Source: Theionarchaea archaeon
GTDB taxonomy: Archaea; Methanobacteriota_B; Thermococci; Methanofastidiosales; SZ-28-30
Direction: 5' to 3'
Length of the DNA: 64,000 nt
Assembly (NCBI GenBank): GCA_018992685.1
Contig: JACVGT010000013.1
Span: forward strand, 60,228-124,227
The position numbers and the translations under genes are program-made. Under the pieces are notes generated by a model. The model ran no database searches and had not been told where the DNA came from. It saw nothing but the letters and a program-made list of their open reading frames with translations. This document shows, piece by piece, positions 1-64,000 of the stretch (within the stretch, counting starts at the first letter, position 1; the number at the start of each line of letters is the position of its first letter).

Positions 1-627
1 CAACAGGTTTCAAGACAGAATGTAATTTCTGCTATTGTTGATCCAGTTCTCTTTCTGAAATTCCTGCGGATGATTCAATCCAACAGCGGAGTGGCTGACA
101 TTCGTCAATTGTGGCCTGATTTCTCCTTGGTAATGACGACAGTAAACACAAGGCCTTTTGAGAACGTGCTTCAATCTCTTCTGGGTCATGTGGAGTTCAG
201 GAGGCTATTCTGTACTGATGAGGTTGTCGTAGCCGTCCAGCTGGATGAAAAAGGTGTGGTGCCCTTGCTTGACCACTGCTATCTTGAGTTCATTCCTTTG
301 AAGCAGTGGAGAGATATGGAACTTGAAGGAGGAACCTACAGGGAATACGGATTTGACATTGAGACTATCGACACTGCTGTTTCAGGAGAAGAATATGTTT
401 TAGTCGTTACTACATCTGGGCTGTACCGGTATATCTCTGGAGACATTGTCACTATGGTTGATAGTCTGCACATGGAACCAACTGGGTTCATTGACGAATG
501 GGCAGTTCTTCCTGAACTCGCGCAGCAAATCGTACTACTGAGGGAAGTGGCACGAGACACATCTCGGACAGAACATCAGCTGGTGGCTGTGGAATCTGAA
601 CCCATGAGATTTCTGTTCAAAATCTGA
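1..627 (+). CDS. GH3-family-like acyl-adenylating enzyme, partial (open at the left edge, possibly frameshifted at its 3' end)
   Basis: Frame is open from base 1. Motifs YLEFIPL and EYVLVVTTSGLYRYISGDIV resemble the GH3 signature. Stop at 625-627. Confidence 0.6.
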   Translation, partial: QQVSRQNVISAIVDPVLFLKFLRMIQSNSGVADIRQLWPDFSLVMTTVNTRPFENVLQSLLGHVEFRRLFCTDEVVVAVQLDEKGVVPLLDHCYLEFIPLKQWRDMELEGGTYREYGFDIETIDTAVSGEEYVLVVTTSGLYRYISGDIVTMVDSLHMEPTGFIDEWAVLPELAQQIVLLREVARDTSRTEHQLVAVESEPMRFLFKI

Positions 628-922
628 ACCTGGTAGGAGTACGAACCTCGGAGTGTGACATGCAAGGGGAAGGGGACTGGTTCCATGAGAGACTGTACGG
701 TTCCCGTGAATATGGACACTTTGTGACTGATAGAATCCTCGAAAGAATCCTGTGGTCAATCCCACGATACATGGACGGTTCAACTTCTGGCTCATGCATT
801 CTCTTTTTCCACAAGATCTGAAGAGAGTTTCATGAATATCGGCTAGTCCGTACCCCTACCTCCACTAGTTCTTGTGTTCTATGTACAATCTCAGTGAAAG
901 CAATCTGTTCAAAAAAGGAATG

Positions 923-996
923 AAAGAGTGGGATTGAGAACAAGACGAAGGAGGTGAAATCCATGGAAGTGGTAACTTGTTTTCTTCCCACTCTTT
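923..996 (+). ncRNA. Hairpin element copy 1 (SD+ATG in the loop)
   Basis: 923-933 AAAGAGTGGGA pairs with 986-996 TCCCACTCTTT; 936-944 pairs with 976-984 (one G-U). 44 nt are identical to copy 2. Confidence 0.55.
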
Positions 997-1182
997 GGAG
1001 TTGTTACTCCGCATATTCTTTGTCATGTCCCTTTTTAAACTTTTGCAGTATTCGATACCCGTCACATCGTACTGATTTGTGTAGTTTTTACTCTAATCAG
1101 GAGGGAGCACAAAATTACCATCCAGAAAAGTGCAACTAGTATTCTTTTATCTGGAAAACATTCGTGAGAAGAAGGATTGAGA

Positions 1183-1251
1183 AGAGTGGGATTAAATAAA
1201 CAAGACGAAGGAGGTGAAATCCATGGAAGTGGTAACTTGTTTACCCACTCT
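1183..1251 (+). ncRNA. Hairpin element copy 2
   Basis: 1183-1190 AGAGTGGG pairs with 1244-1251; 1197-1204 TAAACAAG pairs with 1236-1243 CTTGTTTA. Same loop sequence as copy 1. Confidence 0.55.
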
Positions 1252-1493
1252 CCTCAGTGTTTAACTACAATGGCACATTAGTGCCACTCCTTTTTAAGTC
1301 TTTGTAATGCTAATGTAATCAAATTTTCGGAATTAAAAAATATGACCTATTTTATGGTTCCAAGTGCACATTATTTCTCAATTAGACTTTTTATTTAGAT
1401 AACTCTATCTCAAAGCGATTTCCCTATTCCTGATTCGCATATTGATCTGTGCAGGCTAATTCATTCCTGACCAGTACGTGAGATTTACGCATT

Positions 1494-2060
1494 CTATTCC
1501 TGGACAAAGTGCCATTCACACCATACATCTCCTGAATGCTCGTCAGGGGGACAGCGCACGCAGACACACGTGATATGAGGGTTGATTTCTCTTACAAAAT
1601 TGGAGAGGTAGTTGTATCTCACCTGTTTGCAGGGGAACTCTGGAAATCCTTTCTTTAACCGAGTTAACTGTGTCTTGCAATTGAGGATCCTCAGAATGCC
1701 TGTACCATTTTCCACGGTGATGATTTTCTCCTGTTGATCAAGTGCCCAGCTCGTGGTCTGCAGAGCTCTCATGAGAGTCTCAACAGAAGGGTCTTGCAGG
1801 TTCAAGATACGCTTGAGGGCTTTTGCTTCAAGAGTTCCCATGGCATTCCACACTTCGGCATCAATTTCTGCAGCAGCCTCTGTCCCAAACCGGTTCTCAA
1901 TACCCAGAAAGTACAACCCATCTACTCTCCAGATGTTCCTGTTATTGAACATCATAATCTCAATGAGCTTATCCCTAGGCAATGCTTCCAACATGTCTCT
2001 GTCTTCGTCACTGATGTACGACATTGAGTCACCGAATCTGGCTTCACTCTTCACCATATA
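1494..2060 (-). CDS. DUF6125-like protein
   Basis: ORF 1494..2132 with likely internal start (MVKSEARF...). DGLYFLGIENRFG...DAEVWNAMG and C-terminal DVWCEWHF resemble DUF6125. Confidence 0.55.
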   Translation of the reverse strand, partial: YMVKSEARFGDSMSYISDEDRDMLEALPRDKLIEIMMFNNRNIWRVDGLYFLGIENRFGTEAAAEIDAEVWNAMGTLEAKALKRILNLQDPSVETLMRALQTTSWALDQQEKIITVENGTGILRILNCKTQLTRLKKGFPEFPCKQVRYNYLSNFVREINPHITCVCVRCPPDEHSGDVWCEWHFVQE

Positions 2061-2106
2061 AGTGTTACCCTCCAAACCAGAGTATGAAGGTCGCTCAAAG
2101 AGCCAC

Positions 2107-3447
2107 TCACACCCCCCCACAGGCTGTGGCAAGGGTTCTCCATTGTGGAAACCTCTTTGGGTTTTTTGGATATCGACTGTAAACAGCCCTTAGGATACCC
2201 ATCTTGCCGAGAGCACAGGCCAATTTGAAGAGGAGGGAAGGGGTTTTTGCTGCATTAGCGGCTGTGGTAAGGATGTCAGTCAACGTAAAGGAGGGTTCTT
2301 TTTCCTCCAGCTGAGACAAGACTTCATCAGTGATGACATTCTGCAACAAGGATTGGAGTTCTTTGCTGGTAAGAGACACCATGAAGTCTCTTAAAGGCAG
2401 TGATGATCCAAGAAGCGCACCGTATCTCTGCATGAAATCATAGTTGTACTTCCACAATACCTCCAGAGAGGTGTCTTTGCTGTGGATGGCCTCTGCTGCC
2501 GTTGTAGCTGCCATGTGGCCTGCAGTGAAGGCAGGTGCTATTCCTTCTCCTGTCAAGGGATTCGTGTGCCTGGCAGCATCACCACAGGCCAAGAGACCTG
2601 GAGCCACCATGGAAGGAAGAGAACCTCCAAGGGGGAGAGCACCATAGCCTGCTTGGGTTTTCTCCTTGATTTTGAATCGTGTGTGTTCGTGGAGCGCCTG
2701 AGCCACTGCCTTTCTGAAATGGGTACTGCGCTGTTCCATCCCTCCAGCACCCACGTTCAATTCATAGGTTCCCTTGGGAAAGAACCAGAAATACCCTGAA
2801 GGCACGAAGGAATTGTCAAAAACGATGGTTGCGTATTCCTGAGATATTGCCTCTTCCAGGATGATGTTCTCCTTATATCCCAATCCGATACGTGATGGGC
2901 TGCCGCGCCCACGTCTGAGCTCCCTACTGAGGACAGAGAAAACCCCACTACAATCCATGGTCAATGTCCCAAGGTAGGACGCATCATGAGTCTTAACACC
3001 ATGTACTTCATTTTTCCCAACAGACCCCCGTACGACTCCTTGGTGAAGTTCTGCTCCTCTTCTGAGAAGCTCCTTTACCATGGTCTGCCCAAACTGCCAT
3101 CTGTCTATAGTGCATAGAGGGTCGGTCACCCGAACGATGCCATGGTCACCGTCCATAAGTCCAGAAAAGGTGCAGACTTGCAGGCCTTTCAAAGGATAAT
3201 GATCAACAGAAATCTGAAATTCATTCTTGAGCCATTTCACGATCCTCATGGGCATGAGTTCTCCACAAATCTTTCTGCCGACAAATTCTCTCCCTTTACG
3301 TTCTATGATACAGATGGTGAGATCCTCTCTCAGTGCTGTTAGGCCTGCAGCTGCTCCTGCAATTCCGCAGCCAACAATAACGAGATCATAGGGAGCAATC
3401 GTCATATCACTCATGATTAAGGAATTGTTGTTTAAGAATCTTATCAT
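2107..3447 (-). CDS. Geranylgeranyl reductase-family FAD-dependent oxidoreductase
   Basis: VIVGCGIAGAAAGL Rossmann motif, FVGRKICGELMP, CGDAARHTNPLTGEGI. Confidence 0.8.
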   Translation of the reverse strand: MIRFLNNNSLIMSDMTIAPYDLVIVGCGIAGAAAGLTALREDLTICIIERKGREFVGRKICGELMPMRIVKWLKNEFQISVDHYPLKGLQVCTFSGLMDGDHGIVRVTDPLCTIDRWQFGQTMVKELLRRGAELHQGVVRGSVGKNEVHGVKTHDASYLGTLTMDCSGVFSVLSRELRRGRGSPSRIGLGYKENIILEEAISQEYATIVFDNSFVPSGYFWFFPKGTYELNVGAGGMEQRSTHFRKAVAQALHEHTRFKIKEKTQAGYGALPLGGSLPSMVAPGLLACGDAARHTNPLTGEGIAPAFTAGHMAATTAAEAIHSKDTSLEVLWKYNYDFMQRYGALLGSSLPLRDFMVSLTSKELQSLLQNVITDEVLSQLEEKEPSFTLTDILTTAANAAKTPSLLFKLACALGKMGILRAVYSRYPKNPKRFPQWRTLATACGGV

Positions 3448-3605
3448 TTAGTAATCATGGCTTGTAGAATCTTTAACTTAATTGACGGTTCTCTCTAAAT
3501 TCTTCATTCGATGCAAAAAGCGCTACACGAAAGTTCTAAGATCGTTGTAAACTTTTCACGACATTTTGATTGAGGAATGTTTTCAGCCTGCAAAAGCTCT
3601 CACCC

Positions 3606-3717
3606 CGCTAGATCATTCTCCCATCCGGATTGTCAGTCCGTGGGCTGCAGAAACCGGCGGAGGATGTTGAGAGGCCGAACCTCGAGACTCGCTTTCTGAG
3701 CATCATCCAATGCTCAG
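3606..3717. promoter_or_regulatory. Structured intergenic region with hairpins and, on the minus strand, an FMN-riboswitch-3'-like motif
   Basis: Perfect hairpin 3696-3703/3710-3717. Minus strand reads GCCCACGGACUGACAAUCCGGAUGGGAGAAUGAUC. Confidence 0.35.
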
Positions 3718-3772
3718 TGCGCAGTGCAAAAGATTTATTACAGGATGCGTAATAGACTGTGGAGGTTACAGT

Positions 3773-4867
3773 ATGAGATCAGAAATTCAGGCCCTGGCCG
3801 GAACCTATGATGCTGATAACATTCACATCGGTGTGCTGGGTTCCCATTCTGCCCTTGAGGTTGGATATGGAGCCCGAGAAGAAGGATTTAAAACTGTAGT
3901 GATCTGTCAGAAAGGGAGAGAAAAGACCTACACCCAGCGGTTCAGATCTCTGTTTGACGAAGTGATTCTCCTGGAGAAATTCTCCCACATTTCGTCTCCT
4001 AATATTGTGGAGAAGCTCAGAACGTTGAATACCATCTTTGTTCCCAACAGGTCATTCTCAGTGTACTGCGGATATGACAATATTGAGACTAGGTTTGAGG
4101 TTCCTCTGTTTGGAGCACGAACAATGCTTCGAGCTGAGGAAAGAGATGTGCCCAAGAACCAGTACTATCTCATGGAAAAGGCAGGAGTCCCATTTCCGAA
4201 AATAATAAGAAGTGCTGAACACATTGACAGATTAGTCATGGTAAAGCTGCCCCATGCTGTAAGAAAGGTGGAGCGGGGATTTTTCACGTGTTCATCATTC
4301 AAAGAATACACACACAGATCTGAGGACCTCATCAAAAAAGGGTTGATCACGAGAAGTGATCTAGAAAATGCAGTCATTGAGGAGTTCGTGGTGGGAGCTC
4401 TTTTCAACCTGGATTATTTCTATTCTCCGCTGCAGGATGATGTGGAGTTCATGGGGGCTGACCAGAGAATTGAAACAGACATTGAAGGGATACTCCACAT
4501 GACAGCTGAAGAACAGAGAGCTTTTTCCCAGACGCCCACCGTCATCCCCATTGGACATCGAGGATTAACAGTGCGGGAGTCGCAGCTGGATACCGTATTT
4601 GAACTGGGTGAAAAATTCGCTGAGACCTGCAAACAGGAATATCCCCCTGGAATATTCGGATGTTTCGCATTGCAGGGAGTTTTCAACAGAGATTTGAAGT
4701 TTTATACCTTTGATGTGTCATTGCGAGTGCCTGGGGCGCCGATCTTGTTGACCAGCTCTCCCTATACGGTATATAAGTACGGGATACAGATGAGTGTGGG
4801 ACGGCGTATTGCCATGGAAATCCGGGAGGCGGTGAATGCGGGGCGGTTGTCAGACTGTGTCACATGA
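3773..4867 (+). CDS. PurP-family ATP-grasp protein (FAICAR synthetase-like)
   Basis: Collinear with PurP: IGVLGSHSALEV..GAREEGFKTV, FVPNRSFSVYCGYDNIE, IEEFVVGALFNLDYFYSPL, GCFALQGV. N-terminus trimmed from the tracked ORF. Confidence 0.75.
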   Translation: MRSEIQALAGTYDADNIHIGVLGSHSALEVGYGAREEGFKTVVICQKGREKTYTQRFRSLFDEVILLEKFSHISSPNIVEKLRTLNTIFVPNRSFSVYCGYDNIETRFEVPLFGARTMLRAEERDVPKNQYYLMEKAGVPFPKIIRSAEHIDRLVMVKLPHAVRKVERGFFTCSSFKEYTHRSEDLIKKGLITRSDLENAVIEEFVVGALFNLDYFYSPLQDDVEFMGADQRIETDIEGILHMTAEEQRAFSQTPTVIPIGHRGLTVRESQLDTVFELGEKFAETCKQEYPPGIFGCFALQGVFNRDLKFYTFDVSLRVPGAPILLTSSPYTVYKYGIQMSVGRRIAMEIREAVNAGRLSDCVT

Positions 4868-5943
4868 AGTATGTGCTTGTGGGGTTGTCTACCCGTGCTG
4901 TGGCAGAATCTGCAGTGAGAGCAGGGAAAGACTGTGTAGCAGTAGATTTCTTTGGTGACATAGACCTGGAATCTGTATGCAAAACAGTGTCTCTGAAGCG
5001 TGAATATAACGTATCATTGAGCTCATTCAATCCATACTCTTTCTTGAAGGCTGCCGAGTTAGTTGATGCAGATTGTATGATATATGTAGGTCCGCTGGAG
5101 AACTACCCCTGTATTATCCAGAAATTCGCCTCATACTATGAGATTATAGGTAATGATGCAAAGACGAATGAAAAGGTGAGAGACTGGAAAGTCGTGTATC
5201 AAGTATGCAATCAACATAACATCAAGACACCAAAAACCTACAATGGACATCACTATATAGCCAAGCCAAAAAAGAGTGGGGGTGGCACGGGAATTCACAG
5301 ACTCTCATCATATGTAATACAGGAATTGGTGCGAGGAGACCCGTATTCAGTATCGTTTGTAGGAGATGGTGAAAAAGCACAGATATTGTCAATAAATGAA
5401 CAGCTCATTGGAAGAGAAGAGTTCGGTGCACGAGAATTCTGGTACTGTGGTAACATTACTCCTGTTTTCCCGGGAGAACATGCAAGTGTCGTCGCAGATG
5501 CCGCGTGCACCGCACTAACCCGCCATTTTGGGCTGAAGGGAAGCTGTGGTATTGATTTCGTGGTTCACTCGTCCAGTAGCCCATATGTTCTGGAAGTGAA
5601 CCCACGTCCACAGGCCACCCTTGAGCTGCTGGAAAGAGTGTACGGGACGAATATGGTGGTCGTGCACGAGAATGCGGTCAGAGGGGTTCTGGAAGCGCCT
5701 TCTGCCCGATCAGGTACCCCAGAGACATGGGGGAAGGCCATTATTTACGCTGAAAAGGACATTATTATGCCCGATACCAGAGAATGGCTGGATCACTCAT
5801 GGATAAAGGATATTCCTCATCCCTCTGAATTAATTCTGAAATCCGAGCCCATCTGTACTGTTATTGCTGATGGCAAGGATAGAGATGATTGCTTTGAACA
5901 TCTCGTGCAATGCTCCCTTACCATCAGAGATTTCTTTCGATAA
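4864..5943 (+). CDS. ATP-grasp carboligase-like protein (COG2232-like)
   Basis: HYIAKPKKSGGGTGIHRL loop, LEVNPRPQATLEL; 4-nt overlap with the upstream gene. Confidence 0.65.
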   Translation: MKYVLVGLSTRAVAESAVRAGKDCVAVDFFGDIDLESVCKTVSLKREYNVSLSSFNPYSFLKAAELVDADCMIYVGPLENYPCIIQKFASYYEIIGNDAKTNEKVRDWKVVYQVCNQHNIKTPKTYNGHHYIAKPKKSGGGTGIHRLSSYVIQELVRGDPYSVSFVGDGEKAQILSINEQLIGREEFGAREFWYCGNITPVFPGEHASVVADAACTALTRHFGLKGSCGIDFVVHSSSSPYVLEVNPRPQATLELLERVYGTNMVVVHENAVRGVLEAPSARSGTPETWGKAIIYAEKDIIMPDTREWLDHSWIKDIPHPSELILKSEPICTVIADGKDRDDCFEHLVQCSLTIRDFFR

Positions 5944-6242
5944 GTTGCTTCTCCTTGTGATTTGTGCAATTCACGTGGTGTACTCTGCGTGAGTCACATC
6001 GGAGCAGCGCATCTGCCAGCAACCTGAGCTTTCCAGGTGATGCAACAGAGGGATTCCATTGAAGACGCGCGTTCTTACAGAAATCGAGTGCAGGGAATGT
6101 GAAGGATCTTCTGCATTCTCACTATTCCATCAAGATGATGATGAAGGAGGAGAGGTGTCATAGCCCAGGTGCACAAACGCCTTCTGAACAAAAGTTTATA
6201 GGTATTGCCGCCCTATCAGTACCATAGAGGCAAACCACAACG

Positions 6243-8792
6243 ATGATCATCGAGAGAATACTGAAGGCTTTTTCAACACAAGAAACGTATGGTTTGTCCA
6301 CGTCTGGTGCAGGAGGCACTCTCATGGAATTTGAAAAACTAGGTGCGTTCTATCTCGGAAAAGAATATGACCTTGCCAGCGGCCAGTTATTGGACCGCTT
6401 GGTCATGTATGATGCCCGGGACTTAACGACCCATGCGCTCTGCGTGGGTATGACAGGGAGTGGAAAGACAGGACTTTGCATTGACCTGCTGGAAGAGGCC
6501 GCCATCGACCATGTACCGGCTCTCATTATTGATCCCAAAGGAGATATCACCAATCTCTTGCTGACATTTCCAGAATTGAATCCTGAAGATTTCAAACCCT
6601 GGGTTAATGTGGATGATGCCCGCCGAAAAGGGTTGACTGTTGAACAGTTCGCTTCTCAGCAGGCAGAATTGTGGCGCAATGGACTGAAGGACTGGGGTCA
6701 GGATGGCAGCCGCATCGCACTGCTGCGAAAATCGGCAGATTTTGCTCTTTATACGCCGGGAAGTGATGCAGGTATTCCCGTATCCATACTACAATCTTTT
6801 GCGGCACCTTTGCTGGACTGGGATGACAATGCAGAGCTTCTTCGAGAGCGAATTCAGGGGACCGTCAGCGCACTGCTGGGATTAATCGGCATGGATGTCG
6901 ATCCTGTGCGATCCCGGGAACACATTCTTCTCGCCAACCTCTTTGAACATTTCTGGCGACAAAAAGAAGACTTGGACTTGCGAAAATTGATTCTTTCCAT
7001 ACAGAATCCTCCCATGAGTCAGCTGGGCGTGTTTGATGTGGACACATTTTTCCCTCAGAAAGAACGACTTGCGCTTGCCATGAATCTCAACAATATTATT
7101 GCGGCACCCGGATTTCAAACCTGGCTCAAAGGGCAGCCATTGGACATACCTGGATTTCTCAGCACACCGGAAGGAACCCCGCGGCATTCCATATTCTATA
7201 TTGCACACCTCAGTGACGCAGAACGCATGTTTTTTGTAACCATGCTACTGAACCAAGTGGTCACCTGGATGCGCACTCAGCCTGGGACAACAAGCCTTCG
7301 AGCCCTCTTGTACATGGATGAAATTTTCGGATTCTTTCCCCCAGTCGCGAATCCTCCATCAAAACAGCCCATGCTAACCTTGCTGAAGCAGGGCAGGGCT
7401 TTCGGATTGGGTGTAGTGCTAACCACTCAGAATCCTGTGGATCTGGACTATAAGGGGCTGACCAATACCGGAACCTGGCTCATTGGGAGACTCCAGACCG
7501 AACGAGACAAGATGCGGGTGTTGGATGGACTGGAAAGTGCTTCGGTCGAGGCGGGACAGTCCCTGGATAGATCCGAGCTAAGTCAGATAATCTCCAGCCT
7601 GGGATCGAGAGTCTTTCTCTTACATAATGTCCATGAGAAAGCACCCATTACCTTTCAGACCAGATGGGCCATGAGCTACCTTAGAGGACCCTTGACCCGC
7701 AGCCAGGTAAAGCTGTTGGTAGGTGAAAGAAAACCTGATTCCTCAGAGGGTGTGAAACCCGCAGTCCACACCCGCACTGCGGAATCCCTTGCTTCTTTCC
7801 CGCCCTCAGTTTCACCAGACATTGACCAGGTTTACCTGCCTCTGAGGAGAGGTGCTCAGGCAGCGCTCCTCGAAATTCTGAGCGGGCCTCTGCCCACAAT
7901 AGAGAAAAGTCAGCTCGTGTACGTGCCTGCTGTTTTGGGCATTGGATCTGTCCGGGTAACAGATCGCAAACTTCGGCTGAATGAAGAAAAGAACGTTGCG
8001 TTGCTCTTGCTGGATACTCTCAGCATACGCCACTGGGAACAGAGCCAGCCCCTGAAGCTTGATCCCCAGGACTTGCTGGCCACACCGGAGCCAGGTGCAT
8101 CATTCGAAACGTTACCTGATTCCTTTGATGAGAAGAGAGAGATTGTGGCTCTGAAAAAGGATCTTGCTGATCATCTGTATCTCACAGGAGGTATCACCCT
8201 TCTTTACAGCCCTTCATTGAAAGCATATTCTGAACTTGGAGAATCAGAACGCGACTTCAAGATGCGCTTGACTCAAGTAGCTCGTGAAAAGAGGGACGAA
8301 GAGGTTGATACTCTCAGCCAGAAGTTTGACAAGCGCTTCCAGAGACTTGAGGACCGGGTGCGCAAAGCGGAGGCAGCACTGACCAAGAAGCAGGCCAAGG
8401 CAGGAGCCTACAAGCGAGAAATTGCTGTTTCTGTGGGAGAGTCAATGCTAGGAATGTTCATGGGCCGTCGGTCCACCCGTGCTGCATCAACAGCTTTGAG
8501 TAAATACCGTCAAAGTAAGATGTCCAGCATGGAAGCAAAACAGGCTGAAGAGAACGTGGAGGCTCTCAAAGAAGATATAAAGCAGCTTGAACAGGAACTG
8601 AAAGAACAGACTGCAGTGATTACCCAAGAATGGGAGCGAGCTCAGGAAGACGTGGAGAGCGTTTCCGTCACTCCACGTAAGAGTGATATCGCAGTTCACC
8701 TGGTCAACCTGGCCTGGGTTCCTCATTGGCGTATAACGTATAAGGACGAGACAGGTAGAATTCAAACAGCCACCGTCCCCGCTTTTCGCTAG
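6243..8792 (+). CDS. HerA-like / DUF853-type P-loop ATPase
   Basis: GMTGSGKTGLCIDLLEEA Walker A, LLYMDEIFGFFPP, VLTTQNPVDLDYKGL, C-terminal coiled coil. Confidence 0.8.
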   Translation: MIIERILKAFSTQETYGLSTSGAGGTLMEFEKLGAFYLGKEYDLASGQLLDRLVMYDARDLTTHALCVGMTGSGKTGLCIDLLEEAAIDHVPALIIDPKGDITNLLLTFPELNPEDFKPWVNVDDARRKGLTVEQFASQQAELWRNGLKDWGQDGSRIALLRKSADFALYTPGSDAGIPVSILQSFAAPLLDWDDNAELLRERIQGTVSALLGLIGMDVDPVRSREHILLANLFEHFWRQKEDLDLRKLILSIQNPPMSQLGVFDVDTFFPQKERLALAMNLNNIIAAPGFQTWLKGQPLDIPGFLSTPEGTPRHSIFYIAHLSDAERMFFVTMLLNQVVTWMRTQPGTTSLRALLYMDEIFGFFPPVANPPSKQPMLTLLKQGRAFGLGVVLTTQNPVDLDYKGLTNTGTWLIGRLQTERDKMRVLDGLESASVEAGQSLDRSELSQIISSLGSRVFLLHNVHEKAPITFQTRWAMSYLRGPLTRSQVKLLVGERKPDSSEGVKPAVHTRTAESLASFPPSVSPDIDQVYLPLRRGAQAALLEILSGPLPTIEKSQLVYVPAVLGIGSVRVTDRKLRLNEEKNVALLLLDTLSIRHWEQSQPLKLDPQDLLATPEPGASFETLPDSFDEKREIVALKKDLADHLYLTGGITLLYSPSLKAYSELGESERDFKMRLTQVAREKRDEEVDTLSQKFDKRFQRLEDRVRKAEAALTKKQAKAGAYKREIAVSVGESMLGMFMGRRSTRAASTALSKYRQSKMSSMEAKQAEENVEALKEDIKQLEQELKEQTAVITQEWERAQEDVESVSVTPRKSDIAVHLVNLAWVPHWRITYKDETGRIQTATVPAFR

Positions 8793-9253
8793 CAGGAGTC
8801 TTTCGCAGGAAAAGACACGTGGCTCTCAGCAGCTTGAAGAATGAGAGCGGCATCAGGTTCAGGTAGCGCGCGCATTGCCTTGCCCTGGAGATGTCCGCTC
8901 CATCTCTTCTTGTTCTTGACAAAAGTGAGATCAGGAATCAATGGTTTGAAGGGGATTTCTCCAAAGGAGACCACATTGTGAAGCCTCACTCTGAGAGGAT
9001 ATACTTCACCTGTTTTTGAAGTGAAGATTCTTCTAGTATCCTTGAAAACATCCGAAGCAACCTCAGCACGACCACACACCGCAGATTCCAACCGCCTGGT
9101 TTCTCGCTGTTCGCTCACTACATAGAAAAGAAGCCCTTGACCAATCTCAACTCTGGAGATTGTGTTTCTGTGGCGAACAGAAACCCCCCAGACCTTGTGA
9201 GTGAGTACAGATTTCCAGTTGTCCCGATTCAGAATGCATAGCCAGTATGTCAT
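8789..9253 (-). CDS. EVE (YTH-like) domain protein
   Basis: MTYWLCILNRDNW..VWGVSVRHRNTI..., IPFKPLIPDLTFVKNKKRWSGHLQGKAMRALPEPD. Confidence 0.8.
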   Translation of the reverse strand: MTYWLCILNRDNWKSVLTHKVWGVSVRHRNTISRVEIGQGLLFYVVSEQRETRRLESAVCGRAEVASDVFKDTRRIFTSKTGEVYPLRVRLHNVVSFGEIPFKPLIPDLTFVKNKKRWSGHLQGKAMRALPEPDAALILQAAESHVSFPAKDSC

Positions 9254-9486
9254 GATATATCTTGATCCTACAATTTATAAGTTCACTGCTCTGGTATCGG
9301 CAGATATACCGGATGGAATCAGTAACACCTGTATCGAAAAACCACGATGATCTTGGTCACTCTCTGCCACTCGGTTCATCGGAAAATCCACAAAGGTTAT
9401 ATACGAACATATGATGGTGATCAGAGGACGCGGCATAAAGCGAAATCGAAGGTATCTGCATGCGAGCCAGAAGATCTATCCACAAG

Positions 9487-9960
9487 ATGGAAAAAAAGAA
9501 AGACATTGATGGTCTTATCGAAGCCCTGAAAAGAGATGACTGGACTCTCAGGAGGAAGGCAGCTGCTGCCTTGGAAAGGATTGGTGCTCCGGCCGTTGGA
9601 GCACTGACAATTGCCCTGGAGGATGAGAACAGGTTCGTCAGGCGAATGGCTGCTCTCATACTGGGGACACTGAGAGACAGGCGCGCAGTTGAACCTTTGA
9701 TCAGTGCACTAAGAGACGATGATACAGCCGTTCGCCGCCACGCCGCAGAATCACTGGGAAAATTGAAAGACAAACGTGCTATAGAACCCCTTATTTTGGC
9801 CTTGAAAGAAGAAAAAGACTCTGTTCGATGGATTATCGCCCTTGCCCTCCAGAAACTTGGAAGTGAAAAAGAAATCGATGCTGTTATGGAAACACTGAAA
9901 AGCAGCCACGACGCATGTGAAGATGGCGCAAAAGAGAACAGTGCAATTGATATCTCATGA
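9487..9960 (+). CDS. HEAT-repeat (PBS-lyase-like) protein
   Basis: Repeated HEAT units such as AVEPLISALRDDDTAVRRHAAESLGKLKDKRAIEPLILALKEE. Start chosen at MEKKKD. Confidence 0.8.
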   Translation: MEKKKDIDGLIEALKRDDWTLRRKAAAALERIGAPAVGALTIALEDENRFVRRMAALILGTLRDRRAVEPLISALRDDDTAVRRHAAESLGKLKDKRAIEPLILALKEEKDSVRWIIALALQKLGSEKEIDAVMETLKSSHDACEDGAKENSAIDIS

Positions 9961-10055
9961 AGAGCCTCTCTGATAACTCCGTCTTTCTGGACGGAGAATG
10001 GGAAGAAAAACGAGGGACAAAACCTTATATACACACCCTCCATGGATGAAACAGG

Positions 10056-10829
10056 GTGAGTGAAATGACTACCGAGCCGAGAGTACCCTCAGATAAGGAG
10101 ACATCTCTGGAAACGTCTCTTGATGAGGTGGAATTCTCTTCTCCGTCCCATGAGAGGGATGGAATTTGTCTTGATGAGCATCGTGCAGAAAACATTTGCT
10201 ATGAAACAGGTGGCGGGAAGTACACCAGCAATTATGAAATGAGAACCTGGCTGGAGACTATACAAAACATAGTCGGAGCTAATGGATTGAAATCTATCTT
10301 GAACCATGCCCATTTGCAGCACTATCAATCCAATCTCCCTCCCAAAGATTATCAGTTCAGAATTCCACTGGAGGATGTAGCGAACCTCTTTGGTTCATTG
10401 AACACCCTGTTTGGAGAACGGGGAACTCGCAGTTTGCAGCTGCGGATCGGTCGAGAATTCACGCGTGTTACTATTGACAACTACAATCCCGTGATGGCCA
10501 AGAGCCTCCAAATTGCCAGCCGATTGGTACCTGAAACCACCAAGATGCGCCTTGCTTTGCGAAAATTCAAGGAAGAGATGGAAAAGGGCCTGTCCTTGAC
10601 AATAGAACTCACAGAAGAATCCGATTGGTTTCTGCTTAGCATCAAGGGAATCTTTGTCAGTGAGGGAATTACATCAAAGACTCCTGTCTGCCACGCGTAT
10701 GTAGGTATACTCGATTATCTCATTGAATGGATCACCGGCCATCCCCATGAGGTCAGAGAAATCCAATGCAGAGCCCAGGGGTTCTCTGCAGATGTATTCA
10801 GGATATCAAAAAACACTGAGGAAGAGTGA
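10056..10829 (+). CDS. V4R-like domain protein
   Basis: C-terminal PVCHAYVGILDYLIEWITGHPHEVREIQCRAQG resembles V4R domains. Confidence 0.5.
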   Translation: MSEMTTEPRVPSDKETSLETSLDEVEFSSPSHERDGICLDEHRAENICYETGGGKYTSNYEMRTWLETIQNIVGANGLKSILNHAHLQHYQSNLPPKDYQFRIPLEDVANLFGSLNTLFGERGTRSLQLRIGREFTRVTIDNYNPVMAKSLQIASRLVPETTKMRLALRKFKEEMEKGLSLTIELTEESDWFLLSIKGIFVSEGITSKTPVCHAYVGILDYLIEWITGHPHEVREIQCRAQGFSADVFRISKNTEEE

Positions 10830-10887
10830 GGACACCAGCAGACAGAAGGTCTGCACGTGAAGCATGTATCGGGAGGGAGAGACACGT

Positions 10888-12207
10888 ATGTTGCGAAAAT
10901 TGGGTGCAAACGAGCGGGTGGTTTGGCAGACTATCCAGGCAGGTTCGATAAACTTCATCGTTGTAGCCCATGTCTTGGGACACGTGGAGGAGGCAAACCT
11001 GCGAATAGTCCTGGATCTTCTTTCAAAGCGTCATCCCCTGCTGAGGACTCGTATTGACATTCGGGAAGGAGAACCTTTCTTTACGTCGTTTGATGTTCCA
11101 GATATTCCTCTGAGAGTAGTAAGGAGAACCAGAAAGGCTCAATGGCAAGAAGAAGCAGAAACAGAAGTGAATACGACACTCCCTTGGGCAACAGGGCCCT
11201 TGCTGCGAGTAGTGCTCCTTCAGGATGATGAATGTAGTGACATAATGATACGGTTTCATCATGTGGTGGGTGACGGGAAGTCAGGTGTCTTCCTTGTGCA
11301 CGACCTGATGAGGCTCTTGGGACGTGTTTCAAGCGGGGAGATCCCGCAGGTAGAGCTGATGCCAGAAAGACCTCCAGTGGAAGAACTCCTCCCTCGTGTC
11401 AATACCCTGGAAGAACTCGTGAAGAGTGCTGCCCTTGCCAGTAAACAACTATTCAACCTGGTCGTGAGGCACCCTCGGAAACTGCCTGTAGATAAGAACG
11501 CTTTCTTAGAACCACTTTCGACCCGTATCGTGCACTGCATCCTCTCGGAAGAAGACACAGGTGCTCTGGTGGAACGATGCAGAACGGAATCAACATCGGT
11601 TCATGGGGCGATCTGTGCAGCTATGCTCACAGCAGTCCAAGAGCAGATCTGTGATTCTGAGCACGTAGATTCCATCACCGTGAACTGCATGTCCCCGGTG
11701 GACCTCCGCCCATTTCTCAACCCCCCACTCGGAGAAGAATTGGGATTTTTCGCATCCATGGTAATTACAGCCCACAAGTTCCACGACAACAGTACATTCT
11801 GGGATCTCGCTCGTAATGTTCGACATCAAGTGCAGAACTCTATCCAGAGTGGGGGTCCCTTTGTATTCATCTCTCTCCTGGACAAATTGACTCCTCGTGA
11901 TGCTCAGCCCTCTGAATTTGCCAAAAGAGCCTCTGAAATTTACCCCGCACCTATCATGGTTACGAATCTACGGCACATTGCCATGCCACGAGAATATGGA
12001 TCCCTGAACTTGGGAAAACTACACTTTGCAGTCTCAAACAAAGCAGTTCCTGATCTATTCAATGCAGCAGTGGCAACGTTCGCTGAAAGACTGGCCATCA
12101 ATTTCTCCTATGTGGAACCTGTGGTATCCCCGGAGCGCGCACACGCCCTTGTTGAGGACACCATGGGAATACTCAATGCCCAGCTCCACTCAAAAAGCGT
12201 TGCCTGA
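10888..12207 (+). CDS. Stand-alone condensation-domain / HHxxxDG acyltransferase-like protein
   Basis: RFHHVVGDGKS matches HHxxxDG; RHPLLRTRI early motif; length suits a single C domain. Confidence 0.75.
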   Translation: MLRKLGANERVVWQTIQAGSINFIVVAHVLGHVEEANLRIVLDLLSKRHPLLRTRIDIREGEPFFTSFDVPDIPLRVVRRTRKAQWQEEAETEVNTTLPWATGPLLRVVLLQDDECSDIMIRFHHVVGDGKSGVFLVHDLMRLLGRVSSGEIPQVELMPERPPVEELLPRVNTLEELVKSAALASKQLFNLVVRHPRKLPVDKNAFLEPLSTRIVHCILSEEDTGALVERCRTESTSVHGAICAAMLTAVQEQICDSEHVDSITVNCMSPVDLRPFLNPPLGEELGFFASMVITAHKFHDNSTFWDLARNVRHQVQNSIQSGGPFVFISLLDKLTPRDAQPSEFAKRASEIYPAPIMVTNLRHIAMPREYGSLNLGKLHFAVSNKAVPDLFNAAVATFAERLAINFSYVEPVVSPERAHALVEDTMGILNAQLHSKSVA

Positions 12208-12256
12208 AACAGTTGCCTCTCTCAAAACGGCCATCTCAAAAAGGAAGAAAAGGAGA

Positions 12257-12376
12257 TTATTCTTCATCCTTCTCCTGTTCAGAGCTTTGAGCCATCAGTT
12301 CTTCATAGACAACATATAAGACTCCAAGACAGGCGACAATTCCTAGGCAGAGCCAGAGTGTTACCCACCAGTACAT
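12257..12376 (-). CDS. 39-aa single-TM protein abutting the OPT transporter
   Basis: MYWWVTLWLCLGIVACLGVLYVVYEELMAQSSEQEKDEE; start codon directly follows the OPT stop; GGGAGGTGG upstream; below the ORF-track size cutoff. Confidence 0.6.
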   Translation of the reverse strand: MYWWVTLWLCLGIVACLGVLYVVYEELMAQSSEQEKDEE

Positions 12377-14230
12377 TTAGCCACCTCCCAATGCTGAAAC
12401 CACAACATTGATGAGCACCATGACCAGCGGAGCCAGTGCAATCCCACCCAGAACCAATCCTGCCGCAAAGGGTTTCCCTTTTTCGTCCATCCACGCTGTT
12501 CCTTTCACTCGTTCCACGATTGCCCGGACTAAGCCTCCTATGAAGAACGTGCTGGTATACAGGGGGCCCACCAGTGCTCCAATACCCACAGCAGTCAACA
12601 CGAAGGGCAGATTTCGCTTCTGCAAAAAGAACACTACAATCCCGATGAGAAGCCCAGCCAGTACAAAGAAGCCGTCAAAGACGAGACCCATCTGCCCTGT
12701 CGAGAAGGCAACAATACTCGTAGCCACACTCTGCATGTTGGCCATGGGGAGTGCAACTCCACCTACTCCATAGAAATGCCATATCAGGAACACGAAAGGA
12801 GTGGATATCAACCATCCAAAGCACCATCCAAGAAGCGCCCCGAGATACTGATGCTTGGGGTTCACGTCAAAGGCTTCACCCACTTTTAGTGCTTCCATTT
12901 GTCCTGCTGCAAACCGAGAACCCTGCAGACTTTCTGTGATGGCGAACCCGCTGAATCCGAGAACTCCCAAGGAGCTCAGTGCGAATTGCCTTATTGAATC
13001 TGTTATTCCAGCGAATTGAGACAGCCACACGATTCCTGCCTCTCCTGCTATCCTGGTGTCAATCAGAATTGCCAGCAAGAATAACCCCAGAAGAATGCAC
13101 CCTACCAGCATCGCCTTTGACACACTCAGGGGAAATTCACTGACAAATCGATCAAAGGACAACACAGAGGCCAGCATCAGCACCGCTGCGGAGAAGACAA
13201 TGAAGACAATCACTGTACTCTTAGACGGTTTCCACGTAACCCTGGACCCTGAAAGTAGTGGGGAAATTAGTTTCAATATGAGAGGAGCCAACCCCGCCGT
13301 TATCAGCAACCCTGCTGCAATTGATAGCCCATAGGGGTACCTGAAATCAGTCCACTGATTTGAAAAGAACGCGTAGCCCTTTATTGTACCCCTGCTCACC
13401 AGGAGTGCACTGAGAAACACATAGAAAGCCACAGCACTTCCGAACATATTGAATGTTGACCGGGCGGACATGAGCATTCCTAAGCCGATGAACCCCAGAC
13501 TGATGATAACACAGAACAATGCCCCATGAAGGACTGATCCTACATAGGGTGTCAGGTCCAGCAGCCGGAAATGAGCGGAGATGTTCTTCAACCAGTCTGG
13601 AGCAATTCCCAGAGAGGAAGGATAATACACAAAGACAAAGTCCACCACAAACCCGATAATCATCCCATAGAAGAGGGAATCCAGCCTGTATTTCTCAAGG
13701 TGGAGCCCCTTGATGAACTGAACACCTGCCTGAGCCTCAGGGAAGGCAAGGTCTTCTTCCGTGATCAGACTGTTTCTCAGCCAGATAACCACCATCAGTG
13801 CGGCAATCCCTGATATAATGGCGACCGGCACCATCCAGGAAAGAGGTGTAATCCAGCTTTTGGAGAGTATGACGCCTTCCTGCAGCACATTTCCATATAA
13901 CGTCTTGTTGGGCAGAACCCAGTCAGGAATTCGCATTCCTGCAGACTCAGGAACCCCGTACGAAGAAATAAGAACCCAGGCAAGAGGGAAGATGGAAAAG
14001 GCAAAAGCTGCAGCCTGGTGAACAGTGTAACTGATAACCGCCTCTTTGGATGAGGGGGGTGGTGCCTGGAACAAGGAAGCATAGGCGAATAATGCAGCTA
14101 CAGAAATCATGGCCCCAGTAATCATGAGGCCAACAGTGAGCACCAGAAATGCATTTACCACCGCTACGAGGCTGCCGAAGACTAATCCGATAAGCAACGA
14201 TCGAGCGGTAAAAGTTTTCTCTGTCATCAT
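12377..14230 (-). CDS. OPT-family oligopeptide transporter
   Basis: Multi-TM; ITGAMISVAALFAYASLF, EEDLAFPEAQAGVQFIKGL, GFSGFAITESLQGSRFAAGQMEALKVGEAFDVNPKHQ. Start chosen at MMTEKTF. Confidence 0.75.
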   Translation of the reverse strand: MMTEKTFTARSLLIGLVFGSLVAVVNAFLVLTVGLMITGAMISVAALFAYASLFQAPPPSSKEAVISYTVHQAAAFAFSIFPLAWVLISSYGVPESAGMRIPDWVLPNKTLYGNVLQEGVILSKSWITPLSWMVPVAIISGIAALMVVIWLRNSLITEEDLAFPEAQAGVQFIKGLHLEKYRLDSLFYGMIIGFVVDFVFVYYPSSLGIAPDWLKNISAHFRLLDLTPYVGSVLHGALFCVIISLGFIGLGMLMSARSTFNMFGSAVAFYVFLSALLVSRGTIKGYAFFSNQWTDFRYPYGLSIAAGLLITAGLAPLILKLISPLLSGSRVTWKPSKSTVIVFIVFSAAVLMLASVLSFDRFVSEFPLSVSKAMLVGCILLGLFLLAILIDTRIAGEAGIVWLSQFAGITDSIRQFALSSLGVLGFSGFAITESLQGSRFAAGQMEALKVGEAFDVNPKHQYLGALLGWCFGWLISTPFVFLIWHFYGVGGVALPMANMQSVATSIVAFSTGQMGLVFDGFFVLAGLLIGIVVFFLQKRNLPFVLTAVGIGALVGPLYTSTFFIGGLVRAIVERVKGTAWMDEKGKPFAAGLVLGGIALAPLVMVLINVVVSALGGG

Positions 14231-14811
14231 CAAGAAAGACTTTGATAGTAATATAAATATTTCGGTGATCCGATCCAGGGACTGTGTCATTCGTTTTGTG
14301 AAGCGCATATCCCAAGAGCAAGAGTAAATGAGCATAGAGAAATCATCTCTTTCCTATTTTGACCTTCATGCCACTACTTCAGCACCTTCATCTTGGCGTG
14401 AGATTCTGCTTCGATCTTGGCTTCAATGATCTCCGGAATTACCGATGGGTTCTTCTGAGGTTGTCAATGGGCTCCTCTTTCGTTTCGCCTCAAGAAGCAT
14501 CTCTGACCAGAATGTATTCAGGGAAAACGACAGGGCACGCCTCTTGTTCAACTCCTGCAATGGCTTTGAATTTCACTGTGTGAGAGTAGTGATATGTCCG
14601 GTCCACCTTCTGGACTGCGGAAAGAACCTCTTGGTCAATCTTCATTATGCTATACCTGTTCCTTTTTGTGGGCAAAAAGGAAACTATCTATATATTGAAT
14701 AAGGCAACAGAAAGAAAAGTGTAAGTGTTCCTTTTTCCAGTAATGCAATCTTTTCATATTTATAGAGGGGAAAGCAAAACCATATAAAGGATATGACACA
14801 CAGAAAATGCA

Positions 14812-16206
14812 ATGCACCTGTACCTCATTCCTCCAGCTGTAGCCCTTGTGGGTAATGCAGCCATGGGATTCCACCTGATGAGAAGAACCCCCAGTTCACG
14901 GGTGACCCGTGCATTTTCATTTCTCATATTGCTGCTCATGGGCTGGGCGTTCTCTGAAATCATGATGAGAAGCAGCCCCGATGAAGAGACTGCCCTTTTC
15001 TGGGGAAGAATCCTGTATCTGAATAGTTTCTTCCTGCCTTCGGCATTTGTTGTCCTGGCCTACGTGTATACCGGTGGCAGGAAACGTGTGTTCACTTTTC
15101 TGCCGTATTCCACCGGGTTCTTTTTCATTTGGTTCTTGTTCACCGATAACTTCCTGGTGGGAATGGAGGAAATCCCTCCCTGGGGGTATGATGCGGTTGT
15201 TGGTCCTTTATTCACTCATTTCATTGGAGGATACTTGGGAGTCATAGCTGTAGGGACTCTGGTTCTGCTGCGCTACTACAAGAAGAGTTCTTTCACAGAA
15301 AAGCGGAGATTGCAGGCCATGCTGACCGGCTTCCTGCTTTCTCTTGTCCTGATCGCAATCACCAACTTGCTCTCCCGGATAAAAGATCTCCCACTTCCCC
15401 GTATGGGCTCCATGTTCACTCTCATAGCTACTCTGAGCTTTGCCTATGGAATTCTGAGATACCAGTTGCTCATTGTGCCCACCCGGGAGAGAGCCAAGGA
15501 GACGCTGGATGCACGATGCGGAGCGCTCTGCACCTCGTGTGGCAGATACCTTGAAGGTGAGTGTCCCAGTTGCGAGCAGGGAGAAAGGGGGTTGAGGGAA
15601 AGCTGCCCTATCTATCAATGCTCCGTGCAAAAGGGTGTGCTGTGTGAAAGCTGTTCCCTCCTTCTTGGATGCGAGACCTACAAAACACACTCTGAACAAT
15701 GTCCATTCAGGACAGATCAGTTTGGACTCAAAGCCAGAAACAGCTACCTGTGGGAAGATGCGGACCCTGATGTAGCTTTCCAAATATTTAAGGATTATAC
15801 CATCAGAGGATCTTTCGGACTCCTCATTACCAGAGAGTATCCTGAAAAAGTGAGAGAGAAGTATGACCTTCCCCATGTGAGTGTACTGTGGCTGAGCCAA
15901 CTCGAAGAACATGAAAAAGGGGTGGATCCCACCAATCTCCCACGGCTGACGCATACTGTAACCCAGTTTGTCAGACAGACTCCTCAGTCCTTTGTGCTGC
16001 TCACAGGGCTGGAGTATTTGGTGGTTCACAATGGATTTGAGAGAGTCCTCAAGCACGTGCACATGATCAATGATCAGGTGATGACTCACAGCTCTCGGCT
16101 GCTCGTTGTTGTGGATCCCAAGACACTCGATCCAAAAGAACTAAGCCTTCTGCAGAGAGAATTGCGTTCTTTGAAGAAGGAAAACCTTTTTAAATATCCT
16201 GCATAA
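14812..16206 (+). CDS. 7TM sensor with Cys-rich linker and C-terminal DUF835-like domain
   Basis: N-terminal TM segments, 11-Cys segment, C-terminal SFVLLTGLEYLVVHNGFERVLKHVHMINDQ..LLVVVDPKTLDPKELSLLQREL. Confidence 0.7.
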   Translation: MHLYLIPPAVALVGNAAMGFHLMRRTPSSRVTRAFSFLILLLMGWAFSEIMMRSSPDEETALFWGRILYLNSFFLPSAFVVLAYVYTGGRKRVFTFLPYSTGFFFIWFLFTDNFLVGMEEIPPWGYDAVVGPLFTHFIGGYLGVIAVGTLVLLRYYKKSSFTEKRRLQAMLTGFLLSLVLIAITNLLSRIKDLPLPRMGSMFTLIATLSFAYGILRYQLLIVPTRERAKETLDARCGALCTSCGRYLEGECPSCEQGERGLRESCPIYQCSVQKGVLCESCSLLLGCETYKTHSEQCPFRTDQFGLKARNSYLWEDADPDVAFQIFKDYTIRGSFGLLITREYPEKVREKYDLPHVSVLWLSQLEEHEKGVDPTNLPRLTHTVTQFVRQTPQSFVLLTGLEYLVVHNGFERVLKHVHMINDQVMTHSSRLLVVVDPKTLDPKELSLLQRELRSLKKENLFKYPA

Positions 16207-16209
16207 GAA

Positions 16210-16797
16210 ATGGTAATGGATCTCGTTGGAATAATTCCCACAGGGAAGGTCTGGGGTCTAATTCTAAGGGATTTGATACTTGATTCGAAGACATTGTTCG
16301 AAAAAGCTGGAAAAAAGCTAATGATAGACATATTGACAGAACGTCCGTGCCCTCTTCCCAGGCTAGCCTATGACAAGGATTTGAGGAAGTATCGAGTAGA
16401 AGGGTTTTACCTGCAAGCCTTCGATCTGAAAAGTGAAGTCGAACGTCTTCATCAGCTATCCATTAACAAGGTTCTGGTGTTGACTGATGTAGACATCTGT
16501 GACCCACCGTATATGAACGGCTTTGGCTTTGCTGACACCGTCAATCGGATGTTTGCCATTGTTTCTATTTTCAAATTGGAAAAGGGTGCCAGTGAGAATA
16601 TACTGAGAGATCGTCTGGTAAAAGAAGCAGCACACGAGCTGGGTCACACGTATGGGCTGGACCACTGTGCCAGGAGCAGGTGCCCTATGAGTGATTCACC
16701 ATCAATCCTTGAGATAGACCAGAAAGACAAAGAATTTTGTCCACGGTGTACGGAGATGCTCTCAGACAGCGGGTATGGGAAGTACTGGGGTGCTTGA
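16210..16797 (+). CDS. amzA: Archaemetzincin
   Basis: HELGHTYGLDHC...CPMSDS...FCPRCTEML fits HEXXHXXGX3CX4CXMX17CXXC. Confidence 0.9.
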   Translation: MVMDLVGIIPTGKVWGLILRDLILDSKTLFEKAGKKLMIDILTERPCPLPRLAYDKDLRKYRVEGFYLQAFDLKSEVERLHQLSINKVLVLTDVDICDPPYMNGFGFADTVNRMFAIVSIFKLEKGASENILRDRLVKEAAHELGHTYGLDHCARSRCPMSDSPSILEIDQKDKEFCPRCTEMLSDSGYGKYWGA

Positions 16798-17584
16798 GGT
16801 GATCTACTATTACCCAGGTGAAGCCTTCCCTGCAATTTCTGTCACCGGCAGGCACTGTGAGTTGATGTGTCCTCACTGCCGGGGACGATACTTGGAATCC
16901 ATGGTTGAAGCCAGGACGGAGCAAGATCTTATCACTGTATGCAGGGATGTGGAAAATCAAGGTGGTTTGGGTTGCTTGATCTCGGGAGGATGTGACAGCA
17001 GGGGGAGAGTCCCTCTACCTCTACATGCCATCAAAAGGGTGAGAGAGGAAACTCGCCTCATACTGAATGTGCACACAGGTCTTGTCCATCACCCCGTTGC
17101 AGCAGCGCTGCGGGAAATAAACCCCTACATTTCCTTTGAAATCCCGACAGAGGCTGTTCTGCATGAACTATATCAGATCGAGGCTGAACAGGAAGACTAC
17201 TTTCAATCTCTCTTGCTGCTCAGGGGGTTACGAGTGATCCCTCACATCATGGTGGGATTCAGGACAGAACAGGAGTCTGATACCATGTCCCGGGTGAAGG
17301 ATATGGGATTTACCACCTTGGTTCTCATTGTGTTTACCCCCACTCGGGGAACACCGTTTGAGAATCACGTAGTTGAACCGCGTAGAATCAGAGAGAGTAT
17401 TGAGAAGGCACGCTCGCTGTTTCCTCGCCTTCTTCTTGGATGCATGCGACCCCGGATAAAAGAGCTGGAGAAATGTGCTCCTCTGTTTGATGGAGTTGTC
17501 GTGCCCACGCCTTGGGCAAAAGCAGCTGTGAAACAGGCTGGACTGCCTGTGAGGGTCATGAAAACCTGCTGCGTGGTAGAATGA
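16775..17584 (+). CDS. Radical SAM protein, candidate split lipoyl synthase subunit (LipS1/LipS2 family)
   Basis: CELMCPHC (CX3CX2C); CLISGGCDSRG; C-terminal cysteines; 4-nt overlap with a second radical SAM gene. Confidence 0.6.
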   Translation: MGSTGVLEVIYYYPGEAFPAISVTGRHCELMCPHCRGRYLESMVEARTEQDLITVCRDVENQGGLGCLISGGCDSRGRVPLPLHAIKRVREETRLILNVHTGLVHHPVAAALREINPYISFEIPTEAVLHELYQIEAEQEDYFQSLLLLRGLRVIPHIMVGFRTEQESDTMSRVKDMGFTTLVLIVFTPTRGTPFENHVVEPRRIRESIEKARSLFPRLLLGCMRPRIKELEKCAPLFDGVVVPTPWAKAAVKQAGLPVRVMKTCCVVE

Positions 17585-18519
17585 AAACGATACGCGTTTC
17601 CCTGGGCTCTGCAGCCGCGTTGGGACTGAAAAAGGTCAGAGTAGATTGTCTGCCTACCACCATATACCTCATGACCCCTGGGACGTGCAGGGCACGATGC
17701 CTGTTTTGCTCCCAGTGGACACAAAACGGCTATTTGTCCAGAGTCTACTGGCCCGAATTCGGCGTGAAGGATGTGCTATCCCATTTGGGAAAGAAAGATC
17801 AAAGGGTCTGCATCCAGTGCCTCAACTATGATGGTGTATTTGATGACATCCTGGAATTTGCAGTGCAATTGCAGAACAGAGTGAGTGCTATTTCTGTTTC
17901 TGCCCATCCTTTTTCTGAGGAAGAAATTCGCATCCTGCATCCCCTTGTGGATCGGGTTTCAATCAATATGGACTGCGCAACACAAAATCTTTTCAGAAAG
18001 ATCAAGCCATACTACTCGTGGGAGAACCATCTGTCATCCTTGCTACATGCGAGGCAGATCTTCGGTGCATTCAAGGCCGGTTCCCACTTGATTGTAGGGC
18101 TTGGTGAGACTGAAGAGGAAATAGGTCGAATGATGACCTGGCTGTACCGCCATGAGCTTTCGTGCTCTCTGTTTGCTTTTACTCCCCTGCCAGGTACTCC
18201 CCTTGAAAAAATGAAGAAACCAGATATCACCTACTACAGACGGGTACAAGCTGCCCACTATTTCATATATGACAGACATGAAACGCTTCAATTTGAGAAT
18301 GGACTCATCTCGAATCTTCTGGGTGACATTCTCCCGGATGCATTCGTCACCAGGGGGTGTCCTGGATGCAACAGACCATACTACACCGAAACTCCCCGCA
18401 GTGTGTATAATTTTCCGTGCGTCCCTGTCGGAAAGAAATGGGACCTGGTCGTGGCCCAGTTGAAAGGAGGAGAAAAAGGAAGCAGTGACAGCAGATCAAC
18501 CCTGGAAAAGAGTGAATAA
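17581..18519 (+). CDS. Radical SAM protein, candidate split lipoyl synthase subunit (LipS1/LipS2 family)
   Basis: CRARCLFC (CX3CX2C); C-terminal RGCPGCNRPYYTETPRSVYNFP. Confidence 0.6.
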   Translation: MKTIRVSLGSAAALGLKKVRVDCLPTTIYLMTPGTCRARCLFCSQWTQNGYLSRVYWPEFGVKDVLSHLGKKDQRVCIQCLNYDGVFDDILEFAVQLQNRVSAISVSAHPFSEEEIRILHPLVDRVSINMDCATQNLFRKIKPYYSWENHLSSLLHARQIFGAFKAGSHLIVGLGETEEEIGRMMTWLYRHELSCSLFAFTPLPGTPLEKMKKPDITYYRRVQAAHYFIYDRHETLQFENGLISNLLGDILPDAFVTRGCPGCNRPYYTETPRSVYNFPCVPVGKKWDLVVAQLKGGEKGSSDSRSTLEKSE

Positions 18520-18540
18520 TCTCCGTCTCGCCTGCTATGT

Positions 18541-19563
18541 TCATGTTGCTGCATCAAATATCTGGTTTAGATCAACATGCCTTCGTACAAGTTCCTTGAC
18601 CAGGGGTGCTCTGTGAGGTCGCAGCTCGGCCACCGTCTGCTCACACCTGTAGGCTGTGGTCATGGTGTCATAAGGAACCATCACAACAGGGACATGCAGC
18701 TCATCTGCCTTTGTCAGAACATCTATAGAAGGATAGCTGCTCCCCGTAAGTACCAGGAGGCTGCTTCCGAAATCGAGGGCAAGAAGTTGCATGTCCGCCC
18801 TGTCACCTCCTGTCACCATGATAGTCTTCTGAGGAAATCCCATCTGCTGCAACGTTCTTTGAGCTGTGTCATACGTCATGGCCCCCACCACTGTGACACC
18901 CACCATGTTATTTAGGCCTTCTTCTCCTGCAAGAAGCTCTCCGTCCAAAGCATCCAGAACGTCTTCGGATGTGGGAGTCTTGAGTTCTTCATCCTCCGGA
19001 ATTATTCCCAAAAGATCGATTCCCCGTTCTTCCAGTCGTGACTGAAGGTCATCTTCTAGTGATGAAGCTTTGTTGATCACCACTCCCAGCATTACAGCCT
19101 CTTTCACAGCAAAACACCGCCCTGCCATAACGCTCTTGTCGATTATCTTTTCAGAGGTACCTTCTGTTATGAGCAATGCTGGTACCCCCAGTTGTGAGCC
19201 AATCTGGGGAGCGCTCAATCCAGTATAGGAACCGTATGAGAGTGTGTGAGCAGTCTCAATGATGGTGAAATCCTTTCCTTCCGAGAGCTCTTGATATCGT
19301 TGCGTCAACAAGGGAGTGAGATCTGTCTGTGCCTCAAGATCGTGCATAATCCTGTGATAGTCCTTCGACAAGTTGAAAGACTCAACATCCTCCGCCAAGC
19401 CGAATACTTCTGTGAATAAGAGAACATCTCTATCCTGCCCGTGGTCAAGGTTTGTCCCCAGTGGCTTGAAAAACCCCACGTTCCCTGGATAATTGAGACC
19501 AATTCCCAGACCCACCATGGTCTTGCCGGCATTTTTGCTGGTCGAAGTAATCAGCAAGCTCAT
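18541..19563 (-). CDS. BioD-like P-loop + DRTGG domain protein (Pta N-terminal-like)
   Basis: MSLLITSTSKNAGKTMVGLGIG P-loop; VTGGDRADMQLLALDFG-SSLLVLTGSSYPS DRTGG-like region. Confidence 0.7.
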   Translation of the reverse strand: MSLLITSTSKNAGKTMVGLGIGLNYPGNVGFFKPLGTNLDHGQDRDVLLFTEVFGLAEDVESFNLSKDYHRIMHDLEAQTDLTPLLTQRYQELSEGKDFTIIETAHTLSYGSYTGLSAPQIGSQLGVPALLITEGTSEKIIDKSVMAGRCFAVKEAVMLGVVINKASSLEDDLQSRLEERGIDLLGIIPEDEELKTPTSEDVLDALDGELLAGEEGLNNMVGVTVVGAMTYDTAQRTLQQMGFPQKTIMVTGGDRADMQLLALDFGSSLLVLTGSSYPSIDVLTKADELHVPVVMVPYDTMTTAYRCEQTVAELRPHRAPLVKELVRRHVDLNQIFDAAT

Positions 19564-19668
19564 GAACTTTCTTCCTTTCCACGCTATAAATAGGTTTGGT
19601 TCTCATTAACTTGCATAGAAATAGTAGTTTAATCGGAATCAAAATACAAAAAAGAGAGAAAAGATAGA

Positions 19669-21606
19669 TTATTTGACACTATCTTTGATTTTTTCCACAA
19701 TGGACGAATCTCGAAGTGTTGTGGTGTCGCCGAGTTCCTTTCCTTCCGCAATGTCCTTGAGCAATCGGCGCATGATCTTTCCCGATCTGGTCTTGGGCAA
19801 ATCCTCGGTGAACACAATCCAGTCTGGCCTGGCAATGGGGCCGATAACAGTGCCCACATGTTTCTTGAGATCTGCTTCCAGTTGATCGGAGTGTGAGTGC
19901 TCACCTTTGAGAATGACAAAGGCCATGATTCCCTGTCCTTTCACTTCGTGAGGTCTGGCTACAACAGCTGCCTCTGCCACGGCAGGATGGTCAACAAGCG
20001 CAGATTCGACTTCCATGGTACTGATTCTGTGGCCTGAAACATTCATCACATCGTCCACACGCCCCAATATCCAGATGTATTCATCCATGTCTTTCTTTGC
20101 TCCATCTCCAGGGAAGTAGATTTCTTTGCCGTAGCGATCCCAATAGGTCTTCACATACCGATCAGGGTCTTTGTACAACGTTCGAAGCATGGCGGGCCAC
20201 GGAGTTTTCATCACCAGGTATCCACCACCTCCCGGAGGCACCGAATTTCCCTTGTCATCCAGCACATCTGCTTTCAAGCTGGGGAAGGGCCTGGTTGCAC
20301 TTCCCGGCTTCAACGTGGTCACTCCAGGGAGAGGTGTGATCAAGATCATGCCTGTTTCAGTCTGCCACCAGGTATCTACGATGGGGCAGTTGCTCTTGCC
20401 AATGGTCTCGTAGTACCACATCCAGGCAGCAGGGTTGATGGGTTCTCCCACACTTCCCAGAAGACGAAGAGTTGAGAGGTTGTGCATCTCGGGGTACTGC
20501 TTTCCCCACTGCATGAAGGCTCTGATAGCAGTAGGAGCAGTGTAGAACACAGTTACTCCATATTTCTCCACAAGATCCCAGAATCTGTCCTTGTCCGGGT
20601 AATCGGGCGCACCCTCAAACATCACACTGGTGGTGCCCAGAGCCAGGGGACCGTACACAATGTAGCTGTGCCCCGTGACCCAGCCGATGTCGGCTGTGCA
20701 CCAGAAGGTATCCTCCTCCTTGAGATCAAATACCCATTTGGTGGTAGCATATACCCCGGTCAAGTAGCCTCCAGTAGTATGAACAACACCTTTTGGCTTT
20801 GCAGTTGTACCCGATGTATACAAGATGTAAAGAATATCTTCAGCATCCATGGGTTCTGCTTCACACTCAGGCGAAGCATCTTTCATGAGTTCATGCCACC
20901 ACAGGTCTCGTCCTTCTGTGAAGGGTATGTTGTTTTCTGTTCGCTTCACCACAATGACATGCTCAATAGAGGGTGTTTCCTGCAATGCCTCATCTGCATT
21001 TTCCTTTAGCGAAACGACTTTTCCTCGCCTCCACCCCCCATCTGTGGTTATGAGGATCTTCGCTTCTGCATCATTGATTCTGTCCTTCAGAGAAGTAGGA
21101 GAGAACCCTCCAAATACTATGCTGTGAGGAGCACCAATGCGGGTGCAGGCCAGCATTGCAATAGGGAGTTCAGGGACCATGGGCATGTAAATGGCTACCC
21201 GGTCTCCTTTCTTCACGCCCAATCCTTTGAGAACGTTTGCGAATTTACAGACTTCTCTATAGAGATCCCAGTATGTGTATATTCTGGAATCGCCGGGTTC
21301 ACCTTCCCAGATCAAGGCGGCCTTGTTCTTTCGAAAAGTCTGAATATGCCTGTCCAGACAGTTATAACTGACATTGATTTTTCCATTGATGAACCATTTG
21401 GCCCACGGAGGATCCCAATCCAGGACTCTGTCCCATTTCTTGAACCAATGTAGTTCTTCTGCAAACGCGGCCCAGAATCCTTCGAAATCCTTTTCAGCTT
21501 TCTCATATATTGTGTCGTCCTTTACCCAGGCCTGTTTTTTGAAATCTTCAGGCGGGGGAAAAACATTTCCCTCTTCCAATAGTACTTCAATTGTCTCTTC
21601 TGACAT
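19669..21606 (-). CDS. acs: Acetyl-CoA synthetase (AMP-forming)
   Basis: [64 protein letters not shown]. Confidence 0.92.
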
Positions 21607-21733
21607 TTTCTCACCTCAGATTAGCGCAAGGCTATACATAGTTGATCTATGAATTACTTTTAAATGTTGTGGTATGTAAACTCTGTCTTCAACGAGCTAC
21701 TGCATCACTGGATGACCCTCGTCACCTGGTAAA

Positions 21734-22681
21734 TCAGGGCGAGGGAATGGCGAGATCCGCGGGGCCTTGCTTCGATAGGATCAGATCCGGGTGAATCTTT
21801 TCCACAAAATCTCGCATTATTTCTGCAAACTTGACCTTCTCCCTGGCGAACTTGGCAAGAAACTCTTCTGCAGTCCAGGGTTTGTAGATACCTCCTCCTG
21901 CTGCTAGGGCAGTGCCAGGTTCTATTTTGAAGTAACAGGGTGCCGTCACCCTGGCGAGCTCTGGTGTCTCCCACATTCTGTTGTACCCGCCAAAAGACTC
22001 TGACAGCATCACGTGGATGTCCACTGGAATCTTCACTGCCTTTCTGATGGCAGCAAACATGGGGAGACTCAAATCGCCAAGTGGATTGAACGTATTTGCA
22101 CCTAGTGACTCCAGGACCTTCCCTCCAGCACCACTTGCATGACCTGCGTAGATGGAAACCTTGAATATTGTGTCCTTTGGCACGATGCCGTCTTCCCGCA
22201 ACTTGGAAAGCAGCCAGAGTGCTCCCTCATCCATAACCAGGAAGCCTCTGAACCCCAGTTCAACGCAGCGCACAATATCTGCTACCAAGTATGACAAGTT
22301 GTCGCTCCCCCGGATTCTTGCTCCGGACAGACCTCCTTCTGGTGTAACCAGCTGTCGGCCTGTGTCCCAGCTGCTACGCGGTCCCGGTGTAAGAACCACT
22401 TCCATTTTCTTTTCCTTGGCCAGCCGGGCAAATTGAATCAGCTCCTCATCATCCAGGAGCGTCGAACCCATAACCACGCTGATCAGCCGGTGTATGGGCA
22501 CGTCACGTTTCTCCATTTCATCAACAAGAGCTTCCAACGTGGAAAGGTGTTCAACTCCAGAAATCTCCATGCGGTAGTGAGCACCATCAGGGAATTTCAA
22601 GGGAGAAGATGGTAGTTCGTACAAATCTCTCCCTGGAATTCCATGTTTTTCCATAGCACTCCTAATTTTCTGAATGTCCAT
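21734..22681 (-). CDS. Peptidase U32-like / TIM-barrel protein
   Basis: VELGFRGFLVMDEGALWLLSKLREDGIVP...YAGHASGAGGKVLESLGANTFNP; weak recognition. Confidence 0.4.
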   Translation of the reverse strand: MDIQKIRSAMEKHGIPGRDLYELPSSPLKFPDGAHYRMEISGVEHLSTLEALVDEMEKRDVPIHRLISVVMGSTLLDDEELIQFARLAKEKKMEVVLTPGPRSSWDTGRQLVTPEGGLSGARIRGSDNLSYLVADIVRCVELGFRGFLVMDEGALWLLSKLREDGIVPKDTIFKVSIYAGHASGAGGKVLESLGANTFNPLGDLSLPMFAAIRKAVKIPVDIHVMLSESFGGYNRMWETPELARVTAPCYFKIEPGTALAAGGGIYKPWTAEEFLAKFAREKVKFAEIMRDFVEKIHPDLILSKQGPADLAIPSP

Positions 22682-22909
22682 CTGAATTCCTCCTCTACGA
22701 CCTTTATTTCTCAATATGAATGTGTGAAAGTTTTTTACCTTAAATAATTATCGGATCACGTGGGTTCTGAGTTTTCCCCGCTCTGCATTCCGTACAGCGC
22801 AAATAGGGTATAATATTCACCTTTTCTCTGCGTCAAAAAGCTGCTGGGAAATTCATTCCAAGAGTCTAAAAGTATCCATCCAGGACTTCCCACATATGAA
22901 AAGCAAAAG

Positions 22910-23096
22910 AAATAATAGGAATGCTCCCTGGAGAGGAGCATTCCCTCAGTTCTTCCTCATCCTTCACCTCCCTGGGCAGAGACCAAATCATAATGGTGAT
23001 TGTGATTTGAAAAGGGACAGGCCTTCTCGTCTTACCTTTGGAGGGAATTTCTTCCTTTCAAAGAAGAAATACTCCTAAGCATCTTTCCTTCTTACT
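22910..23096 (-). ncRNA. Candidate structured RNA with three hairpins, the last terminator-like
   Basis: Perfect stems 22918-22927/22935-22944 and 22984-22990/23003-23009; 23047-23054/23063-23070; palindromic TATA CTTTATAAAG at 23116-23125. Confidence 0.4.
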
Positions 23097-23265
23097 AAAT
23101 ATAGGCCTGTCGTTGCTTTATAAAGTTTTCCACTCTAGAATTCTAGGGAAAACTTACTTGGGAAATCCGCGAGAAATTTATAGGCTTTTGTAAAAACTCC
23201 TTATAAGTCTTCCAGTCAATCTTTAATTTTTACAAGCAAACTAGAAATATTCCCGAGCATAATGT

Positions 23266-23329
23266 GGCAATTCCGTGGAGAGCTTTGGGATAATCAGTGC
23301 TCTAGAACCCTACGTTCTCTCCGGTTGCC
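23266..23329 (+). ncRNA. Candidate structured small RNA upstream of gcvH-like gene
   Basis: 23266-23270/23325-23329, 23273-23274/23323-23324, 23277-23282/23317-23322; T-run follows. Confidence 0.4.
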
Positions 23330-23528
23330 TTTTCGGACTGTATTTTCGATTTAACGGAAAGATCACAGAAGATTAAATTTTTGATTAGATAAAACGCCAA
23401 ATTTTTTGTTTTAATTTCTCCAGGTGCCAGCAACCAAAGAAGTGACTCCACTTCAACGTCGACTTTGATCTCGGCGAAAATCTTTTAAGGAACTGGGATA
23501 GAGTGAGGAAAGAGTACGAGGTGGTATC

Positions 23529-23957
23529 ATGAACATTCAAGGATATGAACTCCCTGATGATCTCTACTACGAAGAACATCACTACTGGGCACGGGTGGAA
23601 GGAGCCCTTATAGTTGTTGGAGCTACTGATTATACACAGAAAGCGGCAGGAGACTTTGTATTTGTGGAACTGCCCTATGAAGGGGACAAAGTGGAGCAGG
23701 GAAAGCCCTTTGCTACAATAGAATCTGGGAAATGGACAGGGAGAATATACGCTCCTGTCTCAGGAGAAGTCGCTGAAGTCAACGAAGATTTGGAGGATGA
23801 TTACACAAAAATAAACCAGGATCCCTATGGGGAAGGCTGGATTATTAAGATCAAGCCTTCAAATCTGGATGCAGACCTAAAAACCCTGCTTCATGAGAAA
23901 AAAGAAGTAGAAGAGTGGATGAAGAAGGAGATCGAAATCCACAAGACCGAAGTCTAA
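23529..23957 (+). CDS. gcvH: Glycine cleavage H-protein-like lipoyl carrier
   Basis: ATIESGKWTGRIYAPVSGEVAEVNEDLEDDYTKINQDPYGEGWIIKIKPS with a lysine at the lipoylation position. Confidence 0.85.
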   Translation: MNIQGYELPDDLYYEEHHYWARVEGALIVVGATDYTQKAAGDFVFVELPYEGDKVEQGKPFATIESGKWTGRIYAPVSGEVAEVNEDLEDDYTKINQDPYGEGWIIKIKPSNLDADLKTLLHEKKEVEEWMKKEIEIHKTEV

Positions 23958-24124
23958 CTCTTTTTTCACTTTTTATTTTTGATCATGCTGATTCTTTCCT
24001 CTGAAGAAAGCTCCAGGGTCCTGACTTCTTACCTGGACCATACCTTCCCCATTATCCATCCCAGCGGAGAAATGAGGATGTCTCAAACCGTAGAAAACTA
24101 TAAAAAGGAAAACCAAGATTATAA

Positions 24125-24649
24125 GTGGAGGTTGTTCATATGGCCGAATTGCTGGTAAGGGACGCAATGACTGAAAGCTACGTGAAACTTAGTCCTAGAA
24201 CCATTTCCAGTGAAGCTGCACGGATTATGGCAGATTCAGATGCAGATTGTATCCTCGTTATTAGAGAGGGATCTCCAGCGGGGATCGTAACTGCCTCAGA
24301 TTTCTTGCGCCGTGTGGTAGCTGAAGGGAAAAATGCCAGCGAAATTCTTTTGAAGGACATAATGTCTTCACCGGTTGTTACTATTGATCCCAACAAGACC
24401 TTGGCTGAAGCATCAAACAGACTGTCTGCAAATGGCGTGAAGAGACTCATTGTAATGGACGGAACCATGGTGGCTGGAGTGCTAACGTCGGTTGATATCC
24501 TGTTCTATGCTGAAGATCTGGGAGAAGCTGAGGAAGAACGTGAGGTAGGACCCAGCATGTGTGAGATATGCGGTGGCTACTTTGAAGTACTGACCGAATT
24601 TGATGGGAAATTTGTCTGTGAAGACTGCATGGAGCTGCTCGAAGGGTGA
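24125..24649 (+). CDS. CBS-pair protein with C-terminal zinc ribbon
   Basis: Two CBS motifs; C-terminal CEICGGYFEVLTEFDGKFVCEDCMELL. Confidence 0.85.
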   Translation: MEVVHMAELLVRDAMTESYVKLSPRTISSEAARIMADSDADCILVIREGSPAGIVTASDFLRRVVAEGKNASEILLKDIMSSPVVTIDPNKTLAEASNRLSANGVKRLIVMDGTMVAGVLTSVDILFYAEDLGEAEEEREVGPSMCEICGGYFEVLTEFDGKFVCEDCMELLEG

Positions 24650-24653
24650 AATT

Positions 24654-25418
24654 ATGCAGGTACACGAAATCATGAAGGAGCCAGCAGTAGTAGGACCTGA
24701 AGATTTTGCTACGAGAGTCAGAGCGTTGTTACGGGATAAGACTAGAATTGCTCTGGTAAAAGAAGATGCTAAGTTTCTGGGAATTATCACTCGGAAAGAT
24801 ATCATGCTGGTAACCTCAACAAAATCCAACCTCAAGGCCAGAGAAATCATGTCGACGCCTATGCTGACGTTCAGGCCTGATGAGGAAGTTCACGAAGCAG
24901 GCAGGAAAATGATTGAGATGGACGTGTATTCCTCCCCAGTCATGGAGGATGCTTCTGTTTTGGGAATTGTGCACATGGAAGAGATTCTGCAGAGTGTATA
25001 CCGCCCCACATCAAAAAAAGTTATAGACATCATGACGACTGAGGTGGTATCCTGTGATACATCTGAAAATGTCATAAAAGTATGGAATCTCATGAAGTAC
25101 CACGATTTTACTGGGCTCCCTGTGACCAGAGAAGTGTCCACCTCTCGTCGTCGATACAAAAAACTTGAAGGATTCGTCACAAGAAAGGATATTCTTCGCA
25201 GTGGAACCATCAGGCCAGGAGAAGAAGTCCATTCCCGCCCCCCTGCCATCGAGAAGGCCATGACCCGTACTCCAAAGTACGTGCGTCCTCATGATTCAGT
25301 TGATGCCTGTGTAAACCTGTTCAAGAAGCACGATATTGGTAGACTACCCGTAATACGTGATGGGTATGAACTGATTGGAATTGTAGATAGAGAAGACGTC
25401 TTGACCCTGTACGTGTAG
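24654..25418 (+). CDS. Four-CBS protein
   Basis: Repeated IMxxPxxV...GIxxxxD motifs; start chosen at MQVHEIM. Confidence 0.85.
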   Translation: MQVHEIMKEPAVVGPEDFATRVRALLRDKTRIALVKEDAKFLGIITRKDIMLVTSTKSNLKAREIMSTPMLTFRPDEEVHEAGRKMIEMDVYSSPVMEDASVLGIVHMEEILQSVYRPTSKKVIDIMTTEVVSCDTSENVIKVWNLMKYHDFTGLPVTREVSTSRRRYKKLEGFVTRKDILRSGTIRPGEEVHSRPPAIEKAMTRTPKYVRPHDSVDACVNLFKKHDIGRLPVIRDGYELIGIVDREDVLTLYV

Positions 25419-25429
25419 GAGGAATTAAA

Positions 25430-26311
25430 ATGAAAAGAACGATCCAAGGAAAGCTTGACCGGGGGCCACGCGAGTTCGAGACCCGGGTACATGAGCATGA
25501 GGGAGAAGTAATGGGTATTGCGCGAAGAAACGTGATCACTGTTCCCCCCACCATTTCAATCAAAGGAGCTGCAGAAACCATGGCTTCTTACAAGACCAGG
25601 AGACTGCCAATTACCCATCCTGGTACAGGTAAGATCGAAGGTATTATAATCAGCAGAGATATCATCAATTTCCTGGGTGGTGGAGAGAAAAACAGAATTA
25701 TTTCAGAAAAGTACTATGGGAATTTATTTGCTGCGATTAATGATTCTATCCGCGACATCATGAGCCGTGATGTTATCACAGTGAAGAATTCTGCCTCCAT
25801 TGATGAAGTCGTCAGGGAAATGAAAGAAAAGAATGTCGGGGGATTTCCAGTTGTAAATGCTGAATATCAGGTGGTGGGTATCATCGAGGAGAAGGACCTG
25901 GTGCGGCAGATTGCAGGAACAATCACCGGTGAACTGGTGGGGGATAGAATGACCACCAATCCCATAGCCATTACCCCAGGAACCACCATCAGAGATACCA
26001 ATAGGTTCATGATCGCCAATGACATCAGGAGACTCCCTGTTGTGAGTGAGGGCGAATTGGTGGGATTAATAACCACCACAGACATTTTGCGCTATTTTGC
26101 CTCCAATGAGATGTTTAGACAAATGAAGGGAGATCCGCTGTCACTTCGCATACGAGAGGTCATGGTATCTGATATGAAGACCATATCTCCCAGGGAAGAC
26201 GTGGGAAAGGCTGTCCAGGTCATGAAGGATAGTGATGTGGGGTGCCTGCTGGTCATGGATGGAGGCCTGGTGGGAATGCTCACTGAACGAGATATCCTGG
26301 GATTGTTTTAG
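25430..26311 (+). CDS. Four-CBS protein
   Basis: Repeated CBS motifs (IRDIMSRDVITVKN, VGDRMTTNPIAITPG, IREVMVSDMKTISP). Confidence 0.85.
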   Translation: MKRTIQGKLDRGPREFETRVHEHEGEVMGIARRNVITVPPTISIKGAAETMASYKTRRLPITHPGTGKIEGIIISRDIINFLGGGEKNRIISEKYYGNLFAAINDSIRDIMSRDVITVKNSASIDEVVREMKEKNVGGFPVVNAEYQVVGIIEEKDLVRQIAGTITGELVGDRMTTNPIAITPGTTIRDTNRFMIANDIRRLPVVSEGELVGLITTTDILRYFASNEMFRQMKGDPLSLRIREVMVSDMKTISPREDVGKAVQVMKDSDVGCLLVMDGGLVGMLTERDILGLF

Positions 26312-26320
26312 GGTGGTACC

Positions 26321-27088
26321 ATGCACATTAGAGAAATCATGAAAGAACCTATTCATGTTGACAAGGATCAAAGGCTTTCTCACGCAATAGACCTTTTCAA
26401 TAAGCACAATATCGCCCGTCTGCCCGTTCTTGAAGGTGGTGATCTGGTGGGGATCGTGACGCAGAGAGATGTCATGGATAAGATCGGATACTTCAAAGAG
26501 GATCTGAAAGTATCCACCTATCATATATCCACCTGCATGACAAAAGATCCCTACACTCTCAGCCCTTCAGACCCTGTTGAAAATGCAATTACGATCTTCC
26601 GCAGGCGCAAGATCTCAGGAATACCCATTGTGGATGAGCAGCTCGTAGGGATGGTCACCAAACTGGATGTAATCCAACAATGCAGGTACGCTGGGAATGT
26701 AGCAGATTGTTATACACCCCAATTCGTGTCTGTATCTGCCAGTGAAAGGGTTGTACATGCCCGGATGCTTATGCTCAGGCATAATGAACGCTGTTTCCCT
26801 GTTGTTGATAATACCCTTGAAGGAGTCATTACAACGGGAGATGTGGTCTACGAGCTGTACAAATTCATGGACTCGGTTGACAGGCATCAGAGCTCTCTGG
26901 TGAGAAATCTCAGTGTGGAGGAGGCCATGAATCAGAACCCTGTGACTACTGCTCCCTGGGTGGAACTGGAAACAGTGAAGAAAATAATGGTCAGTGATAA
27001 TCTTTCCACACTGCCAGTTGTAACTGAAGAGTCCGAGGTGTTGGGGCTGATATCAAAAGACGAAATGATGCAGACGCTTGAAGTATAG
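26321..27088 (+). CDS. Four-CBS protein
   Basis: Repeated CBS motifs (IREIMKEPIHVDK, STCMTKDPYTLSP, VEEAMNQNPVTTAP). Confidence 0.85.
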   Translation: MHIREIMKEPIHVDKDQRLSHAIDLFNKHNIARLPVLEGGDLVGIVTQRDVMDKIGYFKEDLKVSTYHISTCMTKDPYTLSPSDPVENAITIFRRRKISGIPIVDEQLVGMVTKLDVIQQCRYAGNVADCYTPQFVSVSASERVVHARMLMLRHNERCFPVVDNTLEGVITTGDVVYELYKFMDSVDRHQSSLVRNLSVEEAMNQNPVTTAPWVELETVKKIMVSDNLSTLPVVTEESEVLGLISKDEMMQTLEV

Positions 27089-27193
27089 CTTTTTGCCCCT
27101 CATTAAGGAAAGTCTTTTAAGCCTCTCTTTCTGAGAGCTGTTCAGGAGATGAGGTTGATATGCCTGTCTTTGTAAAGAGCGGAGGCGAGGCTG

Positions 27194-28159
27194 TTGCCTA
27201 CCAGCCTTGAAGCTAAAATGAGGCACTACAGGATGATCTATGAAATTCTGTGGTTCCAGACACCACGAATCCCTGTTAAAGATATTTCTTCCGTGCTTCA
27301 CGTTGACCCCAGAACTGCTAACAGAAGGATGAAAGAAGCAGTCACCCAAGGATATCTTGCAGGACCTCAAATCAGAAAACGCTCTTATGCGAATATGAAA
27401 GAGTATATGTACTTCATTTCCTGTGAAAATCCTTTCCCCAGGTACCTGAGCTACAGCAAGGATGAACAGGTAGTTTACCATGCTAGAATGGCTGGGTTTG
27501 CCAGTTTGTGGGTAATCTCCAAGGCCCCTCTGGACATCAAAGACGCCATAGTACTGGAAGGATACCGATCTGACTACCACCTTTCATGCCCTCCTGACCA
27601 ATCATGGGAACACGCAGTGGAGATCATGACGTCTTCCATAGAAACCTGTGACCTCCACAGATGGCAGCCCAAGGGAATTCTCAGCAATCGTTGGGACACG
27701 CATGTCCAGTGGGACGAGGAAGATGAGTCTTTATACAAGTATTTTAAGTACAACTTGAGGAAACCCTTTTCTCCCGTAATGAGGAAACATCTCATCAGCT
27801 CCGGGAAAATATATTCATTTCTTGAAAAGCTGCCTTCCTGCTGCACTCTGGTTACCAGTTATTTCCCGGAAGGAGTAGCTGCATACGACCCTTACCTTTT
27901 CATGTTTGAAACGGAGTATGAAGATTTCGTCATTGACGTGTTCTCCCAGCTTCCTACATCTTGCTTTTTCTTCAAGGTCTCGGGCAGGCTATTCTTGTTG
28001 GCGTATGTGAAGCGTCATCTCCTCAGGTATGATGGTCTCACCATTTCTGACATAGGCCAGTTGCAGATTCCCATTCTGGTAAAGGCTCTCATGGACGAAG
28101 GAATCATCACGAGTGAAGATCACGCCATAGTGGAATATCACTGGGCAAAAGATTTGTAA
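27194..28159 (+). CDS. Winged-helix-like regulatory protein of unknown family
   Basis: N-terminal VKDISSVLHVDPRTANRRMKEAVTQGYLAGP looks like an HTH; TTG start or ATG at 27218. Confidence 0.5.
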   Translation: MPTSLEAKMRHYRMIYEILWFQTPRIPVKDISSVLHVDPRTANRRMKEAVTQGYLAGPQIRKRSYANMKEYMYFISCENPFPRYLSYSKDEQVVYHARMAGFASLWVISKAPLDIKDAIVLEGYRSDYHLSCPPDQSWEHAVEIMTSSIETCDLHRWQPKGILSNRWDTHVQWDEEDESLYKYFKYNLRKPFSPVMRKHLISSGKIYSFLEKLPSCCTLVTSYFPEGVAAYDPYLFMFETEYEDFVIDVFSQLPTSCFFFKVSGRLFLLAYVKRHLLRYDGLTISDIGQLQIPILVKALMDEGIITSEDHAIVEYHWAKDL

Positions 28160-28192
28160 ATCCTAAATCCAGAATGCCCATGATGCCTACTG

Positions 28193-29689
28193 TTACATGA
28201 ACTTTCTCTTTACGATGAGCCTCAGCAGCATGAGTACAGGGATGATCTCCAGTCTTCCGATCCACATGTTGAACATAAGGGTGACTTTATTGAGTGTCCC
28301 CATCCAGGGGCCAGTGATTCCTGTGGACAGTCCAACATTTCCCTGAGCTGATGCCACCTCAAAGATTGCATCTCCCAGAGTGTATTGAGGAGGAATGGTC
28401 TGCAAAAGCACCAGAACTCCCATGAGCAGAAAGAAAAGCCACAAGAATGAAATAAGGCCAGCTTCTGCCACTTCTTCATTTGCCTCATCCAATGATAGTG
28501 ATTTTGAACCCAGCTTGTAGGAGATGACTGCAGCGGGAGAGAGAGAAACCTTCCTGAACTTCCATACCACTCCTTTGTATAGAAGGATTACCCTAATCAG
28601 TTTTATTCCTCCCACTGTAGAACCTGCTGCACCTCCTATGATCATGGCCAGAGAGAGGAGGAGTTTGGAGGACTCACTCCATGCGTGAACGTTGGTCGTC
28701 TGAAATCCAGTACATGTCAACGCAGAAATGAACTGAAAACTGGAAAATCTGAAAGATGTGGGGGCAGCAGCATATGTCTGCATATTCACATACGTTATGA
28801 AGGCAATGGCTGTTCCAGCAATCAGGAAAAAGGCTCTGTTCTGAGGATCGGTAAAGAATACTCTGTAATTAACCCTGATCATCCGATAATGAATCACGAA
28901 AGATACTGCACCTGCTATCATGATTGGGATGAGCGCATAGTCAATGAGGGGAGAATCATAGGTGCCGATGCTGTTGTCCACAACAGAGAACCCTCCTGTG
29001 GCAATGCCAGTCATGGCATGATTTATGGCATCCCACAGAGGCATCCGACATAACCACAGCACGAATACGCCCAAAACAGTATATATGAGGAATATCTTCC
29101 AGATGGTTTTCACTGTTGACACAATTGAAGGATGAATTTTCTCTACCCGACCCTCTGATTTGTACAGTGAGTAGGCTCCTGTCCCAGGCCTGGCCAGAAT
29201 GGATATCATGAGCACGATGACGCCTACTCCTCCGATCCACTGCATGAGAGACCTCCAGAACTGGATGCTGTGAGACAAGAGGTCTTCCCTGATTACCATG
29301 GTCAACCCAGTCCCGCTCCATCCAGACATACATTCAAACATGCAGTCAACAAACGGCATCTTCTCTATGAAAAAAATCGGTATTGTGCTGTACAGGGGGA
29401 CAATAACCCATGCCAGAGCTGCCACGATCATGGCATGCCTGATCTTTGGCTCTTCTTCCACTCGTACTGAAAGCAGGGCATGTGAAGACAGAAATGCCAC
29501 TCCACTGGTTATCAGAAAGTACAAAATTGCGTGGAATTCCCCAAATATCACAGGCACAATTGCAGCGAAGAAAGCCACAAAGGAGAATATGCGCAGGACT
29601 CTGCCAAGCTCTTCAAGGATAATTCTAGCATCAGAGGCAAGAATCCCCTTCATGGGATCATCCCGTAAATAGCTTCGTTGTCTCTTCAA
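28193..29689 (-). CDS. trkH: TrkH-family potassium transporter
   Basis: Multi-TM; CMSGWSGTGLTM, MTGIATGGFSVVDNSIG, GGAAGSTVGGIKLIRV, ASAQGNVGLSTGITGP. Confidence 0.85.
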   Translation of the reverse strand: MKRQRSYLRDDPMKGILASDARIILEELGRVLRIFSFVAFFAAIVPVIFGEFHAILYFLITSGVAFLSSHALLSVRVEEEPKIRHAMIVAALAWVIVPLYSTIPIFFIEKMPFVDCMFECMSGWSGTGLTMVIREDLLSHSIQFWRSLMQWIGGVGVIVLMISILARPGTGAYSLYKSEGRVEKIHPSIVSTVKTIWKIFLIYTVLGVFVLWLCRMPLWDAINHAMTGIATGGFSVVDNSIGTYDSPLIDYALIPIMIAGAVSFVIHYRMIRVNYRVFFTDPQNRAFFLIAGTAIAFITYVNMQTYAAAPTSFRFSSFQFISALTCTGFQTTNVHAWSESSKLLLSLAMIIGGAAGSTVGGIKLIRVILLYKGVVWKFRKVSLSPAAVISYKLGSKSLSLDEANEEVAEAGLISFLWLFFLLMGVLVLLQTIPPQYTLGDAIFEVASAQGNVGLSTGITGPWMGTLNKVTLMFNMWIGRLEIIPVLMLLRLIVKRKFM

Positions 29690-30314
29690 TCTTCTTGGCC
29701 AGAACGAACACTGTAACTCTGTCCCCTTCCATTATGATGGTATCACCTCGTGGAATGATAATTTCATCATCGCGGGTAATGGCTACTATCAAGGCATCTT
29801 TCTGGGCCAATCTCAGGCTGTCCAGCGTTTTATCCACCACGGAAGCTTTATCTGTAACCACAATTTCGAAAATCTCCGCCTCTCCACCTCCAATGCTCAT
29901 AAAATCTCTGATGGATGGCCTCTGAAGTATACGGTATAAATACTCAGCTACTGCTGACGCAGGATTCTCCATGACATTTGCTCCAATCCTTCTGAACATC
30001 AGTGCGTGCTCGGGTTGGGAAACTAGGGACACGAGTGACTGGATCTTCAATTCCTTGCCCACCAGAACGGTAAGAAGATTTACTGCATCATCTTTTGTAG
30101 TGGCAGCCAGGGCATCGGCTCTGCGGGCTCCTGCATCCTCCAGGATGGATCTGATAGTAGAATCCCCACATATCGCCATTATGTCGTATTTCTCTGTAAT
30201 CTCACTGCACCTGTCCTCGTCCTTATCCACAATCACAGTATTGTGTCCTCTTTCTGCGGCAATCTTCACAAGGCTCTCGCCTATTCTTCCAGCTCCGACC
30301 ACAATTATATACAT
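29658..30314 (-). CDS. trkA: TrkA-family potassium uptake regulator
   Basis: MYIIVVGAGRIGESLVKIAAERGHNTVIVDKDEDRC; TrkA-C-like C-terminus. Confidence 0.88.
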   Translation of the reverse strand: MYIIVVGAGRIGESLVKIAAERGHNTVIVDKDEDRCSEITEKYDIMAICGDSTIRSILEDAGARRADALAATTKDDAVNLLTVLVGKELKIQSLVSLVSQPEHALMFRRIGANVMENPASAVAEYLYRILQRPSIRDFMSIGGGEAEIFEIVVTDKASVVDKTLDSLRLAQKDALIVAITRDDEIIIPRGDTIIMEGDRVTVFVLAKKIEETTKLFTG

Positions 30315-30469
30315 CACAGTGGCATGAATCAGGAAACTTATAAAGGTAAGGTTTCTAGAGAGAAAGAGGTCAATGTGTTGACCAAGGACACCGTGCTGAA
30401 CAGGAACCCTCATAAACAACGGGTCAGCAACGTGAGTATGACTTCCCGCGAACCTACAAGGATATTCAC

Positions 30470-31816
30470 ATGGAGATGGCTTGCATGAACTTCAGACTCA
30501 TCGGAAACCTGAAGCCCATTCAGTTCTTGGTTGCAGGATATGTCGTGATCATCTGCATTGGTTCTCTCCTGTTGGATTTGCCCGCTGCTTCCTCTTCAGG
30601 TACATCCCAGGACTATGTGGATGCACTGTTCACTGCCACCTCGGCAGTTTCTACTACAGGACTGGTGGTGGTGGACACAGGCACATTCTACTCAGGATTC
30701 GGACAATCTATTATTCTGCTCCTGTTCCAGATTGGAGGGCTTGGATATATGGTGTTTGTGGTGGTTATGGTATATGCAGTGGGTAGAAAACCATCTCTCA
30801 CCAGTGCCGTTACACTGCAGCAGTCACTCTCTGGAGTCACGCTGGGGAATATGAAACAGTATCTCAAAGCAGTCCTTGCATTTACACTACTCTTTGAAGG
30901 GCTGGGAGCACTGGTTCTCAGTGTGTACTGGATGGATCAGTTTACCCTGTCAGAGTCAGTCTTCTTGGGAGTCTTCCATTCAGTATCGGCATTCTGTACA
31001 TCAGGGTTTTCAACATTCTCTGACAGCTTCAGCTCGTACCAGACCAGTGTTTTCATGAATGTGGTGCTCAGCATTCTATGTATTGGAGGCGGAATTGGGT
31101 TTATTGTACTCTCTGATCTGCAGAATCTGGTGAGAAAGAAGATCTCGGGCGTGAAACCCTGCAGGCTATCGCTCCACAGCAAGCTCTCACTGTTGATTTC
31201 TGCGGTCTTGATGGTGGCAGGAGCCTTGGTGCTGATCAGTTCAGAGTCTGATATTCCTCTGCCGGGGAGAGTGCTGTCCTCTGCATTCCAGTCAATTTCA
31301 GCCTCCAGCACCACAGGATTCAATACGGTAGATATCGGGGCAATGAGTGCAAGCAGTCTGTTCATGTTGGTTATCCTGATGGTAATTGGGGCTTCCCCCG
31401 GGGGAAGTGGAGGGGGAATCAAGGTTACGGCCCTCGGCTCCATGATGCTTTCGGTGTGGGCTCTCTTGAGAGGAAGAAGAGAGGTCAATGCCTTTGGGTG
31501 GCAGATCCCTGAGGAAACAGTGCGAAGATCTTTTGCTGTGGCTTCACTGGTTGCGGTGTGGGTGGTTCTGGTGACCCTGATTCTTTCAGCTACAGAAGAG
31601 GGTACCTTCTTGCAGATACTCTTTGAAGTGGTATCCGCTGTAGGGACAGTGGGGCTTACCACAGGGCTAACCCCTCTGCTCACGTCTCTGGGGAAAGTTC
31701 TGATCATGGCCACCATGTTGATAGGACGGGTGGGCCCTCTCACCATCGCGTTTATGGTATTGGGGGAGGAAAAGGTGTCTTTTGAGCATGCAGAAGGAGA
31801 CATATTCATTGGATAA
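30470..31816 (+). CDS. trkH: TrkH-family potassium transporter (second copy)
   Basis: TATSAVSTTGLVVVDTGTF, SASSTTGFNTVDIG, GASPGGSGGGIKVTAL, VSAVGTVGLTTGLTP. Confidence 0.88.
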   Translation: MEMACMNFRLIGNLKPIQFLVAGYVVIICIGSLLLDLPAASSSGTSQDYVDALFTATSAVSTTGLVVVDTGTFYSGFGQSIILLLFQIGGLGYMVFVVVMVYAVGRKPSLTSAVTLQQSLSGVTLGNMKQYLKAVLAFTLLFEGLGALVLSVYWMDQFTLSESVFLGVFHSVSAFCTSGFSTFSDSFSSYQTSVFMNVVLSILCIGGGIGFIVLSDLQNLVRKKISGVKPCRLSLHSKLSLLISAVLMVAGALVLISSESDIPLPGRVLSSAFQSISASSTTGFNTVDIGAMSASSLFMLVILMVIGASPGGSGGGIKVTALGSMMLSVWALLRGRREVNAFGWQIPEETVRRSFAVASLVAVWVVLVTLILSATEEGTFLQILFEVVSAVGTVGLTTGLTPLLTSLGKVLIMATMLIGRVGPLTIAFMVLGEEKVSFEHAEGDIFIG

Positions 31817-31827
31817 GAGGTGATGAG

Positions 31828-32478
31828 ATGAAGCAATTCGTTGTGATTGGACTGGGAAGTTTTGGAGTGAATCTGGCCATCGCCCTGACTGAAGAGGGAC
31901 ATGAAGTCCTAGTCATTGACGCAGACAGGAAGAAAGTCGAGGCCATCAAAGACAAAGTAACTCACGCAGTGATTGGAGATGCTACTGATAAGCAGATCAT
32001 GTCCGAGATTATTACGCCAGATACTGACACAGTCATTGTGGGGGTCAACGAAGGGATGGAAGCCAGTACCCTGGCAACGTTGTACCTCAAGGACGTGGGG
32101 GTCAAAGAAGTCATCGTGAAGGCAATCAGTGATGAGCATGTCAAGATATTGAAAGCTGTGGGGGCCACCGAGATAATTTACCCAGAGAAAGATGTAGCAT
32201 TGAGGCTGGCTGAAAGGTTGAGCACTCCAAACCTGATTGAACACCTCCCGCTGACTCCTGAGTACAGTATTGTGGAACTTACACCTCCTGAAGCCTTTCT
32301 GGGCAAGACCCTGCGTGGTCTCGATCTACGGAAAGAGTATGGAATTGTGGTAATTGCAGTAAAAGATATGCTCACCAATACCTTCCACTTGATTCCCGGA
32401 GGGGATTTTGAAATCCGACCAGATACTGCCCTCATAATCATAGGAAAGAAGTCCGACATTGAAAGACTGGATGTGTAA
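31828..32478 (+). CDS. trkA: TrkA-family potassium uptake regulator (second copy)
   Basis: MKQFVVIGLGSFGVNLAIALTEEGHEVLVIDADRKKVE; C-terminal TrkA-C. Confidence 0.9.
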   Translation: MKQFVVIGLGSFGVNLAIALTEEGHEVLVIDADRKKVEAIKDKVTHAVIGDATDKQIMSEIITPDTDTVIVGVNEGMEASTLATLYLKDVGVKEVIVKAISDEHVKILKAVGATEIIYPEKDVALRLAERLSTPNLIEHLPLTPEYSIVELTPPEAFLGKTLRGLDLRKEYGIVVIAVKDMLTNTFHLIPGGDFEIRPDTALIIIGKKSDIERLDV

Positions 32479-32484
32479 AGGTGG

Positions 32485-33030
32485 GTGAACCCGTTGGAAG
32501 TCGAAGTAAAAGCCAGGGTTTCTGCCCTGGAGAACGTGGAGGAGATGCTCTCAGCCATGGGAGCTTCATATGTCCACGAAGTCATTCAGCAAGATACCTA
32601 TTTCAACCATCCCTGCAGGAACCTTGAAGCAACTGATGAGGCTGTCCGCATACGGGTCTCCAATAACTGCTCCTATCTAACGTACAAGGGAAGAAAGGTA
32701 GATCCTCAGAGCAAGACCCGAGACGAAATTGAGCTCCTTATTGACGACTCAAAGAAAGGAAGGAACATTCTCGAAAAGCTGGGCTTCACAGAGGTGGCCA
32801 GTGTGACCAAGACTCGAAGAGTATTTTCCCTCGATGAATTTTCAGTGTGCCTGGACATGGTAGACGGAGTGGGAACCTTTGTGGAAGTGGAAGCGCACAT
32901 GAAGGAATGCCCTGAACCCATCCACTATGAAGCACTGCGTGACAAAGCGTTGGACCTCTTGGAAAAGATGCACTTCACTGACCACGAACGAAGATCATAT
33001 CTAGAATTACTTCTTGAACAGGGACAATAA
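32485..33030 (+). CDS. CYTH-domain (CyaB-like class IV adenylate cyclase) protein
   Basis: LEVEVKARV, AVRIRVSNNCSYLTYKG, VDGVGTFVEVEAHM. Confidence 0.85.
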   Translation: MNPLEVEVKARVSALENVEEMLSAMGASYVHEVIQQDTYFNHPCRNLEATDEAVRIRVSNNCSYLTYKGRKVDPQSKTRDEIELLIDDSKKGRNILEKLGFTEVASVTKTRRVFSLDEFSVCLDMVDGVGTFVEVEAHMKECPEPIHYEALRDKALDLLEKMHFTDHERRSYLELLLEQGQ

Positions 33031-33076
33031 ATGGTATCGGGTAAAGTCTTTTTAACGCTGAGTGTAAGAATCAAGT

Positions 33077-34027
33077 ATGTCCATCGAAGACGAGATCGAA
33101 ATTCTGAGGCAGCAGCTTCCCAGTGTTCATTCGAATCCCCCTCACATTCTGAAAGCTGAGGAGAGTGACATTATCTCTATTGTGGCAGCAGATAGACCAG
33201 ATAAAGCAGTTGTCATTGGGCCTGGGGGATATATTGCAGGACACCTTGCCAAGAACCATGAGAAACCTCTCTCCATTACAGCCTATACTGATGAGATGAT
33301 TAGAGACTTCAGAAAGACAGAATCTCAGCGGCTGCTCACCATTATGAAAACCAGGGTATCTGAAGAACAACAAAGAGTTCTTACTGTCTTGGACGGCCTT
33401 CTCACGGGGAATCAACCTGTTGACCACTCGCTCACTGTGGGTGTTGCTCTTTCCGGAGGAAGAGACAGCCTGGCCAGTGCAGTGCTTCTTCACAGAGTGG
33501 TCAATATCCTGGGATTGACCGTCTTCCCCTCTGACATAATACTTCCCCGCCATGAAAGAGAGTCACTTGACAGAGCTGTTGACACCTTGGGCATTGAGCA
33601 CAGGTATGTGAAGGCAGATTTTTCAGACATCATTGACAGGACACTTGAAGGGCAGATTCATCCTTGTGGGCACTGCCACCGGAAGACGTTCCACCTGCTG
33701 GTTGAGTGGTGCATTGAGCTTTCAATCTCCTCTTTGGTTCTGGGAGAACTGCTTCCCACGGGTTCTCAATCCCTCAGGTTAGTTCAGGGGATTCTCATCA
33801 TCAACCTACCTGCCTTTCTGGCTTTGAACAAGAGAGATACAACAGACATCGCCTCGCAGATAAGAGAATATCCTGGATTTGCCCTGGGATGCCCACTGCT
33901 GAAGCATTCCCATCGCAGATTCCCTGCCATGAAAGTCGCTACTACCAAGAGAGTGTTCAGAGAAGTGCGGGCAGGAGTACTGGAACCAGGAGAAGCTCTC
34001 CAGTACGTGAAATCTATGTTGAAGTGA
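33077..34027 (+). CDS. PP-loop ATPase (TtuA/TilS-like)
   Basis: VGVALSGGRDSLASAVLL PP-loop; HPCGHCHRKTFHLL; LVLGELLPTGSQSLRLVQGI. Confidence 0.7.
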   Translation: MSIEDEIEILRQQLPSVHSNPPHILKAEESDIISIVAADRPDKAVVIGPGGYIAGHLAKNHEKPLSITAYTDEMIRDFRKTESQRLLTIMKTRVSEEQQRVLTVLDGLLTGNQPVDHSLTVGVALSGGRDSLASAVLLHRVVNILGLTVFPSDIILPRHERESLDRAVDTLGIEHRYVKADFSDIIDRTLEGQIHPCGHCHRKTFHLLVEWCIELSISSLVLGELLPTGSQSLRLVQGILIINLPAFLALNKRDTTDIASQIREYPGFALGCPLLKHSHRRFPAMKVATTKRVFREVRAGVLEPGEALQYVKSMLK

Positions 34028-34040
34028 CGTTGTACTGAGC

Positions 34041-34817
34041 TCATGCCTTCAACAAGGTGAGCTTGCAGTCAATCTTGCTGCAAATTCTCGAGAACACATA
34101 GTTGTAGAATGGAGAAGCAAGTCGGTTATCTTCTGAATGTCCTCTGTAGAATTGGAGAGGAAACTCATACAAAGGTGAAATCAGCAGAAATATTTGATAA
34201 AAACTGCTTCCGGCTTCTATTCCATCATATGGTTCCAGCTCAGCCTTTCCTCGAATGGAGAACTCTCCTTCTGTACGCTTTTCTATTTCCTCGCAAACGG
34301 CTTCAAATCCTGGTTCATCGAAAAGCTTGGAGACTGGAGCCAGATAGAAGGAAATCCCCAGGGTGCAGTACTCAAAGAGGTCTGTCTGAGAAATCAGATA
34401 TCGCATGCAATCCAAAAGTCTGGTTCTGTTTTCTGTATAATCGGCGATTGTTCCATACCCTTCTGTCCATTCGGAAAGATCGCCTTCAAACCCAAATCGA
34501 TGATTCGTTTCCTGTACTATGGCCTCGACTCGGGGTCTCAATCTCTCCGCTAGAGCAGAAATGTCATTTTCGGGCTCTTCCAGCTCTTCATCCCAGAGTT
34601 CCTCATCTGGCTGGGACACATCAAGGAGCAATTCCAGGCTGAAGCCTTGAGAGCTGTCCACATATGGAGAATTCAGAATTTTCCGGGCCAGAGTAGGAAC
34701 TCTCCGGGAATCTGTTGGTATTCCATAGCACAGTTCGCTGGGATCAAACTCAGTGGTGGACCACCACTCGTCTTCCATATGCTCACTTATTGTGAGCTGA
34801 TTAAAAACCTTTGGCAT
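34041..34817 (-). CDS. Conserved hypothetical protein
   Basis: Acidic ORF; the tracked N-terminal extension runs into the divergent methyltransferase, so the start is placed at MPKVFNQ. Confidence 0.45.
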   Translation of the reverse strand: MPKVFNQLTISEHMEDEWWSTTEFDPSELCYGIPTDSRRVPTLARKILNSPYVDSSQGFSLELLLDVSQPDEELWDEELEEPENDISALAERLRPRVEAIVQETNHRFGFEGDLSEWTEGYGTIADYTENRTRLLDCMRYLISQTDLFEYCTLGISFYLAPVSKLFDEPGFEAVCEEIEKRTEGEFSIRGKAELEPYDGIEAGSSFYQIFLLISPLYEFPLQFYRGHSEDNRLASPFYNYVFSRICSKIDCKLTLLKA

Positions 34818-34907
34818 CTCTAGTTTTCGAAAGCCGCAGGTTGGAAGTCTGCAGGAGAACCGTGGGTGCCCATGAAAAGAATTTAAGTTCCAGAAAATAG
34901 AAACAGC

Positions 34908-35408
34908 ATGGTCCTCAGAACTGTGAAAAAGCGCAGAGTGCAAGCAGACTATGACCGGACAGCAGCGTTCTATGACAAAAGATATCTGGCCATCCAGTGG
35001 GAAAAATACTCTATTATGATGGACAGTCCACTGGAAGGATGTATCCTTGATTTGGGATGTGGAACAGGACTCTTGTCTGAGTACCTTCACAGACGATTGG
35101 TAGGAATAGACATCTCTTTCAACATGCTGGACAAAGCCAGAACTAGAGAGCATGTAATTCAAGCAGATATGGATTTTCTGCCCTTTAGAGACGTTGTTTT
35201 CGACGCTGTGGTATCCTTCACCTCTCTACAGAATCTCTCAGACGTTGGCCCTGCATTAAAAGAAGTGAGACGGGTTCTCAAAAGGGGATCTCCTTTTATA
35301 GTAACCCTTCTAAACAAAGGTTCTTCAATCAAGAATGAAATTGAAACCTATTTCACCATTGTATCAGCAAGACAATGTGGAGAAGACATTGGATTCATAT
35401 GCACGTAA
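34908..35408 (+). CDS. Class I SAM-dependent methyltransferase
   Basis: ILDLGCGTGLLSEYL, VGIDISFNMLDKAR, DFLPFRDVVFDAVVSFTSLQ. Confidence 0.8.
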   Translation: MVLRTVKKRRVQADYDRTAAFYDKRYLAIQWEKYSIMMDSPLEGCILDLGCGTGLLSEYLHRRLVGIDISFNMLDKARTREHVIQADMDFLPFRDVVFDAVVSFTSLQNLSDVGPALKEVRRVLKRGSPFIVTLLNKGSSIKNEIETYFTIVSARQCGEDIGFICT

Positions 35409-35649
35409 AGCAAAGTGGGCCTGCTTGGAGCTTTCTCTCTTTCGAGAGTCTTTCCCTCTTTCCTTTTCAGGATCGAGTTCCGCCGCATTGACACGAGGTC
35501 TTTGCCAGCTCTCCTTACAGACCCATCCTTTATTACAGGAACTTAATATATAAATCTTTCGGTTCAGTCGTGTTACATTAAACTATAGATAAAAAGAAAT
35601 TTCCACTGGAATTGTATCTTGGATTGTTCCCTTCAAAATGAATGAACTT

Positions 35650-36426
35650 CTAAAATTCCTCCAAAATTTCGTAATCTGCAAAACCATCATAAAATAACAC
35701 CTTTTTTGCAAAAATAAATCCTTCCTTTCTGCATTTTTCGACGGTGGGTCGAATATCCCGATACGTTCTTGACACATGAGCTATAGCAATAGTGGTGTCT
35801 GGAAGTTCTTTCTTGATCTGCTTGAGATCTCTGAAATGGACGTGAAATCGGTCTTCAGTTTCCTGGTACTTGCTGTCCTCAAAGTATCTGCACTCGGTAA
35901 CCAGAAGGTGAGGGCTGAGTTCTACAATACGGGCTTGGTTTTCTGAGGAAGAACCCTTCCAGTCTCCTGTGATGAGTACCGTAAAGTCTGTGTCAACCTT
36001 TTCGATAAGCAGTCCAAGGTTGAGAAAAGAGTGTTCTAGGGGAACAGCAGATAGCATTGAATTATTGATGGGGATCTTCTGGTAAGGAGTCACCGGTTTG
36101 AGTACACGTTTTCCTTTTGAATGGTATTTGTACAGCTCTTCATGAAGTTTGAAGCAGCTCGTGCCATCTACTGGTGTGGTATCAAAAGGCGCAAAAATAG
36201 TGATTACCTCCCCCTGCTCCAGCAGGTAGTCAGCTCCTCCTGCTATGCTGCTTCTGATGTGATCAAAGTGAAAATGGGTGATCCAGTGCACAAATTTATC
36301 TGCTCGATTTGAGCAGGCAGCGTCAACACTGTAGTACTTATCCTGAACCCGCACACTGATATACGGATGATAAGGGGCATGGAGTTCGAGTTTAGCGACA
36401 CTGCTGCCAGTCCTGTCAGCCATCAT
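35650..36426 (-). CDS. Metallo-beta-lactamase-fold hydrolase
   Basis: HWITHFHFDHI (HxHxDH-type), LITGDWKGSSSE, LLVTECRYFE. Confidence 0.7.
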   Translation of the reverse strand: MMADRTGSSVAKLELHAPYHPYISVRVQDKYYSVDAACSNRADKFVHWITHFHFDHIRSSIAGGADYLLEQGEVITIFAPFDTTPVDGTSCFKLHEELYKYHSKGKRVLKPVTPYQKIPINNSMLSAVPLEHSFLNLGLLIEKVDTDFTVLITGDWKGSSSENQARIVELSPHLLVTECRYFEDSKYQETEDRFHVHFRDLKQIKKELPDTTIAIAHVSRTYRDIRPTVEKCRKEGFIFAKKVLFYDGFADYEILEEF

Positions 36427-36582
36427 GTAAAGGATGAGAATCCCGCATATAAAGGTTTCCCCTGCTTTGCATAAAATTGAGAGAAATCTGTTAAGCGGTG
36501 AAAGGCCGTGGTGAGAATATTGCAGCATTCTGAAGGTGAGACCTGAGAAGCTGGGATGTTCTTCAGTTCCCCTCGCCCCACA

Positions 36583-37251
36583 TCACAAGTAGTCAATAAT
36601 ACTTGCAATGATCCTGTTCTCTGCTTCAGCCATCTGTTCATAAACAGTGGCAGGCGACAATCCCAGTTCATCTGCCAGGTCTTTAATGCGCACTCTCTTG
36701 GGAATCTCGAAATAGCCCCTCATGTATGCTTTTTTCAGCGTACGCAGCTGTTTCAGGGAAAGCAATCCTTTCAGTTCTACGATATTGATGAAAAAGGAAT
36801 CATCTACATGTTCGAGAGGATGGACTGCAGTTATCTTCACGTCCCCCATATTCTGGAGCATTTCCATCACATTCTTCAGCTTATCAGAATCCGGTGCCAG
36901 GATTCTATAGTGTTTTGCTCCTTTGAAGGTGACGATAGGATTGGGAAGCAGGTAGTAGCATCCCCCTCTGGAGAGGATATCATGGACTTTATATCTGTTC
37001 TCACACCGGCACACACTCTGAGCAACAATTTCATTCTTGTCCTGAGAGAAGACATCCAGTGATACAATAGTATCGTCAGCCTTGGCCCTTTCAAGTGCTG
37101 CATGCAGATGGAGAGGGCTATCACATTCCCACCGAGAAAGGCCCTTTTCCTGATGAATAGAAAACACGGTCATGGTGATATCTGGGAATTCTTGTGAAAG
37201 CTTCTGGGCCCAGCACCTTTCTGGCTTGATCTGGAAGTTCACTTCTATCAT
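36583..37251 (-). CDS. Bat-type HTH-10 transcriptional regulator
   Basis: C-terminal LSLKQLRTLKKAYMRGYFEIPKRVRIKDLADELGLSPATVYEQMAEAENRII. Confidence 0.85.
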   Translation of the reverse strand: MIEVNFQIKPERCWAQKLSQEFPDITMTVFSIHQEKGLSRWECDSPLHLHAALERAKADDTIVSLDVFSQDKNEIVAQSVCRCENRYKVHDILSRGGCYYLLPNPIVTFKGAKHYRILAPDSDKLKNVMEMLQNMGDVKITAVHPLEHVDDSFFINIVELKGLLSLKQLRTLKKAYMRGYFEIPKRVRIKDLADELGLSPATVYEQMAEAENRIIASIIDYL

Positions 37252-37304
37252 GCACCTAATATATTAGGTCTACATAAAAGGATTGCCATAACGAGAGGTA
37301 TGGC

Positions 37305-40076
37305 ATGGTACAGAATGTAACCGCCAAACCTTTTTATAATCAAGAAAGAATGAGAAAACCCGCAACAGAAATCCTGTGGTGGTGTGAGATGTATAAAGGA
37401 TACCCTATCTGTCTCCAGGAAGATGATGAAACAGTTTCAGTATTGCGTCTGAAACTTGAACCACTGGACAAGATACGCCTACATGAAGAAGTTATTCCCG
37501 AGGCGTTTCGAAAAATCTGTAAGGCAATTTGTGAAGAGAAAGTTCTCCAGGATCCGATTTTTATTGATGAACAGTCGAAAGTCATACTGGATGGAATGCA
37601 CAGGGCAGCAGCCTTGCTTATGTTGCAGTCGGGAGAGTGTAAGAACCTCTTCTGGGACGAAACCAGTAAGCAATACACATATGTGCAGTGTGAAACCTGC
37701 CCTGGGAAATTCAGGAATCTGCAGTATATATTGTGCTGCTCCTTGGACTATGTTGAGAGCAAGGCAGTGACATTGAAAAAATGGTATCGAGGAGTTGATT
37801 TTCCTTTTGAGGAGGCAGTTGAGCTTCTTAGATCCAAGTACGACATGCGGGAACAGATGGGAGGAGATTTTTCTCTTCTGGAAGATGATGCTTTTGCCAT
37901 TTTGACTGACGGAAAAAAATATTTCTCTCTATCTGCTGATTTTGATACGATACTGGACAAATACATGTCCCTACGTGACGTGGAAACTTTGATTCGAGAA
38001 AAGGGTGGGCGGATCTCATACTGTGCTGATGAAGAAGCCTTTTCCTTGCTGGAGCAGAAGGAATTCTCGTTCTTGATGATCACTCCCACCATAACTCGTG
38101 GAGATGTGCAAACTTTTTCCAAGCCGGGATTTCCTGAAAAGGGAGAAGTATTTCCTCCAAAGTCCACCCGCCACCGTCTTGCAGTGCGGCCTCTTAAGAT
38201 TAATGTCCCCCTCCGGTTGCTGGAACGGGGAGATTACCAATTCAAACAGGAACAGCTCAAGGTGTTTTTGAGGAGAAAACGCAAACTGACTGTGACAGGT
38301 AGGCTGGAACAGTACCTGGAGAAGCATAAAATATTATTTGGAGAACCTGCAGAACTGAAAGAGCCTCTGGAAACTCCATACCTGTGGATATGTGAATTTC
38401 CTTTTGAATTCTATGAAATCAAGTATGATGTGGACCAATTCACTGAAGCAGTGTCCTCAGATCTGATACAGAACGGCATGGAATTGGCCTACTCTGCCCT
38501 GATCAGGGAGACCAATCGGCTGCTACTTATCGTTTCTGGTGTGAATGATGAGATAAAGACTGAACAGAGGCTAGTGTCCCTGATGAATTCCTACTTTCCA
38601 GACTATGAGATCAAGAATTTGTTTGGTAGCAGGGAGGACCGGTCCTTGGTGTGGATCATCCCTATGGAAGACTGCACACCCTCGAGAGCCTACTTTGAGC
38701 GAAACGAGAGGTTGCTGAGAAAGCTGGTGAGAATTCAGAGTGTGATACAATCTGGGAAAGGAGGATTCCAGCAAGTTCTCACCAAAGCAGACACTGGTAT
38801 CATGATGACATACAGTCCACGGGAACTCCTCCTGCTATTCGCCGTTCACGTCCTTGATGGCGCATCACGATGCAAGGTGTTCGAATATCTCCACGAAGAT
38901 ATTGATGACCACCAGAATGTCTTTTCTGGAATTGAGGATTTAAGAAAAAGAGGACTTCTATCTCTGCAAAATGGAGATTTAAGACTTACTGAGAAAGGTA
39001 CTGACGTCATTTCGAGAGCTCTGACTGTCACCAGAGAAATCACCAGCCTCCTGAGGGGATTATCCACCGACAAATTCGCAGGCTTTCTAAAAAAAATCGA
39101 TTCAAATGTAGCCCATGTCATAAAGCCTGATGGCAGAAAAGATGAGTTTCATATGGGGAGTATTATGGAATCACTGGTCTTCACAGATATGGGGTGGAGA
39201 AAGGTGGTTGATGCCATGGACAGGGTTGCAGAGGAGGTTGAAAGTGTTGATTTTGCCTCATCTGATGAGTTAACGAGCTTTGTGCAACGATACCTGGAAG
39301 AAGAATACCCCCTAACCAATGTACCTTTCAGGTATGATTATTTCGTTAATTCACGCAATCACATTTTTGTCAAGGAGACCAGAGTAACCTCTCTTTCCCG
39401 GAGCCACATAGAACAGGACATTGAAAGACTCATTCCAGAGTATCTCGAAATGAGTGCCAGCCAGAAATCGCAACTCTCCAACATGATTTATGAAGGAATG
39501 AGACTCCTGACTATTCCCCTCATAAAGGAACTGTACAATAAAGAACAGGTCGTATTTGAAAAATCCCTTCTCCACATAATTGAGGAATTTCTGGTGAATC
39601 AGGCAGTGCCAATTCTTCATAGAGTGAGAGATACCCCCCCACAGGCAGTGATTGCACTCCTGAAAGAGACCCTGGAAAAAGCACACACTCATCTTGAGAT
39701 GAGTGAAGATTTGCTGCAGAGGATGGATTTAGAATTTATGAAGTATTATCTTGCAGCCATGGATGAATTGACGGAATCTGCTTCAGTGGGGCTGGGAAAG
39801 GTTCCCTTCTTCAATGTGTTTGGCAGATTGAGCCAGTTGGCTCTCCTTGCACGAGAGCCTTCAGCCACGCTACAGTTCTTTGAGCCAGATAATGTCCATC
39901 AGTTCCTTGGTCATATGAGGGGTGTCTTCAGGAGATCAACGTCGCTGCTGGACCAGTGGAGAAACTCGTATTCGACGGAAGAGAGAGCAATCCTGGAAGA
40001 ATACAGAAAAGACTGGAAGAACCACCTGCGGGATGTCAAAGCATTGATCAGAAGGTGCAGGAGGGCTCTGCCATAG
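37305..40076 (+). CDS. Large protein with N-terminal ParB/SerK-like domain, internal wHTH-like segment and ATP-cone-like domain
   Basis: LEPLDKIRLHEEVIPEAFRKICKAICEEKVLQDPIFIDEQSKVILDGMHRAAALLML; SPRELLLLFAVHVL...LRKRGLLSLQNGDLRLTEKGTDVI; VIKPDGRKDEFHMGSIMESLVFTDMGWRKVVDAMDRVAEEVE. Confidence 0.6.
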   Translation: MVQNVTAKPFYNQERMRKPATEILWWCEMYKGYPICLQEDDETVSVLRLKLEPLDKIRLHEEVIPEAFRKICKAICEEKVLQDPIFIDEQSKVILDGMHRAAALLMLQSGECKNLFWDETSKQYTYVQCETCPGKFRNLQYILCCSLDYVESKAVTLKKWYRGVDFPFEEAVELLRSKYDMREQMGGDFSLLEDDAFAILTDGKKYFSLSADFDTILDKYMSLRDVETLIREKGGRISYCADEEAFSLLEQKEFSFLMITPTITRGDVQTFSKPGFPEKGEVFPPKSTRHRLAVRPLKINVPLRLLERGDYQFKQEQLKVFLRRKRKLTVTGRLEQYLEKHKILFGEPAELKEPLETPYLWICEFPFEFYEIKYDVDQFTEAVSSDLIQNGMELAYSALIRETNRLLLIVSGVNDEIKTEQRLVSLMNSYFPDYEIKNLFGSREDRSLVWIIPMEDCTPSRAYFERNERLLRKLVRIQSVIQSGKGGFQQVLTKADTGIMMTYSPRELLLLFAVHVLDGASRCKVFEYLHEDIDDHQNVFSGIEDLRKRGLLSLQNGDLRLTEKGTDVISRALTVTREITSLLRGLSTDKFAGFLKKIDSNVAHVIKPDGRKDEFHMGSIMESLVFTDMGWRKVVDAMDRVAEEVESVDFASSDELTSFVQRYLEEEYPLTNVPFRYDYFVNSRNHIFVKETRVTSLSRSHIEQDIERLIPEYLEMSASQKSQLSNMIYEGMRLLTIPLIKELYNKEQVVFEKSLLHIIEEFLVNQAVPILHRVRDTPPQAVIALLKETLEKAHTHLEMSEDLLQRMDLEFMKYYLAAMDELTESASVGLGKVPFFNVFGRLSQLALLAREPSATLQFFEPDNVHQFLGHMRGVFRRSTSLLDQWRNSYSTEERAILEEYRKDWKNHLRDVKALIRRCRRALP

Positions 40077-40156
40077 ACTGGCTTGCTGCAAGAACATTTC
40101 TCCGGGGCAGTAGAGAGGGCAAAATGACCGATGTGCTCAAAGACAGAAATACTCTG

Positions 40157-40282
40157 GCACATAAGACATGGTGTTCGAGAATGGCAAAAAGAGCGGTTTC
40201 TGTCTCGCTTCCAGGGCTTATGTGCACAATGGCACACTTCCAAGGAGTTCACACTCCTTGTGATACTTTGCTACAAAGTCAC
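40157..40282 (+). other. Cluster of three inverted repeats upstream of the KaiC/GvpD-like gene
   Basis: 40157-40165/40217-40225 (9 bp), 40241-40248/40253-40260 (8 bp, loop TCAC), 40265-40270/40274-40279 (6 bp). Confidence 0.5.
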
Positions 40283-40321
40283 ACATAGGTATATAAAGTT
40301 ATAATAGGAACCCCATAAGGG

Positions 40322-41749
40322 TTGAATTCTATGGGAAGGATCAGAATCCCGAGAGAGGTTGCTAACTTCCTGAAGCAGGAAGGAAGTCAAAGACTGATTG
40401 TGAAAGGTGATGCCGGAACAGGTAAGACAATTTTTGTGCTGTCATTGCTGCGATATCTTTCCCGCTACAGTCAGGGAGTCTATGTCTCCACTAGGGTAAC
40501 CCACAGAGATATCTATCGATATACTCCATGGGTGAGGGACAAGATTCAGAAAGACAACATCATTGACGCCACAAACCCCCAGGGCACCCTCTTATCCATG
40601 GAATCTGAGTTGAAGTACAACAGTGCGGGTGATTTCGTCAAAATCATTGCTGACAAATGCCGCTTGCTGGAAGTCCTGGACATGAAGTATGGCTGCGTAA
40701 TCATTGATTCGTGGGAATCTCTGGTGGCCAACATCCCCTACCCCCGTACTGACGGCGGAATTCAGCTGGAACGGACTTTGATTGATCTTTCCAAAGAAAT
40801 GAACGTCAACCTGATTCTTACGCTGGAAACCACCAGCAGTACCCGGCTTGATTACGTGGCTGACGGCGTGGTCTCCATGGAAAAAGAACTGATCAATGAA
40901 AACAGAGTTCGCACCATGCGATTGAAAAAGCTGAGAGGGGTCAAAATCACAAACCCGGTTTATCCTTTTACTTTGGACGGCGGGAAGTTTCAGGTCCTAG
41001 AACCTGAGCCCATATACTTTGAACCCGGGAAATCCAAACGGCTGAGGAAGATACGACCTTCCACGCCAGCTCATGTCTCTTCAGGAATCAAGGATTTTGA
41101 CAACCTTCTGGGAAATGGTCTCAAAAAAGGCAGCTTGAACCTTCTGGAGGTGGGAAGGGGATTGGGATTTTCTTACATCCCTTTCATCACCATTTCTGTA
41201 ATCAATGCATTGAATACTGGAATGAGCACCATTGTGGCAGTTCCCGAGGGAATCAATTTCTCCCTATTAAAGGAACGGCTCGTGGGGCCTTTCGTCAAGC
41301 CTGAGATGTACAGTAATGCACGGGTAATTGAGGAAACCTATGTGCCTGAGAATGAACTTCCCCCTGAAGTCACCCCGTTGAGAATTGCCAGAACGCACAA
41401 GGATTTCCTTGATCTCCTGGAAGCACTGAGAGAAAGGTTAGAGAAACCGACTCTGCAGATCATAGGTATGGACAATGTAGAACACAAATATGGATTCGCC
41501 AATATCCAAAGCGACCTCGGGAGAGTATCATCCCAGAACAGGAGTTCCCAAGACATTACAGTTCTGGTAGCCAAGGAAGGGCAGCAAATCACCCCACACC
41601 TGGGCCACATTTGTGATACCCACTGGAGATTGGAGACCATCAGCAAGTGTCTCTTCATGGAAGGGATCATACCGAAAACGGGACTGTATCACATTCATTT
41701 TTACAATTCAACCTCAGGTCCAGCAGCACGACTGACTCCTCTTCTCTGA
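40322..41749 (+). CDS. Double KaiC/RecA-like ATPase (GvpD-like)
   Basis: Walker A GDAGTGKT, Walker B-like YGCVIIDSWESL; second domain SSGIKDFDNLLGNGLKKGSLNLLEVGRGLGFS with degenerate P-loop. Confidence 0.65.
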   Translation: MNSMGRIRIPREVANFLKQEGSQRLIVKGDAGTGKTIFVLSLLRYLSRYSQGVYVSTRVTHRDIYRYTPWVRDKIQKDNIIDATNPQGTLLSMESELKYNSAGDFVKIIADKCRLLEVLDMKYGCVIIDSWESLVANIPYPRTDGGIQLERTLIDLSKEMNVNLILTLETTSSTRLDYVADGVVSMEKELINENRVRTMRLKKLRGVKITNPVYPFTLDGGKFQVLEPEPIYFEPGKSKRLRKIRPSTPAHVSSGIKDFDNLLGNGLKKGSLNLLEVGRGLGFSYIPFITISVINALNTGMSTIVAVPEGINFSLLKERLVGPFVKPEMYSNARVIEETYVPENELPPEVTPLRIARTHKDFLDLLEALRERLEKPTLQIIGMDNVEHKYGFANIQSDLGRVSSQNRSSQDITVLVAKEGQQITPHLGHICDTHWRLETISKCLFMEGIIPKTGLYHIHFYNSTSGPAARLTPLL

Positions 41750-41786
41750 CCACAAGACTTATATTTAGCAATCTCTAGGTGTTCGT

Positions 41787-43892
41787 ATGCCTGAAAAAGT
41801 CATCCCTCTGATACTTTTGTCTCTCCTGGCCCTAGCCGCTGCAGATGGAGTTTTTGAGCAAAAAGAAACCTATGATGTGAGCAAGCACATGTCAACACTG
41901 CTCAGCCTATGGGCGGGAGACATCGATGGTGACCGCGTAGCAGAAATACTGGCTGGAGGCATTGTCTATGAAGGGGCTATCTCAAAGGGTATTCTTGTCC
42001 AGATCAAGCGAAATGATATCTCTGTTCTGACAAAGATTCCCTCCACGTCCAGGACTGTCGTTGTCACCGTGTGTGAGGCTAATGGAGATGCTGCCCCAGA
42101 AATTGTTGTCGGAGCCAATGATTTGTATTTGTATAGCAAGGCAGGGAAACTGCTGACCACGAAGCCAGTGGGGGGAGATGTGACTGCTGTCCAAGCAATG
42201 GATATTGAAGGCTCCCCTCTCAATGATATCATTTGTGGGACTTCATCAGGCGATGTATTGTATCTCGTCAACCTGGAGATCGCGTATCAATTCTCTGTAA
42301 TAAAGTCAGTGACGCAGATTCTGAAAAGAGACAATGGGACCTATTATGTCATTGCAGGCCAGACCATTCACTGCATGAACACTGACGGAGAGAAATTATG
42401 GCTGCATAATGCCCAGGGCGAAGTGAACAGAGCCGCGGTGTACGACACGAATGGTGATTCTGTCAATGAGCTCATATTCATTGCGGGGCCCAGCATCTAT
42501 ACGCTTTCTTCTGATGGGAAGAAAGAGACTCTGCTCATGACTCCTTCCAACCACCCCCTTTCTCTGTTGGTGAGAGACATGACAGACGACGGCAAACCAG
42601 ACATGGCGGTTGCCGACAGCAAAGATAGTGTCGCTATCTATTCTAACCTGAAACAGGAGGTAGAATCCTTGTTCTTCAGACGAGAGGCAGGTGAAATCCC
42701 CATCCTGTTTGCTGCAGATGTTGTTGGAGACCAGAAGGTTGACCTGATCTATGGGGGGGTGAGCAAAATCCATGTCCTGGAGAATATCATACCTTCAGCC
42801 GAGTTGGTCACCAGGGGACAAGTGGTTCTCGACGAAGGAAAGGGACTCCTGGAGGAGAGGGAATATGAACGGGCAAAAGCCAAATTCGAAGAAGCAGAAA
42901 GAATCTTCTCTCTGGGAGGAGAAGAGAAACTGGCAGCAGAGTGTCAGAGATATATTCAGCAGATCGCAGCATTACTGAAAAGAAGATCAGAAGCAGAAAA
43001 GGCCATAAAAGAGGGGAACGATCTGTTTTCGGAGGAAGAATACGAGAAGGCCAAAATCCAGTTTGAACTGGCAGCTCAGGAATATGGACTCCTGGCGGAG
43101 GAGGACCCCTACTATCAACCTAACGCAGATGAGGCCCGGGCTCTTGTAAATCAATGTGATGAAGCTATAGCAGACCAGTATTTCAATGCTGGGATGGAGC
43201 GCCTTAGCAACAATCAGTATGATGAAGCCAGGGAGTATTTTGAGGCAGCAGAGGCTATTTATTCTCAACTTGGCAGCGAAAAGGCCAATTTGTGCCGTGA
43301 AAAGATTCAGGAAATCCAGGAAACCCTGGAAGAGAAACCCATAGAAAAGGACATGAGACCATTCATTTATGCGGGCTCGATACTCCTCATTGCTGCTATT
43401 GCGGGTCTGGTGATCGCTACCAGAAAGAAGGTTTCCACAAAGCTAGAAAAGGGTCGGCTGTACCTCTTGCTTGAATCACACCCCAAGAAGGGTCTCCAGT
43501 TGATCAAGGAGTACGGAAGAATAGGATATGAGGGGCTGGTAATTAGCAGACTTCCGCCCGAACAGATAAGAAAGAAAAAACTGAAGAAACAGAAAATACT
43601 GCAGTTTTCAAGCACCAGCAAAGAGGACAGCATCCCCCCTGATAATGTGGTCAACATCTTGCTGGGCATGAAGGAGTTCATGACCAGCAGGGACAATAGT
43701 ATCATATTGCTGGACAGTCTGGACTACCTCATCATTCAGAACTCTTTTGAAGATGCATTCAGCCTCATCCAGAAACTGGCGGAATCGGTGACTCTGTACA
43801 AGGGTATCGTGCTGGTGGTACTGAATCCCAAGAGTCTGGAAGAGAGAGAACTTGTTCTGCTGGAAGGAGAAATGGAGCTTCTGGAAATGTGA
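41787..43892 (+). CDS. Secreted/membrane protein: FG-GAP-like repeats, TPR-like region, TM helix, cytoplasmic DUF835-like domain
   Basis: Signal peptide; DIDGDRVAEILAGG, DTNGDSVNELIFIAG, DMTDDGKPDMAVAD; TM PFIYAGSILLIAAIAGLVIA; C-terminal SIILLDSLDYLIIQNSFEDAFSLIQKL..VLVVLNPKSLEERELVLLEGEM. Confidence 0.7.
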   Translation: MPEKVIPLILLSLLALAAADGVFEQKETYDVSKHMSTLLSLWAGDIDGDRVAEILAGGIVYEGAISKGILVQIKRNDISVLTKIPSTSRTVVVTVCEANGDAAPEIVVGANDLYLYSKAGKLLTTKPVGGDVTAVQAMDIEGSPLNDIICGTSSGDVLYLVNLEIAYQFSVIKSVTQILKRDNGTYYVIAGQTIHCMNTDGEKLWLHNAQGEVNRAAVYDTNGDSVNELIFIAGPSIYTLSSDGKKETLLMTPSNHPLSLLVRDMTDDGKPDMAVADSKDSVAIYSNLKQEVESLFFRREAGEIPILFAADVVGDQKVDLIYGGVSKIHVLENIIPSAELVTRGQVVLDEGKGLLEEREYERAKAKFEEAERIFSLGGEEKLAAECQRYIQQIAALLKRRSEAEKAIKEGNDLFSEEEYEKAKIQFELAAQEYGLLAEEDPYYQPNADEARALVNQCDEAIADQYFNAGMERLSNNQYDEAREYFEAAEAIYSQLGSEKANLCREKIQEIQETLEEKPIEKDMRPFIYAGSILLIAAIAGLVIATRKKVSTKLEKGRLYLLLESHPKKGLQLIKEYGRIGYEGLVISRLPPEQIRKKKLKKQKILQFSSTSKEDSIPPDNVVNILLGMKEFMTSRDNSIILLDSLDYLIIQNSFEDAFSLIQKLAESVTLYKGIVLVVLNPKSLEERELVLLEGEMELLEM

Positions 43893-43903
43893 ATGGGTTG
43901 ACT

Positions 43904-44530
43904 ATGAAAGGTATAGTTCTGAATTCAGGAGGCATTGATTCTCCTGTTGCGGCTTATTTGATGGCAGATCATGACTTGATAGCTCTCCATTGTGATAATC
44001 ATCCCTATACTGAAGGTACACTGCAGATTGCTGCAAGAGTCACCTCACGTCTAGGAGACGTTCTGAAAAGGAAGATTCCGTTGTTTACTGTTTCTCACGG
44101 CGATGTCCTGACTGAGTTTCAAAGAGTATGTGGGTCTGACGGCCGAAAATATACCTGCCTTTTCTGCAAGCGCATGATGTTCAGGGTGGGTGAACGGGTT
44201 GCCCATGTTATGGGAGGGGATTTCCTGGTTACTGGAGAGAACCTCGGCCAGGTGGCGTCCCAGACACTCCAGAACATTTATGTAACCTCCAGAGCAGTCA
44301 GAATCTCCATTGTACGTCCTGTCATTGGACTGGACAAACTGGACATTATCAGCATTGCGGAAACCCTTGGCACCTATGAAATCTCAACCGAAAAGGCTTC
44401 AGGCTGCCGTGCTGTCCCTCGTTATCCCGCCACGCGGGCACAGCTGGACACGGTGGAAGCTCTCGAGAGGCGTCTACCAGTTGAACATTTCGTGGCCCGT
44501 GCTGTAGAAACCATGGAAAAAGTACTCTGA
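43904..44530 (+). CDS. ThiI-like PP-loop protein without THUMP domain
   Basis: GIVLNSGGIDSPVAAYLM, TCLFCKRMMFRVGERVA, TGENLGQVASQTLQN. Confidence 0.75.
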   Translation: MKGIVLNSGGIDSPVAAYLMADHDLIALHCDNHPYTEGTLQIAARVTSRLGDVLKRKIPLFTVSHGDVLTEFQRVCGSDGRKYTCLFCKRMMFRVGERVAHVMGGDFLVTGENLGQVASQTLQNIYVTSRAVRISIVRPVIGLDKLDIISIAETLGTYEISTEKASGCRAVPRYPATRAQLDTVEALERRLPVEHFVARAVETMEKVL

Positions 44531-44597
44531 CAGTTCTGGAAGCGCAGACATCTGTGGCCGACAGAAGAATTATAAAACCTCACCCCAACATGATCAC

Positions 44598-45980
44598 ATG
44601 AATGAAGTAGAGACTGCTATTCTGGACTGTAATTCCAGATACTTCGGCATGGATACCCTCCAACTTATGGAAAATGCAGGGAGGAGCGTGGCGGAAGAAA
44701 TTGAGAATCGATATTCACATGGTAACAGTATAGGCATTTTCTGCGGGAGAGGCAACAATGGGGGAGACGGATTTGTGGCTGCACGATTCTTGGCAGAGCG
44801 GAATGATGTTTCTGTCTATTTGGTGGGATCACCTGCAGACATACAGACTGAAGAGGCACGAAAGAACTACTCCATTCTGAAGAATGCCCGGGTTGAGATC
44901 ACGATTATTCTCGATACAAAAGACATGAAGGTTCTGAAGCACGACATTGTTGTAGATGCACTTCTGGGAACGGGCATTCGAGGAGAACTGCGGGAACCGT
45001 ACAAGACGCTAGTCAAAAAGATAAATGGGAGTTCTGCAGCAAAGGTTTCAGTGGATATCCCCACGGGATACGGCACGACGACCCAGGTAGCAGCAGATCT
45101 TGTTATCTCCATGCACTATGAGAAGGTTCCTTCCTGTGTAACTGCCACCATAGGAGTCCCCAGGTGGGTTGAATCACTGGTGGGTCCGGGTGATGTGAAG
45201 TTCCTGGAACGAAGAAGGAAAGACTCACACAAAGGCGACAATGGAAGAGTCCTTATCGTGGGGGGGTCGGAGCTATACCATGGAGCACCCATCTTTTCAG
45301 GTAAAGCTGCTTCAAAGATTTCAGATCTTGTCTTTGTTGCCTGTCCTCAGCCTGCAGTTTTCCCGATACGGGCAACTACTGCAGATTTCATTGTCCACCC
45401 CCTCTCGTCAGAACACCTGGTAGTTGAAGATATCCCTACAATTCAGACCCTTGCTGAATCCTGTGACATCGTCCTCATCGGACCTGGGCTTGGTGTCCAT
45501 CCAGAAACCCAGAAGGCGTGCCAGCAACTGTTCAGCCTTGAAATTCCCAAGGTGGTGGATGCAGACGGGCTTAAGGCGTTGAAAGGAGTGCTTGACACTT
45601 TGGCCGCCCCTGCAATCCTGACACCCCATCACGGGGAATTTGCCCAGGTATTTGGCTCTCAATCGGTACAGGATGCAGCTCTCAAGCACGACTGCATTAT
45701 CGTTCAGAAAGGGGTAACTGACATTATTACCACCGGAACCCGCACCAAGTACAATCATACAGGAAATGCAGGGATGACCACAGGAGGTACAGGCGATGTC
45801 CTGGCAGGACTCGTTACTGGGTTTGGAGCTGTCAATGATCTGTTCCAGGCCTCTTGTGCTGCAGCCTTTGTCAGCGGGATGGCAGGAGACCTGTGCTATC
45901 AGAACGTAGGGTTCCGCTACTCTGCTTCCGATGTGCTGGATCAGCTGCAGCCCACCTTACAGTGGTGCGAGACATTCTGA
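44598..45980 (+). CDS. nnr: Bifunctional NAD(P)H-hydrate epimerase / dehydratase
   Basis: LMENAGRSVAEEI, CGRGNNGGDGFVAARFL; GRVLIVGGSELYHGAPIFSGKAA, TPHHGEFAQVFG, TGNAGMTTGGTGDVLAGLV. Confidence 0.92.
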   Translation: MNEVETAILDCNSRYFGMDTLQLMENAGRSVAEEIENRYSHGNSIGIFCGRGNNGGDGFVAARFLAERNDVSVYLVGSPADIQTEEARKNYSILKNARVEITIILDTKDMKVLKHDIVVDALLGTGIRGELREPYKTLVKKINGSSAAKVSVDIPTGYGTTTQVAADLVISMHYEKVPSCVTATIGVPRWVESLVGPGDVKFLERRRKDSHKGDNGRVLIVGGSELYHGAPIFSGKAASKISDLVFVACPQPAVFPIRATTADFIVHPLSSEHLVVEDIPTIQTLAESCDIVLIGPGLGVHPETQKACQQLFSLEIPKVVDADGLKALKGVLDTLAAPAILTPHHGEFAQVFGSQSVQDAALKHDCIIVQKGVTDIITTGTRTKYNHTGNAGMTTGGTGDVLAGLVTGFGAVNDLFQASCAAAFVSGMAGDLCYQNVGFRYSASDVLDQLQPTLQWCETF

Positions 45981-47108
45981 TTCCACTGCTGCCCGTATCT
46001 CCTCCAGATACTGATCGTAAGGGTAATACAGAGTGCATGTCTCAGGGTCATACCATTCGGTGTTGATGGTCTGCATTACCCAGAACGAAGCAGGGAAAGA
46101 TCTCAGAAAGTAGAATTTCTTGTCCTCAATCTCTCCATATCTGTCCAGGTCCTGGAGCAACTTAATGAGAAAAGAGGGATGGCACACGCACTGCACCACG
46201 CCGTAATCCTGTCCTGCAGAAAAAGGAGTCCAGTAGGTGAGTCGTTCTTGAATCCGCACGTTCTTGCCGAAATTGAACAAGAGCCTATCCGTCTTCTCTC
46301 CATGGCTGCTGCGCATCAGCAGGATGAACCGGGAGCATTTCTCTCTAGGGATGGGATATACATTGTAATACTCCCTGATAATGTTGAGATCCAGGAGCTT
46401 TCGTGCAGAGAGTTTCAGCTCCGAATAGGTGAGAAATAGGCCCTCTTTCTGCCGTTCATACTGGCTAATCTTTCGCAGGTTGCATTCCCCGATACCCAGG
46501 AAGAGATCTTCAATGAGGGAAAGATCGCACCTCGTGAGGGATTCACCACAGAACTCACCAAGAGAAATATCAGGAACCTCAGTGTCATCCAGCAACCTGT
46601 CCAACGATGGGATAAGAGGCACTGGCTCGTTATTTTGATCCACGAAGAGAGGGTTCCTTAAATGCCAGGAGGAATTCTGCAGGTACAGGTCATAGTGTAC
46701 CAGTATGTTGCAGTGCAAGAGATAGTCAAAAATCTTTTTCATCTTTCCCTGGTCTGTACACACAAAAGAGGTAACCATCATTCTAAAGGACTGTTCAAAT
46801 ACTGGATACAGGGTGACAAAGCTGCCAATCTTCTTCAGCAAGTTGATGACATACGGATAGTCTCTGCGAAACATGAGCACGGCAATCAGCCGACACAGGT
46901 GGTTGCGGGTGAATCGTCCCAGATCCACATCAAAATAAGGACCTGAGATGTACCCTGCTTGTTTCAGCTTGCGCTTTACCGCCGAAACATAAACCGAATT
47001 CTTGTAATTGGAGAGTCTCGCGAGCCTCTCATTCGGGATATTCGGGACTTTCCCCAGGTATTGTAGTATTAGTTTGCGTCTTAATGGCAGATTGTCCTCA
47101 GTTTCCAT
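45957..47108 (-). CDS. Hypothetical protein with possible N-terminal HTH
   Basis: Long ORF; NERLARLSNYKNSVYVSAVKRKLKQAGYISGPYFDVDL resembles the start of 27194..28159. Confidence 0.5.
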   Translation of the reverse strand: METEDNLPLRRKLILQYLGKVPNIPNERLARLSNYKNSVYVSAVKRKLKQAGYISGPYFDVDLGRFTRNHLCRLIAVLMFRRDYPYVINLLKKIGSFVTLYPVFEQSFRMMVTSFVCTDQGKMKKIFDYLLHCNILVHYDLYLQNSSWHLRNPLFVDQNNEPVPLIPSLDRLLDDTEVPDISLGEFCGESLTRCDLSLIEDLFLGIGECNLRKISQYERQKEGLFLTYSELKLSARKLLDLNIIREYYNVYPIPREKCSRFILLMRSSHGEKTDRLLFNFGKNVRIQERLTYWTPFSAGQDYGVVQCVCHPSFLIKLLQDLDRYGEIEDKKFYFLRSFPASFWVMQTINTEWYDPETCTLYYPYDQYLEEIRAAVESECLAPL

Positions 47109-47173
47109 TATTAACTTTTTTGACCTTGAGAGTATTTAAGTGTTTTGAGGGAGTAGAAGAAGTGGTGATCCCC

Positions 47174-47365
47174 GTGAGAAAGAAACTTGTATGTATCCTC
47201 CTATTGACAGCCTTGCTGGTAGCTTCAGGTTGTGTCCTGATAAGTGCTGGCGAAGATTCTGACTGCTCAAGAATTACAGTAGCGGGTTGGAATAATCCGT
47301 TTGGAAAGGAAGGTGGAGATGAAGGAATATTTCTCTGCTTAGCTAGCGGAGAAGACTCAGACTGA
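47174..47365 (+). CDS. Small secreted lipoprotein/peptide (63 aa)
   Basis: GTG start; MRKKLVCILLLTALLVASGC lipobox-like signal; SAGEDSD and ASGEDSD repeats. Confidence 0.45.
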   Translation: MRKKLVCILLLTALLVASGCVLISAGEDSDCSRITVAGWNNPFGKEGGDEGIFLCLASGEDSD

Positions 47366-47395
47366 GTGCCGGAAGGAAAATAGGTACATCACTTT

Positions 47396-47575
47396 CACAA
47401 GAAAAAGGAAAGATGTGAAATCCAGAGGTTGTGCAATAGGTGCGCCGAGCAGTGCGTGATGATGGAAGATGAGTGGATCGATCTCAAATGGGGCTACCAA
47501 AGGGGAAGAGGAGAAGAAAGGACTGCCCAGTACTTTTCCTCCACGTATGTCCGGAAGGGCATCTCCTCTACCCTT
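47396..47575 (+). ncRNA. Candidate structured RNA
   Basis: 47500-47504/47571-47575, 47507-47514/47562-47569, 47524-47528/47557-47561, 47536-47539/47553-47556; upstream 47396-47400/47429-47433. Confidence 0.45.
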
Positions 47576-47717
47576 CTTAGTATGCTGTCACATGCAGGTA
47601 TACTTCTCTAGTGTATTATAATATAAATAAACGTTCTACCTAACATATTTCTTTTCTTGCATGTATAATTCATGATTGAATAGAAATCCTTAAGAATGGT
47701 GCCTGATACTCTCCTGC

Positions 47718-48590
47718 ATGCAATTTATTGAATCGATTCCCAATTTTTCAGAGGGGACTGACACAGGTACAGTGGAGAAAATCCTGGATGATTTCAGGTC
47801 TGCGGACGTGAAACTTGTGGACTATACATTCGACTCTGATTACAATCGCCTGGTAGTAACCATCATCGGAGAGCCTGAAAAAGTCAAAGCAGCACTCCTA
47901 AAAGCTTCAGAAACGGCAATTGGCCGTATTGACATGCGAGAGCACAGAGGGGCGCATCCTAGAATGGGGGCTGTGGACGTCGTTCCTTTTGTCCCTTTGA
48001 AGAACATCACCATGGAGGAATGTGTAGACCTGTCAAGGGAATTCGGGAAAGAACTCTCAGAACGGCATGACCTGCCCGTATTCCTCTATGATGAGTCTGC
48101 CACGTCTCTTGAGAGGCGTGACATCGATTTCCTGAGAAAAGGTGAATTTGAAGGACTCAAAGAGCACATCCAGATAGTAAAGCCAGACTTTGGACCTGCT
48201 ACTCCTCACCCTACTGCCGGGGCCACCATAACGGGAGCCAGGGAAATCATGGTGGGATTGAATGTCAACCTGAGTACCAGTGACCTCAAGGTTGCCAAGA
48301 AGATTGCGAAAGCGCTCCACGCGAAAAGTGGGGGCCTCGCCTGCGTCAAGGCCATGGCCTGTGAATTCGGAGAGATGACTCAGATTGGAATGAGTAATAT
48401 CAATTACAAGAAGACACCGGTATACCGACAGCTGGAACTGATCAGCATTGAAGCTCGACGGTATGGGATTCAGGTTGTGTCCAGTGAGTTTTGCGGGCTC
48501 ATTCCCCTGGATGCACTGTTAGATGTGTGCAAGTACTATCTGAAGGTAGACGACCTTAAAGAGAAAAGAATCATAGAAATGAACCTGTAG
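47718..48590 (+). CDS. ftcD: Glutamate formimidoyltransferase
   Basis: FIESIPNFSEG, RGAHPRMGAVDVVPFVPL, HPTAGATITGAREIMVGLNVNL. Confidence 0.9.
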   Translation: MQFIESIPNFSEGTDTGTVEKILDDFRSADVKLVDYTFDSDYNRLVVTIIGEPEKVKAALLKASETAIGRIDMREHRGAHPRMGAVDVVPFVPLKNITMEECVDLSREFGKELSERHDLPVFLYDESATSLERRDIDFLRKGEFEGLKEHIQIVKPDFGPATPHPTAGATITGAREIMVGLNVNLSTSDLKVAKKIAKALHAKSGGLACVKAMACEFGEMTQIGMSNINYKKTPVYRQLELISIEARRYGIQVVSSEFCGLIPLDALLDVCKYYLKVDDLKEKRIIEMNL

Positions 48591-48611
48591 CACGCTGCTT
48601 ATTCTGCAGTA

Positions 48612-49367
48612 TCATCGGAGGCTTTTCAGAGTGCCCAGATATGTTCCATCCAAGAGGTAGATGTCGCACCGGGATTCATCCAGTAAGTTCTGGGAGAAGA
48701 GAACTCCCGGTATTTTTGGGTCGCTATTTATAGCAACTCCCGTGATGACGGGGTTGAAGGCAGGCATGACAATGACCCTCGTGTTCTGGTTGGTATACCC
48801 CAGAATCCAGCACTTCTCTTTCATCCGCGATCCCAGCTCGTCCTGGAACTCCACTGCAGGATGGGAATGTCCCACCACCAGAAATGGAGGAAAAGGATTG
48901 TCCAGTGCTCGATGTCCATGGGTGAGGAATATGCCATCCAGTACTACCTCATTTTTTGCCTCACAGTCAATCAGTGATTCTATCCCCCCATCATGGTTTC
49001 CCTTGACTATTTCAACAGGGACCTCAAAATCCAGGAATATCGGCACTTCCCGTTCTTCATGCCAGGAGACATTCGGGACATTGTGCTTGACATCACCAAG
49101 AAGAATCAGTCGCGTAATATCCCTGGTGAGGAGCGCTTCGATTTCACCCTTTATTCTGCTGGTCAAAGATCCCATGCGGATACCTTTGGTATACATTTCA
49201 TACTCAATGCCCAGATGAATATCACATATCACGAGGGTATGATTGACTTTGAGAGCAGGGGCATCCCATAGTGGTTGAACCAGGACCATGTCCTGCTGTA
49301 TAACCAAACATTTATAAGTCTTGATATCACCCCTGGGGTGAGGACGATTTAATGGGAAAGAAGCCAA
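48612..49367 (-). CDS. Archaeal metallophosphoesterase
   Basis: LVICDIHLGIEYE, LILLGDVKHN, VKGNHDGGIE, LTHGHR, VVGHSHPAVEF. Confidence 0.85.
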   Translation of the reverse strand: MASFPLNRPHPRGDIKTYKCLVIQQDMVLVQPLWDAPALKVNHTLVICDIHLGIEYEMYTKGIRMGSLTSRIKGEIEALLTRDITRLILLGDVKHNVPNVSWHEEREVPIFLDFEVPVEIVKGNHDGGIESLIDCEAKNEVVLDGIFLTHGHRALDNPFPPFLVVGHSHPAVEFQDELGSRMKEKCWILGYTNQNTRVIVMPAFNPVITGVAINSDPKIPGVLFSQNLLDESRCDIYLLDGTYLGTLKSLR

Positions 49368-49447
49368 GAAAGTGGAAAAAGAAGGGTAGAATGAGATGGA
49401 GACACAAGAAGAAACGAATGAGGAGAATGAAGAAGAAAAAGCGCTAG
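49352..49447 (+). CDS. rpl41e: eL41-like ribosomal protein (31 aa)
   Basis: MGKKPRKWKKKGRMRWRHKKKRMRRMKKKKR; ultrabasic, length fits eL41; not in ORF track. Confidence 0.7.
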   Translation: MGKKPRKWKKKGRMRWRHKKKRMRRMKKKKR

Positions 49448-49713
49448 ACTTCAGCTACCCCTCGCGTCTTGGCGCGTTTCTGACGGCTTAGAATCATTTC
49501 AACGAGTCTATTCTCAGCATCCATCACTTCCTCCGCCTTTCCGGCTAATTCTACATATATGCCGGAAACTGCATCCATTGTCTCTACCTGTACTCCGAGT
49601 TCCCTCAAATCATAGATCAGGTCAAGATCAGCCCGATCTATTAAGAGGCGTACGCGGTACTTGTCGACATCCCTTTTAAGGGCATCTTCAACGATTTTCA
49701 AGAGATCACCCAT
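49444..49713 (-). CDS. Conserved small hypothetical protein (89 aa)
   Basis: Complete ORF; stop overlaps the eL41 stop as CTAG. Confidence 0.55.
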   Translation of the reverse strand: MGDLLKIVEDALKRDVDKYRVRLLIDRADLDLIYDLRELGVQVETMDAVSGIYVELAGKAEEVMDAENRLVEMILSRQKRAKTRGVAEV

Positions 49714-49851
49714 TATACTTGGAAGGACTATTATATAAATGTTTCGATTAAGATAGTAAGTTAAGCGTATTCAAGAAGGCTTATCTTCAAACTAGAGCTC
49801 TGCACAAGAAAAGTGCAACCTGAGGAAAAAAAGGAAAAAAGAAAGACATAG

Positions 49852-50127
49852 TCACTGCTTCAAGGTTATTTCCATAGCGGAAACAGCTGATTTTGTTCCA
49901 TCATCTCTGGCAACTTCTTCCGTTGAGGTTACAATTGAAGCAACTTTCAGGCCAGGCATGAACTTGCGTCTCACAATCTCGGCTACATCTACAGCCCGGG
50001 ATATTGCTCTGCCCCGTGCTTTTATCACGACTTCTGATGATGTACCTGAATTGAGCTGAGTCACCACAGCCAGAACGTAGTTCATCACCGGTTTTCCTCC
50101 GATAAATACCGTGTTGTCGTCTTTCAA
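49852..50127 (-). CDS. albA: Alba chromatin/RNA-binding protein
   Basis: [26 protein letters not shown]...[27 protein letters not shown] start after AAGGAGG. Confidence 0.92.
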
Positions 50128-50432
50128 AGGAACACCTCCTTGAAGTCTCTCACCCTGCCACAATCTCTTTTCCCCACTTTTAAAGATTTCGGTTTATCGG
50201 TCATTTCTTTCAGACACATTAATTCCCAGAAGATGACATGTGAGGTCCTGAGGGCGGAGGTGACTAGAGTTAGATTTATAAGGAGGAATTAGTAGGAAAT
50301 TCATGGTTCTTTGGCGCGTGGTGCGACTCCACTTATTCGGAGATAGTCTGAGAGAGATTTTTCCTGCCGTTCGAAGCTGGGTATTCTCTTTTTCTGCACA
50401 GATTCAGAACATTCCGTGGAGGAGGTCACCTG

Positions 50433-52067
50433 ATGGTGGAACCTGATGCTTCTGCATACCTTGAAACCGCCCTTCCACACATGAGAAGACTGCTAGGATT
50501 GCAGGACAGAACACCCAGTTCATCCACCTATGGGTGTTTTGACCGCAGTTTCTGGCACTATAGGGTTCTCGATTTCGCAAATGGAAGACAACAGGAGGCT
50601 GCCCTGACCCTTGCTCTCGCATATCACATATCGCACCCACTGAATCCTTATTTTGGCAAAGAAAAGATAAAACAGTGGTCTCTGGCGGCTCTTCAGTTTC
50701 TGGCCACTATCCAGAATGGAGATGGCTCCTTCGATGAGTACTATCCCCATGAGCACGCCTTTGTAACCACTGCCTTTGCTGCCTTTGCTGGCTCTGAAGG
50801 GTTGCTCCTCTTGAATGAGAGGCCTTCCTGCACAGTAGAAATGCTGACCAGATGTGGAAAGTTCCTCCTAAGAAGAGATGAACTGGAAGTGGTGAATCAG
50901 AATCTGGGAGCTGCTGCTGCATTGTACAACATCTACCTGCTGACTGATGATGAACAGTTCAGAAAAGGAGCATACGCCAAATTAGGAACCTCCCTTGAAA
51001 GACAATCACCTGAAGGATGGTTCTATGAGTATGGCGGCCCTGACATTGGATATCTCAGTGTAGCTGTCAGTTATCTCGCTCATTTCTACCGTAAAACAAA
51101 AGATGGCCAAGCTCTTGCAAGCCTGAAAAAGGCAGTGACATTCCTATCCCATTTCATTCACCCCGACGGCACTGCGGGGGGTGAGTATGGATCCCGCAAC
51201 ACGTCCTATCTCGTCCCCGATGGCATTGAAATCTGTGCCCAGATTGACCCCTGCGCCAGCTATCTGGCCCGTGAAGTGCGCACTTCCCTGGCCCGGAAAG
51301 GGTTCTCCCCCTCTGATCTGGACAATCGCTATCTCTGCAATATGCTGTACAACTACTTGCAGGCCTACAGAATGTGCAATCCCATAAAAGAGTACAAACT
51401 ACCTGAACCCGTTTTCTACAAAGAATCGGGTCTGTTGATGGAAAAGAGTGATCAGTATCATCTCGTGGCAAATCTCCACAAAGGAGGCGTATTCAAGGTA
51501 TTCTGCAACAACGAACTGGTAGCTTCTGACTGTGGAATTCTTGGAAGGCTCGTTGACGGAACCCTGGTCACCAGCCAGTGGCTTGGAACATCGTTTACGC
51601 GGAAGAAATCCGGTCAGGGCGTCCAGTACACTGTGACTGGACAGCTGGTGAAGGTACCCGAGCAGCACATGACTCCTTTGAAGATTCTGGTCCTGAGAAG
51701 TTCTCTCCTGATTGGACAGAAATACGTATCTGATGTGGTGAAACAATTGCTGAGAAAGCAGCTTATTACAAAGAAGAATACAGTACCCATATTCTTTGAA
51801 CGTCAGCTAACTCTGAATAAGGGCATTCACATAACAGACAGGCTGAGAGGAACCGGGGAATTTGCCATTCTGCACCTGGTGACGAATGCCTCGTTGATCT
51901 ATATTCCTTCTTCGCGATATTTCCGGATTAGCGAATTGGCCACTCCTCTCTATCTTACTGATGATCTTTCGAACCTTTTCAACACCAAAAGGGAACTCGT
52001 CCTTGAGCGGAATATCACCTGTGGTACTTGGCAGTCTCCACAGCATAACCCACCAGGAGCACATTGA
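50433..52067 (+). CDS. Alpha/alpha-toroid-like protein (possible polysaccharide-active or prenyltransferase-fold)
   Basis: Helical repeats (WSLAALQFLATIQNGDGSFDEYYPHEHAFVTTAFAAFAG); next to GT2; family not identified. Confidence 0.45.
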   Translation: MVEPDASAYLETALPHMRRLLGLQDRTPSSSTYGCFDRSFWHYRVLDFANGRQQEAALTLALAYHISHPLNPYFGKEKIKQWSLAALQFLATIQNGDGSFDEYYPHEHAFVTTAFAAFAGSEGLLLLNERPSCTVEMLTRCGKFLLRRDELEVVNQNLGAAAALYNIYLLTDDEQFRKGAYAKLGTSLERQSPEGWFYEYGGPDIGYLSVAVSYLAHFYRKTKDGQALASLKKAVTFLSHFIHPDGTAGGEYGSRNTSYLVPDGIEICAQIDPCASYLAREVRTSLARKGFSPSDLDNRYLCNMLYNYLQAYRMCNPIKEYKLPEPVFYKESGLLMEKSDQYHLVANLHKGGVFKVFCNNELVASDCGILGRLVDGTLVTSQWLGTSFTRKKSGQGVQYTVTGQLVKVPEQHMTPLKILVLRSSLLIGQKYVSDVVKQLLRKQLITKKNTVPIFFERQLTLNKGIHITDRLRGTGEFAILHLVTNASLIYIPSSRYFRISELATPLYLTDDLSNLFNTKRELVLERNITCGTWQSPQHNPPGAH

Positions 52068-52998
52068 TGCCTGAAAACAATAGAGCCGCTGCTAGGAAAA
52101 CATTCCACCAGGGAATCCCAGCTCCTGAAGTCCATGTGTGTAACGTATATAGCCCAGAAAACAAGGCGGCAAAAAGCATTCCGAAAGAAATCATGCCAAA
52201 GAGTCGAAATGGCCTCTCACCCAATGTTAGATCCATCTTCAATGCAACCATATCCATAATTCCATAGGGGATTCTCATAGCACCATACTTTGATTTTCCA
52301 TTCAATCTCGGCAAGTAATCAACAGAAACCTCTGTGATGGTGCAGCCTTTCTGCTTAAGCAGGGGGAGAATATACCGATGCTCGTCCTTTTTCAGGTATA
52401 GGTCTCTTACGACGTCCCTCCTGAATGCTTTGAATCCCAGGTTGAACTGGTGCACAGGCAAGGAAAACAGCCTCTGGCAGATGCCATTGTATACGAGCGA
52501 GGGTACAATCTTGGTCATTGGTTCTCTCTTCTTTCCCCATCCATTCACTACGTCGTACCCTCTCTCCAATTTCTGTATCATTCTTGGGATATCTGTTGCC
52601 CGGAACTGTCCATCTCCGTCCATCAGGATAAGGTACTCTCCTCCTGCATGCTGGAATCCAGTCATCATGGCCGCAGTCTTTCCCTTGTTGACGTCATGGA
52701 CAAGTACCTTTACGTGAGGGTGATATCGCCTTTGCATGGCCTGGGCGATTTCCAGTGTCCGATCAGTGCTTCCATCGTCTACGAGAATGATTTCAAACTC
52801 CGTCCCGAGTGGGATAAGAGTCTCTTCCAGATCCTCAACCACAACTTGGACATTATGCTCTTCATTGTATAATGGAACAATCACAGACACGTGCTTTCCA
52901 CCATCTACCATGCCATCTTCCAAGCAGGTCACCTGAATTGTCACCTCCTTTACAGGAGAGGTTGAATGCTGATAGAAAGAATCAATCCTTTTGGTCAT
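52015..52998 (-). CDS. Glycosyltransferase family 2 with C-terminal TM helices
   Basis: VSVIVPLYNEEHNVQVVVEDLEETL, ILVDDGSTDRTLEIA, YLILMDGDGQF. Confidence 0.88.
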   Translation of the reverse strand: MTKRIDSFYQHSTSPVKEVTIQVTCLEDGMVDGGKHVSVIVPLYNEEHNVQVVVEDLEETLIPLGTEFEIILVDDGSTDRTLEIAQAMQRRYHPHVKVLVHDVNKGKTAAMMTGFQHAGGEYLILMDGDGQFRATDIPRMIQKLERGYDVVNGWGKKREPMTKIVPSLVYNGICQRLFSLPVHQFNLGFKAFRRDVVRDLYLKKDEHRYILPLLKQKGCTITEVSVDYLPRLNGKSKYGAMRIPYGIMDMVALKMDLTLGERPFRLFGMISFGMLFAALFSGLYTLHTWTSGAGIPWWNVFLAAALLFSGINVLLVGYAVETAKYHR

Positions 52999-53407
52999 CT
53001 TTCACCACCTCTAAGTATCTATATCCTGCCTTGAAACTATATAAACTTTCCGGTTGAAGAACATATTCAAAATTCAGAACCTTTTCACGTTCCTTTGTTC
53101 CTTAAACTGGTCTCATCCTGTACTTTTAGAAGATATTTGTGTGGGATATAGCATTTCTAAAGCTGTGACTTCACGTCTGACCTCTTATGTATAAGATGAG
53201 ACCAAATTCTGTCTCGATGTGAGAATTAGAGATACTCAGGTGAAGCCATTCCGGAAACCGATGACAGTACCCTGGAATCAGAATAGCGCATCTCTGTAGA
53301 TCTTCATTTTCATGAGAAGGGAGGAGAACCTCCTCAACCAGCATGAAAACGAGCCAGGAAGACGGAGACATGAACGTCGCCTGGCCAATCGGCAGATCGG
53401 TGACTTT

Positions 53408-54463
53408 TCAGAAAGTCTTTCCAAGGAACCTCAGACCCCGTCCATAGAAGTTCAGTGCTACTTGAAAAAGTGGGTTTCCCAGCCTCGCGTATCCAAGAAT
53501 CTGTTCTCTCTTGCATCCAATTTTCTCCTTGAATTCGTAGGTTGTCGGGCCAAAACAGATTTTTCTTTGATTCCTCTGTAGAGCCTTCCTGATTCCTTCA
53601 TAGTACATTATGAAGTATGCCTGAAATTCCTTATACTTAGGATCAATTCCTGCAAGTTTGTGAACAGCGAGCACTCTTGAGTTCAGAATAAGTCCTGAAG
53701 CGACAGGAACGTCATCCTTTAAGCAGACAATCAACTCAGCTTTGTCTTTGAGATATTTTTCCAAAGCCTCATAAAATGACTCTGTGAGGTGGCTCCTGGG
53801 AGTGCCATGCTCGTTGCACAGGTACCCTCTGAGCCTGTGAGCCGTCTCTTTCCATACTGAAAACTCGCTGGTGAAGATTGTCGTCAGGTTCCATCTCTTT
53901 TCTGCCCTGTTCAGAGTTTTTCTCACACTCCGTCGTGCACTTGCATCCAGAGAGGCCAAGTAATCATCGAAATCTGCAAAATTCAAGTCAATGTAGGTAT
54001 CATCCGGAATTCGTATTGGATTGTATCCCTTCATCCATGGCCTCAGAAATGTAGACTCTCTAGCTCTCAACTCAAGAACAAGAATTCCTTTTGCGTCAAC
54101 TCCCTGCCTGGTTTTCTCCAGTTCTTTTAGGATTCTTGGGATGTGTTCTGGAGATACAGAAAAAAGTCCAGAAGCAGTACCGAAGGGAGAACGTACCTCC
54201 AGAAAACGCATTTTGACGTTTAGAAATTCCTCTTCGTACGGGTAACACGTTGCAGCAGCCACAAGATGTCCCTCCTCCTTCAAGAATATGTAGTGCATGT
54301 CTCTCATCCCTGAATCTTCCACTGCCCTGTACCATCCAAATGATTTTCCTGCGTGCTCAGTTCCGACTAGCCGTTCCCATTCTCCTCGCTCAATGTCTGT
54401 GATCGTGTCTGATTGTACAATATCCATTGAATCACCTGTAATGTCCTCATCTTCCACGGACAC
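53408..54463 (-). CDS. FemAB-like / GNAT-fold aminoacyl- or acyltransferase (copy A)
   Basis: SARRSVRKTLNRAEK, KLAGIDPKYKEFQAYFIMYYEGIRKAL, CFGPTTYEFKEKIGC. Confidence 0.7.
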   Translation of the reverse strand: MSVEDEDITGDSMDIVQSDTITDIERGEWERLVGTEHAGKSFGWYRAVEDSGMRDMHYIFLKEEGHLVAAATCYPYEEEFLNVKMRFLEVRSPFGTASGLFSVSPEHIPRILKELEKTRQGVDAKGILVLELRARESTFLRPWMKGYNPIRIPDDTYIDLNFADFDDYLASLDASARRSVRKTLNRAEKRWNLTTIFTSEFSVWKETAHRLRGYLCNEHGTPRSHLTESFYEALEKYLKDKAELIVCLKDDVPVASGLILNSRVLAVHKLAGIDPKYKEFQAYFIMYYEGIRKALQRNQRKICFGPTTYEFKEKIGCKREQILGYARLGNPLFQVALNFYGRGLRFLGKTF

Positions 54464-54917
54464 ATTTCACTTGAGTAAGAGTGGAACCATTTAAGAGTTA
54501 TTGTGATTCAATGTCTTCTCCTATCGCATATGTGTCTGAATTTCCCTTTCCTGCCCATGATTGATTCACTAGTGTCGGGATCATTACATTTATCAGTTCA
54601 GAATCGCACCTGTGTAGGGTGGGTGTGAAGTTAGTAGATTCTTCTTCCTCTAGAAAGAGAAATAGAATCCACTTTGCCTTTTTTCTCCTTCTGAATTTTC
54701 AAAGACCTTCCAAAAGCCCTCAAGTCCTCAGGATCATCCTTTCACGATCGATCCTGTGAGATACTTGACATGTATTGTTTATAGCTACTTGAAGGTGAGA
54801 ATAGAGTCATTGTCTGTCACCTCACATCTTCTGAACCCAGCAAATGACAATCTGCATACAATTCTTATTCTTTCTATACTCTCATGTTTCTTCAGAACCA
54901 GGATTCATTATGACCAC

Positions 54918-55949
54918 TCACAGTTTTCTTCCGACCCTGGTCAACGTCTTGATGTAGGCCTTCAGAGCAATGTTCAAGAACGGGTTTTTCAACGATACTA
55001 ACCCGAAGACTCCTTCTCTCCTGCACCCAATCTTTTCCTTGAATTCATAAGTTGATGGACCGAAATAAATCCTCTTCTGCCTTTTTTCAATAGCTCTGCG
55101 GATGCCTTCATAGTAAACCAGGAAATAAGCCTGATAGCTCCTGTATCTTGGATCGAAACCTATGAATTTGTACTGACAAATCTCAGTTGAGTTCAAGGAC
55201 AAACTGAAAACCAACGGGACTTCATCTTTGAGGAATAACACCAGTTCTGCCTCATCCCTCAAATTCGTTTCAAGAGCAGAGTAGAATTCTTCTGATAGGT
55301 ACCACCTGTAATTATTGAAACGATCACATAGATTTTTTTGAAGTCTCCTGGCAGTGTCCCTCCATTTCAAGAAGTCATGTGTAAAGACGCACGTAATTCC
55401 CAGTCTGTCGATTTTGTTCAACGTACTTCGAATACTCCGCCTGGACGTCGCGTCCAGAAACCCCAGATAATCCTCAAAATCAGTGAAATTCAAATCTATA
55501 TAGGTATTATCATCTACCTGGAATCCTGTGAATCCTTCTGTTTGGGCTCTCAGTGAGATAAATTCCTCTTTCTTCATATCCATTATAATGAACCCAGATG
55601 CTTTCACTTCTTTGCGAATTGTCTCCAGACCACGTAAGAGGAAGTGGGCATGCTCGGATGTCTGGGAATAGAAGGCTAAGGATGTCCCCAGAGGAGATCG
55701 TATTTCCAGGAAGGGCATCTTCACATATATCTTTTCTTTGAAGGGGAAACAGCAGGCGGCAGCCACAAGGTGCCCTTTTTCTTTCAAGAATACGTAGTGC
55801 AAGTCTCTCATTCCGGATGTTTCTATGGTCCTGTACCAGTTGAAGGAACGTTCAATATCCTCACGTCCTACCAGGTTCTCCCATTCTTTTCGCTCAACAT
55901 CTGTAATTGTGTCAGATTGTACAATCTCGGTGGGATCACCTCCATCCAT
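54918..55949 (-). CDS. FemAB-like / GNAT-fold aminoacyl- or acyltransferase (copy B)
   Basis: Paralog of 53408..54463 (VQSDTITDVERKEWENLV, YFGPSTYEFKEKIGCRREG). Confidence 0.7.
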   Translation of the reverse strand: MDGGDPTEIVQSDTITDVERKEWENLVGREDIERSFNWYRTIETSGMRDLHYVFLKEKGHLVAAACCFPFKEKIYVKMPFLEIRSPLGTSLAFYSQTSEHAHFLLRGLETIRKEVKASGFIIMDMKKEEFISLRAQTEGFTGFQVDDNTYIDLNFTDFEDYLGFLDATSRRSIRSTLNKIDRLGITCVFTHDFLKWRDTARRLQKNLCDRFNNYRWYLSEEFYSALETNLRDEAELVLFLKDEVPLVFSLSLNSTEICQYKFIGFDPRYRSYQAYFLVYYEGIRRAIEKRQKRIYFGPSTYEFKEKIGCRREGVFGLVSLKNPFLNIALKAYIKTLTRVGRKL

Positions 55950-56060
55950 ACAAGGGTATTCAAGCCAAGAAACTCTTTCGCTGCATCAGTACATGAGTCT
56001 TCGTCCCTGTCATCACTGGAAACGATGACCCTCAGAACCTGCCAGAAGGCGCGACGTCCG

Positions 56061-56825
56061 CTACTGAGCACACTCCACATGCCTCGCGTACTCTCCCATT
56101 GTCATTGAATCTGCCCGTGCTTTAACCCATCTCAGGAATCTTTCCACTGCACCTTCCATATTCTCACCAGTATTCCTCGTATATACAAGTCCTCCCCTGT
56201 TGAGACGTACAAATTCCCAAGGGTGAAAATACACTGCCAGGTAGTCGCTTTTCAATGTCATGGTGAGAACCTTTGCATATGATACGCCACACTGCCTAAA
56301 CCATACCCATGACAGAGGGAGGCGCACGATAGGGGAAACGCTCACTGGGATTTCCAGCACTCCTTCTCGAGAATAGGGCACCCTGGGGTCACCAAAGTGA
56401 TTGTAGCGCCCCGGAACAAATGTTGGATGAAGTGAGCTCGAATACAGAAAGCCTGCGCTCTTTAGCACAGCATATGGGGGAGGTCTCATTCGAGGTGCTC
56501 GAAACCCTTCAACCTCTTTGTTTATACCCTTCCTCAATTCCTCTCTTCCGGTTTGAAGCCTTTGAAGTGCCCCTTTTACGGACATGGACTGATAGTCGTC
56601 TCCATGAGAGGCCCCATGAAATGCAATCTCGTGCTCGTCTGAAAGCTCTGCAACGAATTCAGGGTATACCTTGTAGAATGTTCCTGTGACAAAAAAAGTA
56701 GCCTTCACCCCGATTCTCTTAAGCAGGTCATGCACAACCCTGCCTCCCCTGTATCCGATGTCAAACCCATCTTCTCCCCCCCTGTCGTACTCTTCCAGAT
56801 CAAAACTCAATAGCAGTGTCTTCAT
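56061..56825 (-). CDS. Polysaccharide deacetylase (NodB-like)
   Basis: LLLSFDLEEYD, KATFFVTGTFYKVYPEFV, EIAFHGASHGDDY, VEGFRAPRM, AVYFHPWEF. Confidence 0.85.
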   Translation of the reverse strand: MKTLLLSFDLEEYDRGGEDGFDIGYRGGRVVHDLLKRIGVKATFFVTGTFYKVYPEFVAELSDEHEIAFHGASHGDDYQSMSVKGALQRLQTGREELRKGINKEVEGFRAPRMRPPPYAVLKSAGFLYSSSLHPTFVPGRYNHFGDPRVPYSREGVLEIPVSVSPIVRLPLSWVWFRQCGVSYAKVLTMTLKSDYLAVYFHPWEFVRLNRGGLVYTRNTGENMEGAVERFLRWVKARADSMTMGEYARHVECAQ

Positions 56826-57664
56826 TGTTTCACTCCAATAACTGAGAAGTTCCACGAGAAGGCTGTGACTTCAGTCCGGATTTCCAGTGAATATGGTTCA
56901 AAAGCACCATACAATTCCTTGTCTGTGAATATGTGGAGGTACTTCTCTGATATAAAAAAAATATCCCGCATTTCTGTGAGAACAGGGATTTTCTTTCTCC
57001 GGAGGACAAATCTCATGAGATGTAGGAGGAATTTAGCGATCCTTGCAGATTTCCCCATCGTGTGTGCAGTAGGATTGTAGGTGAGCAGGGCCAATCCACT
57101 CAACGTGAAGAACACCCATGACACCGGAGGATAGACAACAAGTGCTGACACACCTAGAAGCCCGCACGCCAGAGAACTTGCAGACCACAGCACAAGATGC
57201 CCCCTATCCCTTAGCTCTTTCGCGATGAAAGAACCGCCTTTCTTCAGCACTCTGTCTATTTCTCTGACTGTTTGGTCAAGAACATCCTCTTGTATCACGG
57301 ACAAGAAGTAGTCTGATAACACGATATCAAAGCTCCCATCTTCAAAAGGGAGACAATCACCTCTGCAACAGATCACCTCATTCCCTGTGGAAATGGCCAT
57401 TTTCAGCATACCGGGGGAAAGATCGATGCCACATACCCACGCATGGGGCTTGAATCGCTTGATCAACTCCATGAAAGATCCATTTGTCACTCCCATTACG
57501 AGGATACGGGACGTTTCGTCAGGTATGAGATTGCTGTAGTATGAGTCCCAAGCCCATTTCGGGTTTACTGTAGCAATGTCTCTCCAGTATTTAGATGCAA
57601 CCTCCCAGTATGCTGTTTGAGGTTGGTCAGCCAGTGGAGCTTTAGATGCCAAGTTTTTCCCCAA
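56822..57664 (-). CDS. Class I SAM-dependent methyltransferase with TM segment
   Basis: ILVMGVTNGSFMELIKRFKPHAWVCGIDLSPGMLKMA, FEDGSFDIVLSDYFLS. Confidence 0.8.
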   Translation of the reverse strand: MGKNLASKAPLADQPQTAYWEVASKYWRDIATVNPKWAWDSYYSNLIPDETSRILVMGVTNGSFMELIKRFKPHAWVCGIDLSPGMLKMAISTGNEVICCRGDCLPFEDGSFDIVLSDYFLSVIQEDVLDQTVREIDRVLKKGGSFIAKELRDRGHLVLWSASSLACGLLGVSALVVYPPVSWVFFTLSGLALLTYNPTAHTMGKSARIAKFLLHLMRFVLRRKKIPVLTEMRDIFFISEKYLHIFTDKELYGAFEPYSLEIRTEVTAFSWNFSVIGVKQ

Positions 57665-58385
57665 TCCGTTCTCCCCACTTCTCCAGAGGGGCCATGTTCA
57701 GAAGGACAACAAGCACCATGAAGGCAGCAAACCAGTACACTAGCTCCCGCATCAAGGGATCTCTCCCCAGGAAGAAAGAGACATGATACACCCACGAGGC
57801 AACCTCGGAATAGGGGAATCCCCATCTCTGGTGGAATATTGTCTGAAAGACAAAGATATTGAGGCAGGAGAAGTAGACGAGCAAGCCAGAAAACACAACC
57901 TTTAGTGTTTTTGCTGTGGATCCTCCGCCAAGCCTGAAAGCGAGCGATACGCCAAACAAGATTGATGGAAATAGCATAACATAGAATGCATTCCACATTT
58001 CGTTGATAAAGTAATGTCGATCCTGATTGAACTGGGAAATGAATATGTCCTCAAAGGCTTCGTCGGGATAGGTTCCAAACCATCCCCATGACAGCGCGTT
58101 TTCATATGGCACCAGGAACGCAAAGAACAGTAGAACAACTAGAAGGTACTTGTATTTCCAGGTATTAGGAAAGAACGCAACCGCAAATCCCATGAATATC
58201 AAAGCAAAGAGTTTAGGCAGAAAGACACTCAAGGATACAACTTCTCTGGTATGTGGCGTGAAGAACAGCATGTACCCTCCTAGGGATACTGCCAGAACTC
58301 CGAAGATGAGCCATAACCATTTTCTGATGGGAAACATAGATTCACCTCGACCTTTCTCTTGAAGTGAGTTTATAAACTTTTCCAT
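57642..58385 (-). CDS. Polytopic membrane protein, unknown
   Basis: Multiple hydrophobic segments; overlaps the methyltransferase start. Confidence 0.6.
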   Translation of the reverse strand: MEKFINSLQEKGRGESMFPIRKWLWLIFGVLAVSLGGYMLFFTPHTREVVSLSVFLPKLFALIFMGFAVAFFPNTWKYKYLLVVLLFFAFLVPYENALSWGWFGTYPDEAFEDIFISQFNQDRHYFINEMWNAFYVMLFPSILFGVSLAFRLGGGSTAKTLKVVFSGLLVYFSCLNIFVFQTIFHQRWGFPYSEVASWVYHVSFFLGRDPLMRELVYWFAAFMVLVVLLNMAPLEKWGERIGEKLGI

Positions 58386-58726
58386 GCTGATAACTGGGAT
58401 ATGCTACATTTTGAGATTTTCAGAAAAAGAATTCCCTTCAATGTGGTCTATTAGGAAGATTAGTAGATTTCCCGGCACATTACAAGTAGGCCACTGATAC
58501 CAGCGCATGACAGGAGAGAATGGCGATGATTCCGGGGTCATTTGTCATTTGATTCAGTACCGGCTCTTTTCAAGACCCCTAAGCGGAGGTGTCTGCAGAG
58601 ATAAAGTCAGTGTGTGGGCAGCGCACTTCGAGTTCCAGTCTCAAGAGCAACCTTTAAAACTGCACAAACAGAGTAATCATATCCGGACATAATGCTTTAT
58701 GTTGTACATCTTGGAGTGGTGGTTCA

Positions 58727-59485
58727 ATGAGAGTACGGCAGGCTACCAACGAGGATGTTGAAAGATTTCATGTGTTGTTTGAAAAAGCACATGGGAATCA
58801 CTCCCTTTATCATGTTAGAACACCTGAATTCTACCAGTGGCTCTTGATTAAGAGACCTTACGTCGGATTGGAGAACATCCTGGTGGCGGAGAGAGAAGGC
58901 GTGCTGATGGGGTTTGCCGCCATTGGGATCAAGGATCTGGGTGTTACAACCATAATTTCCATCTATGAAATGTCGGCCGTGGATGAGGAGTCATTTCATG
59001 CCTTGATGTCCGAAATTCAACAGATCGGAAGGGAGAAAAAGTGTGCCTATCTGGAAACAATGGCACCTCCTCAAGATGAATATTCTCTTAAACTAAGGGA
59101 AGGAGGATTTATAAGATTAAAAGACATGATTGCTATGGGGTATCCCATTACCGTGAAAGAGATTCTCAATCTCTTTGTGAACAGAGCCCTCTCAAAGAGC
59201 ACATTTAGGAGGATCGCGAGGATAACTTTTGAAGTTCAGGGAGAACTCTTCAACCTCACGTTGCCTGAAGGGACGCTCGATTGTGCGAGCGAAGGAGACC
59301 TGTTGATTCGGATTTCTGCATGCAAACTACTGGAGCTTCTCTTCAAGAGAACTGGAATTCTGGCACTCGTAACCAAGAAAGAAGTAGTTGTTAAGCCGTG
59401 GAGGCGCATTTTGTTTGCCCATGAGGTAATTGAGTACCTGGCTGAAGACGTTAAAGCATTTACACCCTATACAGAATTGACTTGA
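58727..59485 (+). CDS. GNAT acetyltransferase (possible SCP2-like C-terminus)
   Basis: MRVRQATNEDVERFHVLFEKA, VAEREGVLMGFAAIG, SLKLREGGFIRLKDMIAMGYPI. Confidence 0.65.
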   Translation: MRVRQATNEDVERFHVLFEKAHGNHSLYHVRTPEFYQWLLIKRPYVGLENILVAEREGVLMGFAAIGIKDLGVTTIISIYEMSAVDEESFHALMSEIQQIGREKKCAYLETMAPPQDEYSLKLREGGFIRLKDMIAMGYPITVKEILNLFVNRALSKSTFRRIARITFEVQGELFNLTLPEGTLDCASEGDLLIRISACKLLELLFKRTGILALVTKKEVVVKPWRRILFAHEVIEYLAEDVKAFTPYTELT

Positions 59486-59610
59486 GTCGTTTTCCTCCCC
59501 TTACCAGATACTTCGCTCAGCCCCTCGATCCGCCAAATCTACATCAAGGGGACCCGAAAGGCTTAAATACTATTACTACAGAAAGAATTCAAGTATAAGG
59601 AGGAAAGAGA

Positions 59611-60891
59611 ATGCACAGAATTCACAAATGGATTACTGTCGTGGTTATCTCGTTGATTATGGTAATCTCTGGTATTTCCAGCGCCTCCGTTGTGAAAGAA
59701 TCTCAGATAACGGAAAATACCAACACTCAATGGCGACCCTCCGTGTGGGGAAAATACCTTGTATGGCAGGATCAGAGAAATGGAAATGCCGACATCTATG
59801 GATATGATCTTTATGGAGGAACGGAATTCCCCATTTGCACCAACGTATTTAACCAAGAACACCCAACAATATACGAGAACATTGTTGTATGGTATGATTG
59901 GAGGAATGGAAATGCCGACATCTATGGGTACGATCTCATCACAAGAACTGAGTTTCCCATCTGCACCAATGTAAATAATCAGCGGCTGCCTGTAGTATGT
60001 GGTACGTATGTGGTGTGGAACGACTGGAGAAATGGCAACTGGGATGTCTATGGGTATGATCTCACCACAGGAACAGAGTTTCCCATCTGTACCAATGGTT
60101 CCCACCAGTACTTCCCTAGAACTGGTGGAAAGTATGCGGTATGGTGGGACGAGAGAAATGGCTTGGGCAACTGGGATGTCTACGGATATGACTTCGAAAC
60201 AGGTACAGAGTTTCCAATCTGTTTGAGTTCAAGTAGCCAAGGATATCCTGCGATACACAACAATGTGGTGGCATGGATTGATGAAAGGAATGGGAACTGG
60301 GATATCTATGGATATGACATCGAAACAGGTACAGAATTCCCTATTTGCACTAATACCTCTGATCAGTTCCGTCCATGGGTATTCAACGATGTCGTGGTAT
60401 GGTTTGATATGCGGAATGGAAATCAGGACATCTACGGATACCAAATATCAACTGGTACGGAATTCCAGATCACTACTAACCTGAGTGATCAGAGGCATCC
60501 CAAGATCTGCTGTAACTATGTGACATGGCATGACAGGAGAGATGGAGACTACAACATCTACATCGCTAAGCTGGATGTCAATGTGTGTGTGGGACAACTG
60601 GCATACCCCTATCGTCCTGTAGACTACAACAGCCCAATGAGATCTCTGGCTTCAACCCGGATTTCAGAGGTACAAAGCTTGCTGGAAGAACTACAGAGCA
60701 CATGTGAGAAGTTCAAAGAGAATGATGACCCCCTGTATGAGAAATGCTGCGTGGATCGATTGGATGAAGCACAGAAGTACCTGGAAAAGGCTGAGACATT
60801 GTTCATGACTGGCAACTACATTGCAGCAAACTACTGGGCACTCAAGGCCCTTGAAATCCTGCAGGAAACTAAAGACTGCTGTTCATCATAA
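59611..60891 (+). CDS. Secreted beta-propeller protein (seven TolB-like repeats) with C-terminal helical domain
   Basis: Signal peptide; seven ~42-aa repeats VVWxDxRNGNxDIYGYDxxTGTEFPICTN. Confidence 0.8.
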   Translation: MHRIHKWITVVVISLIMVISGISSASVVKESQITENTNTQWRPSVWGKYLVWQDQRNGNADIYGYDLYGGTEFPICTNVFNQEHPTIYENIVVWYDWRNGNADIYGYDLITRTEFPICTNVNNQRLPVVCGTYVVWNDWRNGNWDVYGYDLTTGTEFPICTNGSHQYFPRTGGKYAVWWDERNGLGNWDVYGYDFETGTEFPICLSSSSQGYPAIHNNVVAWIDERNGNWDIYGYDIETGTEFPICTNTSDQFRPWVFNDVVVWFDMRNGNQDIYGYQISTGTEFQITTNLSDQRHPKICCNYVTWHDRRDGDYNIYIAKLDVNVCVGQLAYPYRPVDYNSPMRSLASTRISEVQSLLEELQSTCEKFKENDDPLYEKCCVDRLDEAQKYLEKAETLFMTGNYIAANYWALKALEILQETKDCCSS

Positions 60892-61165
60892 TCCTTCTTT
60901 TTCTCTTTCATTATGGTTATAACTCCAGCTGATTTTTCCATTTTCCGGATGTCGAGCTTCTTGCGCTGCTTTTTCCCCAGGTTGGGGCATCTATCGAGAT
61001 CGACCATTTTTGTTAAGTACACGACAGATTTCAGGAAATCGGTGCATGCACTCGGTTGAGTACAAGTCTTTCTTTCCTAATCGTCCACTGGCTGCTGAAA
61101 AATGTAGTCATTCCATGAATCGGGAACAAACATTTTTAAGGATTGCCAAAGTTAAGGTGATCGAC

Positions 61166-62434
61166 ATGCTTCCCAGAATGGTAGTGTACGGACTGAAAGC
61201 CTATGCAATCCAGTGGCAGTCTCTTAGTGCAGTCGAAAAGCTTCAAGAGAAGAACCTGCGACACATTGTGTCTCATGCCTACAGGAATTCCCCCTTCTAC
61301 AGGCAAAGATTCAAAGAGCATGGAATCACACCTGACGACATCGGGACAATCAATGACCTGGAGAAACTGCCCACCGTGACAAAAAGAGATATCATTGACA
61401 ATTTCTCCAGTGTAGTAAGCAGGGGATTCAGCAAAGAAACCTGTACCGTGGAATCCACCTCTGGTTCCACAGGAGAAAACATGACAATTCTCCACGATTC
61501 CAGGGCCATTGATTACTACGCCCCTGTCCACATCCGGGGACATATGGCTGTTGGATTGAGACCACACCACAGGACAGCCTACATTCGGTATAAGTCCATG
61601 GGTCCAAGCCTCGTAGAAAGATTTGGATTTTTCAGATTCTCCCACATTCCCTCAGACCTCCCCCCATCCACAATTATTGAACGCATGAAGGAAATCAGGG
61701 CTTTTGCCATAAACTGCTATCCCAATACCATGAACCTGATTGCAAAGGAGATATCTCAAGATGATGCTGAGTTCCTGTCGCCTCACCACATCGTGACCTG
61801 GTCAGAGAAGCTGACTCCGCGGATCAGGAAGACTGTTGAAGATACCTTTCACTGTCCGGTGTATGACCAGTATGGTGCATTTGAGTGTCATTCCATCGCA
61901 GCTGAGTGTACAGAAAAGAGAATGCATATTAATGCCGACGTTCTGGTAATGGAATTTCTAAAAGAGGGGGAGCCTGTGGCGCCCGGGGAGCGAGGCGAAA
62001 TAGTAATCACCAATTTATGGAACAGGGCGATGCCCTTCATTCGATACAAGATTGGGGATATTGGAGGACCATCTGATGAGATGTGTGAATGTGGACGAGG
62101 ACTGCCGCTGATGGAGGAGTTAGAGGGACGTACAGATGATGCTCTTGTGACCACTTCGGGAAGACCAGTCTTGCCCAGTTTCATCGTTCCCCTTTTCTTC
62201 CCCTACCCTGAAATTGACGCCTTTCAGATAGTTCAGAAAACGAGAGAAAACATACAGATAAAGATTGTAAAAGGGAAAACCTACAGAGAAGAAACAGACA
62301 GACAGATTATCCAGAAGTTCAGAAGTATTTTCGGCAACGAGCCCGACATTCGTATAGAACATGTAGAAGAAATTAAGAAAACACCGGGGGGGAAACTTCG
62401 GTGTATCATATGTGAGGTGCCCCAATGTTACTAA
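61166..62434 (+). CDS. PaaK-like (phenylacetate-CoA ligase/CapK family) adenylate-forming enzyme 1
   Basis: NSPFYRQRFKEHGI, ESTSGSTGENMTI, YDQYGAFECHSIAAEC, RAMPFIRYKIGD. Start trimmed to MLPRMVV. Confidence 0.85.
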   Translation: MLPRMVVYGLKAYAIQWQSLSAVEKLQEKNLRHIVSHAYRNSPFYRQRFKEHGITPDDIGTINDLEKLPTVTKRDIIDNFSSVVSRGFSKETCTVESTSGSTGENMTILHDSRAIDYYAPVHIRGHMAVGLRPHHRTAYIRYKSMGPSLVERFGFFRFSHIPSDLPPSTIIERMKEIRAFAINCYPNTMNLIAKEISQDDAEFLSPHHIVTWSEKLTPRIRKTVEDTFHCPVYDQYGAFECHSIAAECTEKRMHINADVLVMEFLKEGEPVAPGERGEIVITNLWNRAMPFIRYKIGDIGGPSDEMCECGRGLPLMEELEGRTDDALVTTSGRPVLPSFIVPLFFPYPEIDAFQIVQKTRENIQIKIVKGKTYREETDRQIIQKFRSIFGNEPDIRIEHVEEIKKTPGGKLRCIICEVPQCY

Positions 62435-63708
62435 ATTTGCCGTATCACGTCCTTCTGGCACTGAGAAATCAGTATTCCAGTCCAGAATCTCTAAGAAAGT
62501 GGCAGGAAAAGCGCCTGAAACATATGGTGGAACATGCCTACACGAACACTCAATTCTACCACCAAAAATTCAGAGAGGCAGGAATTCGGCCAGAGGACAT
62601 TCAAGAATTGAGCGATCTGCAAAAGATCCCTGTGATCAGCAAGCGCGAGGTGCGCGAACAGGGTGCTGGCTCACTGGTAGCACGTGGATACAATGAAAGG
62701 AATTGCGAAGTCCACTACACCTCGGGGTCTTCAGGCACTATGTTAAGAATATTATATGATTCTGAAAACCATCAGTACGAGACTGCTGTCTCATATCGAT
62801 ACCATCTGGGCCAAGGGGTGAGGCCGTGGCATAGGTACTACCTCATTCTGCACGACGAAAGGGAGCTTCAAGACTCTCGAAAAAGGAAATTCCTGTACCA
62901 AAAATTAGGGGTACCTGGAGATTTGCCTGATGAGCAGAAAATCACGCTGGCCCAGCAGTACAACCCTCATGTGATTGGAGGACATCTTTCCAGCCTCATT
63001 TCCATGGGGAGGATAATGGAGGCCCAGGGAATTAGCGACGTCAGACCCAAGATCTTGATCGTGGGAGGAGAATTGTCACTCCCTGTTCATCGTGAGTATG
63101 TGGAGCGTGTCTTCGGGGGGAAGACCTACGACAAATATGGGGCCTTTGAGGTGAAATCAATTGCATGGGAGTGCCAACATCGTAGCATGCACATTGATGC
63201 AGATTCTGTCCTTGTGGAGTTCTTGAAGGATGGAGAACCTGCTGCTCCCGGTGAGCGAGGTGAGGTGGTGGTGACCAACCTGTGGAATATGGCCATGCCC
63301 TTTATCCGCTACAGACTGGGCGATATCGGAGTGCCCTCTGTTAAGAGTTGTACCTGCGGGAGAACCCTGCCTGTGATGGAGATCATCGAAGGGAGACTGG
63401 ACGATTTCATCGTCCTTCCTTCAGGAACCCTCATTCCGCCTGGAGCCATTGTGCCCCTGTTTCTTGCCGTCCCCCAGGTGGATCAATTCAGAGTGATACA
63501 GGACAGGAAAGACTCAGTCAAAGTCCAGATCAGGCCAGGCCGAGAGTATACTGATATTGTGGAGCAAGAATTGATCCAGAAACTGAGGGAGACCCTGGGA
63601 GAACCTGTGCACATTGATGTTGAACGAGTTGAAAGCATTGAACAGACAGCCAGGGGTAAGTCCAGAGCTGTCATGTCCAACGTTAATGTGGATTTGTCAC
63701 GGTTGTGA
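62425..63708 (+). CDS. PaaK-like adenylate-forming enzyme 2
   Basis: NTQFYHQKFREAGI, YTSGSSGTMLRILYD, YDKYGAFEVKSIAWEC, MAMPFIRYRLGD. Confidence 0.85.
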   Translation: MLLNLPYHVLLALRNQYSSPESLRKWQEKRLKHMVEHAYTNTQFYHQKFREAGIRPEDIQELSDLQKIPVISKREVREQGAGSLVARGYNERNCEVHYTSGSSGTMLRILYDSENHQYETAVSYRYHLGQGVRPWHRYYLILHDERELQDSRKRKFLYQKLGVPGDLPDEQKITLAQQYNPHVIGGHLSSLISMGRIMEAQGISDVRPKILIVGGELSLPVHREYVERVFGGKTYDKYGAFEVKSIAWECQHRSMHIDADSVLVEFLKDGEPAAPGERGEVVVTNLWNMAMPFIRYRLGDIGVPSVKSCTCGRTLPVMEIIEGRLDDFIVLPSGTLIPPGAIVPLFLAVPQVDQFRVIQDRKDSVKVQIRPGREYTDIVEQELIQKLRETLGEPVHIDVERVESIEQTARGKSRAVMSNVNVDLSRL

Positions 63709-63850
63709 ATGAGACCTCCGCCTTGTGAAGTTCTCAAAACAAAAGAGAGATGATTTCCTTGCTGAACTATCAGTCCAGTATTATTTCCTTCTGTAGCATT
63801 AATAGTCAATCTGATGTAAGGAAAAGTTTATTAGTTCTAGCAACCTCAGA

Positions 63851-64000
63851 ATGACCATGTTCTTGAAAGATCTGTACTACTTGGGGAGTATGTGGAGGAA
63901 TCCCAGAAAGCCAGTTCATGCTGTTGAGAAGTACCAGCTCAAGATGCTGAGGAGCGTTGTCCGGCACGCCTTCACCAATTCACCATTCTATCATGAGAAA
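63851..64000 (+). CDS. PaaK-like adenylate-forming enzyme 3, truncated by window end
   Basis: MTMFLKDLYYLGSMWRNPRKPVHAVEKYQLKMLRSVVRHAFTNSPFYHEK, open to base 64000. Confidence 0.75.
   Translation, partial: MTMFLKDLYYLGSMWRNPRKPVHAVEKYQLKMLRSVVRHAFTNSPFYHEK

What the first reader, a model, noticed from the sequence alone, without database searches (positions are those of the whole stretch)
923..1251. Duplicated intergenic hairpin with a compensatory base-pair change and SD+ATG in its loop
Two elements 260 bp apart share 44 identical nt (939-982 vs 1199-1242): AACAAGACGAAGGAGGTGAAATCCATGGAAGTGGTAACTTGTTT. Both sit in stems GAGTGGG...CCCACTC. Where they differ, pairing is kept: A937-U983 becomes U1197-A1243, and G938-U982 becomes A1198-U1242. 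The shared loop carries GGAGGTG followed by ATG. Both copies could start a peptide (MEVVTCFLPTL... and MEVVTCLPTLLSV*), and the 3' indel between them is 3 nt. I do not recognise a known RNA family. It could be a new structured RNA, a paired cis-regulator or a leader-peptide family.
Basis: partly seen in the sequence, partly recalled or inferred. Interest (0 to 1): 0.8.

Follow-up and report, generated by a model that had tools for sequence, protein, structure and literature searches.

The report
Archaeal hairpin RNAs with anti-ribosome-binding loops
A pair of conserved hairpins in an uncultured archaeon (Theionarchaea) is most likely made from the strand opposite to the one first proposed, as small RNAs whose loop is complementary to an unusually strong ribosome-binding site carried mainly by the cell's secreted protein-digesting enzymes, which would let them switch those enzymes off; no expression data exist yet.

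Summary
The duplicated hairpin is real. It has four copies in this Theionarchaea genome and two syntenic copies in its only held congener; none was found elsewhere or in Rfam. The ~43-nt centre is nearly invariant. The outer stems differ completely between copies yet still pair (flank-shuffle p 0.001-0.009).

A promoter model trained on the genome's own tRNA genes places tRNA-grade BRE/TATA boxes on the minus strand upstream of both window copies (16.2 and 13.6 bits) and none on plus. Cross-species conservation runs from those boxes to the pyrimidine-rich 3' ends.

Read on minus, the 'SD+ATG' becomes a 31-nt loop containing UUUCACCUCCUU, an anti-ribosome-binding-site. Its complement, AAGGAGGUGAAA, is a rare ribosome-binding site here: AGGAGGTGA precedes 6 of 738 other genes but 5 of 7 exported C25/S8 peptidase genes. 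Genome-wide, 8 of 13 AGGAGGTGAAA gene starts are exported peptidases from three unrelated families.

Best reading: a multicopy sRNA family that blocks ribosome binding on exported-peptidase mRNAs, analogous to but not homologous with alpha-proteobacterial alpha-r14 ('cuckoo') sRNAs. Transcription and targeting are inferred from sequence only.

The parts
905..1010 (-). Predicted small RNA, copy 1 (5' end about 1009, 3' end about 905-911)
   Evidence: Promoter model position; conserved block 917-1052 identical in G001; fold -29.2 kcal/mol. Transcription itself is inferred.
1031..1046 (-). BRE/TATA promoter GCAAAAGTTTAAAAAG of copy 1
   Evidence: 16.2 bits with a matrix trained on 30 tRNA genes of this genome; reached by 5.5e-5 of window positions; identical in G001
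997..1010 (-). Small 5' hairpin GGAGUAACAACUCC at the predicted RNA start
   Evidence: Fold
923..996 (-). Main hairpin of copy 1: outer stem 996-986/933-923, inner stem 981-976/944-939, 31-nt loop 975-945
   Evidence: Folds
948..959 (-).
   Evidence: Sequence; mostly unpaired in the ensemble
905..922 (-). Pyrimidine-rich 3' tail UUUCAUUCCUUUUUUGAA, possible terminator
   Evidence: Sequence; tRNA genes of this genome end in similar T-rich tails
1160..1269 (-). Predicted small RNA, copy 2 (5' end about 1268)
   Evidence: Promoter model; 1164-1270 is 106/107 identical in G001 while the TATA-TSS spacer 1271-1289 is 13/19
1290..1305 (-). BRE/TATA promoter ACAAAGACTTAAAAAG of copy 2
   Evidence: 13.6 bits, reached by 1.1e-4 of window positions; identical in G001
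1178..1256 (-). Main hairpin of copy 2: outer stem 1256-1244/1190-1178, inner stem 1243-1236/1204-1197, loop 1235-1205
   Evidence: Folds
1208..1219 (-). Anti-RBS seed UUUCACCUCCUU of copy 2
   Evidence: Sequence

Best explanation
The two elements are independent minus-strand small-RNA genes, each with its own BRE/TATA promoter and giving an RNA of about 100-110 nt that ends in a pyrimidine-rich tail. Each folds into one long hairpin. The stem is free to vary and presents an almost invariant 31-nt loop (UUACCACUUCCAUGGAUUUCACCUCCUUCGU). The loop's UUUCACCUCCUU pairs with AAGGAGGUGAAA, the extended Shine-Dalgarno region of target mRNAs, and blocks the 30S subunit. The best target set is the exported peptidases (C25, S8, M14), which share this rare ribosome-binding site. 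Shown from sequence: copies, conservation, stem pairing, promoter-grade motifs on minus, loop-RBS complementarity and its concentration on exported peptidases. Inferred: transcription, loop accessibility in the cell, pairing with mRNAs, and the direction of the effect (repression). Why the rest of the loop is conserved is open.
For: Strand: a BRE/TATA matrix from 30 tRNA genes of the same genome finds its two best sites of window 601-1520 on minus, upstream of each hairpin, at the distance that places the RNA start at the conserved edge. The C11 copy also has a 13.0-bit minus site about 140 nt upstream. Conservation with G001 starts at the TATA box and stops at the pyrimidine-rich 3' end, and in copy 2 the TATA-start spacer is free to vary. 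Structure: outer arms differ entirely between the c1/c2 and C11 copies but still pair. Target logic: AGGAGGTGA precedes 6 of 738 other genes but 5 of 7 C25/S8 peptidase genes in 864 kb (Fisher 5e-9). AGGAGGTGAAA occurs 18 times in the genome (control 3). Thirteen sites are gene starts, 8 of them exported peptidases of three unrelated families; of the other five sites, three are copies of this hairpin, one is a hairpin-like site at C36 and one is inside a coding frame. The next two letters after GGAGGTGA are AA, as the loop needs rather than the UC that would extend 16S pairing, in 14/21 peptidases vs 1/10 other strong-SD genes (p 0.004). Precedent: archaeal sRNA154 and sRNA41 of Methanosarcina mazei mask ribosome-binding sites (PMC5867862); alpha-r14 sRNAs combine an ultraconserved anti-SD loop with divergent stems (PMC10746234).
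Against: There is no expression data. Outside the 12-nt seed the loop is not more complementary to peptidase starts than shuffled versions (mean energy p = 0.19), so target specificity rests on a seed that any anti-SD loop would share in part. Peptidase paralogs share ancestry, so the p values overstate independence, and the peptidase link was noticed after looking at target hits. Two of the copy differences (G938.U982; U.G closing the CCAU-RUGG mini-hairpin) are wobble pairs only on plus, although one stem change (copy 2 G.U in the outer stem) is a wobble only on minus. The C1 copy is cut by a contig end, and the C11 promoter is farther from its hairpin. Only two related genomes are available.
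Confidence: 0.6

Rival explanations
1. A minus-strand hairpin RNA that is a general anti-SD regulator or ribosome-tail mimic (UGGAU-UU-CACCUCCU resembles the 16S 3' end GGAUCACCUCCU), acting on any strong-SD mRNA or titrating an rRNA-processing factor, without a dedicated peptidase regulon.
For: Same strand and structure evidence. The loop beyond the seed shows no extra fit to peptidases, and a small set of other strong-SD genes fits it slightly better than shuffles (p 0.013). The UGGAU...CACCUCCU similarity to the 16S tail is visible in the sequence (16S end from general knowledge; no 16S was found in this MAG).
Against: The loop pairs with AAA after GGAGGUG, which peptidase sites carry and the 16S complement does not. 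Strong SDs are so rare here that even a general anti-SD RNA would hit mainly peptidases.
Confidence: 0.2
2. Plus-strand small mRNA or leader: the hairpin hides a perfect SD and ATG and regulates a short peptide (MEVVTC...), possibly a type I toxin-like gene with the minus RNA as its cis-antisense.
For: A strong SD (AAGGAGGTGA; AAGGAGGTAA in C11) with 7-nt spacing to ATG in every copy; ordinary genes here use the similar GGAGGTGAATCCATG; two wobble pairs favour plus.
Against: No plus promoter near copies 1 and 2. Upstream plus-strand DNA is only 49% identical in G001. ORF length and sequence are not conserved after six codons (58, 30, 13 and 15 codons).
Confidence: 0.12
3. DNA-level element: paired terminal hairpins of a small non-autonomous transposon (IS200/IS605-like) or a protein-binding repeat.
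For: Same-orientation hairpins 260 bp apart; C1 and C11 copies sit in a duplicated region of about 1 kb.
Against: Only four copies; stems of unrelated sequence; the C1/C11 duplication extends far beyond the hairpin and includes an HTH gene; window copies are at the same place in both species, with fully conserved promoter motifs.
Confidence: 0.05

Closest known systems
alpha-r14 / 'cuckoo' sRNA family (e.g. Sinorhizobium NfeR1)
   Same: An ultraconserved anti-SD motif in unpaired hairpin regions while stem sequences differ strongly; pairing to translation initiation regions silences mRNAs (PMC10746234). Multicopy, as the family is known to be (general knowledge).
   Different: Alphaproteobacteria; three anti-SD hairpins per RNA with CCUCCUCCC. 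Here one hairpin per RNA with UUUCACCUCCUU, archaeal promoters, no Rfam match. Convergent resemblance, not homology.
Methanosarcina mazei sRNA154 and sRNA41
   Same: Archaeal intergenic sRNAs with anti-RBS segments that mask ribosome-binding sites (PMC5867862).
   Different: No Rfam match here; several loops or activities, nitrogen-related targets; not a multicopy family with a fixed loop.
Methanosarcina mazei sRNA162
   Same: Archaeal sRNA masking a ribosome-binding site in trans; lineage-restricted (PMC3510493).
   Different: Uses a 39-nt linker between stem loops, not an apical loop; targets a transcription-factor mRNA.

Membership tests
alpha-r14 / cuckoo sRNA | Anti-SD motif conserved in unpaired loop while stems diverge | tested here: met
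alpha-r14 / cuckoo sRNA | CCUCCUCCC motif | tested here: not met
   Loop has UUUCACCUCCUU
alpha-r14 / cuckoo sRNA | Three anti-SD hairpins in one transcript | tested here: not met
   One anti-SD hairpin per predicted transcript; copies 1 and 2 have separate promoters
Any Rfam family | Match to a covariance model | tested here: not met
   No hit at E<=1 in window 1-4000, none at gathering in the window or in L006/L053; only 5S rRNA and a tRNA elsewhere in L011
Archaeal anti-RBS sRNA (functional class) | Own promoter, intergenic | tested here: met
   Promoter-grade motif on minus for both window copies; transcription not testable
Archaeal anti-RBS sRNA (functional class) | Loop complementary to ribosome-binding sites of mRNAs | tested here: met
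Archaeal anti-RBS sRNA (functional class) | Represses target translation | not testable with these tools
   Needs experiment
Leader peptide / regulated small ORF (plus strand) | Conserved peptide | tested here: not met
   Only six codons shared; length not conserved
Leader peptide / regulated small ORF (plus strand) | Promoter upstream on plus | tested here: not met
   None above 3 bits in window 601-1520
IS200/IS605-type ends or MITE | Multiple dispersed copies with element boundaries | tested here: inconclusive
   Four copies; the C1/C11 duplication is larger than the hairpin; no empty site available

The most novel reading that the evidence does not exclude
An archaeal regulon in which secreted peptidases of three unrelated families have converged on one extended Shine-Dalgarno sequence so that a multicopy family of hairpin sRNAs can shut all of them off at once by loop-RBS pairing.
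Probability: 0.4. Interest if true: 0.8.

Novelty: new variant of a known kind. Interest (0 to 1): 0.62.

Why it matters
Theionarchaea are uncultured, and I found no work on how they control their exported peptidases. If right, this gives a concrete RNA-level switch with a named sequence on both partners. It would also be an independent appearance, in Archaea, of the 'fixed anti-SD loop on variable stems' design known from alphaproteobacteria. The same motif (AAGGAGGUGAAA) could be used to look for RBS-defined regulons in other archaea.

Tried and rejected
Plus-strand structured core with a GNRA-capped mini-hairpin (CCAU-GGAA-RUGG): considered first, dropped after promoter and conservation tests favoured minus. 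A wider homologue search with a covariance model of the core over 115 genomes of the class gave only weak matches outside the genus (best E 0.006), read as chance. Exact-pattern scans: viral contigs none; GTDB contigs only SZ_28-30 and a Butyrivibrio gene start unrelated in context. Extended loop-mRNA complementarity as proof of peptidase specificity: tested with seed-kept shuffles and not supported. AGGAGGTGAAA sites C8:94068 (G000) and G001 C18:4317 lie inside a conserved coding frame, not an RNA hairpin. The C36 hairpin UCGAUA-UGGACUUUCACCUCC-UAUCGA upstream of an HTH paralog has no good promoter and is left as a possible distant member. The other new-looking TGGA..TTYACCTCC sites include ordinary gene starts. 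In one search one Fisher table miscounted a peptidase; the corrected value is.

Full report
OBSERVATION. The two elements are present as described, including both compensatory or wobble changes. The window belongs to a 3.03-Mb Theionarchaea MAG: its only held congener, G001, has a 101,118-bp contig of the same length and content as Theionarchaea SZ_28-30. The 43-nt core AACAAGWCKAAGGAGGTRAAATCCATGGAARTGGTAACTTGTT has four copies in this genome: copies 1 and 2 in the window, one on contig C11, and one at the very end of C1. The C11 copy has wholly different outer arms that still pair. With the 31-nt loop held open, real flanks fold better than shuffled flanks in all three complete copies (p 0.001, 0.003, 0.009). 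G001 keeps copies 1 and 2 at the same place. No other relatives were found in 115 genomes of the class, in viral contigs or in GTDB contigs, and there was no Rfam family match.

WHICH STRAND. I trained a 16-position BRE/TATA matrix on the upstream regions of 30 tRNA genes of the same genome; the motif lies at about -37/-38 from the mature 5' end. In window 601-1520 its two best hits are both on the minus strand: 1046-1031 GCAAAAGTTTAAAAAG (16.2 bits; 5.5e-5 of all window positions reach this) and 1305-1290 ACAAAGACTTAAAAAG (13.6 bits; 1.1e-4). They score like the tRNA promoters themselves (mostly 12-19 bits). They place RNA starts near 1009 and 1268. No plus-strand site in that stretch reaches 3 bits. 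The C11 copy also has a 13.0-bit minus-strand site, about 140 nt from its hairpin; the best plus site there scores 7.6. Conservation agrees. Between the two species, 917-1052 is 136/136 identical and drops to 49% just beyond 917. For copy 2 the RNA part 1164-1270 is 106/107, the TATA box 17/17, and the spacer between them only 13/19. This is the pattern of promoter, spacer and RNA read from right to left. On minus each RNA ends in a pyrimidine-rich tail (UUUCAUUCCUUUUUU; UUCUCAAUCCUUCUUCUC; C11 UUGAUUUCUUUCCUUUUAUAG), like several tRNA genes here. G.U evidence is split: two pairs are wobble only on plus, one only on minus.

WHAT THE LOOP SAYS. This is the design of an antisense loop against a ribosome-binding site. 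The plus-strand ORFs do not behave like genes: they share six codons and then run 58 codons (this genome) or 30 (congener) for copy 1, 13 for copy 2 and 15 for C11.

TARGETS. A search for the loop motif's complement first turned up gene starts of an S8 and a C25 exported peptidase. I then examined the C25 and S8 genes of the genus. Most carry GGAGGTGA, commonly as AGGAGGTGAAA plus a short spacer. This is unusual here. In 864 kb (745 called genes), AGGAGGTGA precedes 5 of 7 C25/S8 genes but 6 of 738 others (Fisher 5e-9). AGGAGGTGAAA occurs 18 times in the genome against 3 for the reversed control. Thirteen sites are gene starts (three of them doubtful: 31- and 45-codon ORFs and one inside a longer frame), and 8 of the 13 are exported peptidases: four C25, three S8, one M14. 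Of the other five sites, three are this hairpin family read on plus, one is a hairpin-like site on C36 and one is inside a coding frame. After GGAGGTGA the next two letters are AA in 14/21 peptidases but 1/10 other strong-SD genes (p 0.004), so these sites match the loop's UUUCACC better than the 16S tail's AUCACC. Outside the seed the loop does not fit peptidase starts better than shuffles (p 0.19), so the conservation of the rest of the loop (including the self-complementary UCCAUGGA, which could allow loop-loop dimers) is unexplained.

MECHANISM. Most likely each RNA presents its loop to mRNAs with an AAGGAGGUGAAA leader and blocks 30S binding. Sequence-level steps are shown; transcription, pairing and repression are inferred. 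Because paralogs share leaders and the link was found after inspection, the statistics support an association and not a proven regulon.

KNOWN RELATIVES. Functionally it resembles alpha-r14/'cuckoo' sRNAs, which have an ultraconserved anti-SD motif in loops on divergent stems and silence mRNAs at the initiation region (PMC10746234), and the archaeal sRNAs 154, 41 and 162 of Methanosarcina, which mask ribosome-binding sites (PMC5867862, PMC3510493). It is not filed as a member of any of them: the alpha-r14 motif and three-hairpin layout were tested and not met, and there is no Rfam match. I rate it a new variant of a known kind.

Noticed in passing
L012:702-1748 (G000:C1) and 20+ other loci: An expanded family of HTH regulators (about 24 matches in this genome, 19 in the congener, none in the other 21 relatives searched; IclR-like HTH). 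The C1 and C11 hairpin copies lie about 640 nt upstream of members, on the same strand as the predicted RNA; the C11 neighbour is broken.
   Followed up: partly
L011:7553-7749 (G000:C11): 5S rRNA and a tRNA lie just upstream of the duplicated ~1-kb region that carries the C11 hairpin; no 16S rRNA was found in this MAG.
   Followed up: no
G000:C36:824-838 (L053, L128): Short hairpin UCGAUA-UGGACUUUCACCUCC-UAUCGA upstream of another HTH paralog: same loop motif on an unrelated stem, no good promoter; possibly a distant member.
   Followed up: partly
G000:C1:38915 and G001:C91:24851: A methyltransferase gene with the same AGGAGGTGAAA ribosome-binding site as the peptidases, conserved in both species; a possible non-peptidase target.
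   Followed up: no
L012:1875-4958 (G000:C1): A CHAT-domain / AAA-type NTPase / TPR protein (1028 aa) next to the HTH gene, reminiscent of STAND-type defence proteins.
   Followed up: no
window 1497-2132 (-): A DUF6125 gene directly following a geranylgeranyl-reductase-like gene (2110-3447, -), with short overlap of the longest ORFs; the order is kept in the congener.
   Followed up: no

What the first reader, a model, noticed from the sequence alone, without database searches (positions are those of the whole stretch)
37305..40076. 923-aa protein joining ParB/SerK-like, wHTH-like and ATP-cone-like segments
The N-terminus (LHEEVIPE...DPIFIDEQSKVILDGMHRAAAL) resembles ParB-fold SerK-type domains. 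The middle has a wHTH-like segment. VIKPDGRKDEFHMGSIMESLVF... resembles an ATP-cone, followed by a long helical region. I know of no protein with this arrangement. It could be a nucleotide-sensing regulator or enzyme. It is divergent from a Bat-type regulator across a 53-bp gap.
Basis: partly seen in the sequence, partly recalled or inferred. Interest (0 to 1): 0.7.

Follow-up and report, generated by a model that had tools for sequence, protein, structure and literature searches.

The report
Archaeal serine-kinase domain fused to regulator
In this Theionarchaea genome one protein joins an apparently intact free-serine-kinase domain to a winged-helix and tandem ATP-cone module that Asgard archaea encode as a separate, adjacent gene, which suggests an uncharacterised way for archaea to couple serine/O-phosphoserine chemistry to regulation.

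Summary
The ORF is real and under purifying selection.

N-terminus: a SerK/SbnI-type free-serine-kinase domain with every invariant motif kept, and the genome's only SerK homologue found. C-terminal half: a βαββαβ-like segment (low confidence), a MarR-type winged helix, an ATP-cone, a probable second degenerate ATP-cone, and a helical bundle.

The key result: a distant homologue of the C-terminal half occurs in Asgard archaea as its own gene. In all three loci where the upstream region could be read, a SerK-like gene lies directly upstream and overlaps it. So the Theionarchaea protein is a fusion of an old operon. serA-like or aminotransferase genes lie nearby in three loci.

Best guess: a serine-kinase-coupled regulator. 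Kinase chemistry is likely; DNA binding is unproven, and the winged helix is acidic. The architecture is not among those named in a 2025 survey of ParB-fold fusions. I class it as a new variant of a known kind.

The parts
37305..40076 (+). ORF, 923 aa: SerK-like domain + segment of uncertain fold + wHTH + tandem ATP-cone + helical tail
37389..40076 (+). more likely coding region, starting at M29 (895 aa)
   Evidence: conserved TATA-like element upstream; codons 16-28 lack synonymous changes; start lines up with Asgard SerK-like proteins
37326..37341 (+). TATA/BRE-like element AAACCTTTTTATAATC, identical in the orthologue
37437..38228 (+). SerK/SbnI-type ParB-fold domain, residues 45-308
37482..37487 (+). 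H60-E61, aligned to SerK H29-E30 (E30 is the residue changed to Q in PDB 5x0j)
37590..37604 (+). D96-G-M-H99-R100 motif, aligned to SerK D69-G-H-H72-R73
37629..37736 (+). insertion of about 30 aa with C112, C129xxC132 and C144, conserved in the orthologue and absent from other SerKs
38154..38174 (+). PPKSTRH motif (K286, T288, R289, H290), aligned to SerK K221-T223-R224-H225
38229..38339 (+). C-terminal extension of the SerK domain shared only with the Asgard SerK-like proteins (residues 309-345)
38376..38663 (+). probable ferredoxin-like (beta-alpha-beta-beta-alpha-beta) segment, residues 358-453, low confidence
   Evidence: secondary structure; not reproduced by the second model; Asgard homologues show a similar residue pattern
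38814..38990 (+). MarR-type winged helix, residues 504-562
39111..39362 (+). ATP-cone 1, residues 603-686; fold kept, K62-equivalent is S619
39363..39629 (+). probable degenerate second ATP-cone, residues 687-775
   Evidence: collinear match to archaeal NrdD tandem cones, model topology and top Foldseek hit 5im3; not significant alone
39630..40073 (+). C-terminal helical bundle, residues 776-923, no known relative
36583..37251 (-). divergent HTH_10 (Bat-type) regulator, also divergent in the second Theionarchaea genome

Best explanation
The protein is a fusion of two proteins that Asgard archaea encode as an overlapping gene pair: a SerK-type free-serine kinase and a wHTH / tandem ATP-cone / helical-bundle regulator. 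The N-terminal half most likely phosphorylates free serine to O-phosphoserine (Sep), or reports serine/Sep and ADP/ATP by binding them. The C-terminal half most likely turns that state into regulation, either by oligomerising through the cones to switch the kinase or by placing the winged helix on DNA, in the manner of dual enzyme-regulators such as SbnI. Shown here: homology, intact SerK motifs, the fold calls, the conserved gene pairing, and a serA or aminotransferase gene near three of the Asgard loci. Inferred: kinase activity, DNA binding, oligomerisation, and the direction of control.
For: SerK identity and a strong match to the Asgard SerK-like protein (108 bits), which itself matches solved SerK over its length (2e-19). 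All invariant SerK positions are kept. It is the only SerK homologue found in this genome, while all 20 genomes in that search that are at least 90% complete have one. The distant C-terminal homologue in Asgard lies directly after a SerK-like gene, overlapping, in 3 of 3 readable loci. Nearby are serA-like genes (two loci) and a class V aminotransferase (one locus), which matches the SerK-SerA-aminotransferase route proposed for T. kodakarensis and the serK/serA adjacency in Desulfurococcus kamchatkensis (PMC5120207). The genome has SepCysS and a full-length SepRS-like match, so it can use Sep. wHTH and ATP-cone by two models and by profiles. Purifying selection in every segment from residue 29 onward.
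Against: No activity, ligand or DNA site was shown. The SerK model's curated cut-off is far from met (46 vs 380 bits). The wHTH segment is acidic (net -3, pI 5.5) and has the highest dN of the segments, which is unusual for a DNA-binding domain. The cone's nucleotide-binding residues are eroded. SepRS and SepCysS are not found in the sister genome G001 (88% complete) or in four of the six Asgard genomes, so Sep-tRNA use is not the shared reason for the pairing. Serine-pathway neighbours do not occur at the window locus itself.
Confidence: 0.5

Rival explanations
1. A purely metabolic enzyme: a serine kinase whose activity is controlled allosterically by an appended oligomerisation module (tandem cones as in ribonucleotide reductase), the wHTH serving as a dimerisation surface and not binding DNA.
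For: Intact SerK motifs; tandem cones align collinearly with those of archaeal NrdD and the second model's top PDB match is a class I RNR; acidic wHTH; serine-pathway neighbours in Asgard.
Against: Nucleotide-binding residues of the cone are lost, so RNR-style ATP/dATP control is not expected; a wHTH-cone paralogue without SerK in the same genome suggests the module has a role of its own.
Confidence: 0.3
2. The ParB-fold domain is no longer a kinase but an NTP/CTP-gated switch, as in ParB, working with the wHTH as a DNA clamp or nucleotide-gated regulator.
For: The 2025 survey reports an archaeal SerK-like protein that bound CTP rather than ATP (PMC12704722); SerK and ParB share the fold.
Against: All SerK-invariant motifs, including the E30 and KTTRH equivalents, are kept; the window SerK segment gives no Pfam ParB_N match while SerK and SbnI models match; Asgard neighbours are serine-pathway genes.
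Confidence: 0.12
3. Chance or artefact: two unrelated frames joined by assembly or misreading, with domain resemblances by chance.
For: Weak single-sequence scores for the cone (E 0.076).
Against: Same uninterrupted fusion in a second genome; dN/dS about 0.09 over the shared frame; Asgard operon of the same two halves; two models give the same fold matches.
Confidence: 0.02

Closest known systems
SerK (TK0378), ADP-dependent free serine kinase, Thermococcus kodakarensis
   Same: ParB-type fold; H29-E30, D69-G-x-H72-R73, W102, K221, T223-R224-H225 all conserved; genomic link to serine-pathway genes in the Asgard versions
   Different: Stand-alone about 240 aa; here fused to about 615 aa of other domains, with a Cys-containing insertion and a C-terminal extension; 46 vs the 380-bit cut-off
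SbnI, bifunctional transcriptional regulator / O-phosphoserine synthase of staphylococci
   Same: NCBIfam match over the DGxHR region; its NCBIfam name combines serine kinase and regulator
   Different: No wHTH or ATP-cone partner of this kind; about 250 aa; different pathway (staphyloferrin B)
NrdR (Zn-ribbon + ATP-cone transcriptional repressor)
   Same: ATP-cone superposes at 2.5-2.8 A over 88-89 columns; DNA-binding-type domain placed before a cone
   Different: No Zn-ribbon; wHTH in its place; K50/K62 nucleotide contacts not both kept; second cone and helical tail
Tandem ATP-cones of archaeal NrdD and of P. aeruginosa NrdA (5im3)
   Same: Family profile aligns collinearly over both NrdD cones; 5im3 is the top Foldseek hit
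   Different: Not attached to a reductase; nucleotide residues eroded; second cone degenerate
ParB-CTPase fold fusion proteins surveyed in PNAS 2025 (PMC12704722)
   Same: ParB-fold domain fused to lineage-specific domains in archaea
   Different: Fusions named in the text are CBS, ASCH, MT-A70 and HTH; 'ATP-cone' does not occur in the main text

Membership tests
SerK free serine kinase | SerK sequence similarity and invariant active-site motifs | tested here: met
   NF053625 E 2.8e-12; all invariant SerK positions kept in window, orthologue and the two full-length Asgard SerK-likes
SerK free serine kinase | score above NCBIfam equivalog cut-off (380 bits) | tested here: not met
   46 bits; Asgard SerK-likes 93 and 83 bits; stand-alone relatives in the window's own order also fall below
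SerK free serine kinase | ADP-dependent phosphorylation of free serine | not testable with these tools
   needs enzyme assay
ATP-cone (PF03477) | profile score above gathering cut-off | tested here: inconclusive
   window 14 bits, orthologue 16.1, G224 homologue 26.6 vs 25.8; profile-profile 97% probability
ATP-cone (PF03477) | ATP-cone fold | tested here: met
   Foldseek NrdR cone prob 1.00, rmsd 2.5-2.8 A, in two models
ATP-cone (PF03477) | nucleotide-binding residues (NrdR V48, K50, E56, K62; PMC9110341) | tested here: not met
   no family member keeps K/R at K50 and K62 with the exception of none; 29 of 29 control cones keep both
NrdR | Zn-ribbon followed by ATP-cone | tested here: not met
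   a wHTH, not a Zn-ribbon, precedes the cone
MarR-type winged helix | winged-helix fold | tested here: met
   profile hit 2x4h E 1.8e-5
MarR-type winged helix | DNA binding | not testable with these tools
   acidic segment, pI 5.5, argues for caution
Canonical ParB | ParB_N domain match with HTH and parA/parS context | tested here: not met
   no Pfam ParB match in window protein; no ParA gene among the neighbours scanned
Tandem ATP-cone | two consecutive cones | tested here: inconclusive
   collinear hits to NrdD tandem cones and matching topology, but cone 2 alone gives 2-3% probability

The most novel reading that the evidence does not exclude
A widespread archaeal (Asgard to Theionarchaea) family of serine-kinase-coupled transcription regulators in which tandem ATP-cones have lost nucleotide binding and been reused, for example as an oligomerisation switch or a sensor of serine/O-phosphoserine, so that the enzyme directly controls serine and cysteine genes.
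Probability: 0.22. Interest if true: 0.75.

Novelty: new variant of a known kind. Interest (0 to 1): 0.5.

Why it matters
If right, it extends free-serine kinases from a metabolic enzyme of a few hyperthermophiles to a regulatory system of Asgard and Theionarchaea. It gives ATP-cones a role outside ribonucleotide reduction and NrdR, and it supplies a natural fusion that predicts which two Asgard proteins act together. The prediction can be tested directly with a recombinant protein.

Tried and rejected
Chance or assembly artefact: rejected by the orthologue and selection. Viral or defence origin: no relative in two viral-contig scans, no PHROG match for the window protein or the Asgard C-terminal protein, and only weak ParB-like PHROG matches for the Asgard SerK-like protein; no PADLOC match. 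HemN_C and ANAPC2 weak matches: below cut-offs and unsupported. A whole-length alignment with separate Asgard halves misplaced fragments, so it was not folded; the C-terminal half and the Asgard protein were folded instead, and the SerK half was not folded. Second cone tested by sequence alone: not significant. Palindrome 37254-37269 as operator: two mismatches in the orthologue, so not pursued. Sep-tRNA (SepRS/SepCysS) as the common reason for the pairing: absent from several carriers. SbnI primary paper not held. Weak C-terminal hits in G195, G217 and G002 were not used as family members.

Full report
Observation. The 923-aa ORF lies at 37305-40076 on the + strand, 53 bp from the divergent Bat-type (HTH_10, PF04967) gene at 36583-37251. 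The window lies in a Theionarchaea genome: its only held congener, G001, matches the record 'Theionarchaea archaeon isolate SZ_28-30'. The orthologue there is full length, uninterrupted and 81% identical. From M16 on, dN is 0.106 and dS 1.19, with dN/dS below 0.2 in every segment from residue 29 onward. The start codon is probably M29 (37389). A TATA-like AAACCTTTTTATAATC at 37326-37341 is identical in both genomes, codons 16-28 show no synonymous change, and Asgard relatives begin at about the same place.

N-terminal domain. Residues about 45-308 match SerK (NF053625, 2.8e-12) and SbnI (7.5e-9) and solved SbnI and SerK chains. Every position invariant among the SerK homologues aligned is kept, including H60, E61 (SerK E30, the residue changed in PDB 5x0j), D96, G97, H99, R100, W160, K286, T288, R289 and H290. 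It is the only SerK homologue found in this genome, whereas all 20 genomes at least 90% complete in that search have one. An insertion of about 30 residues with C112, C129xxC132 and C144 is specific to the two Theionarchaea. This half was not folded here; its fold rests on sequence homology to solved SerK.

C-terminal half. Searches of 115 genomes of the phylum found a full-length match to the C-terminal half only in the two Theionarchaea. A wider search found a distant homologue in G224 (1.3e-11), and a profile search of that phylum (228 genomes) added G568, G558, G559, G561 and G554. Five of those six genomes match the ESCRT-II family EAP30, four above its cut-off, while no control genome exceeds it, so the phylum is taken to be Asgard; genome names are not shown by the tool. 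In G224, G558 and G561, the only loci where the upstream region is present, a SerK-like gene ends inside the start of the homologue. The G224 SerK-like protein aligns with window residues 41-345 at 108 bits, including a C-terminal extension that plain SerKs lack. The window protein is therefore a fusion of a conserved two-gene unit.

Domains of the C-terminal half. Two AlphaFold models of moderate confidence (mean pLDDT 65 and 64) were made from shallow alignments of eight sequences. Both show a winged helix matching MarR-family structures and an ATP-cone matching NrdR (prob 1.00, 2.5-2.8 A over 88-89 columns). Sequence agrees: the wHTH hits PDB 2x4h at 1.8e-5, the cone passes Pfam's cut-off in G224 and aligns with known cones at 97% probability, and the family profile picks up NrdD cones across archaea. 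Those NrdDs have two Pfam cones and the family profile runs collinearly over both; the top Foldseek hit of both models is P. aeruginosa NrdA 5im3, which from general knowledge carries tandem cones. A second, degenerate cone is therefore probable, but cone 2 alone is not significant. The helical tail has no recognised relative.

Nucleotide sensing. NrdR needs V48, K50, E56 and K62 (PMC9110341). At the K50 and K62 positions all 29 control cones have K or R; none of the eight family members has both (window: K607 but S619; Asgard: L, G, H or D at the first). The SerK domain should still bind a nucleotide.

Function. Serine-pathway genes lie near the Asgard unit: a serA-like gene in G558 and G559 (TIGR01327 about 313 bits, below its cut-off) and a class V aminotransferase after the unit in G561. 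Makino et al. proposed that SerK, SerA and phosphoserine aminotransferase work together and noted serK next to a 3-phosphoglycerate dehydrogenase gene in Desulfurococcus kamchatkensis (PMC5120207). G000, G224 and G568 have SepCysS and SepRS matches (in G000 SepRS is full length but below cut-off), so they can probably use O-phosphoserine for Cys-tRNA; the other four Asgard carriers and G001 do not show them. The best-supported account is a serine kinase joined to a regulator. Whether the regulator acts on DNA or on the kinase is open: the wHTH is acidic, and a wHTH-cone paralogue without SerK exists in the same genome.

Known or new. A 2025 survey of ParB-fold fusions (PMC12704722) names CBS, ASCH, MT-A70 and HTH partners in archaea; 'ATP-cone' does not occur in its main text (its supplements were not searched). 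Other literature searches found no such fusion. The parts are known kinds and the combination and operon are new, hence 'new variant of a known kind'.

Noticed in passing
L093:1826-3352 (+), same genome (G000:C3 about 230.3-231.9 kb): A paralogue of about 508 aa with a wHTH, an ATP-cone-like region and a helical tail but no SerK domain, so the C-terminal module also exists on its own in this genome.
   Followed up: partly
37629-37736: Cysteine-containing insertion in the SerK domain (C112, C129xxC132, C144), conserved in the orthologue; could bind metal or be redox-active.
   Followed up: no
37254-37269: Perfect 16-bp palindrome ACCTAATATATTAGGT directly upstream of the HTH_10 gene; two mismatches in the orthologue.
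   Followed up: partly
G010:C32, G018:C46, G020:C25: Pairs of neighbouring small ATP-cone genes (about 93-100 aa and about 190-207 aa) in relatives of the same order.
   Followed up: no
L115-L117: 180-220-aa Asgard proteins with an N-terminal ATP-cone that keeps the K50/K62 residues and a further C-terminal part of unknown function.
   Followed up: no
40322-41749: GvpD/KaiC-like P-loop protein next to a beta-propeller/DUF835 protein at 41787-43892; order conserved in the second Theionarchaea genome.
   Followed up: no
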